Under the pieces are notes generated by a model. The model did not search any database. It saw only the letters and a list, made by a program, of their open reading frames with translations, and was not told the DNA's origin. DNA of 64,000 nt from Sinomicrobium kalidii (GTDB lineage Bacteria > Bacteroidota > Bacteroidia > Flavobacteriales > Flavobacteriaceae). Location: NCBI RefSeq assembly GCF_021183825.1, contig NZ_CP089211.1, positions 5,252,501-5,316,500 on the forward strand. The letters run 5' to 3'. A program made the position numbers and the translations under genes. Below, piece after piece: positions 1 to 64,000 of the stretch; position 1 is the first letter of the stretch, and the number at the start of each line of letters is the position of its first letter.

Positions 1-558
1 TTTGCCATGGAAGGTGAAGAGCTGGCAAGCGGAGCACTCCATGCCGATAATGTAGCCCCTGCCCTTTTGGGCGGTTTTTCCCTGGTGCGAAGCTATGAAC
101 CGCTGGATGTGGTAAAATTGCACACTCCCGGGGCACTTTATGCATCCATTATCCATCCGCAGATCGAGGTAAAAACGGCAGATGCCCGTTCCGTATTAAA
201 ACATTCCGTACCCTTGAAAAAAGCCATCCAGCAATGGGGCAATGTGGGCGGATTGGTAAGCGGACTTTACACCGAAGATTACGATCTCATTGCCCGATCC
301 CTCCACGACGGGATTATCGAACCGCTGCGGAGTCTGCTTATTCCCCGGTTTATGGAAGTCAAAGAGGCGGCCCTCACGGCAGGAGCCCTTGGCAGCGGAA
401 TATCGGGCTCAGGGCCTTCCATATTTGCGTTGAGCAAGGGAGAAGATACCGCCAAAAAAGTGGCAGAAGCCATGGCCGGGGTCTATGCCGACTCCGACGT
501 GGCATTCGACATACACATTTCCGGTATAAATCCTGAAGGCGTAAGGGTATTGTCATAA
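1..558 (+). CDS. thrB: Homoserine kinase, C-terminal part (5' truncated by window edge)
   Basis: This is the last 186 codons of a GHMP-superfamily kinase; the frame is open from base 1, so the true start lies outside the window. Homoserine kinase phosphorylates L-homoserine with ATP, the step before threonine synthase, in the cytoplasm. The late GHMP glycine-rich motif is visible as GALGSGISGSGPSIFAL near the C-terminus, and the N-terminal part shows ALHADNVAPALLGGF, typical of homoserine kinase. It is followed after 19 bp by a small NTPase and then thrC, so the gene order thrB-NTPase-thrC on the same strand supports a threonine biosynthesis operon. No frame disruption is seen. The ATP-binding loop (GHMP motif 2) is outside the window and cannot be checked. 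Confidence 0.92.
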   Translation, partial: FAMEGEELASGALHADNVAPALLGGFSLVRSYEPLDVVKLHTPGALYASIIHPQIEVKTADARSVLKHSVPLKKAIQQWGNVGGLVSGLYTEDYDLIARSLHDGIIEPLRSLLIPRFMEVKEAALTAGALGSGISGSGPSIFALSKGEDTAKKVAEAMAGVYADSDVAFDIHISGINPEGVRVLS

Positions 559-577
559 AACTTAAAACCGCGTATAT

Positions 578-1138
578 ATGAACAACTACGGGGAAAAAAG
601 TAGTTTTTATGTTTTTACGGGCGGGCCGGGATCGGGAAAGACCACTACCCTGCTGGCGCTTCAAAAGCACGGGTATGACCACGTACCCGAAGTAGCCAGG
701 AAGATCATCCGGGAGCAAATGGACAGAAACGGCGATGCCCTGCCCTGGAAAAACAGGCAAAAATACAGGGACCTTATGCTGGACCGGTCAGTGGACTCTT
801 ATTTGTCGGCCAGGCAGCATCATGAAGAAAAACCGTTGTTTTTTGACCGCGGGATTCCCGATACCCTGGCCTATTCTATTCTTGAGGATATCCCTGCTTC
901 CGAAAAACTGGAAACCGATGTCAACACCTATCGTTATCATTCCAAAGTGTTTATATTTCCTCCATGGGAAGAGATCTACAGAACCGACGGTGAACGGAAA
1001 CAGGATTTTGAAGAGGCCCTGAAGACCTACGAAGTGATGACGGAGACCTATGCCCGGCTGAACTATAAACCGGTAGTGCTTCCCAAAACCAATGTGGAAG
1101 AACGCGTAAAATTTATATTGAAACATCTCAACTTGTAA
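578..1138 (+). CDS. AAA-family P-loop NTPase of unknown function
   Basis: A 186-residue predicted cytoplasmic ATPase. A Walker A motif GGPGSGKTT lies at residues 15-23, and a Walker-B-like strand LFFDRGIPDT lies near residue 90. The size and the FDRGIPD motif resemble the AAA_28 group of small nucleoside-kinase-like ATPases often annotated only as 'ATPase'. No signal peptide or membrane segment is present. It sits between thrB (19 bp upstream) and thrC (6 bp downstream), so it is almost certainly cotranscribed with threonine synthesis genes. That placement may be functional or merely an operon insertion; the substrate cannot be told from the sequence. Start ATG 578 is the first in-frame ATG after the thrB stop. 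Confidence 0.75.
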   Translation: MNNYGEKSSFYVFTGGPGSGKTTTLLALQKHGYDHVPEVARKIIREQMDRNGDALPWKNRQKYRDLMLDRSVDSYLSARQHHEEKPLFFDRGIPDTLAYSILEDIPASEKLETDVNTYRYHSKVFIFPPWEEIYRTDGERKQDFEEALKTYEVMTETYARLNYKPVVLPKTNVEERVKFILKHLNL

Positions 1139-1144
1139 AAAAGA

Positions 1145-2449
1145 ATGAATTACAACAGCTTAAACCATAAAAGTAAAACTGCTTCCTTCAGGGAGGCCGT
1201 GATAAGGGGACTTGCCCCGGACAAGGGTTTATATTTCCCGGAATCTGTAACGGCATTAGATACGGCAAGCATCAAAGCCCTGGAGAATCTCCCTGACGAA
1301 GAAATTGCCTACCGGGCCATTAAACAGTTTGCAGGTGATGAAATTCCGGAAGGAGAACTCCGCAATATCGTCAGGGAAACACTGTCCTTTGAATTCCCGC
1401 TACGGGAAATTGAAGACAACGTGTATGCCCTGGAACTTTTTCACGGCCCTACAATGGCCTTTAAAGACGTGGGCGCCCGCTTTATGGCGCGGTGCCTCGG
1501 CTATTTTAACAGGAACAAAAAACAGGACGGCGGAAAAGTAAACGTATTGGTGGCCACTTCGGGCGATACGGGAGGTGCGGTAGCCAGCGGGTTCCTGGGC
1601 GTAAAAGGCGTAAATGTGGTGATCCTCTATCCGAAGGGCAAGGTAAGCGATATACAGGAAAGACAACTCACCACATTAGGACAAAACATCACTGCCCTGG
1701 AAGTGAACGGCACGTTTGACGACTGCCAGGATATGGTGAAAACTGCTTTTCTGGACGAAGGACTCAGGGAAAAGAACCTCACTTCGGCCAATTCGATAAA
1801 TGTAGCCCGGTGGCTCCCGCAGATGTTTTATTTCTTTTTTGCCTACAAACAGTTAAAAGATAAAAACAAAGATGTGGTCTTTGCCGTACCCAGCGGAAAT
1901 TTCGGCAATATCTGTGCAGGGATCATGGCCCACAGGCTCGGAATGCCGGCATACCATTTCGTTGCCGCCACGAACATTAATGACACTGTTCCGCAATACC
2001 TCAAAAGTGGCGTTTACAGCCCGAAACCGTCGCAGCAAACCATCTCCAATGCCATGGATGTGGGCAATCCGAGCAATTTTGTGCGTATTCAGCATTTATT
2101 TGACAATGACCTGGACGAATTAAAAGCCAGATTCTCCTCTTATAGTTTTACAGATGAAGCTACCCGCGATGCCATGTCCCGCATTTATGAAAAATCAGGC
2201 TACATTGCAGACCCTCACGGAGCAGTAGGCTATCTGGGATTAAAGGAGTACCTCAAGGACAATCCCGGAAAGACCGGAATATTCCTGGAAACCGCCCATC
2301 CCGTAAAGTTTCTTGATATTGTAGAAGAAACCCTCGGAGTCAATGTCGCCATACCGGAACAGATCAAAGCCGTTATGGGCAAAGACAAGGTCAAACTCAA
2401 TATCAGCAATTATGAAGAATTGAAGCGCTTTCTTCTTGAAAAGGAATAA
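1145..2449 (+). CDS. thrC: Threonine synthase
   Basis: A 434-residue PLP enzyme converting O-phospho-L-homoserine to L-threonine plus phosphate. The PLP lysine is in the segment HGPTMAFKDVGARF (Lys107), and the phosphate-binding stretch VATSGDTGGAVASGF follows about 40 residues later. Length matches the long threonine synthase class found in Proteobacteria and Bacteroidota. The SANSINVARWLPQ segment further supports the family. The gene starts 6 bp after the NTPase stop and is followed by a strong intrinsic terminator at 2454-2481, so it is the last gene of the thr operon. No regulatory leader for this operon is visible because its 5' end is outside the window. Confidence 0.95.
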   Translation: MNYNSLNHKSKTASFREAVIRGLAPDKGLYFPESVTALDTASIKALENLPDEEIAYRAIKQFAGDEIPEGELRNIVRETLSFEFPLREIEDNVYALELFHGPTMAFKDVGARFMARCLGYFNRNKKQDGGKVNVLVATSGDTGGAVASGFLGVKGVNVVILYPKGKVSDIQERQLTTLGQNITALEVNGTFDDCQDMVKTAFLDEGLREKNLTSANSINVARWLPQMFYFFFAYKQLKDKNKDVVFAVPSGNFGNICAGIMAHRLGMPAYHFVAATNINDTVPQYLKSGVYSPKPSQQTISNAMDVGNPSNFVRIQHLFDNDLDELKARFSSYSFTDEATRDAMSRIYEKSGYIADPHGAVGYLGLKEYLKDNPGKTGIFLETAHPVKFLDIVEETLGVNVAIPEQIKAVMGKDKVKLNISNYEELKRFLLEKE

Positions 2450-2453
2450 ACCA

Positions 2454-2481
2454 CTCTGCACCTTTCAGTGCAGAGGTTTTC
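2454..2481 (+). terminator. Intrinsic terminator after thrC
   Basis: An 8-bp perfect stem CTCTGCAC / GTGCAGAG (2454-2461 and 2468-2475) with a 6-base loop is followed by GTTTTCTTT. It begins 4 bp after the thrC stop. A second, weaker GC hairpin (GGGG at 2488-2491, CCCC at 2500-2503, then CCTTTTT) follows immediately, giving a tandem terminator. Confidence 0.85.
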
Positions 2482-2626
2482 TTTACCGGGGACTAAAAGC
2501 CCCCCTTTTTAGAAAGCAATAAAATCACCAAGTTATTAGGTGGATTGAGTTATTGAGTTATTGTGTGTTGACTAAATAACTCAATAACTTCATAACTCAA
2601 TAACCTGGATTATAATTTTTTCGCAC

Positions 2627-2672
2627 TACTAAAGTACTGCAATAAAATTGCAGGGTTTGACACCCTAAACTG
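2627..2672 (-). repeat. Intergenic 'GTGTCAAACC' repeat, copy 1
   Basis: Read on the minus strand, this 46-base segment starts CAGTTTAGGGTGTCAAACCC and ends TACTTTAGT. It contains two small hairpins (CTGCA/TGCAG and GGGT/ACCC). A diverged copy sits at 15060-15105 in plus orientation, sharing GGTGTCAAACC and ending ACTTTAGT. It lies in the 364-bp gap between thrC and the peroxiredoxin gene. That gap also holds AT-rich imperfect repeats of the GAGTTATTGAGTTATT type at about 2545-2605 with an inverted partner; no coding sequence is seen in it. Confidence 0.5.
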
Positions 2673-2705
2673 AGACCAATAAAATATCCCTGTTAAAGCA
2701 CGCTT

Positions 2706-2740
2706 TAAAAGTCCCGGAACAACTATCGGGACTTTTTTTA
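2706..2740 (+). terminator. Orphan intrinsic terminator upstream of the peroxiredoxin gene
   Basis: A 10-bp stem, AAAAGTCCCG (2707-2716) and CGGGACTTTT (2727-2736), is followed by a run of seven T (2733-2739, partly in the stem). It is about 230 bp beyond the thrC terminator and 75 bp before the next start codon. It therefore terminates either read-through, a short RNA starting in the repeat region, or a leader of the downstream gene. The stem is symmetric enough to act in both directions. Confidence 0.7.
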
Positions 2741-2813
2741 TGCTTTTGGCCGGGCTTCGCTTTTTTCTCCTTACCTTGTAAAGACTTTAACAACACACTA
2801 AAATACTTATCAC

Positions 2814-3497
2814 ATGAAATTTCTTTGGACATTGGCCCTGTTTGCCGTTTTAATAGCGTGTAAACGGGAGCAGAAACAGGAATCGGAAGAAACCACCACA
2901 CAGGAAGCGGTAGATACCGTAGCCAAACCGGCCGTGGATTATGCCAAATTCGGCATGGATAACGGGGATCTTCCCGAAGGGCTGGAAGAAGGCGATCCTG
3001 CCCCCGAAGTATCTTTTGTCGGGGAGGACGGAAAAGAAGTGGCTTTGGCAGATCTGTATAAAGACCAGCCTGTGGTTGTTTTGTTTTACAGGGGATATTG
3101 GTGCCCTGTATGCAACAAGTACCTTTCGGACTTTGCTTCCAGAGCCAAACAAATTGAGGAAAAAGGAGCAAAACTCGTAGCCATCACCCCGGAATCTTAC
3201 GATAATGTGGCAAAGACCGTGGAAAACACAGGCGCGGAATTCACTATCTTTTCAGACCCCGACGGGCGAGTTATCGAAGCTTTTGATGTGGATTTTGATG
3301 TCACGAAAGACTACCAGAACCTGGTACAGGAAAAACTGGGCACCTCCATTGCGGAGGCCAATGCTTCCGGTGAGGCCGTACTACCCGTTCCGGCAACATT
3401 TATTATCGATACGGACGGCACGGTAGTGTTCAAGCAATTCAACCCGGACTATACTCAAAGAGCCTCGGTAGAAGAGATCATAAAAAACCTGCCGTAA
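2814..3497 (+). CDS. Peroxiredoxin-like (AhpC/TSA-type) lipoprotein
   Basis: A 227-residue predicted lipoprotein. The signal peptide MKFLWTLALFAVLIAC has a lipobox ending at Cys16, followed by a charged, low-complexity linker to about residue 55. The rest is a thioredoxin-fold domain with FYRGYWCPVCNKYLSDF, giving candidate redox cysteines Cys97 and Cys100, and the downstream segments AITPES and TFIIDTDG typical of AhpC/TSA proteins. The likely role is thiol-dependent peroxide reduction or disulfide chemistry at the cell envelope. The CPVC arrangement resembles the 'peroxiredoxin-like' group rather than classical AhpC. It is preceded by an orphan terminator and converges with the FAD oxidase gene 45 bp downstream. 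Confidence 0.82.
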   Translation: MKFLWTLALFAVLIACKREQKQESEETTTQEAVDTVAKPAVDYAKFGMDNGDLPEGLEEGDPAPEVSFVGEDGKEVALADLYKDQPVVVLFYRGYWCPVCNKYLSDFASRAKQIEEKGAKLVAITPESYDNVAKTVENTGAEFTIFSDPDGRVIEAFDVDFDVTKDYQNLVQEKLGTSIAEANASGEAVLPVPATFIIDTDGTVVFKQFNPDYTQRASVEEIIKNLP

Positions 3498-3541
3498 AGG
3501 AAAGGGAAAATTTAAAGTTTAAAAGGTCCCGCGGGGATTCT

Positions 3542-6442
3542 TCAATTTATCAATGCTTCCTTCAGGATCGTGACCGGATGTTTGGCCTTTTTGCCCGTTC
3601 CGTCCAGTATCTGGTGCCGGCAACTGGTGCCGTTTGCTGCTATTACCGTATCACCTTCGGCATTACGGACCGCCGGAAAAAGTCGCAACTCCCCTACTTT
3701 CATACTCAGCTCATAATGTTCCTTTTCATATCCGAACGATCCGGCCATTCCGCAACAACCGCTGTTTATGATACTTACCTTATAATTTTCCGGCAGGTTA
3801 AGCATGTCGAATGTCACTTTCTGGCCGGACAAGGCTTTCTGGTGACAGTGGTTGTGTATTTTCACCTGCCGGGCTTCCGAAGTGAACTGTGCGGCGGTGA
3901 TATTTCCCTTTTTTATTTCCGAAGCTATAAATTCTTCTATCAGGAAAACATTCCGGGCCAGTTGCTCCGCACCTTTCTTGTCGGTAGCAAGTCTCATGTA
4001 TTCGTCCCGGAATGACAGGACGGCCGAAGGTTCCAGCCCGATCAGGGGAAGGTTCTCCGAAACCGTGCCATGAAGTTTAGCTATATTTTTATCAGCAATT
4101 TTAGCAGCCTGCTTCAGGAACCCTTTCGAAATAAAAGTACGTCCGCTTTGTCCCTTGTAAATTTTTACACGATAACCGAGTCTGTCCAATAACACTACAG
4201 CATCATTGCCGATATTTCCATCTAAGTAGTTGGAAAATTCATCAATAAACAGGATTACCTCACCTTTTACTTTAATATTTTCAGATGCTGTACTGACTAC
4301 AGTTCCGGGCCTTTTAAAAGGTTTTACGGGAGGAAGACTTCGCTTTCCGGAAATACCGAACGCGTTTTTGAGCAATCCCCCGGTGATGTTGTTACTGTAT
4401 ATTTCATTGACCAGCCATGGAAACAGGGCCCCGGCACGGTTAAACTGTGTGTTATAGGCAAAGACCTTATCTCTCAGACTGGTGCCGTTTTCCTTTTGGT
4501 ACTGGTATAAAAATTCCGCTTTGAGGGTGGCCATGTCCACATTACTGGGGCATTCACTGCTACAGGCCTTGCAGCTCAGGCAAAGGTCGAGTACTTCCTT
4601 GATTTCCGGGTGATCAAACCTGTTTTCCTTGTCTGACCGGGTCAGGAATTCCCGCAAGGTATTGGCCCTGGCCCGGGTGGTGTCCTTTTCGTTTTTGGTG
4701 GCGTGATAGCTTGGGCACATGGCACCGGCAGAAAGATGTGTTTTCCGGCAATCGCCGCTGCCGTTGCATTGTTCCGTAGCCCGCAATACGCCTTCCGTGT
4801 CTGAAAAATCAAGGAAGGTTTTTATTTCGGGTTCAATACGGTCCTTTTCATACCGCAGTGAGGCATCCATCGGAGGGGAATGGACTATTTTTCCGGGGTT
4901 GAAGATATTTTCGGGGTCAAATACGGATTTTATATCCGAAAGGAGCCGGTAATTGTCTTCACCCAACTTCAGTTTTATAAATTCCGAACGCACTATGCCG
5001 TCCCCGTGTTCACCACTCAGGGAACCGTTGTATTTCTTTACCAGGTAAGCCACATCCGTGGTAATTTTCCTGAAAAGGACCACATCTTCCGAAGCTTTCA
5101 GGTTGAGTATCGGCCGCAGGTGCAGTTCTCCGGCACCGGCATGGGCATAATAGACCGCCCTTTGTCCGTATTTTTTCATCAACGCGGAAAATTCGGCAAT
5201 ATAGGGCGCCAGGTCATCCAGGGCCACGGCAGTATCTTCAATACAGGCTACGGCTTTTTTGTCGCCTACAATATTTCCGAGTAACCCCAATCCCGCCTTG
5301 CGCAATTCGAGGGCTTTTTGAATGTCATCTCCGTACAATACGGGAAAAGCATAACTCAGCCCGCTTTCCCGAACGGTCGTTACAAGCCGGTCTTTTTTAG
5401 TTTCCAGTTCCTGTTGATCGTCGGCCCTCAACTCCAGCATCAGTATCGCTTCCGGATCGCCTTCTATGAAAAAGCGGTTGGGCATCTGGCTCTTGTTGTT
5501 TTTGGTACAGTCCAGGATCACCTTGTCCATCATCTCACAGGTAAACAGGTGATGTTGCATTACGGGCACCACGGCATTCAGACAGTTCTCTATACTCTCA
5601 AAATGAGCGGCTACCATGACACTGTGTTTTGGGGGCAGGTCTTCCAGTTTCAGCTTTATTTTCGTGATAAAAGCCAACGTACCTTCACTGCCGCATATGA
5701 GTTTGCAGAGATTAAAATCTTCCCCTTCCGTTTCAAAAGGTTTCAGTTTTATTATTTCGTCCAGGGCATACCCGTTGTTTCGCCGGTGAATTTCAGGTTT
5801 GGGATAAGCTTCCTTAATGTTTTGCCGTACTTCTTCAGAGCTTAGTTTTTCATTTAATTTCCTGTATATATTTCCTTCAAGGGTATCAAGTTCAAGTTTT
5901 TCTTTAAATTCTTTTTCTGTCAGCGATTTAAAAATAACCTCCGAACCGTCAGACAAAACAGCCTCGATTTCCAATACCTTGTCCCTTGTCACACCATACC
6001 GGATCGACGTGGTACCGCTCGAATTGTTTCCCACCATCCCTCCTATCATGCAACGATTGGACGTGGACGTATTCGGCCCGAAAAAAAGATTGTACAGTTC
6101 GAGATACCGGTTCAGTTCATCGCGAATAACCCCGGGTTCTACATCTACGGTCCTTTTTTCCCTGTTGACATTAAAAATCCTTGTAAAATGCCGGGAAACA
6201 TCTACTACGATCCCTTCTCCCACACATTGCCCTGCAAGTGAGGTCCCTGCCGTACGCGGAATCAGGGAGAGCCTGTTTTCAGCAGCATATGTTATCAGTT
6301 TCTTGATGTCTGCTTTGGTACGGGGATATGCAACGGCCATGGGGAGTTTCCTGTAAACGGAAGCATCTGTGGCATAAATATTCCGGTAAAGATCATCAAA
6401 CCGTATTTCACCTTCAAGCTGTATGTCTGTCGATTTTAACAT
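3542..6442 (-). CDS. FAD-linked oxidase / Fe-S protein, YdiJ-like (D-2-hydroxyacid dehydrogenase)
   Basis: A 966-residue cytoplasmic flavoprotein. Residues about 15-240 form the FAD-binding PCMH domain (PRTAGTSLAGQCVG; SNRCMIGGMVGNNSSGT). About 270-530 is the FAD-oxidase C-terminal domain (HAGAGELHLRP; LSGEHGDGIVRSEF). About 560-680 carries a ferredoxin-type region with CLSCKACSSECP. The C-terminal part has CCG-type motifs (HNHCHQKAL; NSGCCGMAGSFGYE). This FAD plus Fe-S plus CCG layout matches YdiJ/D-2-hydroxyglutarate-dehydrogenase-type enzymes and some D-lactate dehydrogenases. The substrate is not certain. It stands alone, with a candidate promoter 48 bp upstream. Confidence 0.85.
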   Translation of the reverse strand: MLKSTDIQLEGEIRFDDLYRNIYATDASVYRKLPMAVAYPRTKADIKKLITYAAENRLSLIPRTAGTSLAGQCVGEGIVVDVSRHFTRIFNVNREKRTVDVEPGVIRDELNRYLELYNLFFGPNTSTSNRCMIGGMVGNNSSGTTSIRYGVTRDKVLEIEAVLSDGSEVIFKSLTEKEFKEKLELDTLEGNIYRKLNEKLSSEEVRQNIKEAYPKPEIHRRNNGYALDEIIKLKPFETEGEDFNLCKLICGSEGTLAFITKIKLKLEDLPPKHSVMVAAHFESIENCLNAVVPVMQHHLFTCEMMDKVILDCTKNNKSQMPNRFFIEGDPEAILMLELRADDQQELETKKDRLVTTVRESGLSYAFPVLYGDDIQKALELRKAGLGLLGNIVGDKKAVACIEDTAVALDDLAPYIAEFSALMKKYGQRAVYYAHAGAGELHLRPILNLKASEDVVLFRKITTDVAYLVKKYNGSLSGEHGDGIVRSEFIKLKLGEDNYRLLSDIKSVFDPENIFNPGKIVHSPPMDASLRYEKDRIEPEIKTFLDFSDTEGVLRATEQCNGSGDCRKTHLSAGAMCPSYHATKNEKDTTRARANTLREFLTRSDKENRFDHPEIKEVLDLCLSCKACSSECPSNVDMATLKAEFLYQYQKENGTSLRDKVFAYNTQFNRAGALFPWLVNEIYSNNITGGLLKNAFGISGKRSLPPVKPFKRPGTVVSTASENIKVKGEVILFIDEFSNYLDGNIGNDAVVLLDRLGYRVKIYKGQSGRTFISKGFLKQAAKIADKNIAKLHGTVSENLPLIGLEPSAVLSFRDEYMRLATDKKGAEQLARNVFLIEEFIASEIKKGNITAAQFTSEARQVKIHNHCHQKALSGQKVTFDMLNLPENYKVSIINSGCCGMAGSFGYEKEHYELSMKVGELRLFPAVRNAEGDTVIAANGTSCRHQILDGTGKKAKHPVTILKEALIN

Positions 6443-6489
6443 GCTGTTCCATAAGATTTGTGTAAAAATAGCGTTGTATGGGCATTAAA

Positions 6490-6497
6490 CAAAGTTA
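6490..6497 (-). promoter_or_regulatory. Candidate Bacteroidota -7 element for the FAD oxidase gene
   Basis: Read on the minus strand this is TAACTTTG, a perfect match to TAnnTTTG, about 48 bp before the start codon at 6442. No convincing TTG -33 box was found at the right distance, so the call is weak. Confidence 0.3.
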
Positions 6498-6506
6498 AAA
6501 TATACT

Positions 6507-6983
6507 ATGAGAAAATTATTTCTGTTATTTATTGTAGCCATGGGAGCCATTACCATATCTCATGCCCAGAGGATTGCACCGAATGCTCTCGGTTTGCGTA
6601 TAGGCGACAGTGACGGGTTTGGTGCGGAAATATCGTACCAAAGGGCCCTGAAAAGCGATACCCGACTGGAGTTTGACCTGGGATGGAGGGACTCTGACAA
6701 TGTAGACGCCTTTAAGCTCACCGCCCTGCACCAGTGGGTATGGCGACTGGATGGCAATTTTAACTGGTTTGCCGGTGCCGGCGGAGGAATCGGAAGCTAT
6801 GAATACGACCATATCGACGAAAGCGGAACGTTTATTTTTGCTGCCGGAGATATAGGTATTGAGTATAATTTTGATATTCCTCTCGTACTTTCCCTGGATA
6901 TGCGGCCGGAATTAGGGTTTACGGACGAATACAGGGATGACCTGGACCTGGATATCGCACTCGGGGTCAGGTTTCAGTTCTAA
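6507..6983 (+). CDS. Secreted beta-strand-rich protein, probable small outer-membrane barrel (paralog A)
   Basis: A 158-residue protein with a signal peptide (MRKLFLLFIVAMGAITISHAQ, cleavage likely after HAQ near residue 21). The mature part alternates hydrophobic and polar residues and has many Gly and aromatic residues, for example FNWFAGAGGGIGSYEYD and VLSLDMRPELGFTDEYRDD. It ends in Phe (GVRFQF), the usual C-terminal signature of an outer-membrane beta barrel. It has no recognised enzymatic motif. It is about three-quarters identical by eye to the next gene, which has the same length, so the two are a tandem duplication. Function unknown. Confidence 0.72.
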   Translation: MRKLFLLFIVAMGAITISHAQRIAPNALGLRIGDSDGFGAEISYQRALKSDTRLEFDLGWRDSDNVDAFKLTALHQWVWRLDGNFNWFAGAGGGIGSYEYDHIDESGTFIFAAGDIGIEYNFDIPLVLSLDMRPELGFTDEYRDDLDLDIALGVRFQF

Positions 6984-7114
6984 AGGACGATAATAAAGTC
7001 ATTTCGTCATTTTGTAGTTAATTGTTTAAACCTGATGTGGGTTTTTGGCAATAAAAATTGAAAAAAATTCCATATCTTGCATATATCAGGATTATTAATC
7101 TAACACTATCTGTT

Positions 7115-7591
7115 ATGAAAAAATTATTTTTTTTAGCTGTAATGACACTGGGTTTTGCAGTAACTTCCCAGGCACAGGAAATCGCTCCTAATGCAATCGG
7201 TTTACGTTTGGGCGACAGTGACGGTTTCGGGGCGGAAATTTCGTACCAGAGAGCACTTGCTGCCGCCAACCGTCTTGAGCTCGACCTCGGATGGAGGGAT
7301 TCAGACCATGTAGATGCCTTTAAACTTACCGGTCTGTACCAATGGGTATGGTCCCTGGAAGGTAATTTTAACTGGTATGCCGGTGCCGGTGGAGGTCTGG
7401 GCAGTTATGACAATAATGACATCGATGATAGCGGCGCCTTCTTTTTCGTAGCAGGTGACGTGGGGATCGAATACAATTTTGATATTCCGCTTTTGCTATC
7501 TCTCGATATCCGTCCGGAGCTCGGCTTTACGGATGAATACAGGGACGGACTCGACCTGGACATTGCGCTGGGTGTCCGCTACCAGTTTTAG
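7115..7591 (+). CDS. Secreted beta-strand-rich protein, probable small outer-membrane barrel (paralog B)
   Basis: A 158-residue paralog of the preceding gene. I place the start at ATG 7115 because this gives a clean signal peptide (MKKLFFLAVMTLGFAVTSQAQ) and the same total length as paralog A; an upstream TTG in frame at 7058 would add 19 residues that break the signal peptide. The shared core includes LGDSDGFGAEISYQRAL, LELDLGWRDSD and LDIRPELGFTDEYRDG, ending YQF. It is followed by an intrinsic terminator at 7615-7650. The intergenic gap between the two copies is 131 bp, AT-rich, and long enough for a separate promoter. Function unknown. Confidence 0.72.
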   Translation: MKKLFFLAVMTLGFAVTSQAQEIAPNAIGLRLGDSDGFGAEISYQRALAAANRLELDLGWRDSDHVDAFKLTGLYQWVWSLEGNFNWYAGAGGGLGSYDNNDIDDSGAFFFVAGDVGIEYNFDIPLLLSLDIRPELGFTDEYRDGLDLDIALGVRYQF

Positions 7592-7614
7592 GACAAATCC
7601 GAAGATTAAAATTT

Positions 7615-7650
7615 CAACTCCCGAAAGCCCTGTGCTTCCGGGAGTTTTTT
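7615..7650 (+). terminator. Intrinsic terminator after paralog B
   Basis: The stem AACTCCCGAA / TTCCGGGAGTT has a one-base bulge and a loop of about ten bases, and is followed by TTTTTT. It lies 24 bp after the stop codon. Confidence 0.75.
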
Positions 7651-7748
7651 GTTGATAGTAATCGGAGGCCTGTTTTTCTCAAAGGACATAAGCAGAATAT
7701 AGGATTTTAGTTGTTTATTATTACCTTTAGGTCCAAAACACACCCGGA

Positions 7749-8906
7749 ATGCATTTAAAAAACAGTATTCGTATTATTGTTGCCTTCAGTATAGCTGCCA
7801 TAATTATTACCTCCTGCCAGTCATCGCGAAAAGATAAACCGGAAAAAAATTCTGAAACAAAGGCCCCGGACTCCATAACCTCCTGTGAAACCGGTTTACC
7901 GGAGCGATTTCCTGTCAACAGCGATAGCGCTACGGAAATTCCGCAGGGTAAGACTTCTCATGAAGGCATGGTCTGGATTCCCGGCGGGGAATTTGTTATG
8001 GGAGCTTCTGATAATGAAGGCCGCCCGGACGAATATCCCGCACACAAGGTAAAAGTAAAGGGGTTCTGGATGGATGAGACCGAGGTGACCAATGCCCGGT
8101 TCCGGGAATTCGTAGAGGCCACCGGATATGTGACCACAGCAGAAAAAGCCCCGGAATGGGAGGACATTAAAAAACAACTTCCCCCCGGCACCCCAAAACC
8201 GCCGGACAGCGTTTTTGTAGCCTCTTCCCTCGTTTTTACACCGCCAGACCATCCCGTTTCCCTGAACAATGCCGCACAGTGGTGGAGCTGGGTGAAAGGT
8301 GCAGACTGGCGGCACCCCGAAGGTCCGGAAAGTTCCATCGAAGGAAAGGATAACTATCCCGTGACCCATATTTCCTGGGACGATGCCAATGCCTACGCAA
8401 AATGGGCCGGGAAAAGGCTTCCCACCGAGGCCGAATGGGAGTTGGCCTCCCGCGGCGGACTTAAAAACAGCAAATACCCCTGGGGCAATGAGGCTATTGA
8501 GGAAGGAAAACCCAAGGCCAATACCTGGCAGGGTAATTTCCCGAATAAAAATACCGATTGGGATACTTTCGGGCTGGCTGCTCCGGTAAAATCCTTCCCG
8601 CCTAATGAATACGGACTGTATGATATGGCCGGAAATGTATGGGAATGGTGCGCAGACTGGTACAGGAACGACTATTACGAACAATTAAAAGAGAAAACCA
8701 CCGAAAATCCGAAAGGCCCGGACGATAGTTATGACCCCATGGAGCCCACTGTTCCGAAAAAAGTGATCCGGGGAGGTTCTTTTTTATGTAATGCTTCCTA
8801 TTGCAAGGGATACCGGGTAACCTCACGTATGAAATCCTCTCCGGATACCGGGATGCAGCACACGGGGTTCAGGTGTGTGAGTGATAAAACAGAAAAAGGG
8901 ATGTAA
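7749..8906 (+). CDS. Formylglycine-generating-enzyme-family (SUMF1) lipoprotein
   Basis: A 385-residue predicted lipoprotein with a lipobox ending at Cys23 (IIITSC). A SUMF1/FGE-sulfatase domain starts near residue 75 (MVWIPGGEFVMGAS) and continues through WDDANAYAKWAGKRLPTEAEWE and GLYDMAGNVWEWCADW to the C-terminus. The paired active-site cysteines of true FGEs are present as Cys347 and Cys352 in GGSFLCNASYCKGYR. By family knowledge this Cys-x4-Cys pair binds copper and converts a cysteine of a sulfatase to formylglycine; many family members in other contexts lack it. No sulfatase gene is in the window, so the target is elsewhere or the protein has another exported substrate. Genes on both sides look unrelated. 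Confidence 0.82.
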   Translation: MHLKNSIRIIVAFSIAAIIITSCQSSRKDKPEKNSETKAPDSITSCETGLPERFPVNSDSATEIPQGKTSHEGMVWIPGGEFVMGASDNEGRPDEYPAHKVKVKGFWMDETEVTNARFREFVEATGYVTTAEKAPEWEDIKKQLPPGTPKPPDSVFVASSLVFTPPDHPVSLNNAAQWWSWVKGADWRHPEGPESSIEGKDNYPVTHISWDDANAYAKWAGKRLPTEAEWELASRGGLKNSKYPWGNEAIEEGKPKANTWQGNFPNKNTDWDTFGLAAPVKSFPPNEYGLYDMAGNVWEWCADWYRNDYYEQLKEKTTENPKGPDDSYDPMEPTVPKKVIRGGSFLCNASYCKGYRVTSRMKSSPDTGMQHTGFRCVSDKTEKGM

Positions 8907-8967
8907 AATTTTTGACTTAGGACCACAGGACTTACGACTTATGACAATTGCAATAGAAAACAACTAA

Positions 8968-9819
8968 ATGAAAACTATAAAAATAACCGGGGTACCGGAA
9001 CACTTTAACCTTCCGTGGCACTTTGCCATAGAAGAAGGTGCTTTTAAAGAAAAGGGAATTGACCTGCAATGGAAGGATACCCCCGAGGGCACCGGGAAAA
9101 TGTGCAATATGCTCCGCGAAGGGGAAACCGACATAGCCATTATCCTTACCGAAGGTATCGTTAAGGATATTACGGCAGGTAATCCTTCAAGGATAGTACA
9201 GACCTATATACAGAGTCCGTTAATATGGGGGATTCACGTAGCCTCGGCATCGCCGTACCGGGAAGAAAAAGACCTCCGGGGTACCAAGGTGGCCATAAGC
9301 CGTTTCGGTTCCGGATCACACCTTATGTCGTTTGTCCATGCCCAAAACATGGGATGGGACACCGGAAAACTGAAATTTGAAATTGTCAACACCATAGAGG
9401 GCGCCGTGGACGCACTTACGGAAGGCAAAGCAGATTATTTTATGTGGGAACGGTTTATGACCAAGCCCCTGGTCGATAAAGGCATATTCCGCCGTGTGGG
9501 TGACTGCCCTACTCCCTGGCCCTGTTTTGTCATTGCCGTGCGGAATGGACTACCGGAACAAGACAAAAACATTGTAAAACACATTCTTGAGGTCATCAAT
9601 ACCTATACGGCCGATTTTAAACAGATTCCCAGCATAGACAGGACACTGGCCAACCGTTTCGATCAGAAGACCGAAGATATAAGGGAATGGCTCTCCCTGA
9701 CGCAATGGAGCCAGTCTCCCATGGACCGGAAGACCCTGGAAACCGTGCAGGACCAGCTATTGAAGCTGGAACTCATTCCCGAAAAACTTGCTTATGAAAA
9801 AGTAGTGCTCCCTGTGTAA
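8968..9819 (+). CDS. NMT1/THI5-type substrate-binding-fold protein, no signal peptide
   Basis: A 283-residue protein with a type-2 periplasmic-binding fold. The N-terminal MKTIKITGVPEHFNLPWHFA, the later DLRGTKVAISRFGSGSH and the stretch DALTEGKADYFMWE resemble ABC-transporter solute-binding proteins for nitrate, sulfonates or thiamine precursors. It has no signal peptide or lipobox, and no permease or ATPase gene is adjacent. It may therefore be a cytoplasmic protein that reuses the fold, either as an enzyme or as a ligand sensor. It starts 61 bp after the FGE gene. Ligand unknown. Confidence 0.7.
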   Translation: MKTIKITGVPEHFNLPWHFAIEEGAFKEKGIDLQWKDTPEGTGKMCNMLREGETDIAIILTEGIVKDITAGNPSRIVQTYIQSPLIWGIHVASASPYREEKDLRGTKVAISRFGSGSHLMSFVHAQNMGWDTGKLKFEIVNTIEGAVDALTEGKADYFMWERFMTKPLVDKGIFRRVGDCPTPWPCFVIAVRNGLPEQDKNIVKHILEVINTYTADFKQIPSIDRTLANRFDQKTEDIREWLSLTQWSQSPMDRKTLETVQDQLLKLELIPEKLAYEKVVLPV

Positions 9820-9868
9820 ATAATTTGCGTCACTTTATAATTATCTTATTTTTAGTTAAATTTGATAC

Positions 9869-10096
9869 ATGAAACATCTCACACTTAACATACCAGACAA
9901 ATTAAATCTTGACGAACGGGATACAAGAAGGTTTCTCGCGGCTAAGATGTATGAATTTGGAAAACTGTCTTTGGGACAGGCTGCGGAATTAGCCGGATTA
10001 TCCAAAGTTGCTTTTGCAGAAATATTGGCAGACTATGATGTTTCATTAATCAACCACCCTCCTTCAGATATATTAAGAGATGCCACTCAATTCTGA
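9869..10096 (+). CDS. UPF0175-family protein (antitoxin-like)
   Basis: A 75-residue protein. The core KMYEFGKLSLGQAAELAGLSKVAFAEILADYDVSLIN is characteristic of UPF0175, a small helix-turn-helix-like family (compare GQAAELAGLSK) often encoded just before a DUF3368 PIN-domain-like protein. It overlaps the next gene by 17 bp, which implies translational coupling. By analogy it is the antitoxin or regulator of the pair; this is inference from gene order, not direct evidence. The partner is frameshifted (next entry). AT content is higher here than in flanking genes, which fits lateral acquisition. Confidence 0.75.
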   Translation: MKHLTLNIPDKLNLDERDTRRFLAAKMYEFGKLSLGQAAELAGLSKVAFAEILADYDVSLINHPPSDILRDATQF

Positions 10097-10543
10097 GATA
10101 ATCATTTCCGATACAAGTTGCCTGATCCTCCTGAATAAAATTGATGAATTGGAGTTGTTAAAAAAAATGGGGAGAAATATTTATATCACTCCAACAGTCC
10201 AAAAGGAATTTGGAAAAAACTCCCCGATCGGATCAAGGTTAAAAAATTAAAAGACAGTCATTATCAAGAAATCCTTGAAATGGATTTGGACGCTGGTGAA
10301 GCAAGTGCCATCGCTTTGGCATTTGATTTTGAGAACTCTGTACTTATTTTAGATGATCTCAAAGGAAGAAAAGTCGCAGAATACTTGAAGTTAAGATATT
10401 CCGGAACATTTGGCTTGATTTTAAGAGCAAAAAAGGAAGGTATTATAAAACATGTGCGACCGGTACTGGAAAAAATAAGGATGACCGATTTTCGATTTAA
10501 TGAAAAATTATTCGAAATCATAATAGAAGAATCCGGAGAATAG
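10080..10543 (+). pseudogene. DUF3368-family PIN-like protein, frameshifted at an A6 run
   Basis: Translation from ATG 10080 gives a good DUF3368 N-terminus (MPLNSEIIISDTSCLILLNK) but stops at TAA 10248-10250. The remainder of the protein (MDLDAGEASAIALAFDFE, VLILDDLKGRKVAEYLKLRYSGTFGLI) continues in the -1 frame to 10543. The switch falls at six A at 10214-10219. Restoring one A gives a continuous product of about 154 residues, the usual family length, with the conserved acidic PIN residues in both halves. Possible explanations are a real loss-of-function deletion, a sequencing error in the homopolymer, or -1 ribosomal frameshifting: the zero-frame reading is exactly A AAA AAC, a canonical slippery heptamer. 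The gene overlaps the UPF0175 gene by 17 bp. Confidence 0.78.
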
Positions 10544-10586
10544 AGACTTTTCTTTCCCTAAATGGAATGGGAGCCGTGGAAAAAAA

Positions 10587-11252
10587 TCACCACTCTATTG
10601 CCGATTTTCCCAGATTTTCCAAATATTCGTTCGCTTTACTGAAATGTTTGTTGCCGAACCACAGCCCCCGGTTGGCACTTAAAGGTGAAGGATGCCCTGC
10701 TTCCAGGACAAGGTGTTTGCTCCTGTCAATCTTACTGCCTTTTCTTTTGGCATAACCTCCCCAAAGCATAAACACCACGTGTTCTTTTTCGTCTGATACT
10801 TTCTGAATAACGGCATCAGTGAAGTTTTCCCAGCCCCGGTTCTGATGGCTTCCGGCCTGGTGTGCCCTTACCGTAAGGGTAGCGTTGAGCAAAAGCACCC
10901 CCTGGTCTGCCCAGCGTTCCAGGTTACCGGTTTTGGGATATGGAATACCGAGGTCTGCTTCTATTTCACGAAAAATATTAATAAGCGACGGCGGATGAGC
11001 AATACCGTCATTTACAGAAAAGCAGAGCCCGTTGGCCTGTCCCGGTCCGTGGTAAGGGTCCTGCCCTATAATCACCACTTTCACATCGTCAAAACTGCAA
11101 TGGTCAAAAGCAGCAAATATCTGACTCCCTTTGGGAAAGCATCTGTGTTGCTTATATTCGCTCTTTACAAAAGCGGCAAGGGATTCAAAATAGGGCTTTT
11201 CAAATTCGGGTTGCAACCGGGGTTGCCAAGTGGGGTTTATGTTTACGTTCAT
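10587..11252 (-). CDS. ung: Uracil-DNA glycosylase, family 1
   Basis: A 221-residue cytoplasmic repair enzyme that removes uracil from DNA. The catalytic water-activating motif GQDPYHGPGQANGL contains Asp65, and the DNA-intercalating/His motif HPSPLSANRG contains His187. LLNATLTVRAHQAGSH and FMLWGGYAKRKG are further family signatures. Length is normal for Ung. It is separated from the downstream DUF3368 remnant by 43 bp (convergent) and from the Gfo/Idh gene upstream by 103 bp, so it probably has its own promoter. Confidence 0.96.
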   Translation of the reverse strand: MNVNINPTWQPRLQPEFEKPYFESLAAFVKSEYKQHRCFPKGSQIFAAFDHCSFDDVKVVIIGQDPYHGPGQANGLCFSVNDGIAHPPSLINIFREIEADLGIPYPKTGNLERWADQGVLLLNATLTVRAHQAGSHQNRGWENFTDAVIQKVSDEKEHVVFMLWGGYAKRKGSKIDRSKHLVLEAGHPSPLSANRGLWFGNKHFSKANEYLENLGKSAIEW

Positions 11253-11355
11253 TGGTGTAAATTTCTACCCAAAAATAAACATTACGGGATGCCTGGCAAA
11301 AACTCCTGCTATTTTATAAAATTATAACCATAAAATAGCGTTCCGCCAAAACAAG

Positions 11356-12453
11356 TTACAATTTCACTGTTTGCCCGCTTTCCGCAGCTTTATAGATGGC
11401 TTCTACAATGCGGATGTCCCTCTGCCCTTCTTCACCGGGAACGAGCATGGGTTTTCCTCCCATAATGGCCAGGGCATCATCATCCATTTGTTTTACCTGC
11501 TGCCACGGTACCCGGTACGGATGATTGATCTCTCCGAGGGGGCTTTTCCCCTTTACTCCCGCATATGCGGAAAAGGGTTTCATATTTATATCCCCTTTTT
11601 CACATTCAATATCCAGGAAGTTGATATTTTCCCCGAAACTGGTTTTGATATCGGCAAAAACACCGCCGGGAAATTCCAGTCGGGCCACGGCAGTTTCATC
11701 CAGTCCGTTTTTGTAAATCTCCGGTCTTGTTGTAGATGTTTCCGCAGAGACCACCGCTGTGGGCTCCATGGCAGACCCCAACCGGGCTCCCTGGATTGGA
11801 TATACGCCCATATCGTAAAGTGCACCGCCTCCCATTTCCTTTTTTTGTTTCCAGTGATTGGTCCGGTTATCCCGGTACCCTGCGGCGCAGTTGACATAGT
11901 TTACTTCTCCCAATAATTTTTGACGCACAATCCGCATGTATTCCTGCGTATTGGGCTCATGCTGTAACCTGTACCCGATAGCCAGTGATCTTTTATTCTT
12001 TTTACACGCATCTATCATCCTCTGACATTCTTCTTCGGTAATAGCCATTGGTTTTTCACACCACACGTGTTTCCCGGCATTGGCCGCCCTTATGGAATAT
12101 TCGCAATGCATGGAAGGAGGCAGGACCACATAGATCACATCAATATCCGGGTTATCGGCGATATCGTCAAAGTTTTCGTAATTGTAGATATTCTTATCGG
12201 GAATATTATACTTTTTACTCCAGCTTTCCGCCTTGGAAGGTGTTCCCGTAACAATACCCGCCAGGTGACAATGTTTTGTTTGTTGTAATGCAGGTGCCAG
12301 CAGATCAGTACTATAATATCCGAGTCCGACCAGGGCAACTCCCAGGCGTTTTTGAGGGGAATTTCCGGGCAATAATAAATTAGGAGCTAATGCAACTGCT
12401 CCACTACTCAATGCGATGGTCTTTAACGCAGTTCTTCGGGATAAGGAATTCAT
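11356..12453 (-). CDS. Gfo/Idh/MocA-family oxidoreductase with Tat-type signal
   Basis: A 365-residue NAD(P)-dependent oxidoreductase. The N-terminus MNSLSRRTALKTIALSSGAV carries a twin-arginine motif (SRRTALK) followed by a hydrophobic stretch, so export of the folded protein with its cofactor is likely. The Rossmann fold starts at LGVALVGLGYYSTDLLAPAL, and the EKP motif is present (HVWCEKPMAI). It resembles periplasmic glucose-fructose-oxidoreductase relatives. It lies downstream of the GH31 gene on the same strand but after a strong terminator, so it is probably transcribed separately from the polysaccharide locus. Substrate unknown; a sugar or sugar derivative is likely from the family. 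Confidence 0.8.
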   Translation of the reverse strand: MNSLSRRTALKTIALSSGAVALAPNLLLPGNSPQKRLGVALVGLGYYSTDLLAPALQQTKHCHLAGIVTGTPSKAESWSKKYNIPDKNIYNYENFDDIADNPDIDVIYVVLPPSMHCEYSIRAANAGKHVWCEKPMAITEEECQRMIDACKKNKRSLAIGYRLQHEPNTQEYMRIVRQKLLGEVNYVNCAAGYRDNRTNHWKQKKEMGGGALYDMGVYPIQGARLGSAMEPTAVVSAETSTTRPEIYKNGLDETAVARLEFPGGVFADIKTSFGENINFLDIECEKGDINMKPFSAYAGVKGKSPLGEINHPYRVPWQQVKQMDDDALAIMGGKPMLVPGEEGQRDIRIVEAIYKAAESGQTVKL

Positions 12454-12530
12454 GGCTTTGGTTATTTTGTTATCAAGAGTTTAATTTAACTCATTTTTTA
12501 CGGGGAATCAAATTTGCACCGCAGATTAAC

Positions 12531-12566
12531 AAATAAAAAGGCGGCTGACATGGGTTGTCGGCCGCC
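12531..12566 (-). terminator. Intrinsic terminator at the end of the polysaccharide locus (after GH31)
   Basis: On the minus strand an 11-bp stem GGCGGCCGACA / TGTCAGCCGCC (12556-12566 and 12540-12550, one G-U or mismatch pair) with a 5-base loop is followed by TTTTTATTT (12531-12539). It lies 27 bp beyond the GH31 stop and separates the locus from the Gfo/Idh gene. Confidence 0.88.
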
Positions 12567-12592
12567 TGTAAATACAATATCTTGCTTAATGT

Positions 12593-14968
12593 TTATTTAA
12601 TCGTCCACTTTACCTTTCCGTTGTACGGATCGTTTTCAAGGGTATAGCTATTCCCCTGTTTCACTGCTTTTACGGTTTTCAGTTCCTTTCCGTCGGGCAG
12701 ATATATTTTTCCTTCGGCTTCTCCCGTGGTTGAATATACTTTCAGTTCCAGTTTGCGCCAGTCCATATCCTTGGTAGACTGTGCCAGTTCGATATGCGGG
12801 AGTACCGTACCGTCTTTTACCAGGACAACTATAGGGACCTCTCCTGCTTTAATCCTGTGCCATCCCCCTTCGTAGACTTTTCCGGTCTGATAATCTATCC
12901 ATTTTCCTTCCGGGAGATAAACATCCCTTTCGGTAACTTCCTCAAACAAAGGAGCGACAAGCATGGAAGCCCCGAAAAGATATTGGTCATCCACCAGCCA
13001 GGACCCCGGATCGTCCGGATACTCCACGAACATGGCCCGGAGCATGGGCAGCCCGTTTTGCGAACTGTGTTTGGCCTGTGCATAGATATACGGCATGAGT
13101 TTATAACGCATATTGTCCGCAGCCCTGAAATCGTTCAGGAAACCTTCATTATATTCCCAGGGCTCCGTAGGAGGTTCGCCGTGACTTCTTACGTGTGAAG
13201 TCAGCATCCCGAAAGGTGTCCACCGGCGATAGAGGTCTTCGGGCGATTTGGTTACAAACCCTCCCACATCATGGCTCCAAAAGCTGAAACCGCTTAACCC
13301 GAGGGACAGTCCTCCGCGCAATGTTGCAGCCATTGCCGTATTACTTGTAGCGGCATCGCCGCCCCAGTGCAGGGGATACCGCTGACTTCCCGCCCACGTG
13401 CTCCTTGCCCAGATAAGGGTATAGCCTTTTTCCTTTTTGGTCACCTCGGCCACAGCTTTATTATACCGTAAAGGAAACAGGTTGTGTTCGTAAAATCCTG
13501 TTCTTCCGGAATGGTAGAGCCCGGAAGCAGGTGCGGCTTCTCCGAAATCGACCTTAATTACGCCGACACCTTGTCTCAACAACCCGGCGATCTTGTCCTG
13601 GTACCAGCTTACGGTCTCCGGATTGGAAAAATCCAGGATCGCGTCCTCATAGGGAATGTTCCCTTTTTTGTCTTTAACGGCCAGTCCTTTCTCCACGATC
13701 TCGGGGAACAAGGTGTTTTTGGGTGTAAAATAAGGGAGTTGCCAGAGACATACGTTAAAACCGTCCTTTTGCATGTCGGCAATCATTTTTTCGGCATTAT
13801 CGAAACGGTCACCGGCAAATTCGTAGTTATTCCGCCAGTCCACGTCGAACCATCCGGTATCGAAATGGATAACATCACTCGGGATCTTGTGTTTCCGTAG
13901 GTTTTCGGCCACTTCTCTACCCTCTTTCTCCGAAAAATAGGTGATGCGGCTCATCCAGAAACCAAAAGACCAGAGCGGTGGCATTTCCGCTTTTCCGGTA
14001 AGGGAAGTATATTCGTCCAAAATATCTTTGGGTTCTCCGAGAAACAGGAAAATATCGGCTTCATCATCTCCGATCATCATGGAATTGGCGGCATTGAAAT
14101 ACTTGCCGAAATCTACGGTAATGGGGGTGGAATGGTGCATAAACACGCCATACCCCCTACTGCTCATGTAGAATGGTATGGGCTTGTACATGGTTTCGTT
14201 CTGTACTCCGTTGGCGTCATCGGTCCAGAGTATCACTTTCTGGCCGCGTTTGTTAAACTGTGTGAAGGATTCCCCGCAACCGAATATCCGCTCTTCCGGA
14301 GAAAGGGAAAACACAGCCGCCATACTCCTGGAATAATCATCGGCACGGCGAATGAACGAAAACGGCGTTACCGGGGTATAGGTATTCTTCACATCTTCAA
14401 AATGCAATGTGCTGGTCAATAGTTTTCCGTTTTCATCGTATATTTTCACGTGCCAGGGATTTTCCAGTATTTCCACGGCTCCGTGTTTGCTGGTATATTT
14501 ATGTCCGCCTTCAATCTTACTGTATGTCCAGGCGCTCCGGTCGGAGGAAGCCTTGCCGTTTACCAGCATCAGGGACTCTTCTTTCTCACGGAACTGCGGC
14601 CCTGAACTCATACGAATACGAATGGTCCTGTCCGTTACAAACTGGATGCTGAATGGCAATTCCGGTGAAGCTGCATATTCCGTAGTGGGAAATTCGTTGG
14701 CTTCGGCGGGGACCAGCTTGGAGAGCATATTATTAAAAGCCTGCTTTGTGGCAAAATTATAGCGATTGTATTTAACGGTCCCGGTAGCGGTTTCCGGATC
14801 AAAAGTCGCCAGTTCCTCTGCTACGTAAAATGTATTCCTGTAATCTTCAAAATCCTTGCTGATGTCTGGCGGCTCGTTGAGGATGCCCGAATTTTGCAGT
14901 TGGGCTTTTACTACGGTACTCAAGCCTACACATACAACACACAATGCTAATTTTAATCGGTTTTTCAT
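12593..14968 (-). CDS. GH31 glycosidase, YicI-type alpha-xylosidase (probable)
   Basis: A 791-residue secreted glycoside hydrolase with signal peptide MKNRLKLALCVVCVGLSTVVKA. It has an N-terminal beta-sandwich to about residue 320 and a (beta/alpha)8 barrel at about 330-680. The nucleophile is Asp474 in GVIKVDFGEAAP and the acid/base is Asp538 in YPLHWGGDA, followed by LRGGLSLGLSGFSFWSHDVGGF. The KxDFGE motif is that of YicI-like alpha-xylosidases rather than the WxDMNE of alpha-glucosidases. In a locus with GH12 and GH2, removal of alpha-1,6-xylose from xyloglucan oligosaccharides is the likely job. It ends at a terminator and is the last gene of the locus. Substrate specificity is inferred. 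Confidence 0.85.
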   Translation of the reverse strand: MKNRLKLALCVVCVGLSTVVKAQLQNSGILNEPPDISKDFEDYRNTFYVAEELATFDPETATGTVKYNRYNFATKQAFNNMLSKLVPAEANEFPTTEYAASPELPFSIQFVTDRTIRIRMSSGPQFREKEESLMLVNGKASSDRSAWTYSKIEGGHKYTSKHGAVEILENPWHVKIYDENGKLLTSTLHFEDVKNTYTPVTPFSFIRRADDYSRSMAAVFSLSPEERIFGCGESFTQFNKRGQKVILWTDDANGVQNETMYKPIPFYMSSRGYGVFMHHSTPITVDFGKYFNAANSMMIGDDEADIFLFLGEPKDILDEYTSLTGKAEMPPLWSFGFWMSRITYFSEKEGREVAENLRKHKIPSDVIHFDTGWFDVDWRNNYEFAGDRFDNAEKMIADMQKDGFNVCLWQLPYFTPKNTLFPEIVEKGLAVKDKKGNIPYEDAILDFSNPETVSWYQDKIAGLLRQGVGVIKVDFGEAAPASGLYHSGRTGFYEHNLFPLRYNKAVAEVTKKEKGYTLIWARSTWAGSQRYPLHWGGDAATSNTAMAATLRGGLSLGLSGFSFWSHDVGGFVTKSPEDLYRRWTPFGMLTSHVRSHGEPPTEPWEYNEGFLNDFRAADNMRYKLMPYIYAQAKHSSQNGLPMLRAMFVEYPDDPGSWLVDDQYLFGASMLVAPLFEEVTERDVYLPEGKWIDYQTGKVYEGGWHRIKAGEVPIVVLVKDGTVLPHIELAQSTKDMDWRKLELKVYSTTGEAEGKIYLPDGKELKTVKAVKQGNSYTLENDPYNGKVKWTIK

Positions 14969-15059
14969 AATGATATTCCTATTATAGGTGATAAGGTTAT
15001 TAAGTTATTCATACAATACTCCGCAGCCCGATAACCAAAATAACAATTTTGATCGTTTT

Positions 15060-15105
15060 CAGTTGTAGGTGTCAAACCTCGTACTTTTAGCACAGTTACT
15101 TTAGT
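15060..15105 (+). repeat. Intergenic 'GTGTCAAACC' repeat, copy 2
   Basis: A diverged copy of the element at 2627-2672, here on the plus strand. Shared blocks are CAGTT at the start, GGTGTCAAACC in the middle and ACTTTAGT at the end; the central hairpin of copy 1 has decayed. It lies in the 258-bp gap between the GH31 and GH12 genes. Confidence 0.45.
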
Positions 15106-15118
15106 TTCTATAAATTTC

Positions 15119-15215
15119 AGCCACGGATGCACGGATAATTATATATCGGTGTATCCGTGGCTAAACAGACTTTCAGTCTGCCAGAAACCTATACTATGGG
15201 TTATAAAATCCATAG
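15119..15215. repeat. Cluster of three hairpins between GH12 and GH31, including a CCACGGAT palindromic repeat
   Basis: Three consecutive inverted repeats lie here. AGCCACGGATGCAC (15119-15132) pairs with GTGTATCCGTGGCT (15149-15162), one mismatch. CAGACT/AGTCTG lies at 15168-15182. CTATGG (15194-15199) pairs with CCATAG (15210-15215). None has a U-tract in the direction of the locus. The first resembles the palindromic intergenic repeats common in Bacteroidota genomes; together they could affect the mRNA between the GH12 and GH31 genes. Confidence 0.55.
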
Positions 15216-15226
15216 CAGTTTAGTGA

Positions 15227-16066
15227 TCAGTCAAAGGACACCGAATAACTGTTGGTAACGAAGTCCTTGCCTCCGGGAGATGCGCTTATCTCATATCCGA
15301 ATTGTACGGTACTCAGAATTATCGCTTCATTTTTAAACCATTTTTCATCCGGAGTCTGGGCAGAGCGGTTTTTTATCCAGTCGATGATACCTTTTATATC
15401 TACTGTTGCCGCCCCGGTATTTTCTGTCCGTACAAAGGAAAATACCCGATTGCCTATACCCTGTTCTTCATTGCCGTTATGACCGTTATATACATCCCAG
15501 GTGTGACCGCCTATATAAAGATTGGTTGCTACAGGAATGGGATTGCCGGCAGCTGACCAGTCATATGAGATAGGCTTCGAAGCTCCTTCCGTGTGCATCC
15601 ATAGCATGATCTCGTAATCGTGGTTGTTACACCATATATCGTAGGCTGCCACATAATGTCCGCCGGACGGTGCGTTTATATTAAAACCGGAAGTACAACT
15701 ATTCAGGGAATTGATATTTATATTGACAGTTCTACTGCTATTGGGATAGGATTTTATACCATCCGTATCCGGATGATCTGCCCATACGCCCCAGTTACTG
15801 TAGCTATTGGCCCACATGACCTGTGTACTGCCATTTACCATACCCCAGATATTGTTGTAGAGGGTGTAACCACCGTTTTCCCATGAACCGTATCGCTCGT
15901 CCGTATACCATGCAACGGCCTCAGCCGCTGCCGATGTCTCTTCACCATCTGTCCGGGTTACGGAAAATTCGGTTCCGGAAAAGTCCGGTGTGTCTTCTTC
16001 CTGACTGCATGAAAGTACCAGGAACAAGGCCAACATTGCTTTAGTCATTTTGGTTATTGTTTTCAT
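15227..16066 (-). CDS. GH12 endoglucanase / endo-xyloglucanase lipoprotein
   Basis: A 279-residue predicted lipoprotein; the start at 16066 gives MKTITKMTKAMLALFLVLSC with a lipobox at Cys20. An in-frame ATG 8 codons earlier (16090) is possible. The mature part is a beta-jelly-roll with GH12 hallmarks: YNNIWG near residue 70, NNHDYEIMLWM with the nucleophile Glu152, and STVQFGYEIS with the acid/base Glu259. GH12 enzymes cut internal beta-1,4-glucan bonds and many prefer xyloglucan. As a lipoprotein it probably acts at the cell surface, producing fragments for the SusCD importer. GH12 is uncommon in Bacteroidota loci, where GH5, GH9, GH16 or GH74 usually fill this role. Confidence 0.85.
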   Translation of the reverse strand: MKTITKMTKAMLALFLVLSCSQEEDTPDFSGTEFSVTRTDGEETSAAAEAVAWYTDERYGSWENGGYTLYNNIWGMVNGSTQVMWANSYSNWGVWADHPDTDGIKSYPNSSRTVNININSLNSCTSGFNINAPSGGHYVAAYDIWCNNHDYEIMLWMHTEGASKPISYDWSAAGNPIPVATNLYIGGHTWDVYNGHNGNEEQGIGNRVFSFVRTENTGAATVDIKGIIDWIKNRSAQTPDEKWFKNEAIILSTVQFGYEISASPGGKDFVTNSYSVSFD

Positions 16067-16241
16067 AAGATTTGGGTTTTGATTAAACAATTGATTCTGA
16101 TTTACATAAAACTGTCTTTTATTTCAACAAACAATCGTCGTAATTGGTATTTGATGAGCGGGTTCACGACTTCCCTTTCGGTATTATATTCTTGTTGTTC
16201 CGTATGCCCCGCGGTTGAATAACCCGGAGATTGAATACACA

Positions 16242-18248
16242 TTATTTTTTCCCGAATCGAATGGCCGTTCCTCCGCCTTTTCCAAGGTGCAGTTTCAGGC
16301 TGTCCTTTGAGGTCACTTCCCTGCTACTGACCTCTATCTCCGCAGGATTGGTTTCATATCCCGTGCCTTCGGCATCTGCATAGATTTGGGCTTCATAGAC
16401 AGCTCCTTCTTCAAGAAAATCCAGAGCGATCTCCAGGTCTCTCGCTTCTTCATTGGTGATGCTCCCCAGGTACCAGTCTTCACTGTTCTTGTCTTTTCTA
16501 ACTGTAGTAATATACTCGCCGATCTCTGCATTCAGTACCCGGGTGTCGGACCAGTCTACCGGAACATCCTGCAAAAATTTGAATGCCGGGTTGCCATCGT
16601 AATTTTCCGGCAGGTCGGCCAGCATCTGAACAGGAGAATACAAAACCACATAGAGTGCCAGTTGTTTGGCGGCTGTGGTATGAACGTCCCGCCCTTCATA
16701 GCCCTGTTTGATCTCCACATCGAGTATTCCCGGTGTAAAATCCATAGGGCCCGACAGCATCCTGGTAAACGGGAGGATTACGGTATGTGAAGGCGGATTT
16801 CCTTCGCTCCAGGCATTGTATTCCTGTCCCCTTGCCCCTTCGCGGGCCATCATGTTGGGATAAGTCCTGCGCTCACCGGTGTCTTTAATGGGTTCATGGA
16901 AGTTTACGGCAAGCTCGTATTCGGCGGCCTTTTCCAGTACAAACCTGTAATAATTCACCCCGAATTGCCCGTGGTGCCATTCTTTCATGTTTAATCTTGA
17001 ACCTACCTGGCCGATCTTTATGTCGTGCATGCCGTATTTTTGGTAAAGTCCCATCCCGGCATCAATCTGTTCCAGGTAATTGATAATGTTCGACCCGGTT
17101 TCGTGATAGCCGATGATACTTACCCCTTTTGACCGGGCATAATCGGTGACTTCTTTCAGATCGAACCCGTCAGCTTCTTTCGTAAAGCTGAACATGTGCA
17201 TGGCATTCTCATACCACTGTGGGGTCCAGCCCTTGTTCCACCCTTCGATAAGCAGGTGATCTACGCCGAGTTTTTCACAATAATCGATATACATTCTGGC
17301 ATTTTCGGTCGTGGCGCCCTGTATCGGGCTTTCCCAGAACGAATATTTACCGATGTGCATCCCCCACCAAATACCAAGGTATTTATGAGGTTCAATCCAG
17401 GAAGTATCTTCCAGTTTATTGGGATCGTTCAGGTTCAATATCATGTAAGACGTGATGAGGTCTCCCGGGTTTTCTGCAATTTGCAGGGTCCGCCACGGAG
17501 TGGTGAAGGAACCATTGGTTTTTACCCGGTCGCCATCAGCCCAGGGCACGAGATCGCATTTGAGGGCGGTGCCGTTTTCCCGGGCCAGTGTCATGCTTGC
17601 ATAGTTGATGAGGTTTGCTTCGTGAAAGCTTAAAAACAATCCGTCGTTGCTTTTAATGGTGAGCGGGGTATGAACGGTATCCAAGGTACTTACTGCAGAT
17701 TGGGTAAACAAATATTCGTAGCGGTTGTCCTGATAGGCCGGAATCCACCAGGCCTCACCATCGTTACTGAGGTTAAAACGGGTTAGTTCGTCCATGATGA
17801 CCAGGCTGTCTTCGGTACCATTACCGGGATATTGGTACCTGAATGCTATTCCGTCGTCAAAAGCCCTGAATTGTATTTTAAGCTGTCTTTTCTGATCGGT
17901 TTCTTCCTGAAGAACGACTTCCAGTTGTTGATAATGGTCCTGTATGAACTGCTTTTCACCCCAGACCTGCTCCCAGGTTTCGTCATGTTCGGAGGTGTTC
18001 GTATTTACTACCCTGAGGTTGTTATGCAGGGAATCCCCGTTCTTAAACACAAAGCCCATTTCGGATGCGTCTATAATACCGGTTTCTCCGTGCTTTACCG
18101 AATATGAAGGCTTTCCCTGTCTTAACTCAAAAGTAATGCTGTTCTTTCCGTTGGGTGAACTGACAGTGATTTTCGAGTCTTTATTTTCAGGGGATCCACA
18201 ACCAAACAGAAAAGCTGTGATTGCTATGGATGTTAGTTTTTTGATCAT
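16242..18248 (-). CDS. GH97 glycosidase, SusB-like, lipoprotein
   Basis: A 668-residue enzyme. The start at 18248 (MIKKLTSIAITAFLFGC, lipobox at Cys17) is preferred; an upstream ATG at 18368 would add 40 residues with no secretion character. The N-terminal beta-supersandwich (to about 280) and barrel carry the SusB-type glutamates: Glu383 in IIGYHETGSN, Glu452 in VNFHEPIKDTGE, and Glu470/Glu476 in MAREGARGQEYNAW. By family knowledge this set marks the inverting alpha-glucoside hydrolase branch, not the retaining alpha-galactosidases that use an Asp nucleophile. Its role in a putative xyloglucan locus is unclear; it may act on alpha-linked side groups or a co-occurring glucan. Confidence 0.85.
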   Translation of the reverse strand: MIKKLTSIAITAFLFGCGSPENKDSKITVSSPNGKNSITFELRQGKPSYSVKHGETGIIDASEMGFVFKNGDSLHNNLRVVNTNTSEHDETWEQVWGEKQFIQDHYQQLEVVLQEETDQKRQLKIQFRAFDDGIAFRYQYPGNGTEDSLVIMDELTRFNLSNDGEAWWIPAYQDNRYEYLFTQSAVSTLDTVHTPLTIKSNDGLFLSFHEANLINYASMTLARENGTALKCDLVPWADGDRVKTNGSFTTPWRTLQIAENPGDLITSYMILNLNDPNKLEDTSWIEPHKYLGIWWGMHIGKYSFWESPIQGATTENARMYIDYCEKLGVDHLLIEGWNKGWTPQWYENAMHMFSFTKEADGFDLKEVTDYARSKGVSIIGYHETGSNIINYLEQIDAGMGLYQKYGMHDIKIGQVGSRLNMKEWHHGQFGVNYYRFVLEKAAEYELAVNFHEPIKDTGERRTYPNMMAREGARGQEYNAWSEGNPPSHTVILPFTRMLSGPMDFTPGILDVEIKQGYEGRDVHTTAAKQLALYVVLYSPVQMLADLPENYDGNPAFKFLQDVPVDWSDTRVLNAEIGEYITTVRKDKNSEDWYLGSITNEEARDLEIALDFLEEGAVYEAQIYADAEGTGYETNPAEIEVSSREVTSKDSLKLHLGKGGGTAIRFGKK

Positions 18249-18375
18249 TTTTATTGCTTTTGAATAAGTTAGTTCCGAACGGTCACCGGGTACAGTTGAG
18301 ATGTCTTCCGTAGCCGAAACCCTTGATTGTGCCTGGGGTGACAGATTCAACGATACTGTTCGGCTCATAAAATTT

Positions 18376-20850
18376 TTATCTCGGGACCTGCCGGCAGTTT
18401 ATAGTTAACGTACCTGCGTTTAAACCGTCTCCTTTGGCCGTTAACCGTATTTCTCCATTTGTTCCGGACGACTGTATAATTACCAGGCATTTTCCGTAAA
18501 AAGCCTTTTTATTTTTGGCCTTAAAGGATTCGTGACTGGTAGGGTCGCCATTGTCCACTCCTGCTATTTTACCTGGACCGGACAGTTCAAAATCAATCCT
18601 ATTGGTCGCGGTAGGGGCAATATTCCCCTCGACATCAACTATGGAAACAGTGACAAAAGAAAGGTCTTTCCCGTCTGCCGATATGGTCTTTCTGTCGGCC
18701 TCCAGTTTTATTTGGGCAGGTTTACCGGCGGTTTTGATTTCTTTCACCAGCACTTCCTTCCCTTCTTTTCTTGAAACAGCTTTCAATGTTCCGGGCTCAA
18801 AGGGAACACGCCACATAACATGCAGGTCATCGTCTTTTTTAGACCGTTTTCCCAGTGACCTGTCATTCAGGTACAGCTCCACTTCATCGGCATTGTTATA
18901 ATATGCCCAGATATCGACTTCCCTTCCGGGCTCCCAGTTCCAGTGCGGGAATATGTGAAGTACGGTTTCGTCAGTCCACTCACTTTTGTACATATAATAC
19001 GCATCCTTGGGAAAACCGGCCAGATCGATCACCCCGAAATAGGAGCTCCTGGACGGCCATACGTAAGGAGTAGGTTCGCCCAGATAATCGAACCCTGTCC
19101 AGATGAACATGCCCGACATAAAATCGTGTTTTTTAATGACTTTCCAGGTTTCTTCGTGAGTTGAACCCCACGGGGCACTCACCTGGTCGTAAGCCGAAAC
19201 GGTATTGCCCGGGTTACCGTCAAGGAAAAGCTGGTCCCAGCGATATGGCCATCTTTTAATGGAATCGGACCGTTGATCGTAATAGCCCCTTGTAGCCAGT
19301 GCCGAAGTTGTTTCGGTGGCGATAAACGGTGTTTCCGGGAAATTTATCTGATGCTGCGTATAGGTTTGATGGGCATAATTGTAACCGATAAGATCCAGCG
19401 CTCCCGACCCTGCCAGGGCATTGGGTTGGGCAGGCTCATCAAACTGTAAAGTAACATCATTGTCATTGGTGTGGATGGGAGGATTCATTCCCGCGGTTAC
19501 CGGACGGGTAGTATCCAGACTTTTGACGATCTTTGACAGTTTCCGCCCTATTTCGGCGCCACGCTCTCCCCATTGTTCGGGAATTTCATTACCGATGCTC
19601 CACATAAAAACACTGGGGTGGTTCCGGTCACGCTTAATGAAATCCACCAGGTCCCGTTCGTGCCATTCGTCCCAGTACAGGCTGTAGTCGTATTCGGATT
19701 TCCCTTTTTCCCACATGTCAAACATTTCATCCATGACGATAAAGCCCATTTTATCACAGAGCTCCAGCAGTTCCGGGGCGGGCGGGTTGTGGGCTGTCCT
19801 GATCCCGTTGACCCCCATTCCACGGAGTATTTCCAGCTGTCTTTCGAGCGCCCTGGTATTGATGGCCGTTCCTAAGGCCCCCAGGTCGTGATGCATGCAA
19901 ACCCCTTTGATCTTGAGGTGTTCACCATTCAGGATGAACCCTTTGTCTGGATCAAATTCGAAAGAGCGGATACCGAACGGGGTTTTGTGACTGTCCGTGA
20001 GCTGGTTATCGATATAGATATCGGTTTTCAGGGTGTAGAGATCGGGTGTCTCTACCGACCAGAGTTCCGGTTTCTCAACGGTGTGATCGGCTGTGACCAA
20101 ACGAGTATCGCCGGTTTTGAACCTGACCGTTTGCTCTTTCTCCGATATTTTTTTACCATTGAAAAGTACGGAGGTCTTAACCACTCCTTCCCGGTCTTCG
20201 GCATGGTTGTTCACCACTTCCACTTCTGCATGGACTTCAGACCGGTCTTTGCTTACTTCCGGAGTGGTCACGTAGGTTCCCCGGTTCTTTACGTGTACCT
20301 TGTCTGTTACGGTAAGCCATACATTGCGGTAGATCCCCGAACCGGAGTACCAGCGGGAATTGGGCTGTTGCGAATTATCGACCTTTACGGTCATGGTGTT
20401 GGTCGCCTCGAAATTGAGGTAAGGGGTCAGATCATATTCAAAACCGATATAACCGTTGGGGCGTTTTCCCAGTAGTTTACCGTTGAGGTATACTTCACTG
20501 TTCATATAAACGCCGTCGAACTGTATGTACACCTGTTTGCCGGCATATTCCGAAGGAAGGTCGAAGGTCTTTTTATAATAACCGATCCCTCCGGGCAGTG
20601 CTCCGCCGCTAAAGGTGGCCGGGTGTTTTTCATTGAATTTTCCTTCTATGCTCCAGTCGTGGGGAAGGTTCAGAAGTTTCCAGTTGCCGGTCAGGGTATC
20701 TTTTTTAACCGTATCCTGAAGCTGAAAACTCCAGTCTTTGGTGAACAATTGCCTGCGTTTTATATCTTCCCGGGGCAGATCAGGGCTACAGGATGCCATG
20801 CCTATGGCAATAACCCATACTGATAGGTATAAAAAATATTTCGTGTCCAT
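18376..20850 (-). CDS. GH2 glycosidase, probable beta-galactosidase, lipoprotein
   Basis: An 824-residue predicted lipoprotein (MDTKYFLYLSVWVIAIGMASC, lipobox Cys21); an in-frame ATG at 20859 would add three residues. Domain order is a sugar-binding jelly-roll (about 50-210), an immunoglobulin-like domain, a TIM barrel (about 310-600), and C-terminal Ig-like/DUF4982-type domains. The acid/base glutamate is in FMWSIGNEIPEQW and the nucleophile glutamate in PFIATETTSA. The motif RTAHNPPAPELLELCDKMGF is typical of GH2 beta-galactosidases of Bacteroidota. It would remove galactose from xyloglucan side chains. A terminator separates it from the glycan-binding gene upstream, so it may need its own promoter or read-through. 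Confidence 0.85.
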   Translation of the reverse strand: MDTKYFLYLSVWVIAIGMASCSPDLPREDIKRRQLFTKDWSFQLQDTVKKDTLTGNWKLLNLPHDWSIEGKFNEKHPATFSGGALPGGIGYYKKTFDLPSEYAGKQVYIQFDGVYMNSEVYLNGKLLGKRPNGYIGFEYDLTPYLNFEATNTMTVKVDNSQQPNSRWYSGSGIYRNVWLTVTDKVHVKNRGTYVTTPEVSKDRSEVHAEVEVVNNHAEDREGVVKTSVLFNGKKISEKEQTVRFKTGDTRLVTADHTVEKPELWSVETPDLYTLKTDIYIDNQLTDSHKTPFGIRSFEFDPDKGFILNGEHLKIKGVCMHHDLGALGTAINTRALERQLEILRGMGVNGIRTAHNPPAPELLELCDKMGFIVMDEMFDMWEKGKSEYDYSLYWDEWHERDLVDFIKRDRNHPSVFMWSIGNEIPEQWGERGAEIGRKLSKIVKSLDTTRPVTAGMNPPIHTNDNDVTLQFDEPAQPNALAGSGALDLIGYNYAHQTYTQHQINFPETPFIATETTSALATRGYYDQRSDSIKRWPYRWDQLFLDGNPGNTVSAYDQVSAPWGSTHEETWKVIKKHDFMSGMFIWTGFDYLGEPTPYVWPSRSSYFGVIDLAGFPKDAYYMYKSEWTDETVLHIFPHWNWEPGREVDIWAYYNNADEVELYLNDRSLGKRSKKDDDLHVMWRVPFEPGTLKAVSRKEGKEVLVKEIKTAGKPAQIKLEADRKTISADGKDLSFVTVSIVDVEGNIAPTATNRIDFELSGPGKIAGVDNGDPTSHESFKAKNKKAFYGKCLVIIQSSGTNGEIRLTAKGDGLNAGTLTINCRQVPR

Positions 20851-20878
20851 CGGGTACATTAAGGGTTAAAAGAAAACG

Positions 20879-20971
20879 GGGGCCGCCTCAAAAATGGTCT
20901 TTACATCACTTCACTCCTGTGTCTGTGGCCGGGAGTTCAAAATGAAATTCTCAATATATGGAGGCAGCCCC
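20879..20971. repeat. 93-bp segment bounded by 11-bp inverted repeats
   Basis: GGGGCCGCCTC at 20879-20889 and GAGGCAGCCCC at 20961-20971 are inverted with one mismatch. On the minus strand the right-hand arm is followed by CGTTTTCTTTT. It could be a long-loop terminator or the remnant of a small inverted-repeat element. It forms most of the gap between the GH2 and glycan-binding genes. Confidence 0.45.
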
Positions 20972-20990
20972 ATCATCATCATCATCATCA
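20971..20990. repeat. CAT trinucleotide microsatellite
   Basis: Six to seven perfect CAT units immediately follow the inverted repeat and adjoin the terminator of the next gene. It is non-coding and could vary in length between strains. Confidence 0.8.
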
Positions 20991-21009
20991 AAAATCACCA
21001 TGGGTGATC
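20989..21009 (-). terminator. Terminator-like hairpin after the glycan-binding lipoprotein gene
   Basis: On the minus strand ATCACC (21003-21008) pairs with GGTGAT (20994-20999) across a 3-base loop, followed by TTTT. It is 8 bp beyond the stop of the gene ending at 21016. The six-base stem is short, so partial read-through into GH2 is plausible, as expected if SusC/D/binding protein are made in excess over the enzymes. Confidence 0.55.
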
Positions 21010-21015
21010 TTTGCC

Positions 21016-22404
21016 TTATGGTATAACATAATGAAAAGCAAACCATTCGTCTTTGGATTCGTCATAACTTGTTCCGAACCAGATGCCTTTTTCCGCAAAT
21101 TCTTCGCCATAGGCTTTTACTACTGTGATGACACTGGCAGTAGAGTTCAGTTCGCTGTCTGTATTTTGCAGCAGCGTATTTCCTTCTAAAGTTATCTCGT
21201 TAGTATCTTCGTCAATGGTGAATGTACCAGTAGTTTCTACACCATTTTGGAAGCGAGTATAATTTAGTGTGCCTCCGAACTGGTCGAACCTGATCCATGC
21301 ACCTTCTACGGCGGTGTCCCAACTGTCGTTCCAGCCCCAGTCCCGCGTGTCTTCGTGTGAAGTGGTCCATCCGTTACCTCCGGCGACCCAGTCAATGGGG
21401 TTGCCTTCGGCATCAAGGGACCAAAGCCTTCCGGAGCCGGCGCCACCGGTGAGCATCTCCAGCAATTCTCCCGGGGCAAATGAGGGATCGAAACCTTCGT
21501 CCGGTTCGGGGATGGTTTCCTCGGGTACCCAGTTGTCGCTGTACTCCTTGGAAATAAAGTTAAAGATCATGAGTTCATCTTTACTATTATGAAATGCTCC
21601 TAATTGCATGGCGTCCTCAGTCAGGGAAATAATCCTGAAGTTATCCCAGTCACTTACATCGTTTTCTGCAGATGAATTTTGCAAGGGGGCAGCATCTGTC
21701 ATGGTAAGCATTCGGGTATCGATATCCAAAAAATAGGTGCCGGATTCCAGTCCCCTGTCCGTAGTAAAGGCGTGGTTGACCTCTACGAAAGGACCGCCCT
21801 TTAAACTGAAAGTCATATATCCGTAATCGCCTGCATCGCCTATCCATTGATTACCTGACCAATCGGGTTCAAATGTCCAGCATACCTCCGGATCATCTGC
21901 AAGACAGCTGTTTTCCCATGCCAGGTCTTTGTGTGAAAAGTAAACCGGGCCATTCCAATATTTGGAAACCCCATCCGCATCCAGGTCCAGATACCAGGTT
22001 TTGGACTTGCCAACCCCTCCAGAAAGCGCTTCCCAAAGTGGATCGCTCACATAGTTCAGGTTGTCGTCTGTCACGGTTATGGGCACGGGGTCCATCTCTA
22101 CCACTCCACCGGCCGTTGATGCCGAGAATTTGATGGTATAATCGCCTTTAAAAGCATATCTGATGGTATCTATAGCGCGATTAGAGCGCCCGGTACCGTA
22201 ATCCCATATGGAAACAGTCTCCGGCGTGTTGTTTATCAGGATCACCGTATTTCCCCCGGCATCGGCATCGAAATCCTGGATAACTTCAAAATCTATATCC
22301 GACTTGTCCAGTTTTTCTCCCAGTTCGTAATCGTTATTCTGACAGGATGTTGCGAGCAGCCCGGTCAGCAATAACATGGACAAAGTATATCTGAAAATTT
22401 TCAT
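21016..22404 (-). CDS. Surface glycan-binding lipoprotein (SusE/F position)
   Basis: A 462-residue predicted lipoprotein (MKIFRYTLSMLLLTGLLATSC, lipobox Cys21). Residues about 35-115 look like an immunoglobulin/PKD-type domain (ILINNTPETVSIWDYGTG, YTIKFSASTAGG). Two later repeats share the pattern LSGGVGKSKTWYLDLDADG and LTGGAGSGRLWSLDAEGNP, each followed by Trp-rich segments, which suggests two related carbohydrate-binding beta-sandwich modules. It lies directly after susD (23 bp) in the position of surface glycan-binding proteins in Bacteroidota loci. Ligand is inferred from the neighbouring GH12/GH31/GH2 enzymes; no catalytic motif is seen. Confidence 0.75.
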   Translation of the reverse strand: MKIFRYTLSMLLLTGLLATSCQNNDYELGEKLDKSDIDFEVIQDFDADAGGNTVILINNTPETVSIWDYGTGRSNRAIDTIRYAFKGDYTIKFSASTAGGVVEMDPVPITVTDDNLNYVSDPLWEALSGGVGKSKTWYLDLDADGVSKYWNGPVYFSHKDLAWENSCLADDPEVCWTFEPDWSGNQWIGDAGDYGYMTFSLKGGPFVEVNHAFTTDRGLESGTYFLDIDTRMLTMTDAAPLQNSSAENDVSDWDNFRIISLTEDAMQLGAFHNSKDELMIFNFISKEYSDNWVPEETIPEPDEGFDPSFAPGELLEMLTGGAGSGRLWSLDAEGNPIDWVAGGNGWTTSHEDTRDWGWNDSWDTAVEGAWIRFDQFGGTLNYTRFQNGVETTGTFTIDEDTNEITLEGNTLLQNTDSELNSTASVITVVKAYGEEFAEKGIWFGTSYDESKDEWFAFHYVIP

Positions 22405-22427
22405 GTCTTATTTTTTTGAGTTAACTA

Positions 22428-24011
22428 TTACCACCCAGTATTTTGTTGTAATACGCCGTTGGAGAGCGTTATCTGGTTGTTCGGGATTTGTTGCAATCCT
22501 CCGGTACTCTCCACATTCTGAGCGGAAATCACCTTGTTGGTCTCCACGCCTCCGTTCAGGACGGTGGTGTTCTCGGCCAGTTCTGCCGCTGCGGTACTGA
22601 TTCCCTGGCGAAGCAGGTCCCAATACCGGATCCCTTCTAATGCGAACTCCAGCTGTCGTTCCTTCAAAATGTTCTGTGGATTCGCCGGAATGGCCGTAAA
22701 ATTTTCTTTATAGGCCCTCTGCCGTACCTGGTCAAAATAGGCCTGGGCATTGGAACTGCCCAACTCTGCAGCCATCAACAGCACATCGGCGTATCTCATG
22801 ACAAAATAGTCCTGAAACTGACCGATCTGGAAATTCTCTCCTCCTACCTCGTCGGTAACACTGTTTCCATCTTCATCAATCACAGGGCTGTATTTTTTGT
22901 TGTAATAACCTGTATATTCCCTGTGACCATCTTGTTTGTCATAAGGGATCTCCTCTTCATCAATCGCAATGACACTGGCTCCCCGGCGTGTATCATTTTC
23001 ATTATAAGCCTTCCACAATTTCGGGTTTACCGTCACCCCCCAACCTCGTCCGTAGGGATAGTGGTCATAGTCCCGCATACCAAACATCACCATCCAGTGA
23101 TTACCATCCGTGTTCCCATCAAAATCACTGGTATAGGTATGTTTTACGGAGAACACTACTTCCGGGTTGTCTTCACCAGCATAATCTTCGACAGAGGTTG
23201 CCGGCCACAGCTTGGCAAAATCATCTACCAGACTGTGCCCGCTATTGGCAATTACATCTTCCAGGTAAGTAAGAGCCTGAGCTTTATTCACCACCCCAAC
23301 CAGGTCGGAAGCATTGTAGTAGCCTGTATAATACAAGAATACCCTGGCTATCATAGCCTCGGCAGCCCATTTGGTAACCCTTCCGCTCTCTGCCTCGGTA
23401 TAGGGTTCTTCCGGAAGGTTTTCTGCCGCATAAACCAGGTCTTCGGCTATTACCTTATACACCTCATCAGGATCTGCCTGGGGGATATTTTCGGTGGTCG
23501 GTTCGATAATAAGCGGTATGTGGCCCCAGAGGCGTACCATTTCAAAATACAGGTGTGCCCTTATAAACCGGGCTTCCGATTCGTATTGTACTTTTATGTC
23601 CGCATCATCACCCCAATCAATATCGGCCATCTTCTGTATCAATACATTACAGCGATATAATGCCCGATAATATTGTATCCAGTTATTTTCATACAGGTTG
23701 GCATCGGCAGGCGACCGGGAAATATCAAATTCATCTACAGCCTGGAAGCCATATCCGTCGGAATTACCCGTACCGCCAAAGCAGTTATCCGAAAGCACTT
23801 CACTGGCCACGGGAAAGCTCAATCCGCCAATCCCCCCGGAAGCAATCTGCATGCCGTCATAGCATCCTACAAGCGCATAAGAAGCACTGGTGGGGTTATT
23901 GTAAAAATTCTCGTCCGTCCCCTCCTGCGGTTCTACGTCCAGGTAATCTTTTGAACAAGCCCCCAATGCCAAGGTACCCAGTATCAGTATATATTTCAAG
24001 GAGTTTTTCAT
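22428..24011 (-). CDS. SusD/RagB-family outer-membrane lipoprotein
   Basis: A 527-residue lipoprotein with lipobox ending at Cys19 (LGTLALGAC). The N-terminal SKDYLDVEPQEGTDENFYNNPTSA, the TPR-like helical core (EARFIRAHLYFEMVRLWGHIPLI) and the C-terminal LKERQLEFALEGIRYWDLLRQG are SusD hallmarks. SusD caps the SusC channel and binds the oligosaccharide being imported. It follows susC by 12 bp and is clearly in the same transcript. Length is normal for the family. Confidence 0.95.
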   Translation of the reverse strand: MKNSLKYILILGTLALGACSKDYLDVEPQEGTDENFYNNPTSASYALVGCYDGMQIASGGIGGLSFPVASEVLSDNCFGGTGNSDGYGFQAVDEFDISRSPADANLYENNWIQYYRALYRCNVLIQKMADIDWGDDADIKVQYESEARFIRAHLYFEMVRLWGHIPLIIEPTTENIPQADPDEVYKVIAEDLVYAAENLPEEPYTEAESGRVTKWAAEAMIARVFLYYTGYYNASDLVGVVNKAQALTYLEDVIANSGHSLVDDFAKLWPATSVEDYAGEDNPEVVFSVKHTYTSDFDGNTDGNHWMVMFGMRDYDHYPYGRGWGVTVNPKLWKAYNENDTRRGASVIAIDEEEIPYDKQDGHREYTGYYNKKYSPVIDEDGNSVTDEVGGENFQIGQFQDYFVMRYADVLLMAAELGSSNAQAYFDQVRQRAYKENFTAIPANPQNILKERQLEFALEGIRYWDLLRQGISTAAAELAENTTVLNGGVETNKVISAQNVESTGGLQQIPNNQITLSNGVLQQNTGW

Positions 24012-24023
24012 CTTTCAAAGTTT

Positions 24024-27000
24024 TTAGAATTTAACATTTAATCCCATCATAAATGTCCTCGGCCTGGGATAATACCCGAGGTCTACACCCGAAGAAAAGT
24101 TATAATCGTCATTCGAAATTCCATATCCGATCTCGGGATCCATACCGTTATAATTGGTAAATGTATAGAGGTTAAGCACAGACGCGTAAACCCTGAACTG
24201 GCTGGCAAAGAATTTTTTGTTCAACTTTAGTTTCGCTATATCAAAACCAACGGTCACGTTACTGATCCTCAGGAAGTCCCCGTCCTGTACATAGAGGTCG
24301 GAAAAGTTTACCCAGTTCCTGTTGTCTTCAGTAACCCTGGGCACACTATTGGACGAACCGGGGCCGTGCCAGCGGTCCAGGATTGCCGTAGTGTGGTTCG
24401 CATACTGGCTGGACTGGTTCCTGTACGATTGTACGATCTGATTGCCTGCTACACCATTGGCCTGCAGGGATAAATCGAAGGCCTGGTAGTCTAATGCGAT
24501 GTTAAAACCGAAATTGAAATCGGGATTAGGGTCACCGATATTTATCTTATCCAGGTCATTAATACTACCATCTCCGTTCTGGTCTACATAAATAACATCT
24601 CCCGGTTGCGCCGAAGGCTGTATTACAGTTCCGTTTGAGGTGTGGTTCAGCACATCCTGCTCGGTTTGAAAAATACCTGCGGTTTCGAGTCCCCAGAAAT
24701 ATCCCAAAGGATACCCGCTCTGCGCCCGGTAAAATTCCGATGAATTGTCAAACAACTGGTTCGCTTCTCCATGAATAATACCGTCTTCCGTGGGGATATT
24801 ACCCACGGTATTTTTGTTGTAAGCGCCGTTAACTCCTACCGTGAAATTCAGATCTTTAATATTACCGTGGTAATTTAAGGCCAATTCTACCCCTTTGTTT
24901 ACCACATCTCCGCCATTGATCCAGGGAGCATCAGCACCTGCTGTAGCGAGGATAGGAGGTTTGATCAGCCAGTCTTTGTTGGTCTTCTTGTACCAATCGA
25001 AATTGACCGTCAGACTGTTGCGGAACAAGCGGGCGTCAAAACCTATATCTATCTGCTCGGAAGCCTCCCATTTCAGGTCAGGATTGGCATATCTACTCGG
25101 ATAGGCTCCGGGGGACAGCGCACCTTCTTCATTTCCGAAAATGTAATTGGTATTCGCAAATGTTACAGGCGACAGGTATTGGAAATTCCCCGCATTCTGG
25201 TTCCCTACCTGGCCCCAGCTTGCTCTCAATTTAAAGAAGCTTAGCCAGGTAGCATTTCTGAGAAATTCTTCTTCGGTAGCCACCCATCCTGCGGAAACCG
25301 ACGGGAAATAGCCCCAGCGGTTATTTTCATGGAACTGCGAAGAACCATCTGCCCTGAAGGTGGCGTTTAAAAGGTATTTGTCTTTGTAGGTATAATTCAG
25401 CCTTCCGAAATACGACATCCTTTTGTTGATGTTCCTCGGTCCGCCATTTAATGTTATCTGCGCACCGTCGGTGTTCAGGGCATTGTCCAGCCAGGCGCGT
25501 TTCAGATCGTCAAAAACCAGGTTCACATTGCTTCCGTACATATAGTTGTCTTCGTACTTGTATGAGGAAGTCCCCATCATAGCTTCGAAATTATGGTTTT
25601 CAGCGATATTGAACTTATAAGTCAGCAAGTTATCCCACAACAGGGAGTGTCCTTTGCTCGTAGACTGGCTGGCCGTAGTATAGTTATTGAAATCATAGAC
25701 GGATAATTGATAGATGGGACTGAAAGCATGTCCCTCATTAGCCGTATAATCGATTCCCAGGCTTGTTCTGAATTTAAGGTTTTTAAGCAATTCGAATTCC
25801 AGGTAAACATTACCGACAAGCTTTTGGCTGTTGTTCCTGTTCTGGTTTCCGTAAACCATGGAAGCGTACGGATTTGATTGTCCGGATAACCAGCCTTCAC
25901 TATCATCGGAAGTGTTATAAAAATTGCCGTTTTCGTCATAAAAAGGCACCAATGGGTTTGTGTTGAATGCCCCTCTTAACGAATTATTGTATTGGTTACC
26001 TACACCAACTCCATTGTTTTTAATATAAGCGAAACTGAGGTTTTCCCCAAACGTTACCCTACCATCGTAGAGCTTGTGTTCGGAATTTATCCTGAAGTTA
26101 TAACGTTCGTAATTAGAAAGGTCCTTTCCGCCTACAATTCCTTCTTCGGCAGTGTAGGATAGTGAAGATGAGAACACGGAATTTTCCGAGCCCCCGGAAA
26201 CACCCAGGGTATAATTCTGGGTTACCGCATTGTCTTTGAACATGGCACCCATCCAATCCGTACCGCTTCCCATGGCATCGATATCACTATCGCTGAAATA
26301 GGGCAGTTTCCCGGAATTTACGGCAGCTTCATTAAGTATACTGGCATATTCTCTGGCGTTGAGCATATCTATTTTATTGGCAACCCTCTGTATACCGTAA
26401 TATTGGTCGAAGGTCATTTGCAGTTCTCCTTTTTTACCTCCTTTGGTAGTAACCAGCACCACCCCATTGGAAGCCTGTGAACCATAAATGGCAGCAGAGG
26501 CGGCATCCTTCAAAATAGAGATCGATTCAATATCGGAATTGTTCAGGTATGAGATATCCCCGGTCAATACACCATCTACCACATAGAGCGGCGCATTACC
26601 CCCCGTGGAACCCAACCCCCGGATGACCACATTCAGACCCGACCCGGGCTGCCCGGACGTAGAGGTGATCTGGACCCCCGGGGTTTGTCCCTGCAGGGCT
26701 TGCAAAGCATTGGTCGTGCTCTGTTTTTGAAGCTGCTCACCGCCTACCTGCAGATTGGCTCCCGTGACCAGTTCCTTTTTCTGGGTACCATAACCGATAA
26801 CAACAACCTCATTCAGCTGATCGGCCTGTGCCTGCATGGAAACATTAACGGTACCCTGCCCATTAACAGCCACCGTCCGGGTGGTGTAACCGATATAACT
26901 GAACTGAAGTTCGGCGTCCGCAGGAACGGACATCTGGTAATTTCCGTCAAAATCAGTAGTGGTCCCATTGGTGGTCCCTACCACTACAATGCTCACTCCA

Positions 27001-27149
27001 GGGAGCGGCAAACCGTCTTCTGCGGCGGTCACCTGCCCCTGAACCGTTTGCTCCTGCGCCCGGGCAGGCAAAACGGTTAGACTACTGCATAAAAGCAGCA
27101 GACAAAATTGAATTATCCCCGAAGGCTTAAAGCAATAATCCTTTGTCAT
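24024..27149 (-). CDS. SusC/RagA-family TonB-dependent receptor
   Basis: A 1041-residue outer-membrane transporter. After the signal peptide (cleavage near LPARAQ, residue 31) comes a CarboxypepD_reg-like domain (GQVTAAEDGLPLPGVSIVVVGTTNG), then the plug with VVIGYGTQKKELVTGA and YVVDGVLTGD, and a 22-strand barrel ending in MGLNVKF with the C-terminal aromatic residue. It lacks an N-terminal signalling (STN) domain, so it is not the type that controls an anti-sigma factor, consistent with regulation by the divergent Nudix-type protein. It is the first gene of the locus and imports the oligosaccharide bound by SusD. Confidence 0.95.
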   Translation of the reverse strand: MTKDYCFKPSGIIQFCLLLLCSSLTVLPARAQEQTVQGQVTAAEDGLPLPGVSIVVVGTTNGTTTDFDGNYQMSVPADAELQFSYIGYTTRTVAVNGQGTVNVSMQAQADQLNEVVVIGYGTQKKELVTGANLQVGGEQLQKQSTTNALQALQGQTPGVQITSTSGQPGSGLNVVIRGLGSTGGNAPLYVVDGVLTGDISYLNNSDIESISILKDAASAAIYGSQASNGVVLVTTKGGKKGELQMTFDQYYGIQRVANKIDMLNAREYASILNEAAVNSGKLPYFSDSDIDAMGSGTDWMGAMFKDNAVTQNYTLGVSGGSENSVFSSSLSYTAEEGIVGGKDLSNYERYNFRINSEHKLYDGRVTFGENLSFAYIKNNGVGVGNQYNNSLRGAFNTNPLVPFYDENGNFYNTSDDSEGWLSGQSNPYASMVYGNQNRNNSQKLVGNVYLEFELLKNLKFRTSLGIDYTANEGHAFSPIYQLSVYDFNNYTTASQSTSKGHSLLWDNLLTYKFNIAENHNFEAMMGTSSYKYEDNYMYGSNVNLVFDDLKRAWLDNALNTDGAQITLNGGPRNINKRMSYFGRLNYTYKDKYLLNATFRADGSSQFHENNRWGYFPSVSAGWVATEEEFLRNATWLSFFKLRASWGQVGNQNAGNFQYLSPVTFANTNYIFGNEEGALSPGAYPSRYANPDLKWEASEQIDIGFDARLFRNSLTVNFDWYKKTNKDWLIKPPILATAGADAPWINGGDVVNKGVELALNYHGNIKDLNFTVGVNGAYNKNTVGNIPTEDGIIHGEANQLFDNSSEFYRAQSGYPLGYFWGLETAGIFQTEQDVLNHTSNGTVIQPSAQPGDVIYVDQNGDGSINDLDKINIGDPNPDFNFGFNIALDYQAFDLSLQANGVAGNQIVQSYRNQSSQYANHTTAILDRWHGPGSSNSVPRVTEDNRNWVNFSDLYVQDGDFLRISNVTVGFDIAKLKLNKKFFASQFRVYASVLNLYTFTNYNGMDPEIGYGISNDDYNFSSGVDLGYYPRPRTFMMGLNVKF

Positions 27150-27212
27150 AATGATTGATTTAGTATTTAAGTTAATAGTCTTCTATACCATTTCTTATAG
27201 TTTAACTGACCA

Positions 27213-27243
27213 CAAGTGTAACCAATAATTTCCAATACTGCAA
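27213..27243 (-). promoter_or_regulatory. Candidate promoter of the SusC-led locus
   Basis: On the minus strand TTG (27241-27243) is followed, 20 bases on, by TACACTTG (27213-27220), seven of eight matches to TAnnTTTG. It lies 64 bp before the susC start, in the 249-bp divergent region shared with the Nudix-type regulator. No clear operator palindrome was found there by eye. Confidence 0.35.
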
Positions 27244-27398
27244 TATTTTTTAAGATAATTTTTGTAATTGCTAAAAAAATGAGATATTTATGACCCTATT
27301 AATAATAGTTCCACTCCCCTTTTTCATTTACCGGGAAAAACAAGAACTTTGCAGCCTGTTTTGATCGGGCACAACACTTAACTTAAACAGTAAAATAA

Positions 27399-28118
27399 AT
27401 GAATAAAAAAGCCATCGATTCCGTGTCTATAAAAGAGATGGACAGTGATGTTGTAGATGCCGTAACCATTGATTGCACCATATTCGGGTTTAATGAAGGG
27501 ACGCTTGAAGTTTTACTGGTACAACATGCCGAAGGCATAAGCAAAGGAAAGTGGGGATTGCCCGGAGGGTGGATCAAAAAAGAAGAAAGCATCGACGATG
27601 CGGCATACAGGCTTTTAAGAGATCTTACCGGAATTGACAATATTTACCTCGAACAGCTAAAAGCTTTTGGCAGCCCGGACAGGTTTCCCCTCAGCCGGGT
27701 TATCACCATAGGATATTACGCCCTTATCAAAAAGGAAGACTACCGCTTAACCCCCGGTTTTACGGCTTCCGCTGTTAAATGGTACAAAGTGAAGGAAATC
27801 CCCGAACTTATTTATGACCACGCCCAGATCCTCGAAATCAGTCTCAAACGGTTGAAAAGAAGGGTACGCCAGGCCCCGGTAGGTTTTAACCTCCTCCCCG
27901 AAAAATTCACCTTGTTGCAGTTAATGCATTTGTACGAAGAGATCCTCGAAGTGGAAATGGACAAACCCAATTTCCGACGCAAGTTCCTCAGAATGAAACT
28001 CCTTGTCCCTCTCGACGAAAAGGAAACCGATGTATCGCACCGCGCCGCACAGTTGTATAAGTTCGACCCGAAAATATACGAAAAACTCACCGAAAAAGGG
28101 TTTAATTTCGAATTTTGA
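27399..28118 (+). CDS. NrtR-type Nudix-domain transcriptional regulator (probable regulator of the locus)
   Basis: A 239-residue protein with an N-terminal Nudix fold (about 20-150) and a C-terminal winged-helix segment (about 155-239; FTLLQLMHLYEEILEVEM, FRRKFLRMKLL). The Nudix box G57-x5-E63-x7 is followed by RLLRDLTGI instead of RExxEExGx: the catalytic glutamates are replaced by Leu72, Asp75 and Leu76. Loss of these residues is typical of NrtR-like regulators that bind a ligand without hydrolysing it. In Bacteroidota, relatives control sugar catabolism (AraR/XylR-type). Divergent orientation from susC, 249 bp apart, makes it the best candidate regulator of the polysaccharide locus. Effector unknown. 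Confidence 0.82.
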   Translation: MNKKAIDSVSIKEMDSDVVDAVTIDCTIFGFNEGTLEVLLVQHAEGISKGKWGLPGGWIKKEESIDDAAYRLLRDLTGIDNIYLEQLKAFGSPDRFPLSRVITIGYYALIKKEDYRLTPGFTASAVKWYKVKEIPELIYDHAQILEISLKRLKRRVRQAPVGFNLLPEKFTLLQLMHLYEEILEVEMDKPNFRRKFLRMKLLVPLDEKETDVSHRAAQLYKFDPKIYEKLTEKGFNFEF

Positions 28119-28134
28119 TATAACCTGTTACGGC

Positions 28135-28290
28135 AAATTATAAGTTGTAAAAGATTGAGAAAGATCGATAGAAGATTGAAGGAGATTAAAGTATACCCAA
28201 AATCAATCTCTTTCAATCTACCCGCGTAGTGTCCATCAATCTCCTGTCAATCCTTTGCCATACACTAACAATTGTCAGCACCCGATAACC
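28135..28290. repeat. GATTGA-type intergenic repeat element, copy A
   Basis: About 155 bp, starting AATTATAAG and ending CAGCACCCGATAACC. Inside are imperfect inverted arms built of AGATTGA/GAGATTGA units on the left and TCAATCT/CAATCTCCTGTCAATC units on the right, so the whole folds as a long hairpin. A second copy lies at 31980-32140 and a fragment (AAGATTGAAAAAGATTG) at about 30463-30480. It occupies much of the 335-bp gap between the Nudix-type regulator and gcvT; the rest of the gap is AT-rich with repeats of the form ATAACC and shows no gene. Confidence 0.75.
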
Positions 28291-28453
28291 GAATAACCCG
28301 TCAACCAGATAACTTCCCCCCACTTTCCTTTACTACTCTCCATTTTTTGAATATTTTAGCAGCGCTTTTCCCGCGCCGGGTTACCCCGTTGCCGGACGGG
28401 CAGGCACAGATCAGTAAAACATGTATACACACTAACACAATTATACACGAACT

Positions 28454-29536
28454 ATGAAGAACACAGCACTGACCGATGTACATACCGCCCTCGGGGCCAA
28501 AATCGTTCCTTTTGCAGGATACAACATGCCCGTACAATACGAAGGGGTTAACGCAGAACACGAGACCGTAAGGAACGCCGTCGGGGTTTTTGACGTAAGC
28601 CATATGGGCGAATTTATCATCAGCGGTGACAAGGCCCTCGACCTTATTCAGAAAATCTCTTCCAACGATGCCGCCAGGCTCACCATCGGCAAGGCACAGT
28701 ACAGTTGCATGCCCAACGACAAGGGGGGCATTGTGGACGACCTTATCATATACCGCCTCGGGGAAACCGAATACCTGCTGGTGGTCAATGCCGCCAATAT
28801 CGAAAAAGACTGGAAGTGGATCGAATCGCACAACACTTTCGGGGCCGATATGAAAGACGTATCAGACCATTATTCGTTACTCGCCATTCAGGGACCGAAA
28901 GCTGTTGAGGCCATGCAGTCCATTACCCCGGTCGATCTGGCGTCAATACCTTTCTATCATTTTGAAACCGGAGAATTTGCCGGAGTACAGGATATCATTA
29001 TCTCGGCCACCGGGTACACAGGCAGCGGAGGCTTCGAGATTTACTGTAAGAACGAAGACGCAAAACAGGTTTGGGATAAAGTGTTTGAAGCCGGGGCCGA
29101 TTTTGGCATAAAACCCATTGGCCTTGCCGCAAGGGACACCCTGCGACTTGAAATGGGATACTGCCTGTACGGAAATGATATTGACGACACCACATCGCCC
29201 ATCGAGGCCAAACTGGGATGGATCACCAAGTTTACCAAGGACTTCGTAAACGCCGAAGCACTCAAAAAACAGAAAGAAGACGGCCCGGAAAGAAAACTGG
29301 TGGCCTTTGAACTTACCGAAAAAGGCATTCCGAGACAAGGCTATGACATTGTAGACGGCGAAGGCAGTAAAATAGGAAATGTTACCAGCGGTACCATGTC
29401 CCCTTCCCTCGGAAAAGGTATCGGCATGGGCTATGTGCCTGCCGAAGTGGCCAAACCGGGAAACACCGTTCACATACAAATACGAAAAAAGGCCGTACCC
29501 GCAACCCTGGTAAAACTGCCTTTCTATAAAAACTAA
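28454..29536 (+). CDS. gcvT: Aminomethyltransferase (glycine cleavage system T protein)
   Basis: A 360-residue folate-dependent enzyme that takes the aminomethyl group from lipoyl-GcvH and gives 5,10-methylene-tetrahydrofolate and ammonia. Signatures include [17 protein letters not shown] near the N-terminus, [24 protein letters not shown] and [20 protein letters not shown], plus the C-terminal [21 protein letters not shown]. Length is typical. gcvH and gcvP are not in the window, so the system is split in this genome. glsA follows after 7 bp, so the two are probably cotranscribed. No glycine riboswitch was recognised upstream. Confidence 0.95.
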
Positions 29537-29543
29537 CAACACT

Positions 29544-30455
29544 ATGGAGTACCAGCGTATCCTGGAAGAAATTCACGCCGCCCTGAAGGACGTCCCGCAA
29601 AAAGGGATGGTAGCTTCCTATATCCCGGAACTCCGGAAAATAGATGCCGACCGTTTCGGGCTTTACCTCCTTACGCTGGACAAACAGGAATTCGGTACGG
29701 GACATTTTGATACTCCCTTTTCCATACAAAGCATCTCCAAGGTGCTCTCCCTGGCCAGGGCACTGGAATTTGTAGGCACCGACCTCTGGGAGCGGGTGGA
29801 TGTGGAGCCATCGGGGAACCCGTTTAACTTCCTCACGCTCCTGGAGCTCGAAAGGGGAATTCCCCGCAACCCCTTTATCAATGCCGGGGCCCTTGTGGTA
29901 AGTGATGTGCTCCTCTCCCACTTTGACAATCCGAAAGAAGATTTCCTGAATTACGTCAGGGAACTTGCACAAGACGGTTCAATTTGTTATAATGAAGCTG
30001 TGGCCGCTTCCGAAAAAGCTACCGGCTATCGCAATGCCGCGGCGGCCAACCTGTTAAAAGCCTTCGGGAACATGCACAACAAGGTAGAAGACGTACTGGA
30101 CTTCTATTTTTACCAGTGCTCCCTTTCCATGAGTTGCAGGCAACTGGCCACAACGTTCTATATGTTTGCCAATTCGGGAAAAAATGCGGGCGGCAAAACC
30201 TTCATCTCCCCGAGTCAGGTAAAAAGGATAAACGCCGTGATGCTCACCTGCGGGTTTTACGACGAGGCCGGAGAATTTGCCTTCGAGGTCGGCCTCCCCG
30301 GAAAAAGCGGCGTGGGCGGAGGCATTGTAGCCGTACATCCCGGGAAGTATTGTATTTCCACATGGGCCCCGGGGCTGAACGAAAAAGGAAATTCCCTGCT
30401 GGGCATGCAGGCATTGGAAATGTTTACAACAAAAACAGGATATTCCATATTCTGA
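29544..30455 (+). CDS. glsA: Glutaminase (serine-dependent beta-lactamase fold)
   Basis: A 303-residue enzyme hydrolysing glutamine to glutamate and ammonia. The catalytic SxxK motif is in FSIQSISKVLSLARAL (Ser63, Lys66). ERGIPRNPFINAGALVVSD and the late KSGVGGGIVAVHPGKYCISTWAPGL are family signatures. Length matches bacterial GlsA. It is 7 bp downstream of gcvT on the same strand, suggesting a two-gene operon without an obvious metabolic link other than ammonia release. No signal peptide, so cytoplasmic. Confidence 0.95.
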   Translation: MEYQRILEEIHAALKDVPQKGMVASYIPELRKIDADRFGLYLLTLDKQEFGTGHFDTPFSIQSISKVLSLARALEFVGTDLWERVDVEPSGNPFNFLTLLELERGIPRNPFINAGALVVSDVLLSHFDNPKEDFLNYVRELAQDGSICYNEAVAASEKATGYRNAAAANLLKAFGNMHNKVEDVLDFYFYQCSLSMSCRQLATTFYMFANSGKNAGGKTFISPSQVKRINAVMLTCGFYDEAGEFAFEVGLPGKSGVGGGIVAVHPGKYCISTWAPGLNEKGNSLLGMQALEMFTTKTGYSIF

Positions 30456-30634
30456 CACCGATTTGAAGATTGAAAAAGATTGATGTAGATTGCAATACCA
30501 ATCGGGCAATGGCCTGATAAAGAAAATTAACGTGAAACGGATACCACCACCGGTTACCGGAAGTGCATACCGCCACCTGAAAGACCGGCCTGCCGGCAGG
30601 GAACAGGTAACCAGAACCGTAAACCATTATTGTT

Positions 30635-31447
30635 TTGAGAAGGATATTGATATTAGGAGCAAGCGGATTTATAGGAAGTTCCCTCTACAGGGAACTGTGC
30701 CCCTATTACGATACGTATGGCACCTATTTCACCAATACTTCTTATGTGAACAACCAGCATTTCCTGTATTTTAACCTGGAAACCGATCCGGTAGAGTCGC
30801 TCATCGAATCCGTAAAGCCCACCTGTATCATATCTGCCCTTCGCGGTAATTTTGAAGAACAGGTTCACCTGCACAAGGAAATAACCACCATCATAGCCAA
30901 ACGGGGTATCCGCATCATATTCCTCTCTTCGGCCAATGTATTTGATGCGTTCAGCAATTTTCCCTCTTACGAATACGACAAAACCTTATCAGAAAGCATC
31001 TACGGCAGGTTCAAAATAAAGATAGAAAACATGCTGCTGCGGCTGCCTGTGTGGCAATACGTTATAGCCCGGATGCCCATGGTATTCGGACCAAAATCGC
31101 CCAGGCTTAACGAACTGAAGCAATTTCTCGAAAACCGTGAGGCCTACGAGGTCTTTCCCGACCTGGTGATGAACGTCACCGCTGCCGACAAGGTTGCGCA
31201 GCAGGTGCATTATCTCATCAACAGGCACAAGTCCGGCATCTATCACCTCGGAAGCCGGGACCTCGTCCACCACAACGAATTTATACGGGATATCAGTCAA
31301 GAGCTCGGATACAAAAAACCGCTTTTCAAAAATGTATATACCCGCAATACCGACAGGTTCCTCGCCGTGCTCCCCAAAGACAACAAATTGCCGGAGCAAT
31401 TCCAGATCGAGGTCCGTGATGTCATTAACAGTACGGTCCTGCGCTGA
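30635..31447 (+). CDS. NAD(P)-dependent sugar-epimerase/RmlD-type SDR protein
   Basis: A 270-residue extended short-chain dehydrogenase-like protein. The nucleotide-binding motif is ILILGASGFIGSSLYREL at the N-terminus. The active-site Tyr/Lys pattern is weaker: FLSSANVFDAFSN and YGRFKIKIENMLL occupy the right positions. It resembles RmlD/dTDP-4-dehydrorhamnose-reductase-family proteins of unassigned substrate. The start is uncertain: the frame opens at 30623 with no ATG before the Rossmann motif, and TTG 30635 is the best fit (ATT codons just upstream are alternatives). It stands alone between repeat-rich gaps. Confidence 0.72.
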   Translation: MRRILILGASGFIGSSLYRELCPYYDTYGTYFTNTSYVNNQHFLYFNLETDPVESLIESVKPTCIISALRGNFEEQVHLHKEITTIIAKRGIRIIFLSSANVFDAFSNFPSYEYDKTLSESIYGRFKIKIENMLLRLPVWQYVIARMPMVFGPKSPRLNELKQFLENREAYEVFPDLVMNVTAADKVAQQVHYLINRHKSGIYHLGSRDLVHHNEFIRDISQELGYKKPLFKNVYTRNTDRFLAVLPKDNKLPEQFQIEVRDVINSTVLR

Positions 31448-31979
31448 TCTGCCCTCCGGAAACCTGGCGGTTATATCAGAAAACAAATCGGACTCACGGT
31501 AAAATAAGCCCATCACTCCCCGAAGTACCCGGAATACAACCCAAAGTAAGCCCTCCGCATACAAAAGTAAACAGCCCCCGTTAAAAAGAGGATACCCCCC
31601 GGCTGACAGCAGCCTCACCCCGTACAAAAGTTCAAAGAAAACACTACAAAGTACCCGGAATACACAGCAAAGCTCCCCCACCCCTTACAAAAGCTTCCTC
31701 GCCCCGGGTACGAGCATATTGTCCCCGTTTTAAGTTCTGGTTAACAGGTTATTAAGTTGATTGAGTTATTGAGTTAAAAGCAAAAAGCTCCTCCTTTCAG
31801 ATAAAGGGAAGTATCCGGACTGACGTTTGTACGGAGGGTTTGAAAACCCGAACCACAGCAAAAAACACAAATACAAGGGAACAACGCAATAACACATGAA
31901 CCTATTACCCCAATAACCGAATAAATTTCTCCCATTTTTAACACGCCACAAAGTTTATGCTGAAGATCAGACTACAGGG
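31448..31979. other. Long non-coding gap with imperfect direct repeats
   Basis: No credible gene is seen between the SDR gene and yebC (811 bp). At 31523-31538 and 31649-31664 the 16-mer AAGTACCCGGAATACA is repeated exactly, 126 bp apart, each followed by CAAAG, a C-rich stretch and TACAAAAG. The units look like a decayed tandem duplication. At about 31740-31780 there are GTTATTAAGTTGATTGAGTT-like AT-rich repeats. The second GATTGA element follows at 31980. Confidence 0.6.
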
Positions 31980-32140
31980 AATTATAAGGCGTAAAGGATT
32001 GAGATAGATCGATAGAAGATTGATAGGAGATTGAAGGAGGCTAAAAATCAATCTTCTTCAATCTACCCACGTAGTCCTCATCAATCTCCTGTCAATCTTT
32101 TGTTATGCCTGATAAGTATCAGCACTCAATAACCGTATAA
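31980..32140. repeat. GATTGA-type intergenic repeat element, copy B
   Basis: About 160 bp, aligned with copy A at 28135-28290 across its length: AATTATAAG at the start, GATCGATAGAAGATTGA in the left arm, TCAATCTACCCACGTAGT in the right arm, CATCAATCTCCTGTCAATC, and CAGCAC..ATAACCG at the end. Like copy A it can form one long imperfect hairpin. It is about 40 bp upstream of the yebC promoter. Confidence 0.75.
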
Positions 32141-32177
32141 CAAACACCCGTTTTTATCCAAAACCGAAAAAGACAAA

Positions 32178-32208
32178 TTGGACAATACCACCGAACTTTA
32201 TATTTTTG
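32178..32208 (+). promoter_or_regulatory. Promoter of yebC
   Basis: TTG at 32178-32180, a 20-bp spacer and TATTTTTG at 32201-32208 give a perfect match to the Bacteroidota sigma-A consensus (TTG ... TAnnTTTG). The start codon is 50 bp further on. Confidence 0.65.
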
Positions 32209-32258
32209 TACATTACACCGGAAGAAATACAAAAAACATCTAATAACGAATACTATTT

Positions 32259-32969
32259 ATGGGAAGAGCTTTTGAGTTCAGGAAAACGCGGAAATTAAAA
32301 AGGTGGAGTGCCATGGCCAAAACCTTTACCCGCCTGGGCAAGGATATTGTGATTGCAGTGAAAGAAGGTGGCCCCCACCCGGAGACCAATGCGCGATTGC
32401 GGGCCATAATACAAAATGCCAAGGCGGCCAACATGCCCAAGGACAATATAGAGCGCGCCATAAAAAGAGCTTCCGACAAAAACACCGAAAACTATAAAGA
32501 AGTCCTTTTCGAAGGCTACGGACCTCACGGGATCGCCGTCCTTGTCGAAGCTGCCACAGATAACAACAACCGTACGGTAGCCAACATACGAAGCTACTTT
32601 AACAAGTGCAACGGCAACCTGGGCACCAGCGGTTCTGTGGAATTCATGTTCGACCATACCTGTAATTTCCGCATCAATGGCGAAGGAATTGACATTGAAG
32701 AACTGGAACTGGAAATGATCGATTTCGGGGCCGAAGAAGTCTTTGAGGATGAAGACGGAATTCTCATCTATGCCCCTTTCGAAAGCTTCGGCGCCATTCA
32801 GAAGGAACTGGAAAGCCGGGATATTGAAATCCTCTCTTCAGGATTTGAAAGAATCCCCCAGGTCACCAAAAAGCTGGAACCCGAACAGGTGGCCGATATT
32901 GAAAAATTACTGGAAAAGATCGAGGAAGACGACGACGTGCAAAATGTTTATCACACTATGGAGGAATAG
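32259..32969 (+). CDS. yebC: YebC/PmpR-family DNA-binding/translation-related protein
   Basis: A 236-residue three-domain YebC protein. Signatures are FTRLGKDIVIAVKEGGPHPETNARLRAII, NMPKDNIERAIKRA, FEGYGPHGIAVLVEAATDNNNRTVANIR and GNLGTSGSVEFMF. The family is described as transcriptional regulator in some bacteria and as a translation factor relieving stalls in others; the sequence does not decide. Residues 1-20 (MGRAFEFRKTRKLKRWSAMA) are the short variant of the usual basic N-terminus. Own promoter (32178-32208) and own terminator (33005-33039), so it is a single-gene unit. Confidence 0.93.
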   Translation: MGRAFEFRKTRKLKRWSAMAKTFTRLGKDIVIAVKEGGPHPETNARLRAIIQNAKAANMPKDNIERAIKRASDKNTENYKEVLFEGYGPHGIAVLVEAATDNNNRTVANIRSYFNKCNGNLGTSGSVEFMFDHTCNFRINGEGIDIEELELEMIDFGAEEVFEDEDGILIYAPFESFGAIQKELESRDIEILSSGFERIPQVTKKLEPEQVADIEKLLEKIEEDDDVQNVYHTMEE

Positions 32970-33004
32970 CCCGGAGCATTGAAAATTAACACGTTCATTA
33001 TAAC

Positions 33005-33039
33005 AAAAGCCATCTGTTTTAAAACAAGATGGCTTTTTA
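33005..33039 (+). terminator. Intrinsic terminator after yebC
   Basis: AAAAGCCATCT (33005-33015) pairs with AGATGGCTTTT (33027-33037) in a perfect 11-bp stem across an 11-base loop, followed by T and TATA. It lies 35 bp after the stop codon and could also serve the convergent strand. Confidence 0.85.
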
Positions 33040-33063
33040 TAATACAATCAGATGAGTACCTTT

Positions 33064-33463
33064 AGAAACTGTCTGAATCTTTAGTATACTGATTTGAACA
33101 GCGCTCAAAATCACAATCGGATAGTCATTGCGAGAAGCCGACCGAAGGATGCAAAGCCTGTCCTGAGCCCCGCCGAAGGGTGACCATCTCCTCAGGCAAG
33201 CAACTACTCCAAAGACATGCACAAACGGCCGGGAGGCTGCCGACGCTTCGCCGGCAGTGACCTGTTTTTGATAACATAATTATTTACAACAGCACAAAAC
33301 AACTGTCACCCCGGGCGGAATCGAGGGGTTTCTGGCTTACCAGGGCATCTCTACTCCGCTCGGGGTGACAGAAGGTGTCATTACCATTTATATGGTTAAC
33401 TAAATATTACCTGATGCAATAACGATTTATACTGGTATTCCGAAAAAAATTCAGACAGTCTCT
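33064..33463. mobile_element. MITE-like element with 19-bp imperfect terminal inverted repeats
   Basis: The left end AGAAACTGTCTGAATCTTT (33064-33082) and the right end, read inverted, AGAGACTGTCTGAATTTTT (33445-33463) differ at two of 19 positions. The 400-bp interior has no open gene but contains shorter palindromes. No target-site duplication is obvious. The right end overlaps the stop codon of the pectate lyase gene. The ends resemble those of IS-derived non-autonomous elements, but no transposase is in the window. Confidence 0.6.
33304..33370. repeat. TGTCACCCCG palindromic (REP-like) repeat
   Basis: TGTCACCCCGGGCGGA at 33304-33319 and TCCGCTCGGGGTGACA at 33355-33370 are inverted with one mismatch, enclosing CGAGGGGTTTCTGG. 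This type of palindrome is scattered in many Bacteroidota genomes. It is nested in the MITE-like element, as is a second REP-like stretch (ATTGCGAGAAGCCGACCGAAGG, quoted in part: ATTGCGAGAAGCCGACCGAA) at about 33127. Confidence 0.65.
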
Positions 33464-34386
33464 TAATATATTCTTGTAAAAAGGCCTTTCACATTTCCAT
33501 AACCTCCGCTTCCGGTTATGGTAATATGCCCTGTATTTCCATTTCCGTCATACCCCCAGGCCTGATTATTTATTGCCGAATTATTTGTTACCGTATGCGG
33601 AACAGATTGCCCTGCGCTGCCTAATTTAAAACCATTTCCGTCTCCGTTTGAACCATATCCGTTATTACTGGCCGTACAACCTCTGATTGTTACCGTATAA
33701 GGCTGGTCATATAAATCCCAGCCATCGTCAGAATTGTGATGTGCAGTACAATCTTCAAATACATTATTTTTTCCTGCCGACAATTTACAAGCATATCCAT
33801 CTGCATTTTCCCCGCCATTCTGAGGATCATAATTATCGTTTGAATAACACTGCCTGACATAATTATCATGGCTCCCGTTATAAATTTGCAAACCGGAATC
33901 CCCATTGTAGGAAGTTGTTACGTTATATACATAATTATGACCTCCGTGCTGAAATACGATCCCGCAATCAGGAGCATTTCTTATAGTCATATTAGTAATA
34001 TTCCAGTAACTGCCATTTACTTTAACTCCCCAACTACCCGAAGGTTGATTAGAGCAGTTTAAAACTCCCCCGGTGATATTAATTTTTGAACTTGAAGTTC
34101 CGCTTCTGGCCAATTCCAGTGTTTGTGTTAAGTATATCGTTCCGTTAATGGTAATAATATCTCCCGGATTAGCCGAGGAAACCGCCGATCTTAAATCCGC
34201 TTCAGTAGCCACTGAAATTGATCTGGCAGAAGTGGTTTCCTTTTCTTTTTGAGAAGTCTCCGGTTCGGTAGAAACAACCTCTTCCCCTGAAGAAGTATTC
34301 GGTTCGGGAATAAAGGTGTCTTCTTTTTCACATGCAAAGAATGTTAAAATTCCAATCAGTAAGATGAATTTAATTTGGGCTTTCAT
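33463..34386 (-). CDS. PL9-type pectate lyase-like lipoprotein
   Basis: A 307-residue predicted lipoprotein (MKAQIKFILLIGILTFFAC, lipobox Cys19) with a Ser/Thr/Glu-rich linker to about residue 60. The rest is a right-handed parallel beta-helix: repeated short strands ending in Asn, for example NYVYNVTTSYNGDSGLQIY. The segment GGENADGYACKLSAGKNNVF places a Lys (Lys201) where PL9 enzymes carry their catalytic base, and NSDDGWDLYDQ is another PL9 hallmark. It would cleave polygalacturonate at the cell surface. At 307 residues it is shorter than many PL9 enzymes and has no SusCD partner nearby. Its stop codon overlaps the end of the MITE-like element. Confidence 0.82.
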   Translation of the reverse strand: MKAQIKFILLIGILTFFACEKEDTFIPEPNTSSGEEVVSTEPETSQKEKETTSARSISVATEADLRSAVSSANPGDIITINGTIYLTQTLELARSGTSSSKINITGGVLNCSNQPSGSWGVKVNGSYWNITNMTIRNAPDCGIVFQHGGHNYVYNVTTSYNGDSGLQIYNGSHDNYVRQCYSNDNYDPQNGGENADGYACKLSAGKNNVFEDCTAHHNSDDGWDLYDQPYTVTIRGCTASNNGYGSNGDGNGFKLGSAGQSVPHTVTNNSAINNQAWGYDGNGNTGHITITGSGGYGNVKGLFTRIY

Positions 34387-34686
34387 AATAAAAATGTTTT
34401 TGGTTAATTTATTTAATAATCATCTTGATTATTTATTTTAAAAACAATAAGTCATTATTACATCCTTTAAAAAAACTAATAATGTTATCGTTTTATAATT
34501 TAGATTTCAATTTTACACGTAAGTAATTAACCACGAATATTGATAGTTTTTACTCCTACATTTGTAAAACTATAAATAAATTAACATCAAAACAAGAAAA
34601 ATGCAATCGATTACAGGAAAATATTATAAAAACCCGGTAAATTCTGTTCTTTTAACTCAGACACTTTAAAGGGACAGTCTCCATTT
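34387..34686. other. AT-rich gap upstream of the pectate lyase gene
   Basis: This 300-bp stretch between the PL9 gene start and the GNAT gene stop is strongly AT-rich and holds no gene or stable hairpin that I can see. It must contain the promoter of the PL9 gene (reading leftwards), but no full TTG/TAnnTTTG match was found. Confidence 0.5.
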
Positions 34687-35190
34687 TTAATTTTCAAAAG
34701 CCCAGTCCATCACAAAATCGTCCATGACGTAGCCGTTACCGATAGGAATGACCTCTTCGGCCGTCTTTTTAAAGCCCGTCCTTTCATAAAAGCCTATAGC
34801 CGGGTTATACTTGTTTACATTAAGGGAAAGTACGGTATCGCCCGCTTCCCTTGCCACCGCCACACCCTTTCGGATAAGCTTTTTCCCGACCCCCTTGCCC
34901 TGGGCTTCAGGTAAAATATAGATTTTGTGTATTTTCGTTTTTGAAGTGCTCTGATACCCTGTTTCACATCCCATAAAACCGAGGTAAACATCGCCTTCCC
35001 CCGCCAGGAAAAAGCGGTGCCCTCTTTCCGTCAGTTGTTCGGTAAGGGAAGTTGTACTGTACATCATTTCCAGCATATAGGCAATCTGCTGTTCTGTCAG
35101 GATATCCTTAAACGTATCGGGCCAGGTACGGTAAGCGATCTGCTGAATGAGCGGAACATCCCCGGCAAAAGCTTCACGAATTTCTATCAT
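34687..35190 (-). CDS. GNAT-family N-acetyltransferase
   Basis: A 167-residue acetyl-CoA-dependent acyltransferase. Start ATG 35190 (MIEIREAFAGDVPLIQQIAY) matches the usual GNAT N-terminus; an earlier in-frame ATG at 35268 would add residues encoded by a palindromic repeat. The acetyl-CoA-binding motif is KIYILPEAQGKGVGKKLIRKG, followed by LNVNKYNPAIGFYERTGFKK. The resemblance is to RimI-like/spermidine-type GNAT proteins, but the substrate is not identifiable. It is 106 bp beyond the start of no other gene on this strand and is followed by the AT-rich gap. Confidence 0.85.
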   Translation of the reverse strand: MIEIREAFAGDVPLIQQIAYRTWPDTFKDILTEQQIAYMLEMMYSTTSLTEQLTERGHRFFLAGEGDVYLGFMGCETGYQSTSKTKIHKIYILPEAQGKGVGKKLIRKGVAVAREAGDTVLSLNVNKYNPAIGFYERTGFKKTAEEVIPIGNGYVMDDFVMDWAFEN

Positions 35191-35206
35191 GGATTTGGTT
35201 GTTGGA

Positions 35207-35244
35207 TCTCCCCCGCTTTCGGTATCTCTTTCCGAAGGGGGAGA
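35207..35244. repeat. Palindromic GGGGGAGA hairpin repeat
   Basis: TCTCCCCCGCTTTCGG (35207-35222) pairs with CCGAAGGGGGAGA (35232-35244) with a small bulge. It sits 17 bp before the GNAT start and could act as a leader hairpin for that gene or as a terminator-like structure for the upstream gene, though no long T-run follows on the minus strand. It looks like a mobile palindromic repeat. Confidence 0.6.
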
Positions 35245-35296
35245 AATTGGTCGTCTTTTATACGTCATCTCACCATCAAATTACCGCATTGGCACA

Positions 35297-36841
35297 TTAT
35301 CGCACCAGTTTGCGGGCTTTTTCCTCTATGATCTGCCCCACGGGCTTGTTCTCAATCTTGCTTTCCAGCCAGGAAATAATATCCAGGTAAAGGAATGCCC
35401 TTCTTTCATAAGGGTCGTTGTCCAGTTCCTTGAAACGCGCGTGCAGTTTTCTGAACTCCCCTTTCAGCTCGTGCGGATAAATATTCCCGAGGTTTCGAAG
35501 GAATTTGATCATTTCTTTCTGAACCTCGTGCAGGTCGTTCATTTTCAGCAAGAATTTATAGGTGCTTTTTAGCTGCACATCGAGGTGATAGTCCATTCCC
35601 GCTTCGTAATGGGCCACCAGGCTGAGCACACGGGAAAAACACATCAGGTCCTCACGCATGGTAAGGTTCTTGTTGTCGATGATCTTTTTCAGGTAGGCAA
35701 TACACATCCTGTTGTCCCCCGCTCCGAAATACATACTGGCGATCTTGTAATAAAAGACCATGACGTGGTGTTCGTCTATCCTGTCGCGGTGTTCCTTCAG
35801 CTTTTTCAGGATGTCATCCACCAGTGACAGCCCTTCCTTAAAGGAACCTTCTACAAAATGCAGGTTCAGTTTGTTGGTATAGATGTAGAGAAAGGAAAGC
35901 GACAATACATTATCGTTCTTGGGGAATGGTTTGGAAGCAATGACCGTTTCGAGTTTATTCAATACCACTTTAAACTGGGTTTTGTACTTCAGCATAAAGA
36001 GCGACTCCATCAGGTAGTTGTTCGCCTTCAGGTAAAACACCGGATTGAGGTAGATCATCTGTTCGTTCTCGTAGAACAGGTCTGTGAGCTTACTGGCATA
36101 TTTAAAACAGGAAAGGAAATCCTGCGTAAGGAAACTATACCAAAGGTGGGCCTTGTACAACCACAGCCTTTCACGAAACCCCAGGTTTTCCAGCTTGCAT
36201 TTGGGCAGACGGGAATGAAAGTATTCCGTAATACGCCGGTTTTCTTCATCACTCTTCACATAGCCCGATTTGAGTAAAATACCGTAAAGTTGCAGTGAAA
36301 GGTTAGACAGCCGGCTGGCAATAACATTTTGCATGCTCAGCTCCTTGGCCTGTACGGCAAGTTCATCGGCCCGCCCCACTATACTGCGGGTGATATACTG
36401 GGTTTCGATAATTTTTTCAAACTCCACGATCTCGTAAGCTATGTTCTTTTCCTGGTTTTCTATGGCAAGGGCTTTCGCCTTTTCCAGTATTTTAAGGCTT
36501 TGCCTGTATAACCCCTTGTGATAAAGTATGGTGGCGAAATCCAGCTGTTCGCGGACCTGTATCCTTACATTCTGGTTTACGGGATTCAGGCGGAGGCTCA
36601 CCAGCACCTGTTTATACAAATGCGCCTTGAGGTTAGATAACTGTTGTTTTTTAACAATACCGCTTTTCAGGATCTCCCTTTCATTATAATCGTGCATTTT
36701 GTCCAGCAGGTTAAAAAGAGCCAGGAATTTGGCATCGGCGTTAACGCCTAATCGGTTAACATACAGTTTGAATTGTCTCTTTTCAGACTTGGAAAGGGAT
36801 TTAATCAAAACAAACAATGAATCTTTTTGTGCATTTGTCAT
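35297..36841 (-). CDS. Conserved flavobacterial protein of unknown function, helical-repeat type
   Basis: A 514-residue, almost wholly helical, Lys- and Leu-rich protein without signal peptide or membrane segment. The N-terminus is MTNAQKDSLFVLIKSLSKSE, and KSEKRQFKLYVNRL follows immediately. Successive 30-45-residue helix pairs such as YHKGLYRQSLKILEKAKALA and YFGAGDNRMCIAYLKKIIDN suggest TPR-like repeats, so a scaffold or protein-interaction role is plausible. I recognise it only as a protein commonly seen in Flavobacteriia. It is divergent from leuA across 155 bp, with no evident link to leucine synthesis. Confidence 0.7.
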   Translation of the reverse strand: MTNAQKDSLFVLIKSLSKSEKRQFKLYVNRLGVNADAKFLALFNLLDKMHDYNEREILKSGIVKKQQLSNLKAHLYKQVLVSLRLNPVNQNVRIQVREQLDFATILYHKGLYRQSLKILEKAKALAIENQEKNIAYEIVEFEKIIETQYITRSIVGRADELAVQAKELSMQNVIASRLSNLSLQLYGILLKSGYVKSDEENRRITEYFHSRLPKCKLENLGFRERLWLYKAHLWYSFLTQDFLSCFKYASKLTDLFYENEQMIYLNPVFYLKANNYLMESLFMLKYKTQFKVVLNKLETVIASKPFPKNDNVLSLSFLYIYTNKLNLHFVEGSFKEGLSLVDDILKKLKEHRDRIDEHHVMVFYYKIASMYFGAGDNRMCIAYLKKIIDNKNLTMREDLMCFSRVLSLVAHYEAGMDYHLDVQLKSTYKFLLKMNDLHEVQKEMIKFLRNLGNIYPHELKGEFRKLHARFKELDNDPYERRAFLYLDIISWLESKIENKPVGQIIEEKARKLVR

Positions 36842-36900
36842 TGTAATAAAATGGGTATTAAAAACCTAATTATCAAATTGTTAAGTTTTATATTTTTTTG

Positions 36901-36917
36901 TTAAGCATTGTAAAGCA
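36901..36917 (+). promoter_or_regulatory. 17-bp direct repeat upstream of leuA (copy 1)
   Basis: TTAAGCATTGTAAAGCA, found again exactly at 38214-38230 upstream of leuC. It is 79 bp before the leuA start. A shared operator or promoter-proximal element is the simplest explanation. A short Leu/Ile-rich reading frame (36851-36904) ends just before it, but no terminator follows. Confidence 0.5.
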
Positions 36918-36996
36918 CCACAACAGAAACCCTTTGTTTGAATTTGCAAAATATAAATTCGTATTAGAAAAATAAAATTAAGCCTAATAATTTGAC

Positions 36997-38169
36997 ATGA
37001 GTAAAGAAAAAGTACAAATCTTTGACACAACGCTCCGAGATGGCGAACAAGTCCCCGGATGCAAGCTGAATACCAATCAGAAACTGGTAATCGCTGAGCG
37101 CCTGGACGAACTTGGAGTGGACGTCATAGAGGCCGGATTCCCCATTTCCAGCCCGGGAGATTTTACATCGGTCGTCGAAATAGCAAAGTTAGTGAAAAAT
37201 GCAACGGTGTGCGGGCTCACCAGGGCGGTAAAAAAAGATATTGAAGTTGCTGCGGAAGCCCTGAAATTTGCTAAAAAGCCCCGTATACATACCGGGATAG
37301 GCACTTCGGATTCACATATTAAATACAAGTTCAAGGCCACCCGTGAGGAGATCATAGAACGCGCCGTCACCGCCGTAGCCTACGCCAGGACATTCGTGGA
37401 TGACGTGGAATTCTATGCTGAAGATGCCGGGCGTACCGACAATGAGTTCCTGGCACGTGTATGCGAGGCTGTCGTAGCAGCAGGGGCCACCGTGCTCAAC
37501 ATTCCGGATACCACCGGGTACTGCCTGCCCGAAGAATACGGCGCCAAGATCAAATACCTGCGCGAAAACGTAAAGGACATAGACAAAGCCATTATCTCCT
37601 GCCACTGCCACAACGACCTTGGCCTGGCCACTGCCAATTCCATAGCCGCGGTTACTAACGGTGCAAGACAGATCGAATGTACCATAAACGGCGTGGGAGA
37701 ACGCGCCGGGAATACCTCGCTGGAAGAAGTGGTGATGATCCTTCGCCAGCACCCCACCCTCAATCTCGATACCAATATCAACTCCAGGTTACTGTACGAC
37801 ACCAGCAAAATGGTATCTGAAGGTATGGGCATGCCCGTACAGCCCAACAAGGCCATTGTAGGGGCCAATGCCTTTGCCCACAGTTCCGGTATCCACCAGG
37901 ACGGGGTGATCAAAAACAGGGAAACCTATGAGATCATAGACCCTGCCGATGTAGGGGTTACCGAATCTGCCATTGTACTCACCGCCAGGAGCGGACGTGC
38001 AGCACTGGCCTTCAGGGCCAAAAAGGTGGGGTATGAACTTACCAAACTACAATTGGATGATGTGTACCGGGAATTCCTGAAATTCGCCGACAGGAAAAAA
38101 GAGGTACTGGACGATGATATTCATCAGATCATGAATGTGTGTAAAATAACCGAAGCCAGGGCAGTATAA
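36997..38169 (+). CDS. leuA: 2-isopropylmalate synthase, short form
   Basis: A 390-residue enzyme condensing acetyl-CoA with 2-oxoisovalerate, the first step of leucine synthesis. The HMGL-like barrel begins [17 protein letters not shown], with the metal ligand [16 protein letters not shown] and the signature [17 protein letters not shown]. Classical LeuA is about 510-520 residues and ends in a leucine-binding regulatory domain; here the protein ends after the catalytic and accessory subdomains, so leucine feedback through that domain is not expected. It is followed by leuC, leuD and leuB on the same strand, which settles the assignment against homocitrate or citramalate synthase. The 125-bp gap to leuC carries the repeat. 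Confidence 0.9.
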
Positions 38170-38213
38170 ATAAAGGTCAGATTATAAAGCGAATAACTTA
38201 AACTAACTATAAC

Positions 38214-38230
38214 TTAAGCATTGTAAAGCA
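38214..38230 (+). promoter_or_regulatory. 17-bp direct repeat upstream of leuC (copy 2)
   Basis: An exact copy of TTAAGCATTGTAAAGCA from 36901-36917, here 65 bp before the leuC start. In both places it lies in otherwise unrelated sequence, which argues for selection rather than a longer duplication. leuC-leuD-leuB may therefore be a separate, co-regulated transcript. Confidence 0.5.
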
Positions 38231-38294
38231 TCCCCTTTTTAACCCCCTGAACCCCTAACCTGCCCTCTGGTATGCAACTAAAGTAAAAAAACGA

Positions 38295-39695
38295 ATGAAG
38301 AAGACATTATTTGATAAAGTTTGGGACAGCCATGTGGTCGATTCTATAGAGAATGGACCACAAATCTTATATATAGATAAACATTTAATACACGAGGTTA
38401 CCAGTCCGCAGGCCTTTGCCGAACTGGAACAGCGGGATATTCCCGTTTTTCGTCCGGATCAGATCGTAGCCACGGCAGACCACAACGTGCCTACCCTGAA
38501 CCAGCACCTGCCCATCAAGGATGCCCTGTCGAGGAACCAGGTGGAACAGCTTACACAGAACTGTGAAAAGCACGGTATTACCCTGTATGGCCTCGGTCAT
38601 AAATATCAGGGTATCGTTCATGTCATGGCCCCCGAACTCGGAATAACGCAACCCGGGATGACCATGGTATGCGGAGACAGCCACACCTCTACACACGGAG
38701 CCTTCGGGACTATTGCTTTCGGTATAGGCACCAGCCAGGTGGCACAGGTATTTGCCAGCCAGTGCCTGCTGTTGTCAAAGCCTAAAAAGATGCGCATAAA
38801 CGTCAACGGCAAACTGAAAAAAGGCGTACTGCCCAAAGACGTCATTCTCTACATCATAGCTAAGCTGGGTACCAATTCCGGTACCGGGTATTTCGCGGAA
38901 TACGCCGGGGATGTTTTTGAAAACATGAGCATGGAAGGCCGTATGACCGTATGCAACATGAGCATAGAAATGGGAGCCCGCGGTGGTATGATAGCCCCGG
39001 ACGAAACCACTTTTGAATATGTAAAAGGAAAAGAATTTGCCCCCGAAGGCGAGGAATTCGATAAAAAAGTAGCCTACTGGAAAACGCTTAAAACCGACGA
39101 AGGCGCTGTTTTTGACAAGGAATACACTTTTGATGCCGAAGATATCGCCCCGATGGTCACCTACGGAACAAACCCCGGAATGGGCATTAAAATAGACGGG
39201 CACATCCCCGAACTGAACGATGTTTCCTTTGAAAAATCGCTACAGTACATGGGATTTGAAAAAGGGGAAACCCTGCTCGGCAAACCCATAAACTATGTGT
39301 TCATAGGAAGTTGTACCAATTCCCGTATCGAGGATTTCCGCATAGCGGCCGATTACATAAAGGGAAAACAGAAAGCCGCCAATGTAAACGCCCTTATCGT
39401 ACCCGGTTCGCAACAGGTGGCCAAACAGATCGAAGACGAAGGTTTAAAAGAAGTCTTCGAAGAAGCCGGTTTTGTGTTGCGCCAGCCCGGTTGTTCAGCC
39501 TGCCTGGCCATGAATGACGACAAGATCCCTGCGGGAGAATATTGCGTATCGACCTCCAACCGGAATTTCGAAGGCCGCCAGGGACAAGGGGCAAGGACCA
39601 TACTGGCAAGCCCCCTTATAGCAGTTGCAACTGCGGTAAAAGGGGTTATAGCAGCCCCGTATGAAGAAGAAAAAGTAGCCGCTTTAGCGGATTAA
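38295..39695 (+). CDS. leuC: 3-isopropylmalate dehydratase large subunit
   Basis: A 466-residue aconitase-family subunit that isomerises 2- to 3-isopropylmalate together with LeuD. The 4Fe-4S ligands are in [19 protein letters not shown] and [44 protein letters not shown] is the usual aconitase signature. Length is exactly that of bacterial LeuC. It starts with [14 protein letters not shown], a typical LeuC N-terminus. The gap to leuD is 77 bp and contains a 22-bp perfect palindrome. Confidence 0.97.
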
Positions 39696-39714
39696 CGTAT
39701 ATTAATTTAACGTA

Positions 39715-39736
39715 GAGACACACGGCCGTGTGTCTC
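39715..39736. repeat. CACGGCCGTG palindrome, copy 1
   Basis: A perfect 22-bp palindrome, GAGACACACGG followed by its inverse, lies between leuC and leuD. Related palindromes are at 49831-49846 (degenerate) and 55072-55099 (28 bp perfect). They are REP-type intergenic repeats. Here it lies inside an operon, so it could stabilise the upstream mRNA end. Confidence 0.8.
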
Positions 39737-39772
39737 CAACGAGAAGGGATAATAAGCCCAAAAAGATTAAAA

Positions 39773-40369
39773 ATGGAAAAATTCATAACCCATACCTCAA
39801 AGGCAATACCATTGCCCATAGAAAATATAGATACCGACCAGATTATTCCGGCCCGTTTCCTCAAGGCCACAAACAAGGCCGGGTTTGGCGAAAACCTTTT
39901 CCGGGACTGGCGATATAACAAGGACGGCTCCCCGAACGCGTCCTTTACCCTCAACGATAGCCGGTATAGTGGTACCATTCTTATTGCCGGGGATAATTTC
40001 GGCTGCGGTTCCAGCCGGGAACACGCGGCATGGGCATTGGCCGACTACGGACTAAAAGTCATCGTGTCCAGTTATTTTGCCGATATATTCAAGGGAAACG
40101 CGCTGAACAACGGGCTGTTACCCGTACAGGTCTCTCCCGAATATCTAAAGGAACTGTTCGCTGCCGTAGAAAACGATCCCGAAACGGAAATACTGGTAAA
40201 CCTGGAAGAGCAGTACATTACCCTGAAAAATTCTGACAAAAAAGAAGCTTTTGAGATCGATGCCTATAAAAAATTGTGCCTCCTCAACGGGTATGACGAT
40301 ATTGATTTTCTCATCAGCAAAAAGGACAAAATAAAAGATTTCGAAAAAGAATTAAAACCGCAGACATGA
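39773..40369 (+). CDS. leuD: 3-isopropylmalate dehydratase small subunit
   Basis: A 198-residue swivel-domain subunit partnering LeuC. ATG 39773 ([30 protein letters not shown]) is chosen because it gives the standard LeuD start; an earlier in-frame ATG at 39728 lies right behind the palindrome and would add 15 odd residues. The core motif [21 protein letters not shown] is diagnostic. It overlaps leuB by 4 bp (ATGA), so the two are translationally coupled. Confidence 0.96.
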
Positions 40370-41484
40370 AATTGAACATTGCACTTTTACCGGGGGATGG
40401 TATCGGACCGGATGTTGTTGTACAGGCCGTAAAATCCCTGCAGGCCGTGGCCGAAGCCTTTGGCCATACCTTCCACTTTGAAGAAGCCCTGGCCGGGGCC
40501 ATAGCTATTGACAAAACGGGAGACCCGCTGCCGGACGAAACCCTGGAGCTGTGTAAAAAATCGGATGCCGTACTTTTCGGTGCGATAGGAGATCCCAAAT
40601 ACGATAATGATCCCAAGGCCAAAGTGCGTCCGGAACAGGGATTGCTGAAACTCAGAAAGTCACTCGGACTTTTCACCAATATCCGCCCCATAAAAGCTTT
40701 TCCCACACTCATCGACAAATCGCCCTTAAAGAAAGAGATCATCTCCGGAACCGACTTTACCATATACAGGGAACTCACGGGAGGGATCTATTTCGGGGAG
40801 AAAAAGCTGAGCGAAGACGGTACCGTAGCTTCCGACCTTTCCGAGTATTCCGAAGCCGAAATAGAACGCATTGCCCACCTGGCCTTCAAGGCCGCCAGGA
40901 GCAGGAGAAAAAAACTGACCCTGGTAGACAAGGCCAATGTACTGGAAACCTCCAGGTTATGGCGCAGGGTGGTTACCGCACTGGGAAAAAGTTACCCGGA
41001 CGTGGAACTGGACTTCCTTTTTGTGGACAATGCCGCCATGCAGATCATACTTAACCCCAGCCAGTTTGATGTGATCCTCACGGAAAACATGTTCGGCGAT
41101 ATCATCTCCGATGAAGGCAGTGTCATTGGCGGTTCCATCGGATTACTGGCCTCTGCCTCCGTAGGAACCGACAATGCCATGTTCGAACCCATTCACGGCT
41201 CTTATCCGCAGGCCAAAGGTAAAGACATTGCCAACCCGGTGGCGTCCATCCTTTCGGCAGCCATGCTACTGGAACACTTTAACCTCAGGGAAGAGGCCGA
41301 AGCCGTAAAATATGCCGTAGAACGATCGCTGGAACGCGGTGTGGTGACTCCTGACCTGGACAAGGACAGTAAATACGGCACCAACAAAGTGGGTGATTTT
41401 ATAGCTGATTTTATCCTCCATGCCGAGGATACCACCCAAGTGAACAAGGAAAACATAGAATTTGGGCAGTCTACTATTATATAA
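40366..41484 (+). CDS. leuB: 3-isopropylmalate dehydrogenase
   Basis: A 372-residue NAD-dependent oxidative decarboxylase giving 2-oxoisocaproate. Signatures are [18 protein letters not shown] at the N-terminus, [21 protein letters not shown], and [21 protein letters not shown] with the metal-binding aspartates. Length and order (leuA-C-D-B) are normal. The start overlaps the leuD stop in ATGA. An intrinsic terminator at 41521-41555 ends the block. Confidence 0.97.
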
Positions 41485-41520
41485 CAATTTGATTTAGCTA
41501 ACTAAAACTTTCCCAAAGAG

Positions 41521-41555
41521 AAAACCCGGCTTTTAAAAAAACCGGGTTTTTGTTT
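41521..41555 (+). terminator. Intrinsic terminator after leuB
   Basis: AAAACCCGG (41521-41529) pairs with CCGGGTTTT (41542-41550) in a perfect 9-bp stem, followed by TGTTTT. The A-rich left flank lets it also function for the convergent gapN gene on the minus strand. Confidence 0.85.
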
Positions 41556-41595
41556 TATAAACCATACATGTTCTCTTCCTTTTCCGCTTTTGCTT

Positions 41596-43185
41596 TTAAA
41601 GGATATAATCGGTATTTACAAAGTTAGACGCCTTGCTGTCCAGTAATTCATTTAAAATAGCCTTGTTATACGCATTGTCTTTAGAGGCCACAAAGGTACG
41701 CACGGAGAAAGAACGCAGCGCATCGTGCACGCTAAGTGTGCTTACGGCCGAATCTTTTCTCCCCGTAAAAGGATAAACATCCGGACCGCGCTGGCACGAA
41801 CTGTTCAGGTTAACCCGGCATACCAGGTTGACCAGCGTATCGATAAGCTGCGCCAGGGTCTTAATATCCTGCCCGAACAGGCTTACCTGCTGCCCGTAGT
41901 TGGAATCGGCCATGTCATTAAGCGGCTCTGCTATACTTTTAAAAGACAACACAGGGATCACCGGACCAAACTGCTCTTCCTGATAAACCTTCGAATTTTT
42001 ACTTACGGGATAGAGCACCGCCGGGAAAATATAATTTTCTGTCCGCTCCCCGCCTTTTTCATTGATGATCTTTGCCCCTTTGGCCACGGCATCATCTATA
42101 AGTCCCTGTATGTAGTCGGGTTTGCCGGGCTCCGGCAACGGTGTAAGCATTACCCCGGGTTCCCAGGGGTTCCCGAACTTCAGTTCGTCCACACGTTTGG
42201 CAAATCTTTTATTGAATTCGTCCACCACATCCTCATGCACATAAAGCACTTTGAGTGCGGTACACCGCTGGCCGTTGAACGATAGTGTTCCGGAGATACA
42301 TTCATCAATGGCCAGGTCCAGGTCGGCATCAGGCAGTACAATGGCCGGATTTTTGGCTTCCAGTCCGAGTACCAGCCGGAGCCTGTTCTTATTGGGGTGC
42401 TGATCCTGCAGGGCTATCGCAGATTTACTGTTTCCTATCAGTGCCAAAACGTCTATTTCGCCAGTTTTCATTATAGGAGCGGCCACTACTCTTCCCCTGC
42501 CGTAAATAATATTCACCACACCTTTGGGAAAGCTGCTCCTGAAGGCTTCCAGTAACGGGGAAATGAGAAGTACCCCGTGTTTTGCCGGCTTAAAGACCAC
42601 AGTGTTCCCCATGATGAGGGCAGGAATGAGCAGGGCAAAAGTTTCGTTCAGCGGATAGTTATACGGTCCCATACAAAGCACCACACCAAGCGGCCCCCGG
42701 CGAATGTGCGCATACACACCCCCGTGTTTCTTAAAACGGGCGCTGTCGCGGTCCAGTTGCTTGTAATCTTCAATGGTATCATAAATATACTCTACCGTCC
42801 TGTCAAATTCCTTTTCAGAATCGGGCAGGTTCTTTCCTATTTCCCACATGAGGAGCCGTACGACTTCTTCGCGTCTGGTTTTCATCTGGGCAACAAACTT
42901 TTCCATGCACGCAATCCTGTCCACCACCTTCATGGTAGGCCATAGTCCCTGGCCTTTATCATACGCATTACTGGCGGCTTCCAGGGTTTCCAGCGCGGAA
43001 GCTTCATCCATATTGGGTACCTGCCCCAACAAAGTGGGACCATACGCCCCGTTTTCGTTTTTTGTCCGGATGGAAGAATACACTTCGGCAAAATCACCTT
43101 CCCATTTTTTAAGTTCGCCATTGGCCAGGTAGGTATCTTGATGTATTTTATTTTTTATCCTGAATTCGTCTTGTACGGTTTGCAT
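41596..43185 (-). CDS. gapN: NADP-dependent glyceraldehyde-3-phosphate dehydrogenase-like aldehyde dehydrogenase
   Basis: A 529-residue aldehyde dehydrogenase. ATG 43185 ([20 protein letters not shown]) is preferred; an in-frame ATG at 43209 is an alternative. Signatures include [32 protein letters not shown], the glutamate segment [20 protein letters not shown] and the catalytic cysteine in [17 protein letters not shown]. These fit the non-phosphorylating GapN group (oxidising glyceraldehyde-3-phosphate to 3-phosphoglycerate with NADP), here in the longer form found in Bacteroidota. It lies between the converging leu and ilv blocks, with a 455-bp upstream gap, and is probably independently transcribed. 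NADPH supply to KARI is a possible but unproved link. Confidence 0.82.
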
Positions 43186-43640
43186 ATTTAAAATTAATTG
43201 ATTAGTCAATAAGATTAATGTGAGATCGTGCTAAAAAGTTGTGGATAACGCAAAATTATTGCAATGTTCTAATACGGGAATGAAAAGGTATTGTACATTA
43301 CAGGTTACACGTGGCAGGTTCCTTTACTTATTACGCATAGAAACGCGGAGTATCTCAAAGAAGCGCAAAGATTTTCAATGTATTTCAAAACGTTTCTTCA
43401 GGCAATACAATATCTGAATAAACTTCGCGTAACTTACAACATCTTATAATGAACAGTTCAAGGCTCCACAACCTTAAATTCCGATTTTTTTCGGTATAAT
43501 TCCCGGGGCTTATAGTCCGGGGGCTTACGTCACCTGTCTAACAATACCCGTCATTTTTGGTTGTGATCCGCAATGTATCAACCGGGCAATTAGAGCAATT
43601 GACAAATTCACGCATTGCCGAACTGGCTCATTACCGGATT
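43186..43640. other. Gene-free gap upstream of gapN
   Basis: No credible gene is present in these 455 bp between gapN and the ilvA stop. There is a repeat-like stretch at about 43336-43380 (CGCGGAGTATCTCAAAGAAG) that resembles common intergenic repeats in this phylum, and a C/G-rich stretch at 43500-43520 (CCCGGGG and CCGGGGG). A clear terminator for ilvA was not found. The gapN promoter should lie within the first 150 bp but is not recognisable. Confidence 0.5.
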
Positions 43641-44903
43641 TTATACTAAAAACTGGAACAAATCGGGTTTATTGTTCAGATAATCCCCGTAAAAGTGCCG
43701 GGTTTTCATTCGCTCTATCAAAGGTAACAAATCCTTTTCACTTTTGAGTTCAATCCCTACCACTGCAGGAGCGTCTTCCCGGCTGTGTTTTTTAGTATAC
43801 TGAAAATGTGTAATATCATCATTGGGCCCGAGTATTTCCGCCACAAATTCCTTCAGCGCCCCGGCACGTTGCGGAAACCGTACAATAAAATAGTGTTTGA
43901 GGTTGGCATACAGCAACGCCCGTTCCTTGATCTCTGCCGTACGGGTAATGTCATTATTACTTCCGCTGACCACGCAAACCACATTTTTCCCCCTGATCTC
44001 TTCCTCATACTGGTCGAGCGCAGAGATTGTAAGCGCCCCTGCAGGTTCTACCACGACAGCATCCTTATTGTACAAATCTAAAATGGTCTGGCAAACCTTA
44101 CCTTCGGGTACCGTTATCATATCGTGAAGAAATTGTTTACATATTTCAAAGGTTTTGTCGCCCACACGTTGTACTGACGCACCGTCTACAAATTTTTCTA
44201 TTTCGGTAAGTTCGGTATTCGCATTATTCCGGATGGACATGCTCATGGAAGGTGCTCCTTCGGGCTCCACCCCTATGATCTTGGTTTTTGAGGACAAAAC
44301 ACTGAAAATAGAAGAAACCCCGGAAGCAAGCCCTCCCCCGCCTACGGGAACAAAAAGATAGTCTATGGACATGTTGGCCTGTTCCAGGATTTCGAGTCCG
44401 ACCGTAGCCTGGCCTTCAATGACCTTTTCATCGTCGAAAGGGTGCACAAAAGTCTTGCCCAATCGTTTACATTCGATAAGCGCCGCTTTATTGGAGTCGT
44501 CAAAAGTATCTCCTTGAAGTACGATATCGATCTGGTCTTCCCCGAACATTTTCACCTGCCTTATCTTTTGCTTTGGTGTGGGAGCGGGCATATAAATGGT
44601 TCCTTTTATTCCCAGTTTATTGCAGGACATGGCCACACCCTGTGCATGGTTACCTGCACTGGCGCATACTATTCCCCTGGCTTTTTGATCTTCCGACAGG
44701 GAGCGGATCTTGTTATAAGCCCCCCTGATCTTGTATGATCGTACTACCTGTAAATCTTCCCTTTTCAAAAAGACATTGGCATCGAACTCCCTGGAATAAG
44801 TAAGGCTATGCGTCAAAGGAGTGTTGACTGCAACCCCCTTCAGGGTCTTTGCCGCTTCCTTTACCTGTTCCACTTTTGGTATGTATTTCGTTGTCACGTC
44901 CAT
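43641..44903 (-). CDS. ilvA: Threonine dehydratase (threonine ammonia-lyase), biosynthetic
   Basis: A 420-residue PLP enzyme converting threonine to 2-oxobutyrate for isoleucine synthesis. The PLP lysine is Lys58 in VVRSYKIRGAYNKIRSL; the phosphate loop is in FVPVGGGGLASGVSS. A single C-terminal ACT-like regulatory segment (about 330-420; YFIVRFPQRAGALKEFVAEI) is present, so isoleucine feedback is possible. Length is that of the short biosynthetic form common in Bacteroidota and Firmicutes. It is the last gene of the ilvD-B-N-C-methyltransferase-ilvA run, 63 bp after the methyltransferase, so the attenuator region upstream of ilvD may control it as well. Confidence 0.93.
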   Translation of the reverse strand: MDVTTKYIPKVEQVKEAAKTLKGVAVNTPLTHSLTYSREFDANVFLKREDLQVVRSYKIRGAYNKIRSLSEDQKARGIVCASAGNHAQGVAMSCNKLGIKGTIYMPAPTPKQKIRQVKMFGEDQIDIVLQGDTFDDSNKAALIECKRLGKTFVHPFDDEKVIEGQATVGLEILEQANMSIDYLFVPVGGGGLASGVSSIFSVLSSKTKIIGVEPEGAPSMSMSIRNNANTELTEIEKFVDGASVQRVGDKTFEICKQFLHDMITVPEGKVCQTILDLYNKDAVVVEPAGALTISALDQYEEEIRGKNVVCVVSGSNNDITRTAEIKERALLYANLKHYFIVRFPQRAGALKEFVAEILGPNDDITHFQYTKKHSREDAPAVVGIELKSEKDLLPLIERMKTRHFYGDYLNNKPDLFQFLV

Positions 44904-44966
44904 AAATCCTCAATATGTTTGTAGTTAAATAATTGCCTGTATTTTTCCGGACACAGGCAGGCCCGT

Positions 44967-45689
44967 TTATTTAATGGCTCCGAAGGCCGCAAAACAGCTG
45001 TTTTTGTGTAATATTTCCATTGAACCGAAGCCTGTTTTTTTCATCAGTTCGAGTTGAAAGTTTACCGAACGGGGCGTATCTTCTTTTTCTATGTATGCAA
45101 ACACTTTTTCCTGATAGTCCTTCCCTCCCATCTGTTCCAGGTACGTGCCGTATTCCCGCCAGAACATGGCATTTATTTCCTTTGCATCGTGTACGACAAG
45201 ATCGGATATCCAGAAGCTGCCTCCCGGTTTGAGCATCCTGTAAATATTTTTAAACACCTTTTCCCAGTCTTCATCTTCCCGTAAATGGTGCAGCACGGCG
45301 CCGGCCAGGACAATGTCAAAATATTCATCCGGGAAGTCTGCCGCGCGTATATCGCCGTGAAAAACATCGACCTTCCCCCTTGTGTTCATTTTTATACGGG
45401 CCTCGGCCCTCTCAAGCATCGGAAGCGACAAATCTACCAGCGTGCAGTTAAGGTCCGGGATCTTGGACAGCATTTTCAGCGTATAATTTCCCGCACCACA
45501 GCCTATATCAAGCAGATTTTTCGCATCTGAACTGACGCTCCGGGCCGCTTCGGTTATCCATTCCAGGGTAACAGGGGCATCTATGGTTGATTGTTGCCCG
45601 GTGTCCAGGTTGGAAAAACGCTCCACATCCCCGTCGAACCGCTGCCTTATCTCCTCGTTGGTGGATTTTTGTTTAAAATCGGTTTCCAT
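44967..45689 (-). CDS. Class I SAM-dependent methyltransferase within the ilv run
   Basis: A 240-residue Rossmann-fold methyltransferase. The SAM-binding motif is LLDIGCGAGNYTLKML near residue 65, with acidic ligand in CTLVDLSLPMLERAEAR, then VFHGDIRAADFPDEYFDIVLAGAVLHHL and a post-motif PGGSFWISDLVVHD. No membrane segment. The methyl acceptor is unknown. It lies between ilvC (161 bp upstream, with nested hairpins) and ilvA (63 bp downstream) on the same strand, so it is probably part of the ilv transcript, although it has no known role in branched-chain amino acid synthesis. Confidence 0.85.
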   Translation of the reverse strand: METDFKQKSTNEEIRQRFDGDVERFSNLDTGQQSTIDAPVTLEWITEAARSVSSDAKNLLDIGCGAGNYTLKMLSKIPDLNCTLVDLSLPMLERAEARIKMNTRGKVDVFHGDIRAADFPDEYFDIVLAGAVLHHLREDEDWEKVFKNIYRMLKPGGSFWISDLVVHDAKEINAMFWREYGTYLEQMGGKDYQEKVFAYIEKEDTPRSVNFQLELMKKTGFGSMEILHKNSCFAAFGAIK

Positions 45690-45710
45690 GGTTTATTGAC
45701 ATCTCCGTTA

Positions 45711-45806
45711 ATTGTCCGGTCCACATTGTTCAAAAGACCAACTCCGGTTAGTCTGCCCTCATGACAAACTAACCGGAATCAACCTTGTATAAGTCCCGGA
45801 CACAAT
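45711..45806 (-). repeat. Nested inverted repeats between ilvC and the methyltransferase gene
   Basis: Outer arms ATTGTCCGG (45711-45719) and CCGGACACAAT (45796-45806) enclose inner arms TCCGGTTAGT (45743-45752) and ACTAACCGGA (45768-45777), the latter a perfect 10-bp stem. No T-run follows on the minus strand, so this is not a standard terminator. It could act as an mRNA processing or stability element that separates ilvC from the distal genes. Confidence 0.6.
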
Positions 45807-45850
45807 CAGGCAATTTACATCCTGATCGTACAACACATGACAGTGCGGTC

Positions 45851-47320
45851 TTAAACGATCTTTTTCATCTCTGTCATGGAAGAACGCAGGAATGCCCCCA
45901 CTTTTTCCACAGGATGGTTCCTTATCTGATCGTTGACCTTAATGAGTTCCCGGTTATCTACAGCATTGCCGCTTCCGAACGATTTCCCGATAACATTGCT
46001 GTCAATTTTCTTCATGAAATCTGCCAGCAGCGGCTTACAGGCATGATCGAACAGGTAGCAACCGTACTCTGCCGTATCTGAGATCACACGGTTCATTTCA
46101 AAAAGTTTTTTACGTGCAATGGTATTGGCAATGAGCGGTGTTTCGTGCAGGGATTCGTAATAGGCCGATTCTGCAATGATCCCGGCTTCGGTCATGGTTT
46201 CGAAAGCCAGTTCCACACCCGATTTCACAAAAGCGACCATCAGCACGGCATTGTCAAAATATTCCTGCTCTGAAATAGGCTCGGAAGTGATTTCCGTTTT
46301 CTCAAAAGCAGTTTCTCCCGTAGCTTTTCGCCACGACAGCAGGTTTTTGTCATCATTGGCCCAGTCTTCCATCATCGTCTTGGAGAAATGGCCGCTCATA
46401 ATATCGTCCATATGCTTACAGAATAAAGGCTGCATGATTTCTTTAAGCTCTTCCGACAAACGGAACGCTTCGATCTTGGCCGGATTGGACAGTCTGTCCA
46501 TCATGTTGGTAATACCGCCGTGTTTCAGGGCTTCTGTTATGGTCTCCCAGCCGTATTGCACCAGTTTGGCTGCATAGCCCGGTTCAATGCCTTTTTCCAC
46601 CATTTTGTCAAAGCTCAGGATCGATCCCGTTTGCAGCAATCCGCACAGGATGGTCTGTTCTCCCATCAAATCCGATTTTACCTCGGCCACAAAGGAGGAA
46701 CGCAGTACGCCTGCCCGGTGACCTCCCGTAGCAGCAGCGTAGGCCTTCGCCTGTTCCAGTCCTTCTCCTTTAGGATCATTTTCCGGGTGAACGGCAATCA
46801 GCGTAGGTACCCCGAAACCTCTTTTATATTCTTCCCGAACCTCGGAACCGGGACATTTAGGCGCCACCATGATCACGGTAATGTCTTTACGGATCTGCAT
46901 GCCTTCTTCCACAATGTTAAATCCGTGGGAGTATGACAGGGTCGATCCTTCTTTCATATGCGGCATTACCGTACTGATCACCGATGAGTGCTGCTTGTCC
47001 GGTGTAAGGTTACACACCATATCGGCAGTGGGGATGAGCTCCTCATAAGTACCTACCTTAAACCCGTTTTCCGTTGCATTCTTATAGGACGGTCTTTGTT
47101 CCTTGATGGCAGACTCTCTCAGGGCATAAGAGATATCCAGTCCGGAATCCCTCATGTTCAGTCCCTGGTTCAGTCCCTGGGCACCACATCCTACGATTAC
47201 TATTTTCTTTCCTAACAGTTTTTTCACACCTTCACTGAACTCAGACCTGTCCATGAATTCACATACTCCTAATTGTTGTAATTGAAGCCTCAACGGAAGC
47301 GTGTTAAAGTAATTTGCCAT
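45851..47320 (-). CDS. ilvC: Ketol-acid reductoisomerase, class II (long form)
   Basis: A 489-residue NADPH-dependent enzyme converting acetolactate and acetohydroxybutyrate to dihydroxy acids. The N-terminus [20 protein letters not shown] is nearly that of enterobacterial IlvC. The nucleotide-binding loop is [21 protein letters not shown] with ALRESAI following. Length close to 490 residues marks the class II type with a duplicated knotted helical domain. It lies 92 bp after ilvN and ahead of the methyltransferase and ilvA. No frame damage is seen. Confidence 0.97.
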
Positions 47321-47412
47321 TTTATTGATCTGTTTTTGATTTTTAATTTTAATTCATCTGTATTTTTGCGCCATACGATCGTGCGACTTTACGTGGAAGA
47401 ATCCACAGGTAG

Positions 47413-47937
47413 CTACGCATTCTGAAATTCTTTCAGCAAAGCGGATATGTTCATCTCCGTCTTGGACACGGCTATCCGCCCGGAGCGCACGAACTGCATA
47501 ATACCAAAAGGTGCCAGTTCATCGTAGAGGGCATCGGTTTCGTGACGCCTTCCCGTTTTTTCTATAACAAAAAACTCCCGGGCTACAGTGACGATATTGG
47601 CATTGCTCTGCTTAATGATGTTCTGTATCTGTCTTTCGTCAAACAAAAGGCTGGATTTTATTTTGAACAGGGCGGTTTCCTGATAGATGGTCTCTTCATC
47701 CGTATGGTAATAGGCCTTAATCACTTCGATCTGTTTTTCTATCTGACCTACGATCTTCCGCACCTGGTCTTCGTCCATGTCGGCAACAATGACAAACCGG
47801 CTGACATTTTCTATTTCACACTCTGAAACAGTAAGACTCTCTATATTGATGTGCCGCTTTAAAAATATGGCTGATATCCGGTTCAGCAGCCCTATGTTGT
47901 TTTCCGAATATACGGAAACAGTATATGATTCGTTCAT
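47413..47937 (-). CDS. ilvN: Acetolactate synthase small (regulatory) subunit
   Basis: A 174-residue ACT-domain protein; ATG 47937 (MNESYTVSVYSENNIGLLNRISAIFLKRHINIESLTV) is preferred, and an in-frame ATG at 47958 would add seven residues. The ACT domain spans about residues 5-80, with the valine-binding pattern NNIGLLNRISAIFLKR. The C-terminal part (about 85-174) is the IlvN/IlvH second domain (ARTEFFVIEKTGRR-like: AREFFVIEKTGRRHETDAL). It activates IlvB and confers valine inhibition. It follows ilvB by 94 bp in the ilv run. Confidence 0.94.
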   Translation of the reverse strand: MNESYTVSVYSENNIGLLNRISAIFLKRHINIESLTVSECEIENVSRFVIVADMDEDQVRKIVGQIEKQIEVIKAYYHTDEETIYQETALFKIKSSLLFDERQIQNIIKQSNANIVTVAREFFVIEKTGRRHETDALYDELAPFGIMQFVRSGRIAVSKTEMNISALLKEFQNA

Positions 47938-48031
47938 TTTAGTTTCTTGTTTTGCCACTAATACACTAATGTTCTTTGTCTTTTACACTTGGTGTCGGAG
48001 CTTTCTTTTAATACATTATCTCATTATCAAA

Positions 48032-49765
48032 TTATTCCAGCCTGCAATCCGACACAGAAGCCCCCGACGGTACCATAGGGAATACATTATCTTCTTTCTC
48101 CACACAAACTTCAAGGAAGTAGGCTTCTTCCGATGCTATCATTTCATTGACGGCTTCATCCAGTTCTTCGCGTTTGGTCACTCTTCTCGCCGGAATATGG
48201 TATCCTTTGGCAATGGTGATGAAGTCCGGGTTAATAAGTTCGGTGGAAGCATACCGTTTATCAAAGAACAGCTGCTGCCATTGACGTACCATACCGAGAA
48301 AATCGTTATTGAGCACCACGATCTTCACCGGAACACGGGTCTGGAATATGGTACCGAGTTCCTGTATGGTCATCTGGTAACCGCCATCCCCGATAATGGC
48401 CACGACTTCCCTTTTGGGGGCTCCCATTTTGGCTCCTATGGCCGCGGGAAGCGCATACCCCATGGTTCCCAGTCCCCCGGAAGTAATATTACTCTTGGTC
48501 CGGTTAAATTTCGCATAACGGCAGGCGATCATCTGGTGTTGCCCCACATCCGAAACCACGATGGCGTCTCCGCCGGTACGTTTGTTTATCTTTTCGATCA
48601 CCTCTCCCATGGTCAGTTTTTCCTTTTCCGGGAAAAGGTCGTTTTTGATTACCTTATCATATTCGATCGCCTGTTTATCCTTAAACTCCCGGTGCCAGGC
48701 CTCGTGTTTGTTATCATTTATAAGGGGAAGCAAATGCTCCAGTGTTTCCCTTACATCCCCGAGCACGGCAACATCGGTTTTTACGTTCTTGTCGATCTCC
48801 GCAGGGTCAATCTCAAAATGCACTACCCTGGCCTGTTTGGCATAGGTACTGAGATCGCCGGTAACCCTGTCGTCAAAACGCATTCCCAGGGCGATCAGCA
48901 CATCGCATTCGTTGGTGAGAAGATTGGGCGCATAATTACCGTGCATCCCTACCATTCCCGTATGAAGCGGATGTTCTGTAGGCAAAGCGGAAAGTCCCAG
49001 CACAGTACTCGCCGAAGGGATCCCCGATTTTTCGATCAGCGCTTTCAATTCGGTTTCGGCCTTTCCAAGGATAATCCCCTGGCCAAATATGATAAACGGC
49101 TTTTTGGCACTGTTGATGAGTGCCGCAGCTTCTTCTATACGTGCGGGATTGATCTCCGGTTTCGGTTTATAGCTTCGTATCGCGGTACATTTTTTATAGG
49201 AAAAATCAAATTCTTCGAACTGAGCGTTTTTGGTAATATCTATAAGCACCGGACCGGGACGGCCGGAGCGCGCAATGTAAAATGCCTTGGCAAGGGCCGT
49301 AGGGATTTCCGACGCCCTGGTCACCTGATAGCTCCATTTGGTCACGGGAGTGGAAATACCGATAATATCGGTTTCCTGGAACGCGTCCGTCCCCAGCAAA
49401 TGACGTGCTACCTGACCGGTTATGCACACCATCGGCGTAGAATCGATCTGGGCATCGGCGATCCCGGTAATGAGATTGGTTGCCCCCGGACCGGAAGTAG
49501 CTATGGCAACCCCCACTTTCCCGGTGGCCCTGGCATATCCCTGTGCCGCGTGTGCCGCCCCCTGTTCGTGACGGGTGAGCACATGGTGCAGTTTATCCCG
49601 AAACTTATACAATTCGTCATAAACAGGCATAATGGCTCCTCCGGGATAACCGTAAATAAGGTCTGCGCCTTCCTCCAGAAGACACCGGATCACGGCTTCC
49701 GCCCCGCTAACCTTCATCTTTGCCGTAGTTGCCGTTTCTACTAATCTTTCTTTTAATGTTTCCAT
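48032..49765 (-). CDS. ilvB: Acetolactate synthase large (catalytic) subunit
   Basis: A 577-residue ThDP enzyme making acetolactate from pyruvate and acetohydroxybutyrate from pyruvate plus 2-oxobutyrate. ATG 49765 (METLKERLVETATTAKMKVS) is preferred; the frame is open upstream to 49852, but that extension is encoded by an intergenic palindrome. The catalytic glutamate lies in HVLTRHEQGAAHAAQGYAR, the FAD-binding region in the middle, and the ThDP motif is VAIIGDGGYQMTIQELGTI with NNDFLGMVRQWQQLFFDKRY. It sits between ilvD and ilvN. Confidence 0.97.
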   Translation of the reverse strand: METLKERLVETATTAKMKVSGAEAVIRCLLEEGADLIYGYPGGAIMPVYDELYKFRDKLHHVLTRHEQGAAHAAQGYARATGKVGVAIATSGPGATNLITGIADAQIDSTPMVCITGQVARHLLGTDAFQETDIIGISTPVTKWSYQVTRASEIPTALAKAFYIARSGRPGPVLIDITKNAQFEEFDFSYKKCTAIRSYKPKPEINPARIEEAAALINSAKKPFIIFGQGIILGKAETELKALIEKSGIPSASTVLGLSALPTEHPLHTGMVGMHGNYAPNLLTNECDVLIALGMRFDDRVTGDLSTYAKQARVVHFEIDPAEIDKNVKTDVAVLGDVRETLEHLLPLINDNKHEAWHREFKDKQAIEYDKVIKNDLFPEKEKLTMGEVIEKINKRTGGDAIVVSDVGQHQMIACRYAKFNRTKSNITSGGLGTMGYALPAAIGAKMGAPKREVVAIIGDGGYQMTIQELGTIFQTRVPVKIVVLNNDFLGMVRQWQQLFFDKRYASTELINPDFITIAKGYHIPARRVTKREELDEAVNEMIASEEAYFLEVCVEKEDNVFPMVPSGASVSDCRLE

Positions 49766-49830
49766 ATTAATGTTTGTTGTAACGCCAAATCTGCACGATC
49801 GCATGTTCACGATAATAAATATCCGCGGGA

Positions 49831-49846
49831 ACGCACACCCGTGCGT
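49831..49846. repeat. CACGGCCGTG palindrome, degenerate copy 2
   Basis: ACGCAC (49831-49836) and GTGCGT (49841-49846) flank ACCC, the core being a decayed form of the palindromes at 39715 and 55072. It lies in the 93-bp gap between ilvD and ilvB. Confidence 0.6.
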
Positions 49847-49858
49847 CTTCACAGGTAA

Positions 49859-51532
49859 TTAAAACTCGTCCGTAACACATCCCCGGGAGGCAGACGAAAC
49901 TGTTTTGGCGTATTTGTACAATATTCCTTTTTTTACTTTTAACGGCGGTTGTTGCCATTTGGCTTTCCGCTCTTTGAGTTCTTCTTCCGAAAGATTGACA
50001 TCTATAGTATTTTTTTCTGCGTCTATCGTGATAATATCCCCGTCTTCCACCAGGGCTATATTACCACCTTCCTGAGCTTCGGGAGCAACGTGCCCCACTA
50101 CAAAACCGTGAGACCCTCCGGAAAACCGTCCATCGGTGATAAGCGCCACATCTTTGCCAAGCCCCGCTCCCATAATGGCCGACGTAGGTTTGAGCATTTC
50201 AGGCATTCCCGGGCCTCCTTTGGGACCTTCGTAGCGGATAATCACCACATCTCCTTTCTTCACTTTGCCGTCCTTTATACCGGTATTGGCTTCATCTCCC
50301 CCGTTAAACACCTTAGCCTTACCGGTAAAATTCAACCCTTCTTTCCCGGTGATCTTGGCAACCGCCCCTTCTTTGGCGAGATTACCGTAAAGAATACGGA
50401 TATGCCCCGTTTCCTTGATCGGCCGGTCCAGCGTCCTGAGAATATCCTGTCCTTCTTCCAGGTCGGGAAGCCCGGCAAGGTTTTCGGCCAGTGTTTTCCC
50501 GGTTACAGTAAGGCAATCGCCGTGAAGCATTCCTTCTTTCAGCATATATTTCAAAACCGCAGGAACCCCGCCTATCTTGTGCAGGTCCTCCATAACATAC
50601 TTTCCGCTGGGCTTCAGGTTGGCCAGTAAAGGTGTATTATCACTTATCCGTTTAAAGTCGTCCAATGTAAAATCTACTTCCGCTGCATTGGCTATGGCCA
50701 TAAAATGCAGTACGGCATTCGTAGACCCTCCCAGGACCGTTACTGTGCGAAAGGCGTTCTCCAGCGACTTCCGGGTTACTATATCTCTGGGTTTAATATC
50801 GTTCTCCAACAGGTTCCGCAACACTTTCCCCGCCGCAATACAGTCTTCCTTTTTACCGTCGTTAACCGCCGGGATAGAGGAATTATAAGGCAATGACATT
50901 CCCATGGCCTCTATTGCAGATGCCATGGTATTGGCGGTGTACATACCACCACATGCGCCCGCACCAGGACATGCTTTATGAATTATACTTTTGTAATCTT
51001 CTTCACTGATGCTTCCGGCAACCTTACTCCCCCAGGCTTCGAAAGCAGAAATAATGTCGAGTTTTTCACCTTTGTGACATCCGGGGGAAATAGTTCCTCC
51101 ATAAACCAATACGGAAGGGCGATTCAGGCGTAACAGCGCCATTAATGCCCCGGGCATGTTCTTATCACATCCTACCACGGTGACCGCTCCGTCATAACTC
51201 ATCCCCTGGACGACCGTTTCAATAGAGTCGGCTATGAGATCCCTGGAAGGAAGTGAATAACGCATTCCCTGTGTTCCGTTGGAGATACCGTCACTTATTC
51301 CGATGGTGTTAAAAATAAGTCCTACAAGGTCGGCTTCTTCCGTACCTTTTTTTACATACTCGGATAAACCGTTAAGATGCATGTTACAAGGATTTCCTTC
51401 ATAACCTGTGCTCGCAATGCCAATCAGCGGTTTCTTCAAATCGTCATCGCTCAGGCCTATGGCGTGTAACATTGCCTGCGCGGCAGGTAGTGTAGGATCT
51501 TGGGTAACTTGTTTACTATACGTGTTTAACAT
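49859..51532 (-). CDS. ilvD: Dihydroxy-acid dehydratase
   Basis: A 557-residue Fe-S dehydratase making the 2-oxo acid precursors of valine and isoleucine. Cluster ligands are visible in [21 protein letters not shown] (first Cys), [22 protein letters not shown] and [21 protein letters not shown]; the C-terminal [19 protein letters not shown] is also diagnostic. It is the first gene of the ilv run. Its 5' region, 51533-52000, contains two consecutive attenuators with Ile/Val-rich leader peptides, so its transcription is very probably controlled by charged tRNA-Ile/Val levels. The last attenuator is 187 bp before the start codon. Confidence 0.97.
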
Positions 51533-51718
51533 TATTTAATAAAAATTTATTTTCCCTGTTATACTTTACGATCAGCTAAATTATTTGATATAAAATCTCC
51601 AGTTTTTTAACATTATCCCTGTTTTTTAAACTCAACACCCACTGTTGGTATTTACGATACTGATTTACAGAATTTTATATCACTTCTTCTTATCATATCC
51701 AAAATGAAAGAAAAGTCG
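51533..51718 (-). other. 5' untranslated region between the second attenuator and ilvD
   Basis: This 186-bp AT-rich segment follows the second terminator and precedes the ilvD start. It has no further Ile/Val-rich reading frame and no strong hairpin. A separate promoter here is not excluded, but no TTG/TAnnTTTG pair was found. Confidence 0.5.
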
Positions 51719-51764
51719 AAAAACAAAGGGCCCGTATCTTCCTTCCGGTTGATACAGGCCCTTT
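51719..51764 (-). terminator. Attenuator terminator 2 (ilvD-proximal)
   Basis: On the minus strand AAAGGGCCTGTATC (51751-51764) pairs with GATACGGGCCCTTT (51725-51738): 14 bp with one G-U, a 12-base loop, then GTTTTT. It lies 23 bp after the second leader-peptide stop and 187 bp before ilvD. Confidence 0.9.
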
Positions 51765-51786
51765 TTAGCGGCATATCATTACTGTA

Positions 51787-51843
51787 TCAACTCCGGAGGA
51801 AGTGAATAATGACAATACCGATAATGACTATTCTTTGTATCAT
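51787..51843 (-). CDS. ilv leader peptide 2 (ilvD-proximal attenuator)
   Basis: An 18-codon reading frame, MIQRIVIIGIVIIHFLRS, from ATG 51841-51843 to TGA 51787-51789. Ten of 18 residues are Ile (7), Val (2) or Leu (1), far above chance. The end of the frame (GTTGATAC, 51784-51791 on the minus strand) is perfectly complementary to GTATCAAC in the downstream terminator (51748-51755), and pairing extends to CTTCC/GGAAG with small bulges. Ribosomes stalled on the Ile/Val codons would leave this segment free to form the antiterminator; ribosomes reaching the stop codon would cover it and allow termination. Regulatory role inferred from this architecture. Confidence 0.82.
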   Translation of the reverse strand: MIQRIVIIGIVIIHFLRS

Positions 51844-51870
51844 TTTTACAGGTCGTTTTCTTAGAATCAA

Positions 51871-51907
51871 AATAAAAAGCCTTCCCTGGGGATCAAGGGA
51901 AGGCTTT
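51871..51907 (-). terminator. Attenuator terminator 1 (ilvD-distal)
   Basis: On the minus strand AAAGCCTTCCCT (51896-51907) pairs perfectly with AGGGAAGGCTTT (51876-51887) across an 8-base loop, followed by TTATT after the A/T end of the stem. It lies 32 bp after the first leader-peptide stop and 28 bp before the start of the second leader peptide. Confidence 0.9.
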
Positions 51908-51939
51908 GTGCAAAATATTGTTTGGCATACCATCCCAGG

Positions 51940-51999
51940 TCAAGGTGAAATAATCACCACGACAATGACAGCAATGATATGAATGAAATTCCTTTTCAT
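51940..51999 (-). CDS. ilv leader peptide 1 (ilvD-distal attenuator)
   Basis: A 19-codon reading frame, MKRNFIHIIAVIVVVIISP, from ATG 51997-51999 to TGA 51940-51942. Ten of 19 residues are Ile (6) or Val (4), with a run IVVVII immediately before the end. CCTGGGAT just past the stop codon (51932-51939) can pair with ATCCCCAGG in the loop and 3' arm of terminator 1 (51885-51893, one bulged C), offering an antiterminator. The charged N-terminus followed by hydrophobic residues could be mistaken for a small membrane peptide, but position and the adjacent terminator favour a leader peptide. Confidence 0.82.
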   Translation of the reverse strand: MKRNFIHIIAVIVVVIISP

Positions 52000-52242
52000 T
52001 TCTCGTACAATATTAATACGTTTTTTTCGGAAATAAAACACCTCCTCATAATTTTTACAGGATTCGTAAAAAAATACACGGACACCTTCGTAATTTCCGG
52101 TTATTCATCAAATACATTACGACTATTGCAGAACGTATTTCCATGAGCATTGGCAAACGGATATTTAATGAAGTAACGCAATGGGTTCAGAGGGGTTAAA
52201 ACAAAACCTTCCTCCATATCATCTGCAGGAAGGCGGAGTTCT

Positions 52243-52884
52243 TCAGTTTTTATCCCCCAGCAGAGGAACAAAACGAAATTCCCCGTATTCCTTTTTCTCA
52301 AATTCCTTGGCAGATTTACGGGTAAACATGGTCATTACCTGGATCATCTCCCCTACGGGAATAACCAGCCGCCCTCCTACTTTCAGTTGAGCAAGCAGGG
52401 CCCTGGGCACTTCCGGTGCCCCTGCTGTAACAATAATACCGTCAAACGGAGCTTCTTCTTTCAACCCTTTATACCCGTCGCCGAAGATCAATTTCTTGGG
52501 GCGGTATCCCAGTTTAGCTAAAAACAAATTGGTCCTTTTAAACAACTCCAGTTGCCGTTCAATGGAATACACCCGGGCTTTCATTTCCAGCAACACTGCA
52601 GTCTGGTATCCGCTTCCCGTGCCTATTTCCAGTATTTTATCACCCTGGGAAACATTTAACAATTCTGTCTGAAACGCCACAGTGAACGGTTGTGAGATGG
52701 TCTGTCCAGCTGCAATGGGAAAGGCCTTGTCCTGATAGGCGTGATCTTCAAAACTACTGTCCATAAAAAGGTGCCGGGGTACTTTTCTTATGGCATCCAG
52801 TACTTTTTTGTCCTTAATTCCCTTTTCTGCAACGGTTTCGGCAAGCCTGTTTCTCTTTCCTCTATGTCTTAAGGTATCTTTCAA
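52243..52884 (-). CDS. pcm: Protein-L-isoaspartate O-methyltransferase
   Basis: A 213-residue repair methyltransferase that acts on isoaspartyl residues of damaged proteins. The SAM-binding motif is ILEIGTGSGYQTAVLLEM, preceded by the substrate-loop AGQTISQPFTVAFQTELL, with IIVTAGAPEVPRALLAQLKVGGRLVIPVGE following. Length is typical for Pcm. It ends 243 bp before the first ilv leader peptide on the same strand; read-through from pcm would therefore also pass both attenuators. No terminator between pcm and the leader region was recognised. Confidence 0.93.
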   Translation of the reverse strand: MKDTLRHRGKRNRLAETVAEKGIKDKKVLDAIRKVPRHLFMDSSFEDHAYQDKAFPIAAGQTISQPFTVAFQTELLNVSQGDKILEIGTGSGYQTAVLLEMKARVYSIERQLELFKRTNLFLAKLGYRPKKLIFGDGYKGLKEEAPFDGIIVTAGAPEVPRALLAQLKVGGRLVIPVGEMIQVMTMFTRKSAKEFEKKEYGEFRFVPLLGDKN

Positions 52885-53072
52885 GGTTGTGTGATGTTAG
52901 CGCAGGTAAAGTTACGACGAAAAATAAACTGGGCAAGAAGGAACGAAAAGTCCATAGCAAAAAATATTTTACTCCCAAACGGAAAGGCATTTTTACAACC
53001 GTATGCCGTGATCGATCAAAATAACTGCCGGACACGGCATAGCAGACATTTTACCATAATCCCGGGATAATA

Positions 53073-53105
53073 TTGGTCATATTTCCGTGAATAACCTTAT
53101 TTTTG
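53073..53105 (+). promoter_or_regulatory. Promoter of the Gfo/Idh gene at 53124
   Basis: TTG at 53073-53075, a 22-bp spacer and TATTTTTG at 53098-53105 match the Bacteroidota consensus fully at the -7 box. The in-frame TTG at 53103 overlaps the -7 box, which rules it out as start codon and supports ATG 53124. Confidence 0.6.
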
Positions 53106-53123
53106 TTCAAAACATTTAATTCT

Positions 53124-54083
53124 ATGCTTAAAGCCGGAGTTCTGGGTGCCGGGCACCTGGGAAAAATTCACCTGCGATTACTCAATCAATCCGACAAATA
53201 CGAGTTGGCCGGTTTCTACGACCCCAACCAGAAAAATGCGCACAAAGTTTCCAAAGAATTCGGATATACTTCGTTTTCTTCTGTAGACGAGCTGATCGAT
53301 GCCGTTGATGTCGTAGATATCGTAACCCCTACCCTTTCCCATTACGACTGCGCTAAAAAGGCCCTTGAAAAAGGCAAACATATTTTCATAGAAAAACCCA
53401 TTGCCAATACCATTGAAGAAGCCGAAGAAATCATAGCACTTGCCGAAAAACACGGCGTTAAGGGACAGGTGGGCCATGTGGAACGGTTCAATCCGGCCTT
53501 TACCGCAGTGAAGGACAAGATCAGCAATCCCATGTTTATAGAAACGCATCGCCTTGCGGAATTCAATCCCAGGGGCACCGATGTTCCTGTGGTGCTGGAC
53601 CTGATGATACACGATATTGATATTATCCTGAGCCTCGTCAATTCCCCGGTAAAGCACATCAATGCCAGCGGCGTTTCGGTCATCAGCAATTCCCCGGATA
53701 TCGCCAATGCCCGTATTGAGTTTGAAAACGGATGTGTGGCCAACCTTACGGCGAGCAGGATCTCCCTGAAAAACATGCGTAAATCCCGGTTTTTCCAGCG
53801 CGACGCCTACATTTCCGTGGATTTCCTGGAAAAACAGGTGGAAGTGGTGAAAATGAAGGACGCCCCGAAGACCTCTGATGAATTTGCCCTGATCCTCCAA
53901 AATGCGGAAGGTATAAAAAAACAGATTTATTTCGAAAACCCCAAGATAGTTCCCAATAACGCTATCCTGGACGAACTGGAGACTTTTGCCGATGCCATTG
54001 CGAACAATACCACCCCTATTGTTACCCTGTCACAAGGGAAGAATGCACTGAAAGTGGCCATGGAAATCATTGCGAGTTTTTGA
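53124..54083 (+). CDS. Gfo/Idh/MocA-family oxidoreductase, cytoplasmic
   Basis: A 319-residue NAD(P)-dependent dehydrogenase without signal peptide. The Rossmann motif is AGVLGAGHLGKIHLRLL at the N-terminus and the EKP motif is in HIFIEKPIANTIEEAEEI. VGHVERFNPAF and DLMIHDIDIILSLV place the catalytic-site His/Asp residues typical of the family. It may act on UDP-N-acetylglucosamine-type or inositol-type sugars, but the sequence does not decide. Start ATG 53124 is supported by the promoter position. It is followed by the hydroxyacyl-CoA dehydrogenase gene after 84 bp. Confidence 0.85.
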   Translation: MLKAGVLGAGHLGKIHLRLLNQSDKYELAGFYDPNQKNAHKVSKEFGYTSFSSVDELIDAVDVVDIVTPTLSHYDCAKKALEKGKHIFIEKPIANTIEEAEEIIALAEKHGVKGQVGHVERFNPAFTAVKDKISNPMFIETHRLAEFNPRGTDVPVVLDLMIHDIDIILSLVNSPVKHINASGVSVISNSPDIANARIEFENGCVANLTASRISLKNMRKSRFFQRDAYISVDFLEKQVEVVKMKDAPKTSDEFALILQNAEGIKKQIYFENPKIVPNNAILDELETFADAIANNTTPIVTLSQGKNALKVAMEIIASF

Positions 54084-54167
54084 TTCCGGATGCTTCTTCC
54101 TGGGAAAACGCTACGGCATTTTATATTCCGAAAACAATCATTACACTTAAACACATAAAAACAGAAC

Positions 54168-55064
54168 ATGAAAAATATAGCAGTTATCGGCGCCGGAACC
54201 ATGGGCAACGGTATAGCCCATACTTTTGCACAGTTCGGCTTTAAGGTTCGGCTCATTGACATTTCTGAAAAAGCACTTGCGGCAGGTATGACCACCATAG
54301 GTAAAAACCTGGACCGCATGATAAAAAAGGAGGCCATCACCGAGGAAGATAAAAAACAGACTCTGGACAATATCCACACCCTGACGGATATGAAAAAGGG
54401 GACAGCGCATGCGGAATTAGTGGTAGAAGCCGCCACAGAAAACCTGGAACTGAAACTGGATATTTTCCGTAAACTGGACGAATGCTGCCCGGAAGACACC
54501 ATCCTTGCCACAAACACTTCTTCCATTTCCATAACGCGGATAGCTTCTGTAACAAAACGGCCGGAACAAGTGATCGGAATGCACTTTATGAACCCTGTGC
54601 CCATTATGAAACTGGTGGAGGTCATCCGCGGATACAGCACCTCCGATGAAACCACCAAAACCGTTCTGGAACTATCGGGAAAACTCCGTAAAACACCGGT
54701 TGAAGTCAATGACTATCCGGGCTTTGTGGCCAACCGCATCCTCATGCCGATGATCAACGAGGCTGTTGAAACCCTGCATAGCGGTGTGGCCGGAGTAAAA
54801 GAGATTGACACTGTAATGAAACTTGGTATGGCCCACCCCATGGGCCCTCTCCAACTGGCCGATTTTATCGGACTGGATGTATGCCTGTCTATCCTGAATG
54901 TGATGTACGACGGGTTCAAAAACCCGAAATACGCCCCCTGCCCCCTGTTGGTAAACATGGTAACCGCAGGCAAACTGGGCATAAAATCAGGCGAAGGGTT
55001 TTACGATTATTCCGAAAGCAAAAAAGCCGAAAAGGTATCCGGAATATTTTCGCAGAAAAGATAA
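54168..55064 (+). CDS. 3-hydroxyacyl-CoA (3-hydroxybutyryl-CoA) dehydrogenase
   Basis: A 298-residue NAD-dependent dehydrogenase. The N-terminal motif is IAVIGAGTMGNGIAHTFAQFGFKVRLIDI, the catalytic region contains NTSSISITRIAS and GMHFMNPVPIMKLVEVIRG (His and Glu of the catalytic pair), and the C-terminal domain contains NRILMPMINEAVETLHSGVA. Length is that of the monofunctional Hbd/PaaH type. It oxidises 3-hydroxybutyryl-CoA or a longer homologue in fatty acid or related metabolism. A 28-bp palindrome follows 8 bp after the stop. Confidence 0.92.
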   Translation: MKNIAVIGAGTMGNGIAHTFAQFGFKVRLIDISEKALAAGMTTIGKNLDRMIKKEAITEEDKKQTLDNIHTLTDMKKGTAHAELVVEAATENLELKLDIFRKLDECCPEDTILATNTSSISITRIASVTKRPEQVIGMHFMNPVPIMKLVEVIRGYSTSDETTKTVLELSGKLRKTPVEVNDYPGFVANRILMPMINEAVETLHSGVAGVKEIDTVMKLGMAHPMGPLQLADFIGLDVCLSILNVMYDGFKNPKYAPCPLLVNMVTAGKLGIKSGEGFYDYSESKKAEKVSGIFSQKR

Positions 55065-55071
55065 ATCCTCT

Positions 55072-55099
55072 GCGGAGACGCACGGCCGTGCGTCTCCGC
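55072..55099. repeat. CACGGCCGTG palindrome, copy 3
   Basis: A perfect 28-bp palindrome (GCGGAGACGCACGG and its inverse), the longest of the three copies in the window. It starts 8 bp after the dehydrogenase stop and may act as a 3'-end hairpin, although no T-run follows. Confidence 0.82.
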
Positions 55100-55194
55100 G
55101 GGATAGGATATCTGTTAGATAGACAAAAACCATCCTTCCCCGGTCGTTATTGTACAGGCCTATTTTAATTTGGCAAAACCTGATTTTTACCTTC

Positions 55195-56430
55195 ATGGCA
55201 ACAATACATCCCTTCAAAGCTGTTCGTCCCACCAAAGACAAGGCAAGCCTGGTGGCCTCCCGTTCTTATGAAAGCTATTCCAAAAAGGAAAGAGAAGCAC
55301 GGTTAAAATACAACCCGTATTGCTTTTTGCACATTATAAATCCCGGTTATAAATATCACCGGGAAGTCTCCGGGGAAAACCGTTTTAAACTCGTGCGGAA
55401 CAGATATCTCGAATTCCGGGAAGACCACATTTTTATACAGGATGAAACCCCCTCTTTCTACATCTATAAACAGAAGACCAGAAAACATACGTTCTGTGGT
55501 ATTTTGGGAGGGGCAAGTGCAGAAGATTACAAAAACAATGTCATTAAAAAGCACGAAGCCACCATACAATCCCGCGAAGAGTTGTTTATGGAGTACCTGA
55601 AAACGGTAGGGTTTAATACGGAACCGGTCCTGCTCACCTATCCGGACAATAACCTTATTGACAATATTGTAAATGAGGTTACTTCAACCGATGCTGAATA
55701 TGAATTTACAACAACGGACAGGGTAACACATTATCTCTGGAAGCTTTCCGACCCGGAAAAGATAAGTGCCGTTCAAGAGGAATTCGGGAACATGGGCGAT
55801 GTGTATATCGCAGACGGGCACCACCGGTCGGCATCTTCGTATTTACTGGCGGAAAATCTGAAGAAAGAGAATCCGGGACATACAGGCAGGGAAGCATATA
55901 ACTTTTTTATGAGTTTCTTTATACCCGAATCCAACCTGAAGATCTACGAGTTTAACCGTATGATAAAGGGATTGAACGGACTTTCCAAAGAAGATTTCCT
56001 CATAAAACTGGACGAATGGTACCGTATTGAAAACCGGGGATCGGAGCTTTACCTGCCGTCAAAAAAACACCACTTTACGATGTACCTGGACGGTGAATTC
56101 TATTCGCTCTACCTAAGGAAGACGATTTACGACTTTACCGACTCCCTGAGTACGCTGGACACACAGTTGCTTTACAAGACCGTTCTGGACCCGATACTCG
56201 GCATAAAAGACCTCCGTAACGACGATCGTATCGCCTACGGTTGCGGCAAAAACAATGTTGTGGAAATGAAATCGTTAATTGACAAAGGCAAATATACGGT
56301 TGGTTTCGGCATGCTGCCCGTAACCATGGAGGAAATAAAGAAAATAGCGGACGAAGGCCTTCAAATGCCTCCCAAGAGCACTTATATCGATCCCAAACTG
56401 CGGAGTGGAATAACAATCTATGAATTTTAA
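55195..56430 (+). CDS. DUF1015-family protein
   Basis: A 411-residue protein; ATG 55195 (MATIHPFKAVRPTKDKASLV) is the standard family start, and an in-frame ATG at 55150 would add 15 residues. Signatures include ARLKYNPYCFLHIINP, VYIADGHHRSASSYLLA and YGCGKNNVVEMKSLIDKGKY. DUF1015 proteins are widespread and sometimes labelled as SerC-linked or HTH-type proteins, but no function is established to my knowledge. The conserved DGHHR motif suggests a metal- or phosphate-binding active site. yggS follows 17 bp later, so the two form an operon. Confidence 0.88.
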   Translation: MATIHPFKAVRPTKDKASLVASRSYESYSKKEREARLKYNPYCFLHIINPGYKYHREVSGENRFKLVRNRYLEFREDHIFIQDETPSFYIYKQKTRKHTFCGILGGASAEDYKNNVIKKHEATIQSREELFMEYLKTVGFNTEPVLLTYPDNNLIDNIVNEVTSTDAEYEFTTTDRVTHYLWKLSDPEKISAVQEEFGNMGDVYIADGHHRSASSYLLAENLKKENPGHTGREAYNFFMSFFIPESNLKIYEFNRMIKGLNGLSKEDFLIKLDEWYRIENRGSELYLPSKKHHFTMYLDGEFYSLYLRKTIYDFTDSLSTLDTQLLYKTVLDPILGIKDLRNDDRIAYGCGKNNVVEMKSLIDKGKYTVGFGMLPVTMEEIKKIADEGLQMPPKSTYIDPKLRSGITIYEF

Positions 56431-56447
56431 CCCTGAATTCTGAAAAA

Positions 56448-57107
56448 ATGAGCATATCCGAAAACCTCAGAAACCTGAAGAACGAACTTCCCGAACACGT
56501 CAGCCTGGTTGCGGTATCCAAGACCAAGCCCGTAAGTGACCTTATGGAAGCTTACCGGGCAGGGCAACGGATCTTCGGAGAAAATAAGGTCCAGGAAATG
56601 ACCGAAAAATGGCAGGAAATGCCCAAAGATGTGGAGTGGCACATGATCGGTCATGTACAACGGAACAAGGTAAAATACATGGCCGAATACGTTTCCCTCA
56701 TACACGGTGTGGACAGCCTGAAACTCCTGAAGGAAATCGAAAAACAGGCCGGAAAACATCAAAGGGTCATTCCGTGTCTCCTGCAAATTCACATTGCGGA
56801 AGAAGAGACCAAATTCGGGATGGATGAAGGAGAAGCCATGGCCCTGTTACAATCCGAAGAAGTACAGGCCATGAAACACGTAAAGATCATCGGGTTTATG
56901 GGCATGGCCACATTTACAGAAGATCAGGCCCAGATAAAAAAGGAATTTCAGACACTCAAAGCCCTTTTCGACAAAGTTTCCGCCGAAAGACCGGAAATAC
57001 AGGTCCTTTCAATGGGAATGAGCGGTGATTATGTCACGGCCGTGGCATGTGGCAGCACAATGGTTCGGATAGGAAATAGTATATTTGGAGCGCGAAATTA
57101 TCATTGA
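56448..57107 (+). CDS. YggS-family pyridoxal-phosphate homeostasis protein
   Basis: A 219-residue PLP-binding protein of the YggS/PROSC family, which carries PLP but has no clear catalytic activity and helps control free PLP. The PLP lysine is in VSLVAVSKTKPVSDLMEAY, followed by GQRIFGENKVQEMTEKWQ and WHMIGHVQRNKVKYM; the late part LSMGMSGDYVTAVACGSTMVRIG binds the phosphate. Length is typical. It follows the DUF1015 gene by 17 bp and precedes the exonuclease/GIY-YIG gene by 64 bp. Confidence 0.94.
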   Translation: MSISENLRNLKNELPEHVSLVAVSKTKPVSDLMEAYRAGQRIFGENKVQEMTEKWQEMPKDVEWHMIGHVQRNKVKYMAEYVSLIHGVDSLKLLKEIEKQAGKHQRVIPCLLQIHIAEEETKFGMDEGEAMALLQSEEVQAMKHVKIIGFMGMATFTEDQAQIKKEFQTLKALFDKVSAERPEIQVLSMGMSGDYVTAVACGSTMVRIGNSIFGARNYH

Positions 57108-57171
57108 TTTCATAGAAAACAAGGTGGGAAACCTGCCTTAAAATCGATAATCCCCATCGGGAAAAAGGTGT

Positions 57172-58557
57172 ATGTACGCTATTTTAGACATAGAAACCAC
57201 AGGAGGACAATACAACGAAGAAGGCATTACGGAAATTGCCATTTACAAATATGACGGACATAAGGTAACGGACCGTTTTATCAGCCTGGTCAACCCGGAA
57301 CGGGAAATACAGCCTTTTGTAGTCAACCTGACGGGAATCAACAATACCATGCTAAGATCGGCCCCGAAGTTTTATGAAGTGGCCAAGCGGATCGTGGAGA
57401 TAACGGAGGACTGTATCCTCGTAGCCCACAACGCCCAATTCGATTACCGGATATTGCGGACGGAGTTTCAACGGCTGGGTTTCGAGTACCAAAGGAAAAC
57501 CATATGCACCGTGGAACTTTCACAAAAACTCATCCCGGAAGCAGATTCCTACAGCCTGGGCAAACTGGTACGTTCGCTCGGCATCCCGGTTAGCGATAGA
57601 CACCGGGCCAGCGGGGATGCACAGGCCACAGTAAAGCTCTTTAAGCTGCTCCTTGCCAAGGACCAGTCCAAAGAGATCGTCAGGGCAAGTATAAAATCAG
57701 AAAACACGGGCACCCTTTCCCCCAAACTCCTTAATATTGTTGAACAACTCCCGGAAAAGGTAGGCGTTTATTACATTCACAGGGAAGACGGGGGCATTAT
57801 TTACATAGGCAAGAGCAAGAACATAAAGCGTCGGGTCAATCAACACTTTGCCCGGACGGCCAAAAAGGCAAGGCTTATCCAGAAAGAGGTCGTAGCCGTG
57901 ACCTATGAAGAAACCGGGAACGAACTGATAGCCCTGCTCAAGGAAAATGAAGAAATAAAAAAGAACCAGCCCAAATACAACCGGTCCAGAAAGCGAAAAC
58001 TGTTCGCTTACGGCCTGTTTCAGCAAAAAAACGAACACGGTTACACCGAATTGTTCACCGACCGGCTGAAAAACAACCGCTCTTCGGCACTGAGAAAACC
58101 CGTAGCCACCTTTACTTCAATCCACGAAGCAAAAAATACGCTGTACAAACTCACCGAAGAGTTTGAGCTGTGCAATAAACTCACCGGATTGTCGGATGCC
58201 AAAAAACACTGTTTCAACTACTCCATCCAAAAATGCAAGGGGGCCTGTATAAACCTGGAATCGACCGGAGAATACAACGAACGGGCAGAAAACGCAGTAA
58301 AAAAATACAGTTACCCACACAACAACATGCTTATCATCGACAAGGGAAGAGAAACCGGAGAGCGGAGTGTTGTGATGATCGAAAAATCTGAATTCAAAGG
58401 TATTGCGTTTTATGATTTAAACTATCAGATTAACAATATAGATATCCTGAAACAAGTCCTTACCCCCATGAAAAACAATGCCGACGCCAGGCATATTATT
58501 CAAATGTACCTGCGCAAGAACAACGGGTATAAGATCATCGAATATTCACAAAAATGA
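57172..58557 (+). CDS. Exonuclease (DnaQ-type) fused to GIY-YIG nuclease
   Basis: A 461-residue two-nuclease protein. Residues 1-170 form a DEDDh 3'-5' exonuclease: AILDIETTGG (Asp4 and Glu6), LVAHNAQFDYRIL and HRASGDAQATVKL. Residues about 195-275 form a UvrC-type GIY-YIG domain: KVGVYYIHREDGGIIYIGKS with NIKRRVNQHF. The remaining 190 residues resemble the C-terminal part of UvrC/Cho-type proteins. The combination is known from Bacteroidota and Actinobacteria and is generally read as a DNA-repair nuclease. All catalytic acidic residues are in place. The gene starts 64 bp after yggS. Confidence 0.88.
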   Translation: MYAILDIETTGGQYNEEGITEIAIYKYDGHKVTDRFISLVNPEREIQPFVVNLTGINNTMLRSAPKFYEVAKRIVEITEDCILVAHNAQFDYRILRTEFQRLGFEYQRKTICTVELSQKLIPEADSYSLGKLVRSLGIPVSDRHRASGDAQATVKLFKLLLAKDQSKEIVRASIKSENTGTLSPKLLNIVEQLPEKVGVYYIHREDGGIIYIGKSKNIKRRVNQHFARTAKKARLIQKEVVAVTYEETGNELIALLKENEEIKKNQPKYNRSRKRKLFAYGLFQQKNEHGYTELFTDRLKNNRSSALRKPVATFTSIHEAKNTLYKLTEEFELCNKLTGLSDAKKHCFNYSIQKCKGACINLESTGEYNERAENAVKKYSYPHNNMLIIDKGRETGERSVVMIEKSEFKGIAFYDLNYQINNIDILKQVLTPMKNNADARHIIQMYLRKNNGYKIIEYSQK

Positions 58558-58567
58558 TAAAAGGGTT

Positions 58568-60556
58568 ATGATCCAGCCAAAATTACTCACCGTTCTATTA
58601 CTGTTCTTTCTTCCTGTTTCTCACGCACAAAATGCCGAAAAGGAATTTACCTTTGGCAGTGTGGCACCGGAGCACCTGACCATGTCCAGCCATGAAAAGG
58701 ACACCACAGCAAATGCCCTTGTCCTGTATGAAAAAGGAACCTCCAAAATCGAAAAGAACGGATTTGGAGAGCCCGTCCTCTCCACGGAAATTATCCGGCG
58801 AATCAAAATATTTAAAAAAGAGGGCCTGGACCGGGCCACTATAGAAATTCCAATTCGAAAATCGCTGGAAAGCAAGGAAAAGGAACGTTTTGTAGAAGCC
58901 GAAGCGATTTCCATAAACACAGACCGCACCGTGCAGAGGCTGGATGAAAAGGACATTTTTACCGAAAATGTCAGCGAAACCCATAACCTGGTCAAATTCA
59001 CGGTCCCGAACGTACAGGAAGGCGCAGTGATCGATTACAGGTACAAGATAGAGTCTCCCTTTTTCTACAATTTCAGATCCTGGATGTTTCAATGGGACAT
59101 TCCCAAACTATACAGCAGGTTTTCCACCAGTATTCCTGCGAATTACAAATACAATATAAAGCTGACCGGCTTTTTAAAACTCGACCATAAAGAAGCTGTA
59201 CTGAAAAAGGACTGTTTTTACTTTCAGGGACTGGGCACTGCCGACTGTGCGGTCAGTACTTACATCATGAAAGATATTCCCGCGTTTAAGGAAGAAGATT
59301 ACATGACCTCCAAATACAACTACCTGTCTTCCATAAACTATGAACTTGAAACCTTTGAAGGTTTTGACGGCATGGAAAAAAAGTTTACCCGGAGCTGGAA
59401 GGATGTGGACAAGGAAATCAAGTACCGGGAAGAAATCGGCAGGCAGGCCAGGAAAACATCGTATTTCAAAAGACTGATCCCCCCGGAGGTCTCTGTGCTG
59501 CCACAGGGAGTGGAAAAGGCCAAAAAAATATACTATTCCCTGCAGGAGCAACTGTTCTGGAATAAGAAAAATTATATCTTCACCCGGGTCGACGTCAAGG
59601 ATGCTTTCAAAAGAAAATCGGGCAGCAATGCCGAACTCAATCTTATCCTCCTTAATTTTTTAAAGGCAAGCGGGTTTAAAGCGGAGTTTATGCTGCTGTC
59701 TACCCGTAACAACGGATTTGCCACGAAGTTATACCCCATCATTTCCGATTTTAATTACCTGGTAGTGAAACTGGATATTGAAAAAATGAGTTTTTTACTG
59801 GACATCACCGATAAGAACCTGCCCTTTGGCGTACTCCCTTTCCGGGCACTCAATGGCTACGGAAGGGTTATGGATATGGACAACGGAAGTTACTGGCAGA
59901 ACATTACTCCCGTGAACAATACACAAACCTATGTAACCACACGGATTATATTTTCTGAAGACGAGCCTGCAAAAATAAGGACCCGAGAAGTGTGTTCCTG
60001 GTATCACGCCTTGTCCAAAAGAAAGAAAGTGCAGGATATCCCGGAAAAAGAGTATATGGAATCCCTCCGGGACCGGTATGACAAGGAAGGTGTCTTTGTC
60101 CTGGACGAATACACCATGCACAACAAGAAAGACCCGGAAAAACAATTTGTTGAGGACTATTCGTTCCGCATGGCCGAAACCCCGGTCTCTGACATCTTGT
60201 TTTTCAATCCGTTCGTAGTGGAGAAAGTAAAGGAGAACCCCTTTACCCTGGACGAAAGAACCTATCCCGTGGATTTTGGCTACCCTTTTTCATACATTCA
60301 CCTGATCACCATAGACTTCGGGGAGCATTATCAACTCAAGGAAATACCGAAGAGCAAAATAATGAAACTGCCGGATAACTCGGGGAACCTGACTTACAAG
60401 ACTTCCCGGAACGGAAATACACTTATGCTCAATGTACGTCTGAGCCTGAAAAAGCCCCTGTACAGCCCGGTGGAATACGAAGGGTTGAAAAAAATATATT
60501 CGGAACTCATATCTTTACAACATAAACAACCTGTCGTATTAGAACGAAAACTGTGA
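58568..60556 (+). CDS. Secreted DUF3857/transglutaminase-fold protein
   Basis: A 662-residue exported protein. ATG 58568 (MIQPKLLTVLLLFFLPVSHAQ) gives a clear signal peptide; the longer frame from 58478 overlaps the preceding gene and should be ignored. Residues about 40-230 form a DUF3857 domain (EGAVIDYRYKIESPFFYNFRSW). The middle, about 320-430, has the transglutaminase-like fold (KSGSNAELNLILLNFLKASGFKAEFMLLSTRNNG), but the position of the catalytic Cys (usually GxCxE) is occupied by SGSNAEL, so protease or transglutaminase activity is doubtful. It is 10 bp after the nuclease gene and overlaps the next gene by 4 bp. Confidence 0.83.
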   Translation: MIQPKLLTVLLLFFLPVSHAQNAEKEFTFGSVAPEHLTMSSHEKDTTANALVLYEKGTSKIEKNGFGEPVLSTEIIRRIKIFKKEGLDRATIEIPIRKSLESKEKERFVEAEAISINTDRTVQRLDEKDIFTENVSETHNLVKFTVPNVQEGAVIDYRYKIESPFFYNFRSWMFQWDIPKLYSRFSTSIPANYKYNIKLTGFLKLDHKEAVLKKDCFYFQGLGTADCAVSTYIMKDIPAFKEEDYMTSKYNYLSSINYELETFEGFDGMEKKFTRSWKDVDKEIKYREEIGRQARKTSYFKRLIPPEVSVLPQGVEKAKKIYYSLQEQLFWNKKNYIFTRVDVKDAFKRKSGSNAELNLILLNFLKASGFKAEFMLLSTRNNGFATKLYPIISDFNYLVVKLDIEKMSFLLDITDKNLPFGVLPFRALNGYGRVMDMDNGSYWQNITPVNNTQTYVTTRIIFSEDEPAKIRTREVCSWYHALSKRKKVQDIPEKEYMESLRDRYDKEGVFVLDEYTMHNKKDPEKQFVEDYSFRMAETPVSDILFFNPFVVEKVKENPFTLDERTYPVDFGYPFSYIHLITIDFGEHYQLKEIPKSKIMKLPDNSGNLTYKTSRNGNTLMLNVRLSLKKPLYSPVEYEGLKKIYSELISLQHKQPVVLERKL

Positions 60557-61428
60557 AAGAAACCAAGTCAAGATACGAAATATGGAAGCAAAAGGCCCAT
60601 ATTGTCATATATGGTACCAATACACCGGCCGGGAGGTGGTTTGATATTTGTATACTCATATTGATACTTCTCAGTATTCTGGTGGTAATGCTGGAAAGTG
60701 TTGAAGAGATCGACCGCAAATACCACGATATCCTGCTCATCACCGAATGGATTATCACCATACTGTTTACCATAGAGTATTTCATGCGTATAATCACTAT
60801 GAAGAACCCCTGGAAGTATATACTTAGCTTCTACGGAATCATTGACCTGGTGGCCATACTTCCCATGTATCTCTCCTATTTTGTTACCGGCACCCATGTA
60901 TTAGCCACAGTTCGTTCGCTGCGCTTGTTGCGTGTATTTCGTATTATGAAACTCATGCGGTTTATCGGAGAAGCTTCCCAGTTGAGAACTGCCCTTAAAG
61001 CAAGCCGCACCAAAATAGCAGTCTTCCTGTACGCGGTACTTATTATTTCCGTCGTTATCGGTTCTCTCATGTTTGTCATAGAAGGCGAAGAAAACGGGTT
61101 TACCAGTATTCCCAGGAGCATTTACTGGACTATTGTAACACTTACCACCGTGGGATATGGTGACATTGCACCCCAAACCGAACTCGGGCAGTTTATCGCC
61201 GTATTTATTATGATACTGGGGTATGGTATAATTGCCGTACCTACAGGCATAGTTACCGTTGAGTACGCAAAATCGCGGCCACAGGAAAGCGACAAAACAA
61301 TCCTTCAAGAGGAAAGTCCGAAGATATGTAACCAATGCAATACTGAAAATTACAACACAAAAGCCCGGTATTGTTATCACTGTGGAAACCCACTGTTCCT
61401 GCCGGAAAGGGATGTCCGGGAACCGTAG
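60553..61428 (+). CDS. Voltage-gated-type potassium channel with C-terminal zinc ribbon
   Basis: A 291-residue inner-membrane channel starting at GTG 60553, overlapping the DUF3857 stop by 4 bp (GTGA). Six hydrophobic helices are visible; the fourth, RSLRLLRVFRIMKLMRF, has the positively charged pattern of a voltage sensor, and the pore loop is TIVTLTTVGYGDIAPQTELG with the TVGYGD potassium filter. After the last helix comes a soluble tail with CNQCNTENYNTKARYCYHCG, a CxxC-x10-CxxC zinc ribbon. Prokaryotic channels of this type usually lack such a ribbon, so metal-dependent gating or assembly is possible. Confidence 0.88.
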   Translation: MKETKSRYEIWKQKAHIVIYGTNTPAGRWFDICILILILLSILVVMLESVEEIDRKYHDILLITEWIITILFTIEYFMRIITMKNPWKYILSFYGIIDLVAILPMYLSYFVTGTHVLATVRSLRLLRVFRIMKLMRFIGEASQLRTALKASRTKIAVFLYAVLIISVVIGSLMFVIEGEENGFTSIPRSIYWTIVTLTTVGYGDIAPQTELGQFIAVFIMILGYGIIAVPTGIVTVEYAKSRPQESDKTILQEESPKICNQCNTENYNTKARYCYHCGNPLFLPERDVREP

Positions 61429-61464
61429 ATCGACCGCTTTTTCAAATTTAATTGCCCTATTTTT

Positions 61465-62394
61465 GTGTCCTTGAAAACGGAAAACACCAAATACCTGATT
61501 ACAGTAGTAGGTCCGACGGCTATCGGAAAAACCGCCCTGGCCATTCAAATAGCCCGGCATTTCCGGACTGCGGTCCTCTCTTCCGATTCCCGGCAGTTTT
61601 ACAGGGAAATGCACATCGGTACAGCTGTGCCTTCTCCGGAGGAATTACAGGCAGCGCCCCACTATTTCATTCAGCACAAAAGTATTCACGACAATTATTC
61701 GGTGGGAGATTTTGAAAGGGAAGCCCTGGATACACTCGGCAAACTCTTCCGTAACAATCAGGTGGTGGTGATGGCCGGTGGCAGCGGACTGTATGTCACT
61801 GCCGTGCTTAAAGGACTGGACGAGTTCCCCGAAGTAGATCCGAAAATCCGTGAACAACTCAACAGGGACCTTGAAGAAAAGGGCATTACCTACCTCCAAA
61901 AACAACTGGAAGAACTGGACCCCGTTTATTACAACCGTGTGGACCGTGAAAACCCGCACCGGCTTATCCGGGCACTGGAAATATGTGTGGGAACACAAAA
62001 GCCCTATTCCGCTTTTCTGTCGCAACCAACAAAAAAAAGGGAATTTACCCCGGTAACCATAGGCCTGACCGCAGAACGAAAAACGATCTACGAACAGATC
62101 AACCGCAGGGTGGATATTATGATGGAAAACGGACTGTTACAGGAAGCTGAATCCCTTCTCCCCTACAAACAGCTCAACGCATTGCAAACTGTAGGATATA
62201 AGGAGTTATTTGCCTATTTCGAAGGTCATTGTACGCTGAAATCTGCCATATCGGAAATCAAAAAAAATACCCGCCGCTTTGCCAAACGCCAGCTTACCTG
62301 GTTCCGGAAACAGGACAATATAATCTGGTTTGATCATAAAGACGGCACCGGCAACATCTTTGAATACCTCTCCTCCCGTATGAGCAAGGATTGA
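61465..62394 (+). CDS. miaA: tRNA dimethylallyltransferase
   Basis: A 309-residue enzyme adding a dimethylallyl group to A37 of tRNAs reading UNN codons. The P-loop is VVGPTAIGKTALAIQIARHF, with LSSDSRQFYREMHIGTAVPSPEEL and MAGGSGLYVTAVLKGLDEFPE following. The start is uncertain: GTG 61465 or TTG 61471, both non-ATG. A perfect TAnnTTTG at 61458-61465 overlaps the GTG, which would favour the TTG if that promoter is used. tRNA-Tyr, a substrate of MiaA (anticodon GTA, A37), is encoded 172 bp downstream. Confidence 0.94.
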   Translation: MSLKTENTKYLITVVGPTAIGKTALAIQIARHFRTAVLSSDSRQFYREMHIGTAVPSPEELQAAPHYFIQHKSIHDNYSVGDFEREALDTLGKLFRNNQVVVMAGGSGLYVTAVLKGLDEFPEVDPKIREQLNRDLEEKGITYLQKQLEELDPVYYNRVDRENPHRLIRALEICVGTQKPYSAFLSQPTKKREFTPVTIGLTAERKTIYEQINRRVDIMMENGLLQEAESLLPYKQLNALQTVGYKELFAYFEGHCTLKSAISEIKKNTRRFAKRQLTWFRKQDNIIWFDHKDGTGNIFEYLSSRMSKD

Positions 62395-62492
62395 CCCCGG
62401 GGCTTTCCGGAGTTTCCCGGATTTTTTTCAGGCGAACGGTTTTCATATTCAAACAGTTGGATTTTTGGTGCGCAACTTCTGTTATTTTTGTC

Positions 62493-62522
62493 TTGCACAA
62501 TCGCAAAACAGCGCTATATTTG
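62493..62522 (+). promoter_or_regulatory. Promoter of tRNA-Tyr
   Basis: TTG at 62493-62495, a 19-bp spacer and TATATTTG at 62515-62522 are a full match to the Bacteroidota consensus. The predicted start point, near 62529, falls in a hairpin (next entry). Confidence 0.6.
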
Positions 62523-62524
62523 CA

Positions 62525-62555
62525 CCGTTCATTTGCCGGGTGAACGGATTTTTTT
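62525..62555 (+). terminator. Terminator-like hairpin between miaA and tRNA-Tyr
   Basis: CCGTTCA (62525-62531) pairs with TGAACGG (62541-62547), followed by A and seven T (62549-62555). It would serve as the miaA terminator, but it lies just after the promoter of the tRNA gene, so it overlaps the start of the tRNA precursor. Either the tRNA transcript starts inside the stem and avoids termination, or some early termination occurs. Confidence 0.65.
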
Positions 62556-62566
62556 GAAAAAAGCAT

Positions 62567-62649
62567 GGGGAGATACTCAAGCGGCCAACGAGGACAGACT
62601 GTAAATCTGTTGGTTTTTACCTTCGCAGGTTCGAATCCTGCTCTCCCCA
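62567..62649 (+). tRNA. tRNA-Tyr (anticodon GTA)
   Basis: An 83-base class II tRNA without encoded CCA. The acceptor stem is GGGGAGA (62567-62573) with TCTCCCC (62642-62648) and discriminator A. The anticodon arm is ACAGA-CTGTAAA-TCTGT with GTA at 62601-62603; A37 follows. The long variable arm (TTGGTTTTTACCTTC region) is typical of bacterial tRNA-Tyr, and the T arm contains GGTTCGAATCC. Confidence 0.96.
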
Positions 62650-62892
62650 CTTTCTGCCCCCCTTATTCTTCCGTGTATTCTTCATTTATTTGCTGTGTGT
62701 AACCATCCTCTCAGAACAGAACCTCACCGTTTTTATTGCATATTGTCAACCTGCTAATGGCGGCAGAATTTGTAGTTTTTTATAAATGTTAAAATTTTGT
62801 TAAAACATAGCATTCTATTTAACACCGTATAACATCGCGATTTGTCTGCCGTTATAGAAGCGATTGAATCTTTAAATCAAATATTACAAACT

Positions 62893-63720
62893 ATGAAGAA
62901 AGCGATTATTGTAACTGTATTGGGTAGCGTTGTTCTTACTTCGTGTGTTTCCAAGAAGAAATACGTGGCACTTGAAGACGACCTGTCCAATACCAGAAGT
63001 ACCTTGCAAAAGACCACCATGGAAAAAGAAGAGCTGGAGGACAAATTTGCAAAAATAGAAGCAAGAGTTGCTGAGTACAATGCCAAGATAAACTCGCTCA
63101 GAGAAGAAAGTGACGGAAAACTGGTACAAGTGGGCGACCTTGCCGTGATGTCAAACAAGACCAAGGAAAAAATGAGAGCCACACTGGCCAAGGTGGATCC
63201 TCAGGAACTGGAAAAGGCCCAGACCCTGGAAGATTCCATCAACCTGGCTATTTCCTATAACCTGAAGAATTCCATTACCGACGGTTCCAACAATGAGGAC
63301 ATCGATATTAATGTAGACCAGACAGTGGTTATGATCAACGTATCCGATAAGCTGTTGTTCCGCAGCGGTAGCTACCACGTGAACCGCAAGGCATACGGAC
63401 TTTTGGAAAAACTCGCCAAAGTGATCAATTCCGAACCCAGCATGGACGTTATGGTAGAAGGCCATACCGACTCCCAGACTGTTAAAGAAGGGGCTTACAT
63501 CAAAGACAACTGGGAGCTGAGTGTAGAGCGTTCCACCTCCATTATTCGCATTTTACAGGATAAATACGGTGTAAACCCCAAGCAACTGATTGCTGCGGGA
63601 AGGGGGAGCAACATGCCCCTGGTAGATAACGATACTCCGGAAAACAGGGCCAAAAACAGGCGTACAAGGATAGTGATTATCCCTAACCTGGATAAGTTCT
63701 TCGCCCTGCTGGAATCTTAA
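62893..63720 (+). CDS. OmpA-family lipoprotein with coiled coil
   Basis: A 275-residue lipoprotein. ATG 62893 (MKKAIIVTVLGSVVLTSC, lipobox Cys18) is chosen over an upstream in-frame TTG at 62842. Residues about 25-75 form a coiled coil (LEDDLSNTRSTLQKTTMEKEELEDKFAKIEARVAEY), followed by an OmpA-like peptidoglycan-binding domain (about 140-265) with KLLFRSGSYHVNRKAYGLLEKLA, VEGHTDSQT and LIAAGRGSNMPLVDNDTPENRAKNRRTRI. It probably anchors the outer membrane to peptidoglycan. A strong terminator follows at 63755-63788. Confidence 0.93.
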   Translation: MKKAIIVTVLGSVVLTSCVSKKKYVALEDDLSNTRSTLQKTTMEKEELEDKFAKIEARVAEYNAKINSLREESDGKLVQVGDLAVMSNKTKEKMRATLAKVDPQELEKAQTLEDSINLAISYNLKNSITDGSNNEDIDINVDQTVVMINVSDKLLFRSGSYHVNRKAYGLLEKLAKVINSEPSMDVMVEGHTDSQTVKEGAYIKDNWELSVERSTSIIRILQDKYGVNPKQLIAAGRGSNMPLVDNDTPENRAKNRRTRIVIIPNLDKFFALLES

Positions 63721-63754
63721 TCTGCCTTACACTTTAAATACACAATGGACAACA

Positions 63755-63788
63755 ACCGCCCGGAACTCATTTTCCGGGCGGTTTTTTT
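63755..63788 (+). terminator. Intrinsic terminator after the OmpA-type gene
   Basis: ACCGCCCGGAA (63755-63765) pairs with TTCCGGGCGGT (63772-63782), followed by TTTTTT. A perfect 11-bp stem with a short loop, 34 bp after the stop. Confidence 0.9.
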
Positions 63789-63902
63789 ATGCCCGTATTT
63801 CCCTTAAAAATCATTTTTACGAGAAACCATCCCCGTAATCGACCGGGAGCTCGATAATAATTTGTAATTTTCATACCGGATAAACCAAAAACCCCGTAAT
63901 TC

Positions 63903-64000
63903 ATGAAGATTTACAGCTATACCCTTCTCGTTATTCTTGTACTGTCTGTAAGCTGCAAGACGGACAAAAAGAAAACAACAACAGATAACACTGTCCCGCA
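63903..64000 (+). CDS. Lipoprotein of unknown function, N-terminal fragment (window edge)
   Basis: The first 32 codons of a gene that runs off the window. MKIYSYTLLVILVLSVSC is a lipoprotein signal peptide with lipobox ending at Cys18, followed by KTDKKKTTTDN, a polar linker. Nothing of the mature domain is visible, so no function can be proposed. Confidence 0.6.
   Translation, partial: MKIYSYTLLVILVLSVSCKTDKKKTTTDNTVP

Follow-up and report, generated by a model that had tools for sequence, protein, structure and literature searches.

Two leader-peptide attenuators predicted in series upstream of ilvD in Sinomicrobium and other Flavobacteriaceae

In textbook amino-acid attenuation each operon has one leader peptide. 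Enteric bacteria carry leader-peptide attenuators of the ilv, thr and trp type, E. coli ilvL among them. Attenuation was reportedly traced by Vitreschak and colleagues in 2004 in Proteobacteria and in other phyla, Bacteroidetes included. Leader-peptide attenuation in Bacteroidota is an already known kind of control. The Bacteroid-trp RNA (Rfam RF01692) is named in a table of PMC2864571, and the transcriptome of Flavobacterium psychrophilum has given clues to leader peptides before amino-acid operons (PMC9723704). As far as the accessible text of each paper goes, Salmonella mgtCBR has two independent leader ORFs in one leader mRNA, with ATP and proline as their signals (PMC3641672); mefA/msrD has two ribosome-mediated attenuators described as a "double lock" (PMC10314930); and in pseudo-cooperative tandem riboswitches, TPP for example, one signal acts on two complete switches in series, which are expected to be more digital (PMC9481103). 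A literature search at the level of titles and abstract openings, mostly of papers outside subscription journals, brought up no amino-acid biosynthetic operon with leader-peptide attenuators in tandem.

We analyzed a 64-kb stretch of Sinomicrobium kalidii DNA (the window), for which an earlier note had claimed two leader/terminator units in series ahead of ilvD on the minus strand. Both units were found there, coordinates included. The features are as follows, in the direction of transcription; the antiterminator strands, the P1 box and the P2-like element are additions to the earlier note.

52008..52015, minus strand: putative P1 -7 box TAATATTG, a 5/6 match to TAnnTTTG, with its end 8 nt from the leader 1 ATG
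51940..51999, minus strand: leader A ORF MKRNFIHIIAVIVVVIISP (leader 1, distal unit A), with Ile/Val-rich counterparts in relatives
51944..51958, minus strand: leader A end hairpin GGTGA-TTATT-TCACC, 83.5% of cells paired
51930..51939, minus strand: putative unit A antiterminator strand CCTGGGATGG, immediately 3' of the stop codon
51876..51907, minus strand: terminator A hairpin AAAGCCTTCCC...GGGAAGGCTTT, with a T-rich tail to ~51868
51787..51843, minus strand: leader B ORF MIQRIVIIGIVIIHFLRS (leader 2, proximal unit B)
51790..51803, minus strand: leader B end hairpin ACTTC-CTCC-GGAGT, 89.7% paired
51782..51791, minus strand: antiterminator strand of unit B GTTGATACAG, with the TGA stop codon inside, pairing 10/10 with 51748-51757
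51725..51764, minus strand: terminator B hairpin AAAGGGCCTGTATC...GATACGGGCCCTTT, followed by GTTTTTC
51576..51611, minus strand: P2-like element, GTTAAA (51606-51611) and TAATTTAG (51576-51583), the latter 5/6 of the -7 box
49859..51532, minus strand: ilvD, which opens the ilvD-B-N-C-methyltransferase-ilvA run (43641-51532)

The downstream genes ilvD, ilvB, ilvN, ilvC and ilvA matched NCBIfam models above their cut-offs. Between ilvC and ilvA lies a methyltransferase-like gene, for which no NCBIfam model exceeds its cut-off. The upstream neighbour of the attenuator region is a protein-L-isoaspartate methyltransferase gene, which may have its own terminator at ~52206-52234. Among named IlvD proteins the closest comes from Sinomicrobium oceani (90% identity). 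Both units have the layout of ribosome-mediated attenuators: an Ile/Val-rich ORF that ends in a hairpin, strand 2 (the antiterminator strand, at the stop codon) and a terminator. Strand 2 is predicted to pair with strand 3 (the terminator 5' arm) in unit B and is a candidate for such pairing in unit A. As the earlier note stated, Ile, Val and Leu make up more than half of each leader (10/19 residues in leader 1 and 10/18 in leader 2, by I/V/L count). Its terminator stems of 12-14 bp were right for terminator A (13 pairs, -18.9 kcal/mol) and too short for terminator B, which has 16 pairs (-25.9 kcal/mol). A loose leader-plus-terminator rule gave 15 candidates on both strands of the 64-kb window, and only the two units of ilvD contain a ten-residue stretch with at least 8 I/V/L (9 and 8). 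Folding of the 281-nt leader gave -90.3 kcal/mol vs. -62.8 (sd 4.7) for shuffled sequences, and 0/200 shuffles were as good.

The reading we prefer, with a probability of about 0.75, is that of two ribosome-mediated transcription attenuators in series behind one promoter. It builds on the predicted ORFs, hairpins, terminators, unit B antiterminator, order of units and single promoter box, all drawn from the sequence and its comparison among genomes, and it supposes that the ORFs are translated, that ribosomes stall on them and that termination takes place in the cell. With ample Ile and Val, the ribosome would reach the leader stop codon and mask the antiterminator strand, and the terminator would form. 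During a shortage of Ile- or Val-tRNA it would stall upstream, the antiterminator strand would pair with the terminator 5' arm and polymerase would continue. Full ilv expression from P1 would require read-through at both A and B, so that the two probabilities would multiply. The last Ile codon ends 9 nt upstream of strand 2 in unit A and 13 nt upstream in unit B. Given a downstream ribosome reach of up to 12 nt (accessible text of PMC4833913), a ribosome stalled at this codon would probably overlap the beginning of strand 2 in unit A and stop short of it in unit B.

The ilvD leader resembles the enteric ilv, thr and trp attenuators and the Rfam Thr_leader (RF00506) in its residue-rich short ORFs, alternative hairpins and intrinsic terminators before biosynthetic genes; it differs from the enteric attenuators in having two complete serial units and a very short predicted 5' UTR before leader A. 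Thr_leader scored 27.9 (unit A) and 16.7 bits, below the gathering threshold of 55, and the Rfam scan of the ilvD leader returned no family above threshold. Bacteroid-trp is likewise a peptide-leader RNA of Bacteroidota, but it concerns Trp and has one leader candidate only. F. psychrophilum belongs to the same family of bacteria, although no tandem arrangement is described in the accessible text of that paper. Two leader ORFs in one leader mRNA are also found in mgtCBR, whose signals differ and which, as described in the accessible text, is without intrinsic-terminator-like stem-loops; the ilvD leaders are alike in make-up and have two intrinsic terminators, and signals that differ from leader to leader find no parallel in their common Ile/Val composition. 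The mefA/msrD operon also has two attenuators, but its stalling is drug-induced and the second attenuator governs only msrD, according to the same partial source. Tandem TPP riboswitches share with the ilvD leader serial switches for the same signal, each deciding on termination; their sensor, in the text accessible, is an aptamer and not a translating ribosome. Judged from its sequence, the ilvD leader too would have two complete same-signal units behind one promoter, as in the pseudo-cooperative class.

We surveyed 251 ilvD upstream regions, that of the window plus 80, 60 and 110 from three genome samples. The 80 regions were the best of 579 genome-contig matches, the 60 were hand-picked from 281 phylum-sample genomes having a match, and the 110 came from 233 matching family-sample genomes (the 30 best and 80 down the ranking, few skipped). 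Removal of exact duplicates left 237 distinct regions, among which 10 near-duplicate pairs remain. Under one rule, 118 of these regions have no unit, 93 have one and 26 have two (at least one in 119), counts that lean to close IlvD relatives and do not equal phylum frequencies. Since 118 regions do without a unit and 93 with only one, doubling is dispensable. Controls, alignments, permutations, the tree and composition counts were made with a 246-region set, which includes 9 exact duplicates shifted by one base. The same rule found one unit in 3/246 regions on the reverse strand and in 1/246 after shuffling, and two units in none of either control.

Units were typed by the terminator arm, which is CCTTCC-like in type A and CCTGTATC-like in type B. 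The two-unit genomes comprise 17 with A then B (the window, Sinomicrobium oceani, Robertkochia, Zhouia, Tenacibaculum agarivorans and Bizionia arctica among them), eight Aquimarina with A then A-like, and one other (L113). The order A before B is invariant in 17/17 two-type genomes. The 93 single-unit regions divide into 52 A, 37 B and 4 untyped.

The alignment of unit B used 42 of 43 references (17 A+B genomes plus 26 of 39 B-only genomes, minus L144, for which a wrong ORF had been picked; its B leader is MKVFKNIYTVIIINPPQG). The alignment of unit A used 26 of 37 references (17 A+B and 20 of 53 A-only genomes) together with 8/8 Aquimarina distal units. The 11 references omitted (L151, L075, L084, L150 and seven leaders with the stop codon past strand 2) make the unit A alignment lean to regular cases. 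In seven single type A leaders (L028, L051, L061, L094, L162, L174 and L207) the stop codon lies past the antiterminator strand, so this strand would be translated and the timing must differ.

The loss of reading frames and Ile/Val codons in relatives, named in the earlier note as a refutation of its reading, was not seen: frames and codons are retained. The hairpins and terminators of both units covary, with double-change cells above all 500 shuffles each, a measure by which related sequences can exceed the shuffle control even without structure. The leader A end hairpin has 20 such cells vs. 7.6 in shuffles, terminator A (92% paired across genomes) 53 vs. 16.4, the leader B end hairpin 52 vs. 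18.6, and terminator B (99.8% paired) 28 vs. 8.0, with 0/500 shuffles as high in each case. Codon-position differences (positions 1, 2 and 3) in the A leaders of A+B genomes were 79, 24 and 109 (20 pairs), the pattern expected if the frame is translated and Ile and Val replace each other. A milder bias was seen for all A leaders (729, 534, 947; 207 pairs) and all B leaders (177, 173, 233; 49 pairs). Aquimarina leaders gave 35, 34, 50 (distal) and 29, 40, 52 (proximal), and the B leaders of A+B genomes 23, 15, 27 in only 5 usable pairs.

The unit B antiterminator (GTTGATACAG x CTGTATCAAC) is 88.1% paired in 42 genomes vs. 25-38% when slid. Its core is made of six of the ten pairs, five present in 42/42 genomes and one in 41/42; the outer pairs are variable (12/29 and 21/40). 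Covariation was slight (9 double-change cells vs. 5.8; 44/500 shuffles as high). In the window it has 10 bp with a shuffle p of 0.005, and the B segment without the 3' arm adopts the antiterminator fold at -21.2 kcal/mol, with 1/200 shuffles as good. The ungapped antiterminator test gave p<0.05 in 31/56 B units. Own-vs.-swapped strand pairing was not significant among 17 B units (132/2000) because the motif is shared among units. We concluded that the predicted unit B antiterminator is strong and exclusive with the terminator.

The unit A antiterminator of the window is imperfect. The fold of its segment was matched by 81/200 shuffles, its ungapped duplex gave p 0.13, and the ungapped test reached p<0.05 in 21/87 A units. 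The window sequence folded alone gives no support and the antiterminator appears weak in it, whereas the cross-genome comparison does argue for it: strand 2 of unit A pairs better with its own strand 3 than with those of others (38 chosen units; 0/2000 permutations). In Aquimarina, strand 2 (AAGGGAT), strand 3 (ATCCCTT) and strand 4 (AAGGGAT) match one another; all three depart from the GGAAGG/CCTTCC form and complementarity is retained. These data bear on the reading in which the proximal unit B alone works as a switch, while A, its leader decaying, is a partial terminator that acts for the most part constitutively; we give this reading a small probability. It would account for the weak antiterminator of the window, shared by most A units, and for the 37/237 regions with B alone, but not for the retention of A alone in 52/237 regions. 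The covariation of the leader A end hairpin, the third-position bias of the A frame, the joint change of Aquimarina strands 2, 3 and 4 and the own-pairing permutation also speak against it.

The -7 box has the consensus TAnnTTTG at -12 to -5, according to the accessible text of PMC9723704. With the P1 box at these positions, leader A would start ~4 nt from the 5' end (the implied 5' UTR) and be nearly leaderless. In 23/26 two-unit genomes the first leader has a box matching at least 5/6 of TAnnTTTG at 3-11 nt before its ATG, and in 2/26 the second leader has one; the corresponding counts are 63/93 for single leaders and 60/366 for control ATGs. One promoter box thus appears to stand ahead of both units, with none before the second leader in the window. 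Alone among the two-unit genomes, Aquimarina sp. MMG016 (L054) has a perfect -7 box directly preceding its second leader, which follows a gap of 102 nt, and perhaps carries two separate promoters.

The P2-like element lies past both attenuators and 51 nt ahead of ilvD, and its box could bypass both. The interval from the last terminator to ilvD contains a perfect TAnnTTTG in 49/92 unit-bearing Flavobacteriaceae regions vs. 19.1 expected, and on the opposite strand in 2 vs. 18.7 expected; 44/53 of the perfect boxes are at 41-80 nt before ilvD, and an upstream GTTAAA is common to 47 boxes (in the set before final duplicate removal). Such enrichment and placement on the sense strand would fit the reading that the attenuators are real and have little effect, ilvD being transcribed mainly from P2. 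We regard this as improbable, to about the same degree as a switch formed by B only. The window box (TAATTTAG) is imperfect, and a perfect one is rarer in two-unit genomes, being found in only 7/25, though this rarity may reflect kinship only. P2 itself may be regulated, and both attenuators are retained.

The earlier note had also suggested AND-like control, which is not supported, as the make-up of the two leaders is nearly identical in 17 pairs (I.34, V.14, L.06 vs. I.38, V.12, L.06). With near-equal composition, both leaders should respond to the same supply. A true AND gate, in which the leaders sense different signals such as Ile vs. Val or Leu, was rejected on this ground and is very unlikely. 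Codon choice does differ, Val codons being nearly all GTC in B (31/35) vs. 20/46 in A, and ATA accounting for 18/109 Ile codons in B vs. 9/109 in A; the overall I/V/L fractions are near-equal nonetheless, and a GTG of leader A sits in the A end hairpin. A wider range fits better than different signals. A steeper response, the other effect proposed for two units, is possible, with the larger effect on dynamic range in toy arithmetic with assumed values. For illustration, with single-unit read-through set at 0.05 to 0.8, the range would grow from 16-fold with one unit to 256-fold with two, and the 90-10% span would narrow (80-fold with one, 44-fold with two). As for small ORFs and hairpins arising in AT-rich intergenic DNA, the 13 other window candidates under the loose rule recall this origin, but the reverse-strand and shuffle controls, covariation and conservation contradict it, and the doubled leader-ORF/terminator arrangement before ilvD is not due to chance.

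Doubling was not seen upstream of trpE, hisG, two homoserine-dehydrogenase genes and leuA of the same genome. Bacteroid-trp was found before trpE (L259:739-864) with 59.3 bits (gathering 49) and a single leader candidate, MQIILNNAWWWSNLRQNVVS. Upstream of hisG (L258:553-671), a His-containing small ORF (MNRIVLHHYHFYTCTQAR) is followed by a strong terminator, likely a single his attenuator. The script returned no leader candidate before the two homoserine-dehydrogenase genes; upstream of one of them lies a SAM riboswitch above threshold (L257:1031-1133). Before leuA (36997, plus strand, 155-bp gap), a small Ile/Leu-rich ORF, MGIKNLIIKLLSFIFFC, was read by eye at window positions 36851-36904; the window scan gave no unit and detected no terminator upstream of leuA, and the ORF may be chance in AT-rich DNA.

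The state of the leader differs inside genera, with no unit in Aquimarina L058 and L068 and in Tenacibaculum L009, L014, L032 and L053. On a quick tree of IlvD only (106 rows, many weak forks, 13 of the 17 A+B genomes, L144 hand-labelled B), the A+B label requires 10 changes, at least 5 of them forced by well-supported branches, vs. a mean of 12.5 for shuffled labels (7/500 as low). An old A+B state with repeated loss would fit this tree and the fixed order, a gene tree with weak forks being no proof. Recent duplication as the origin in the lineage of the window was rejected, as A and B differ in conserved terminators and antiterminators; a duplicate-like unit pair is found only in Aquimarina. 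L113 (G353, another family of distant Bacteroidota) has two Ile/Leu/Val leaders with terminators close to ilvD, the second unit left untyped by the rule, and its doubling would be either independent or very old. We tentatively suggest, at less than even odds, that A-then-B is the ancestral ilv control of Flavobacteriaceae, with scattered retention, repeated reduction to A or B, a rebuilding as A+A in Aquimarina, and multiplied read-through beside a bypassing P2.

Two serial attenuators for the same amino acids across several genera, with the states none, A, B, A+B and A+A among relatives, amount to a natural experiment. The varying states address the question whether a second attenuator adds lower leakiness, a wider range or a steeper response, and, since related species carry A-only, B-only or A+B leaders, reporters would allow a direct comparison of one unit with two. 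If the ancestral two-stage reading is true, the ilv leader of these bacteria would parallel pseudo-cooperative tandem riboswitches, with a ribosome as the reader.
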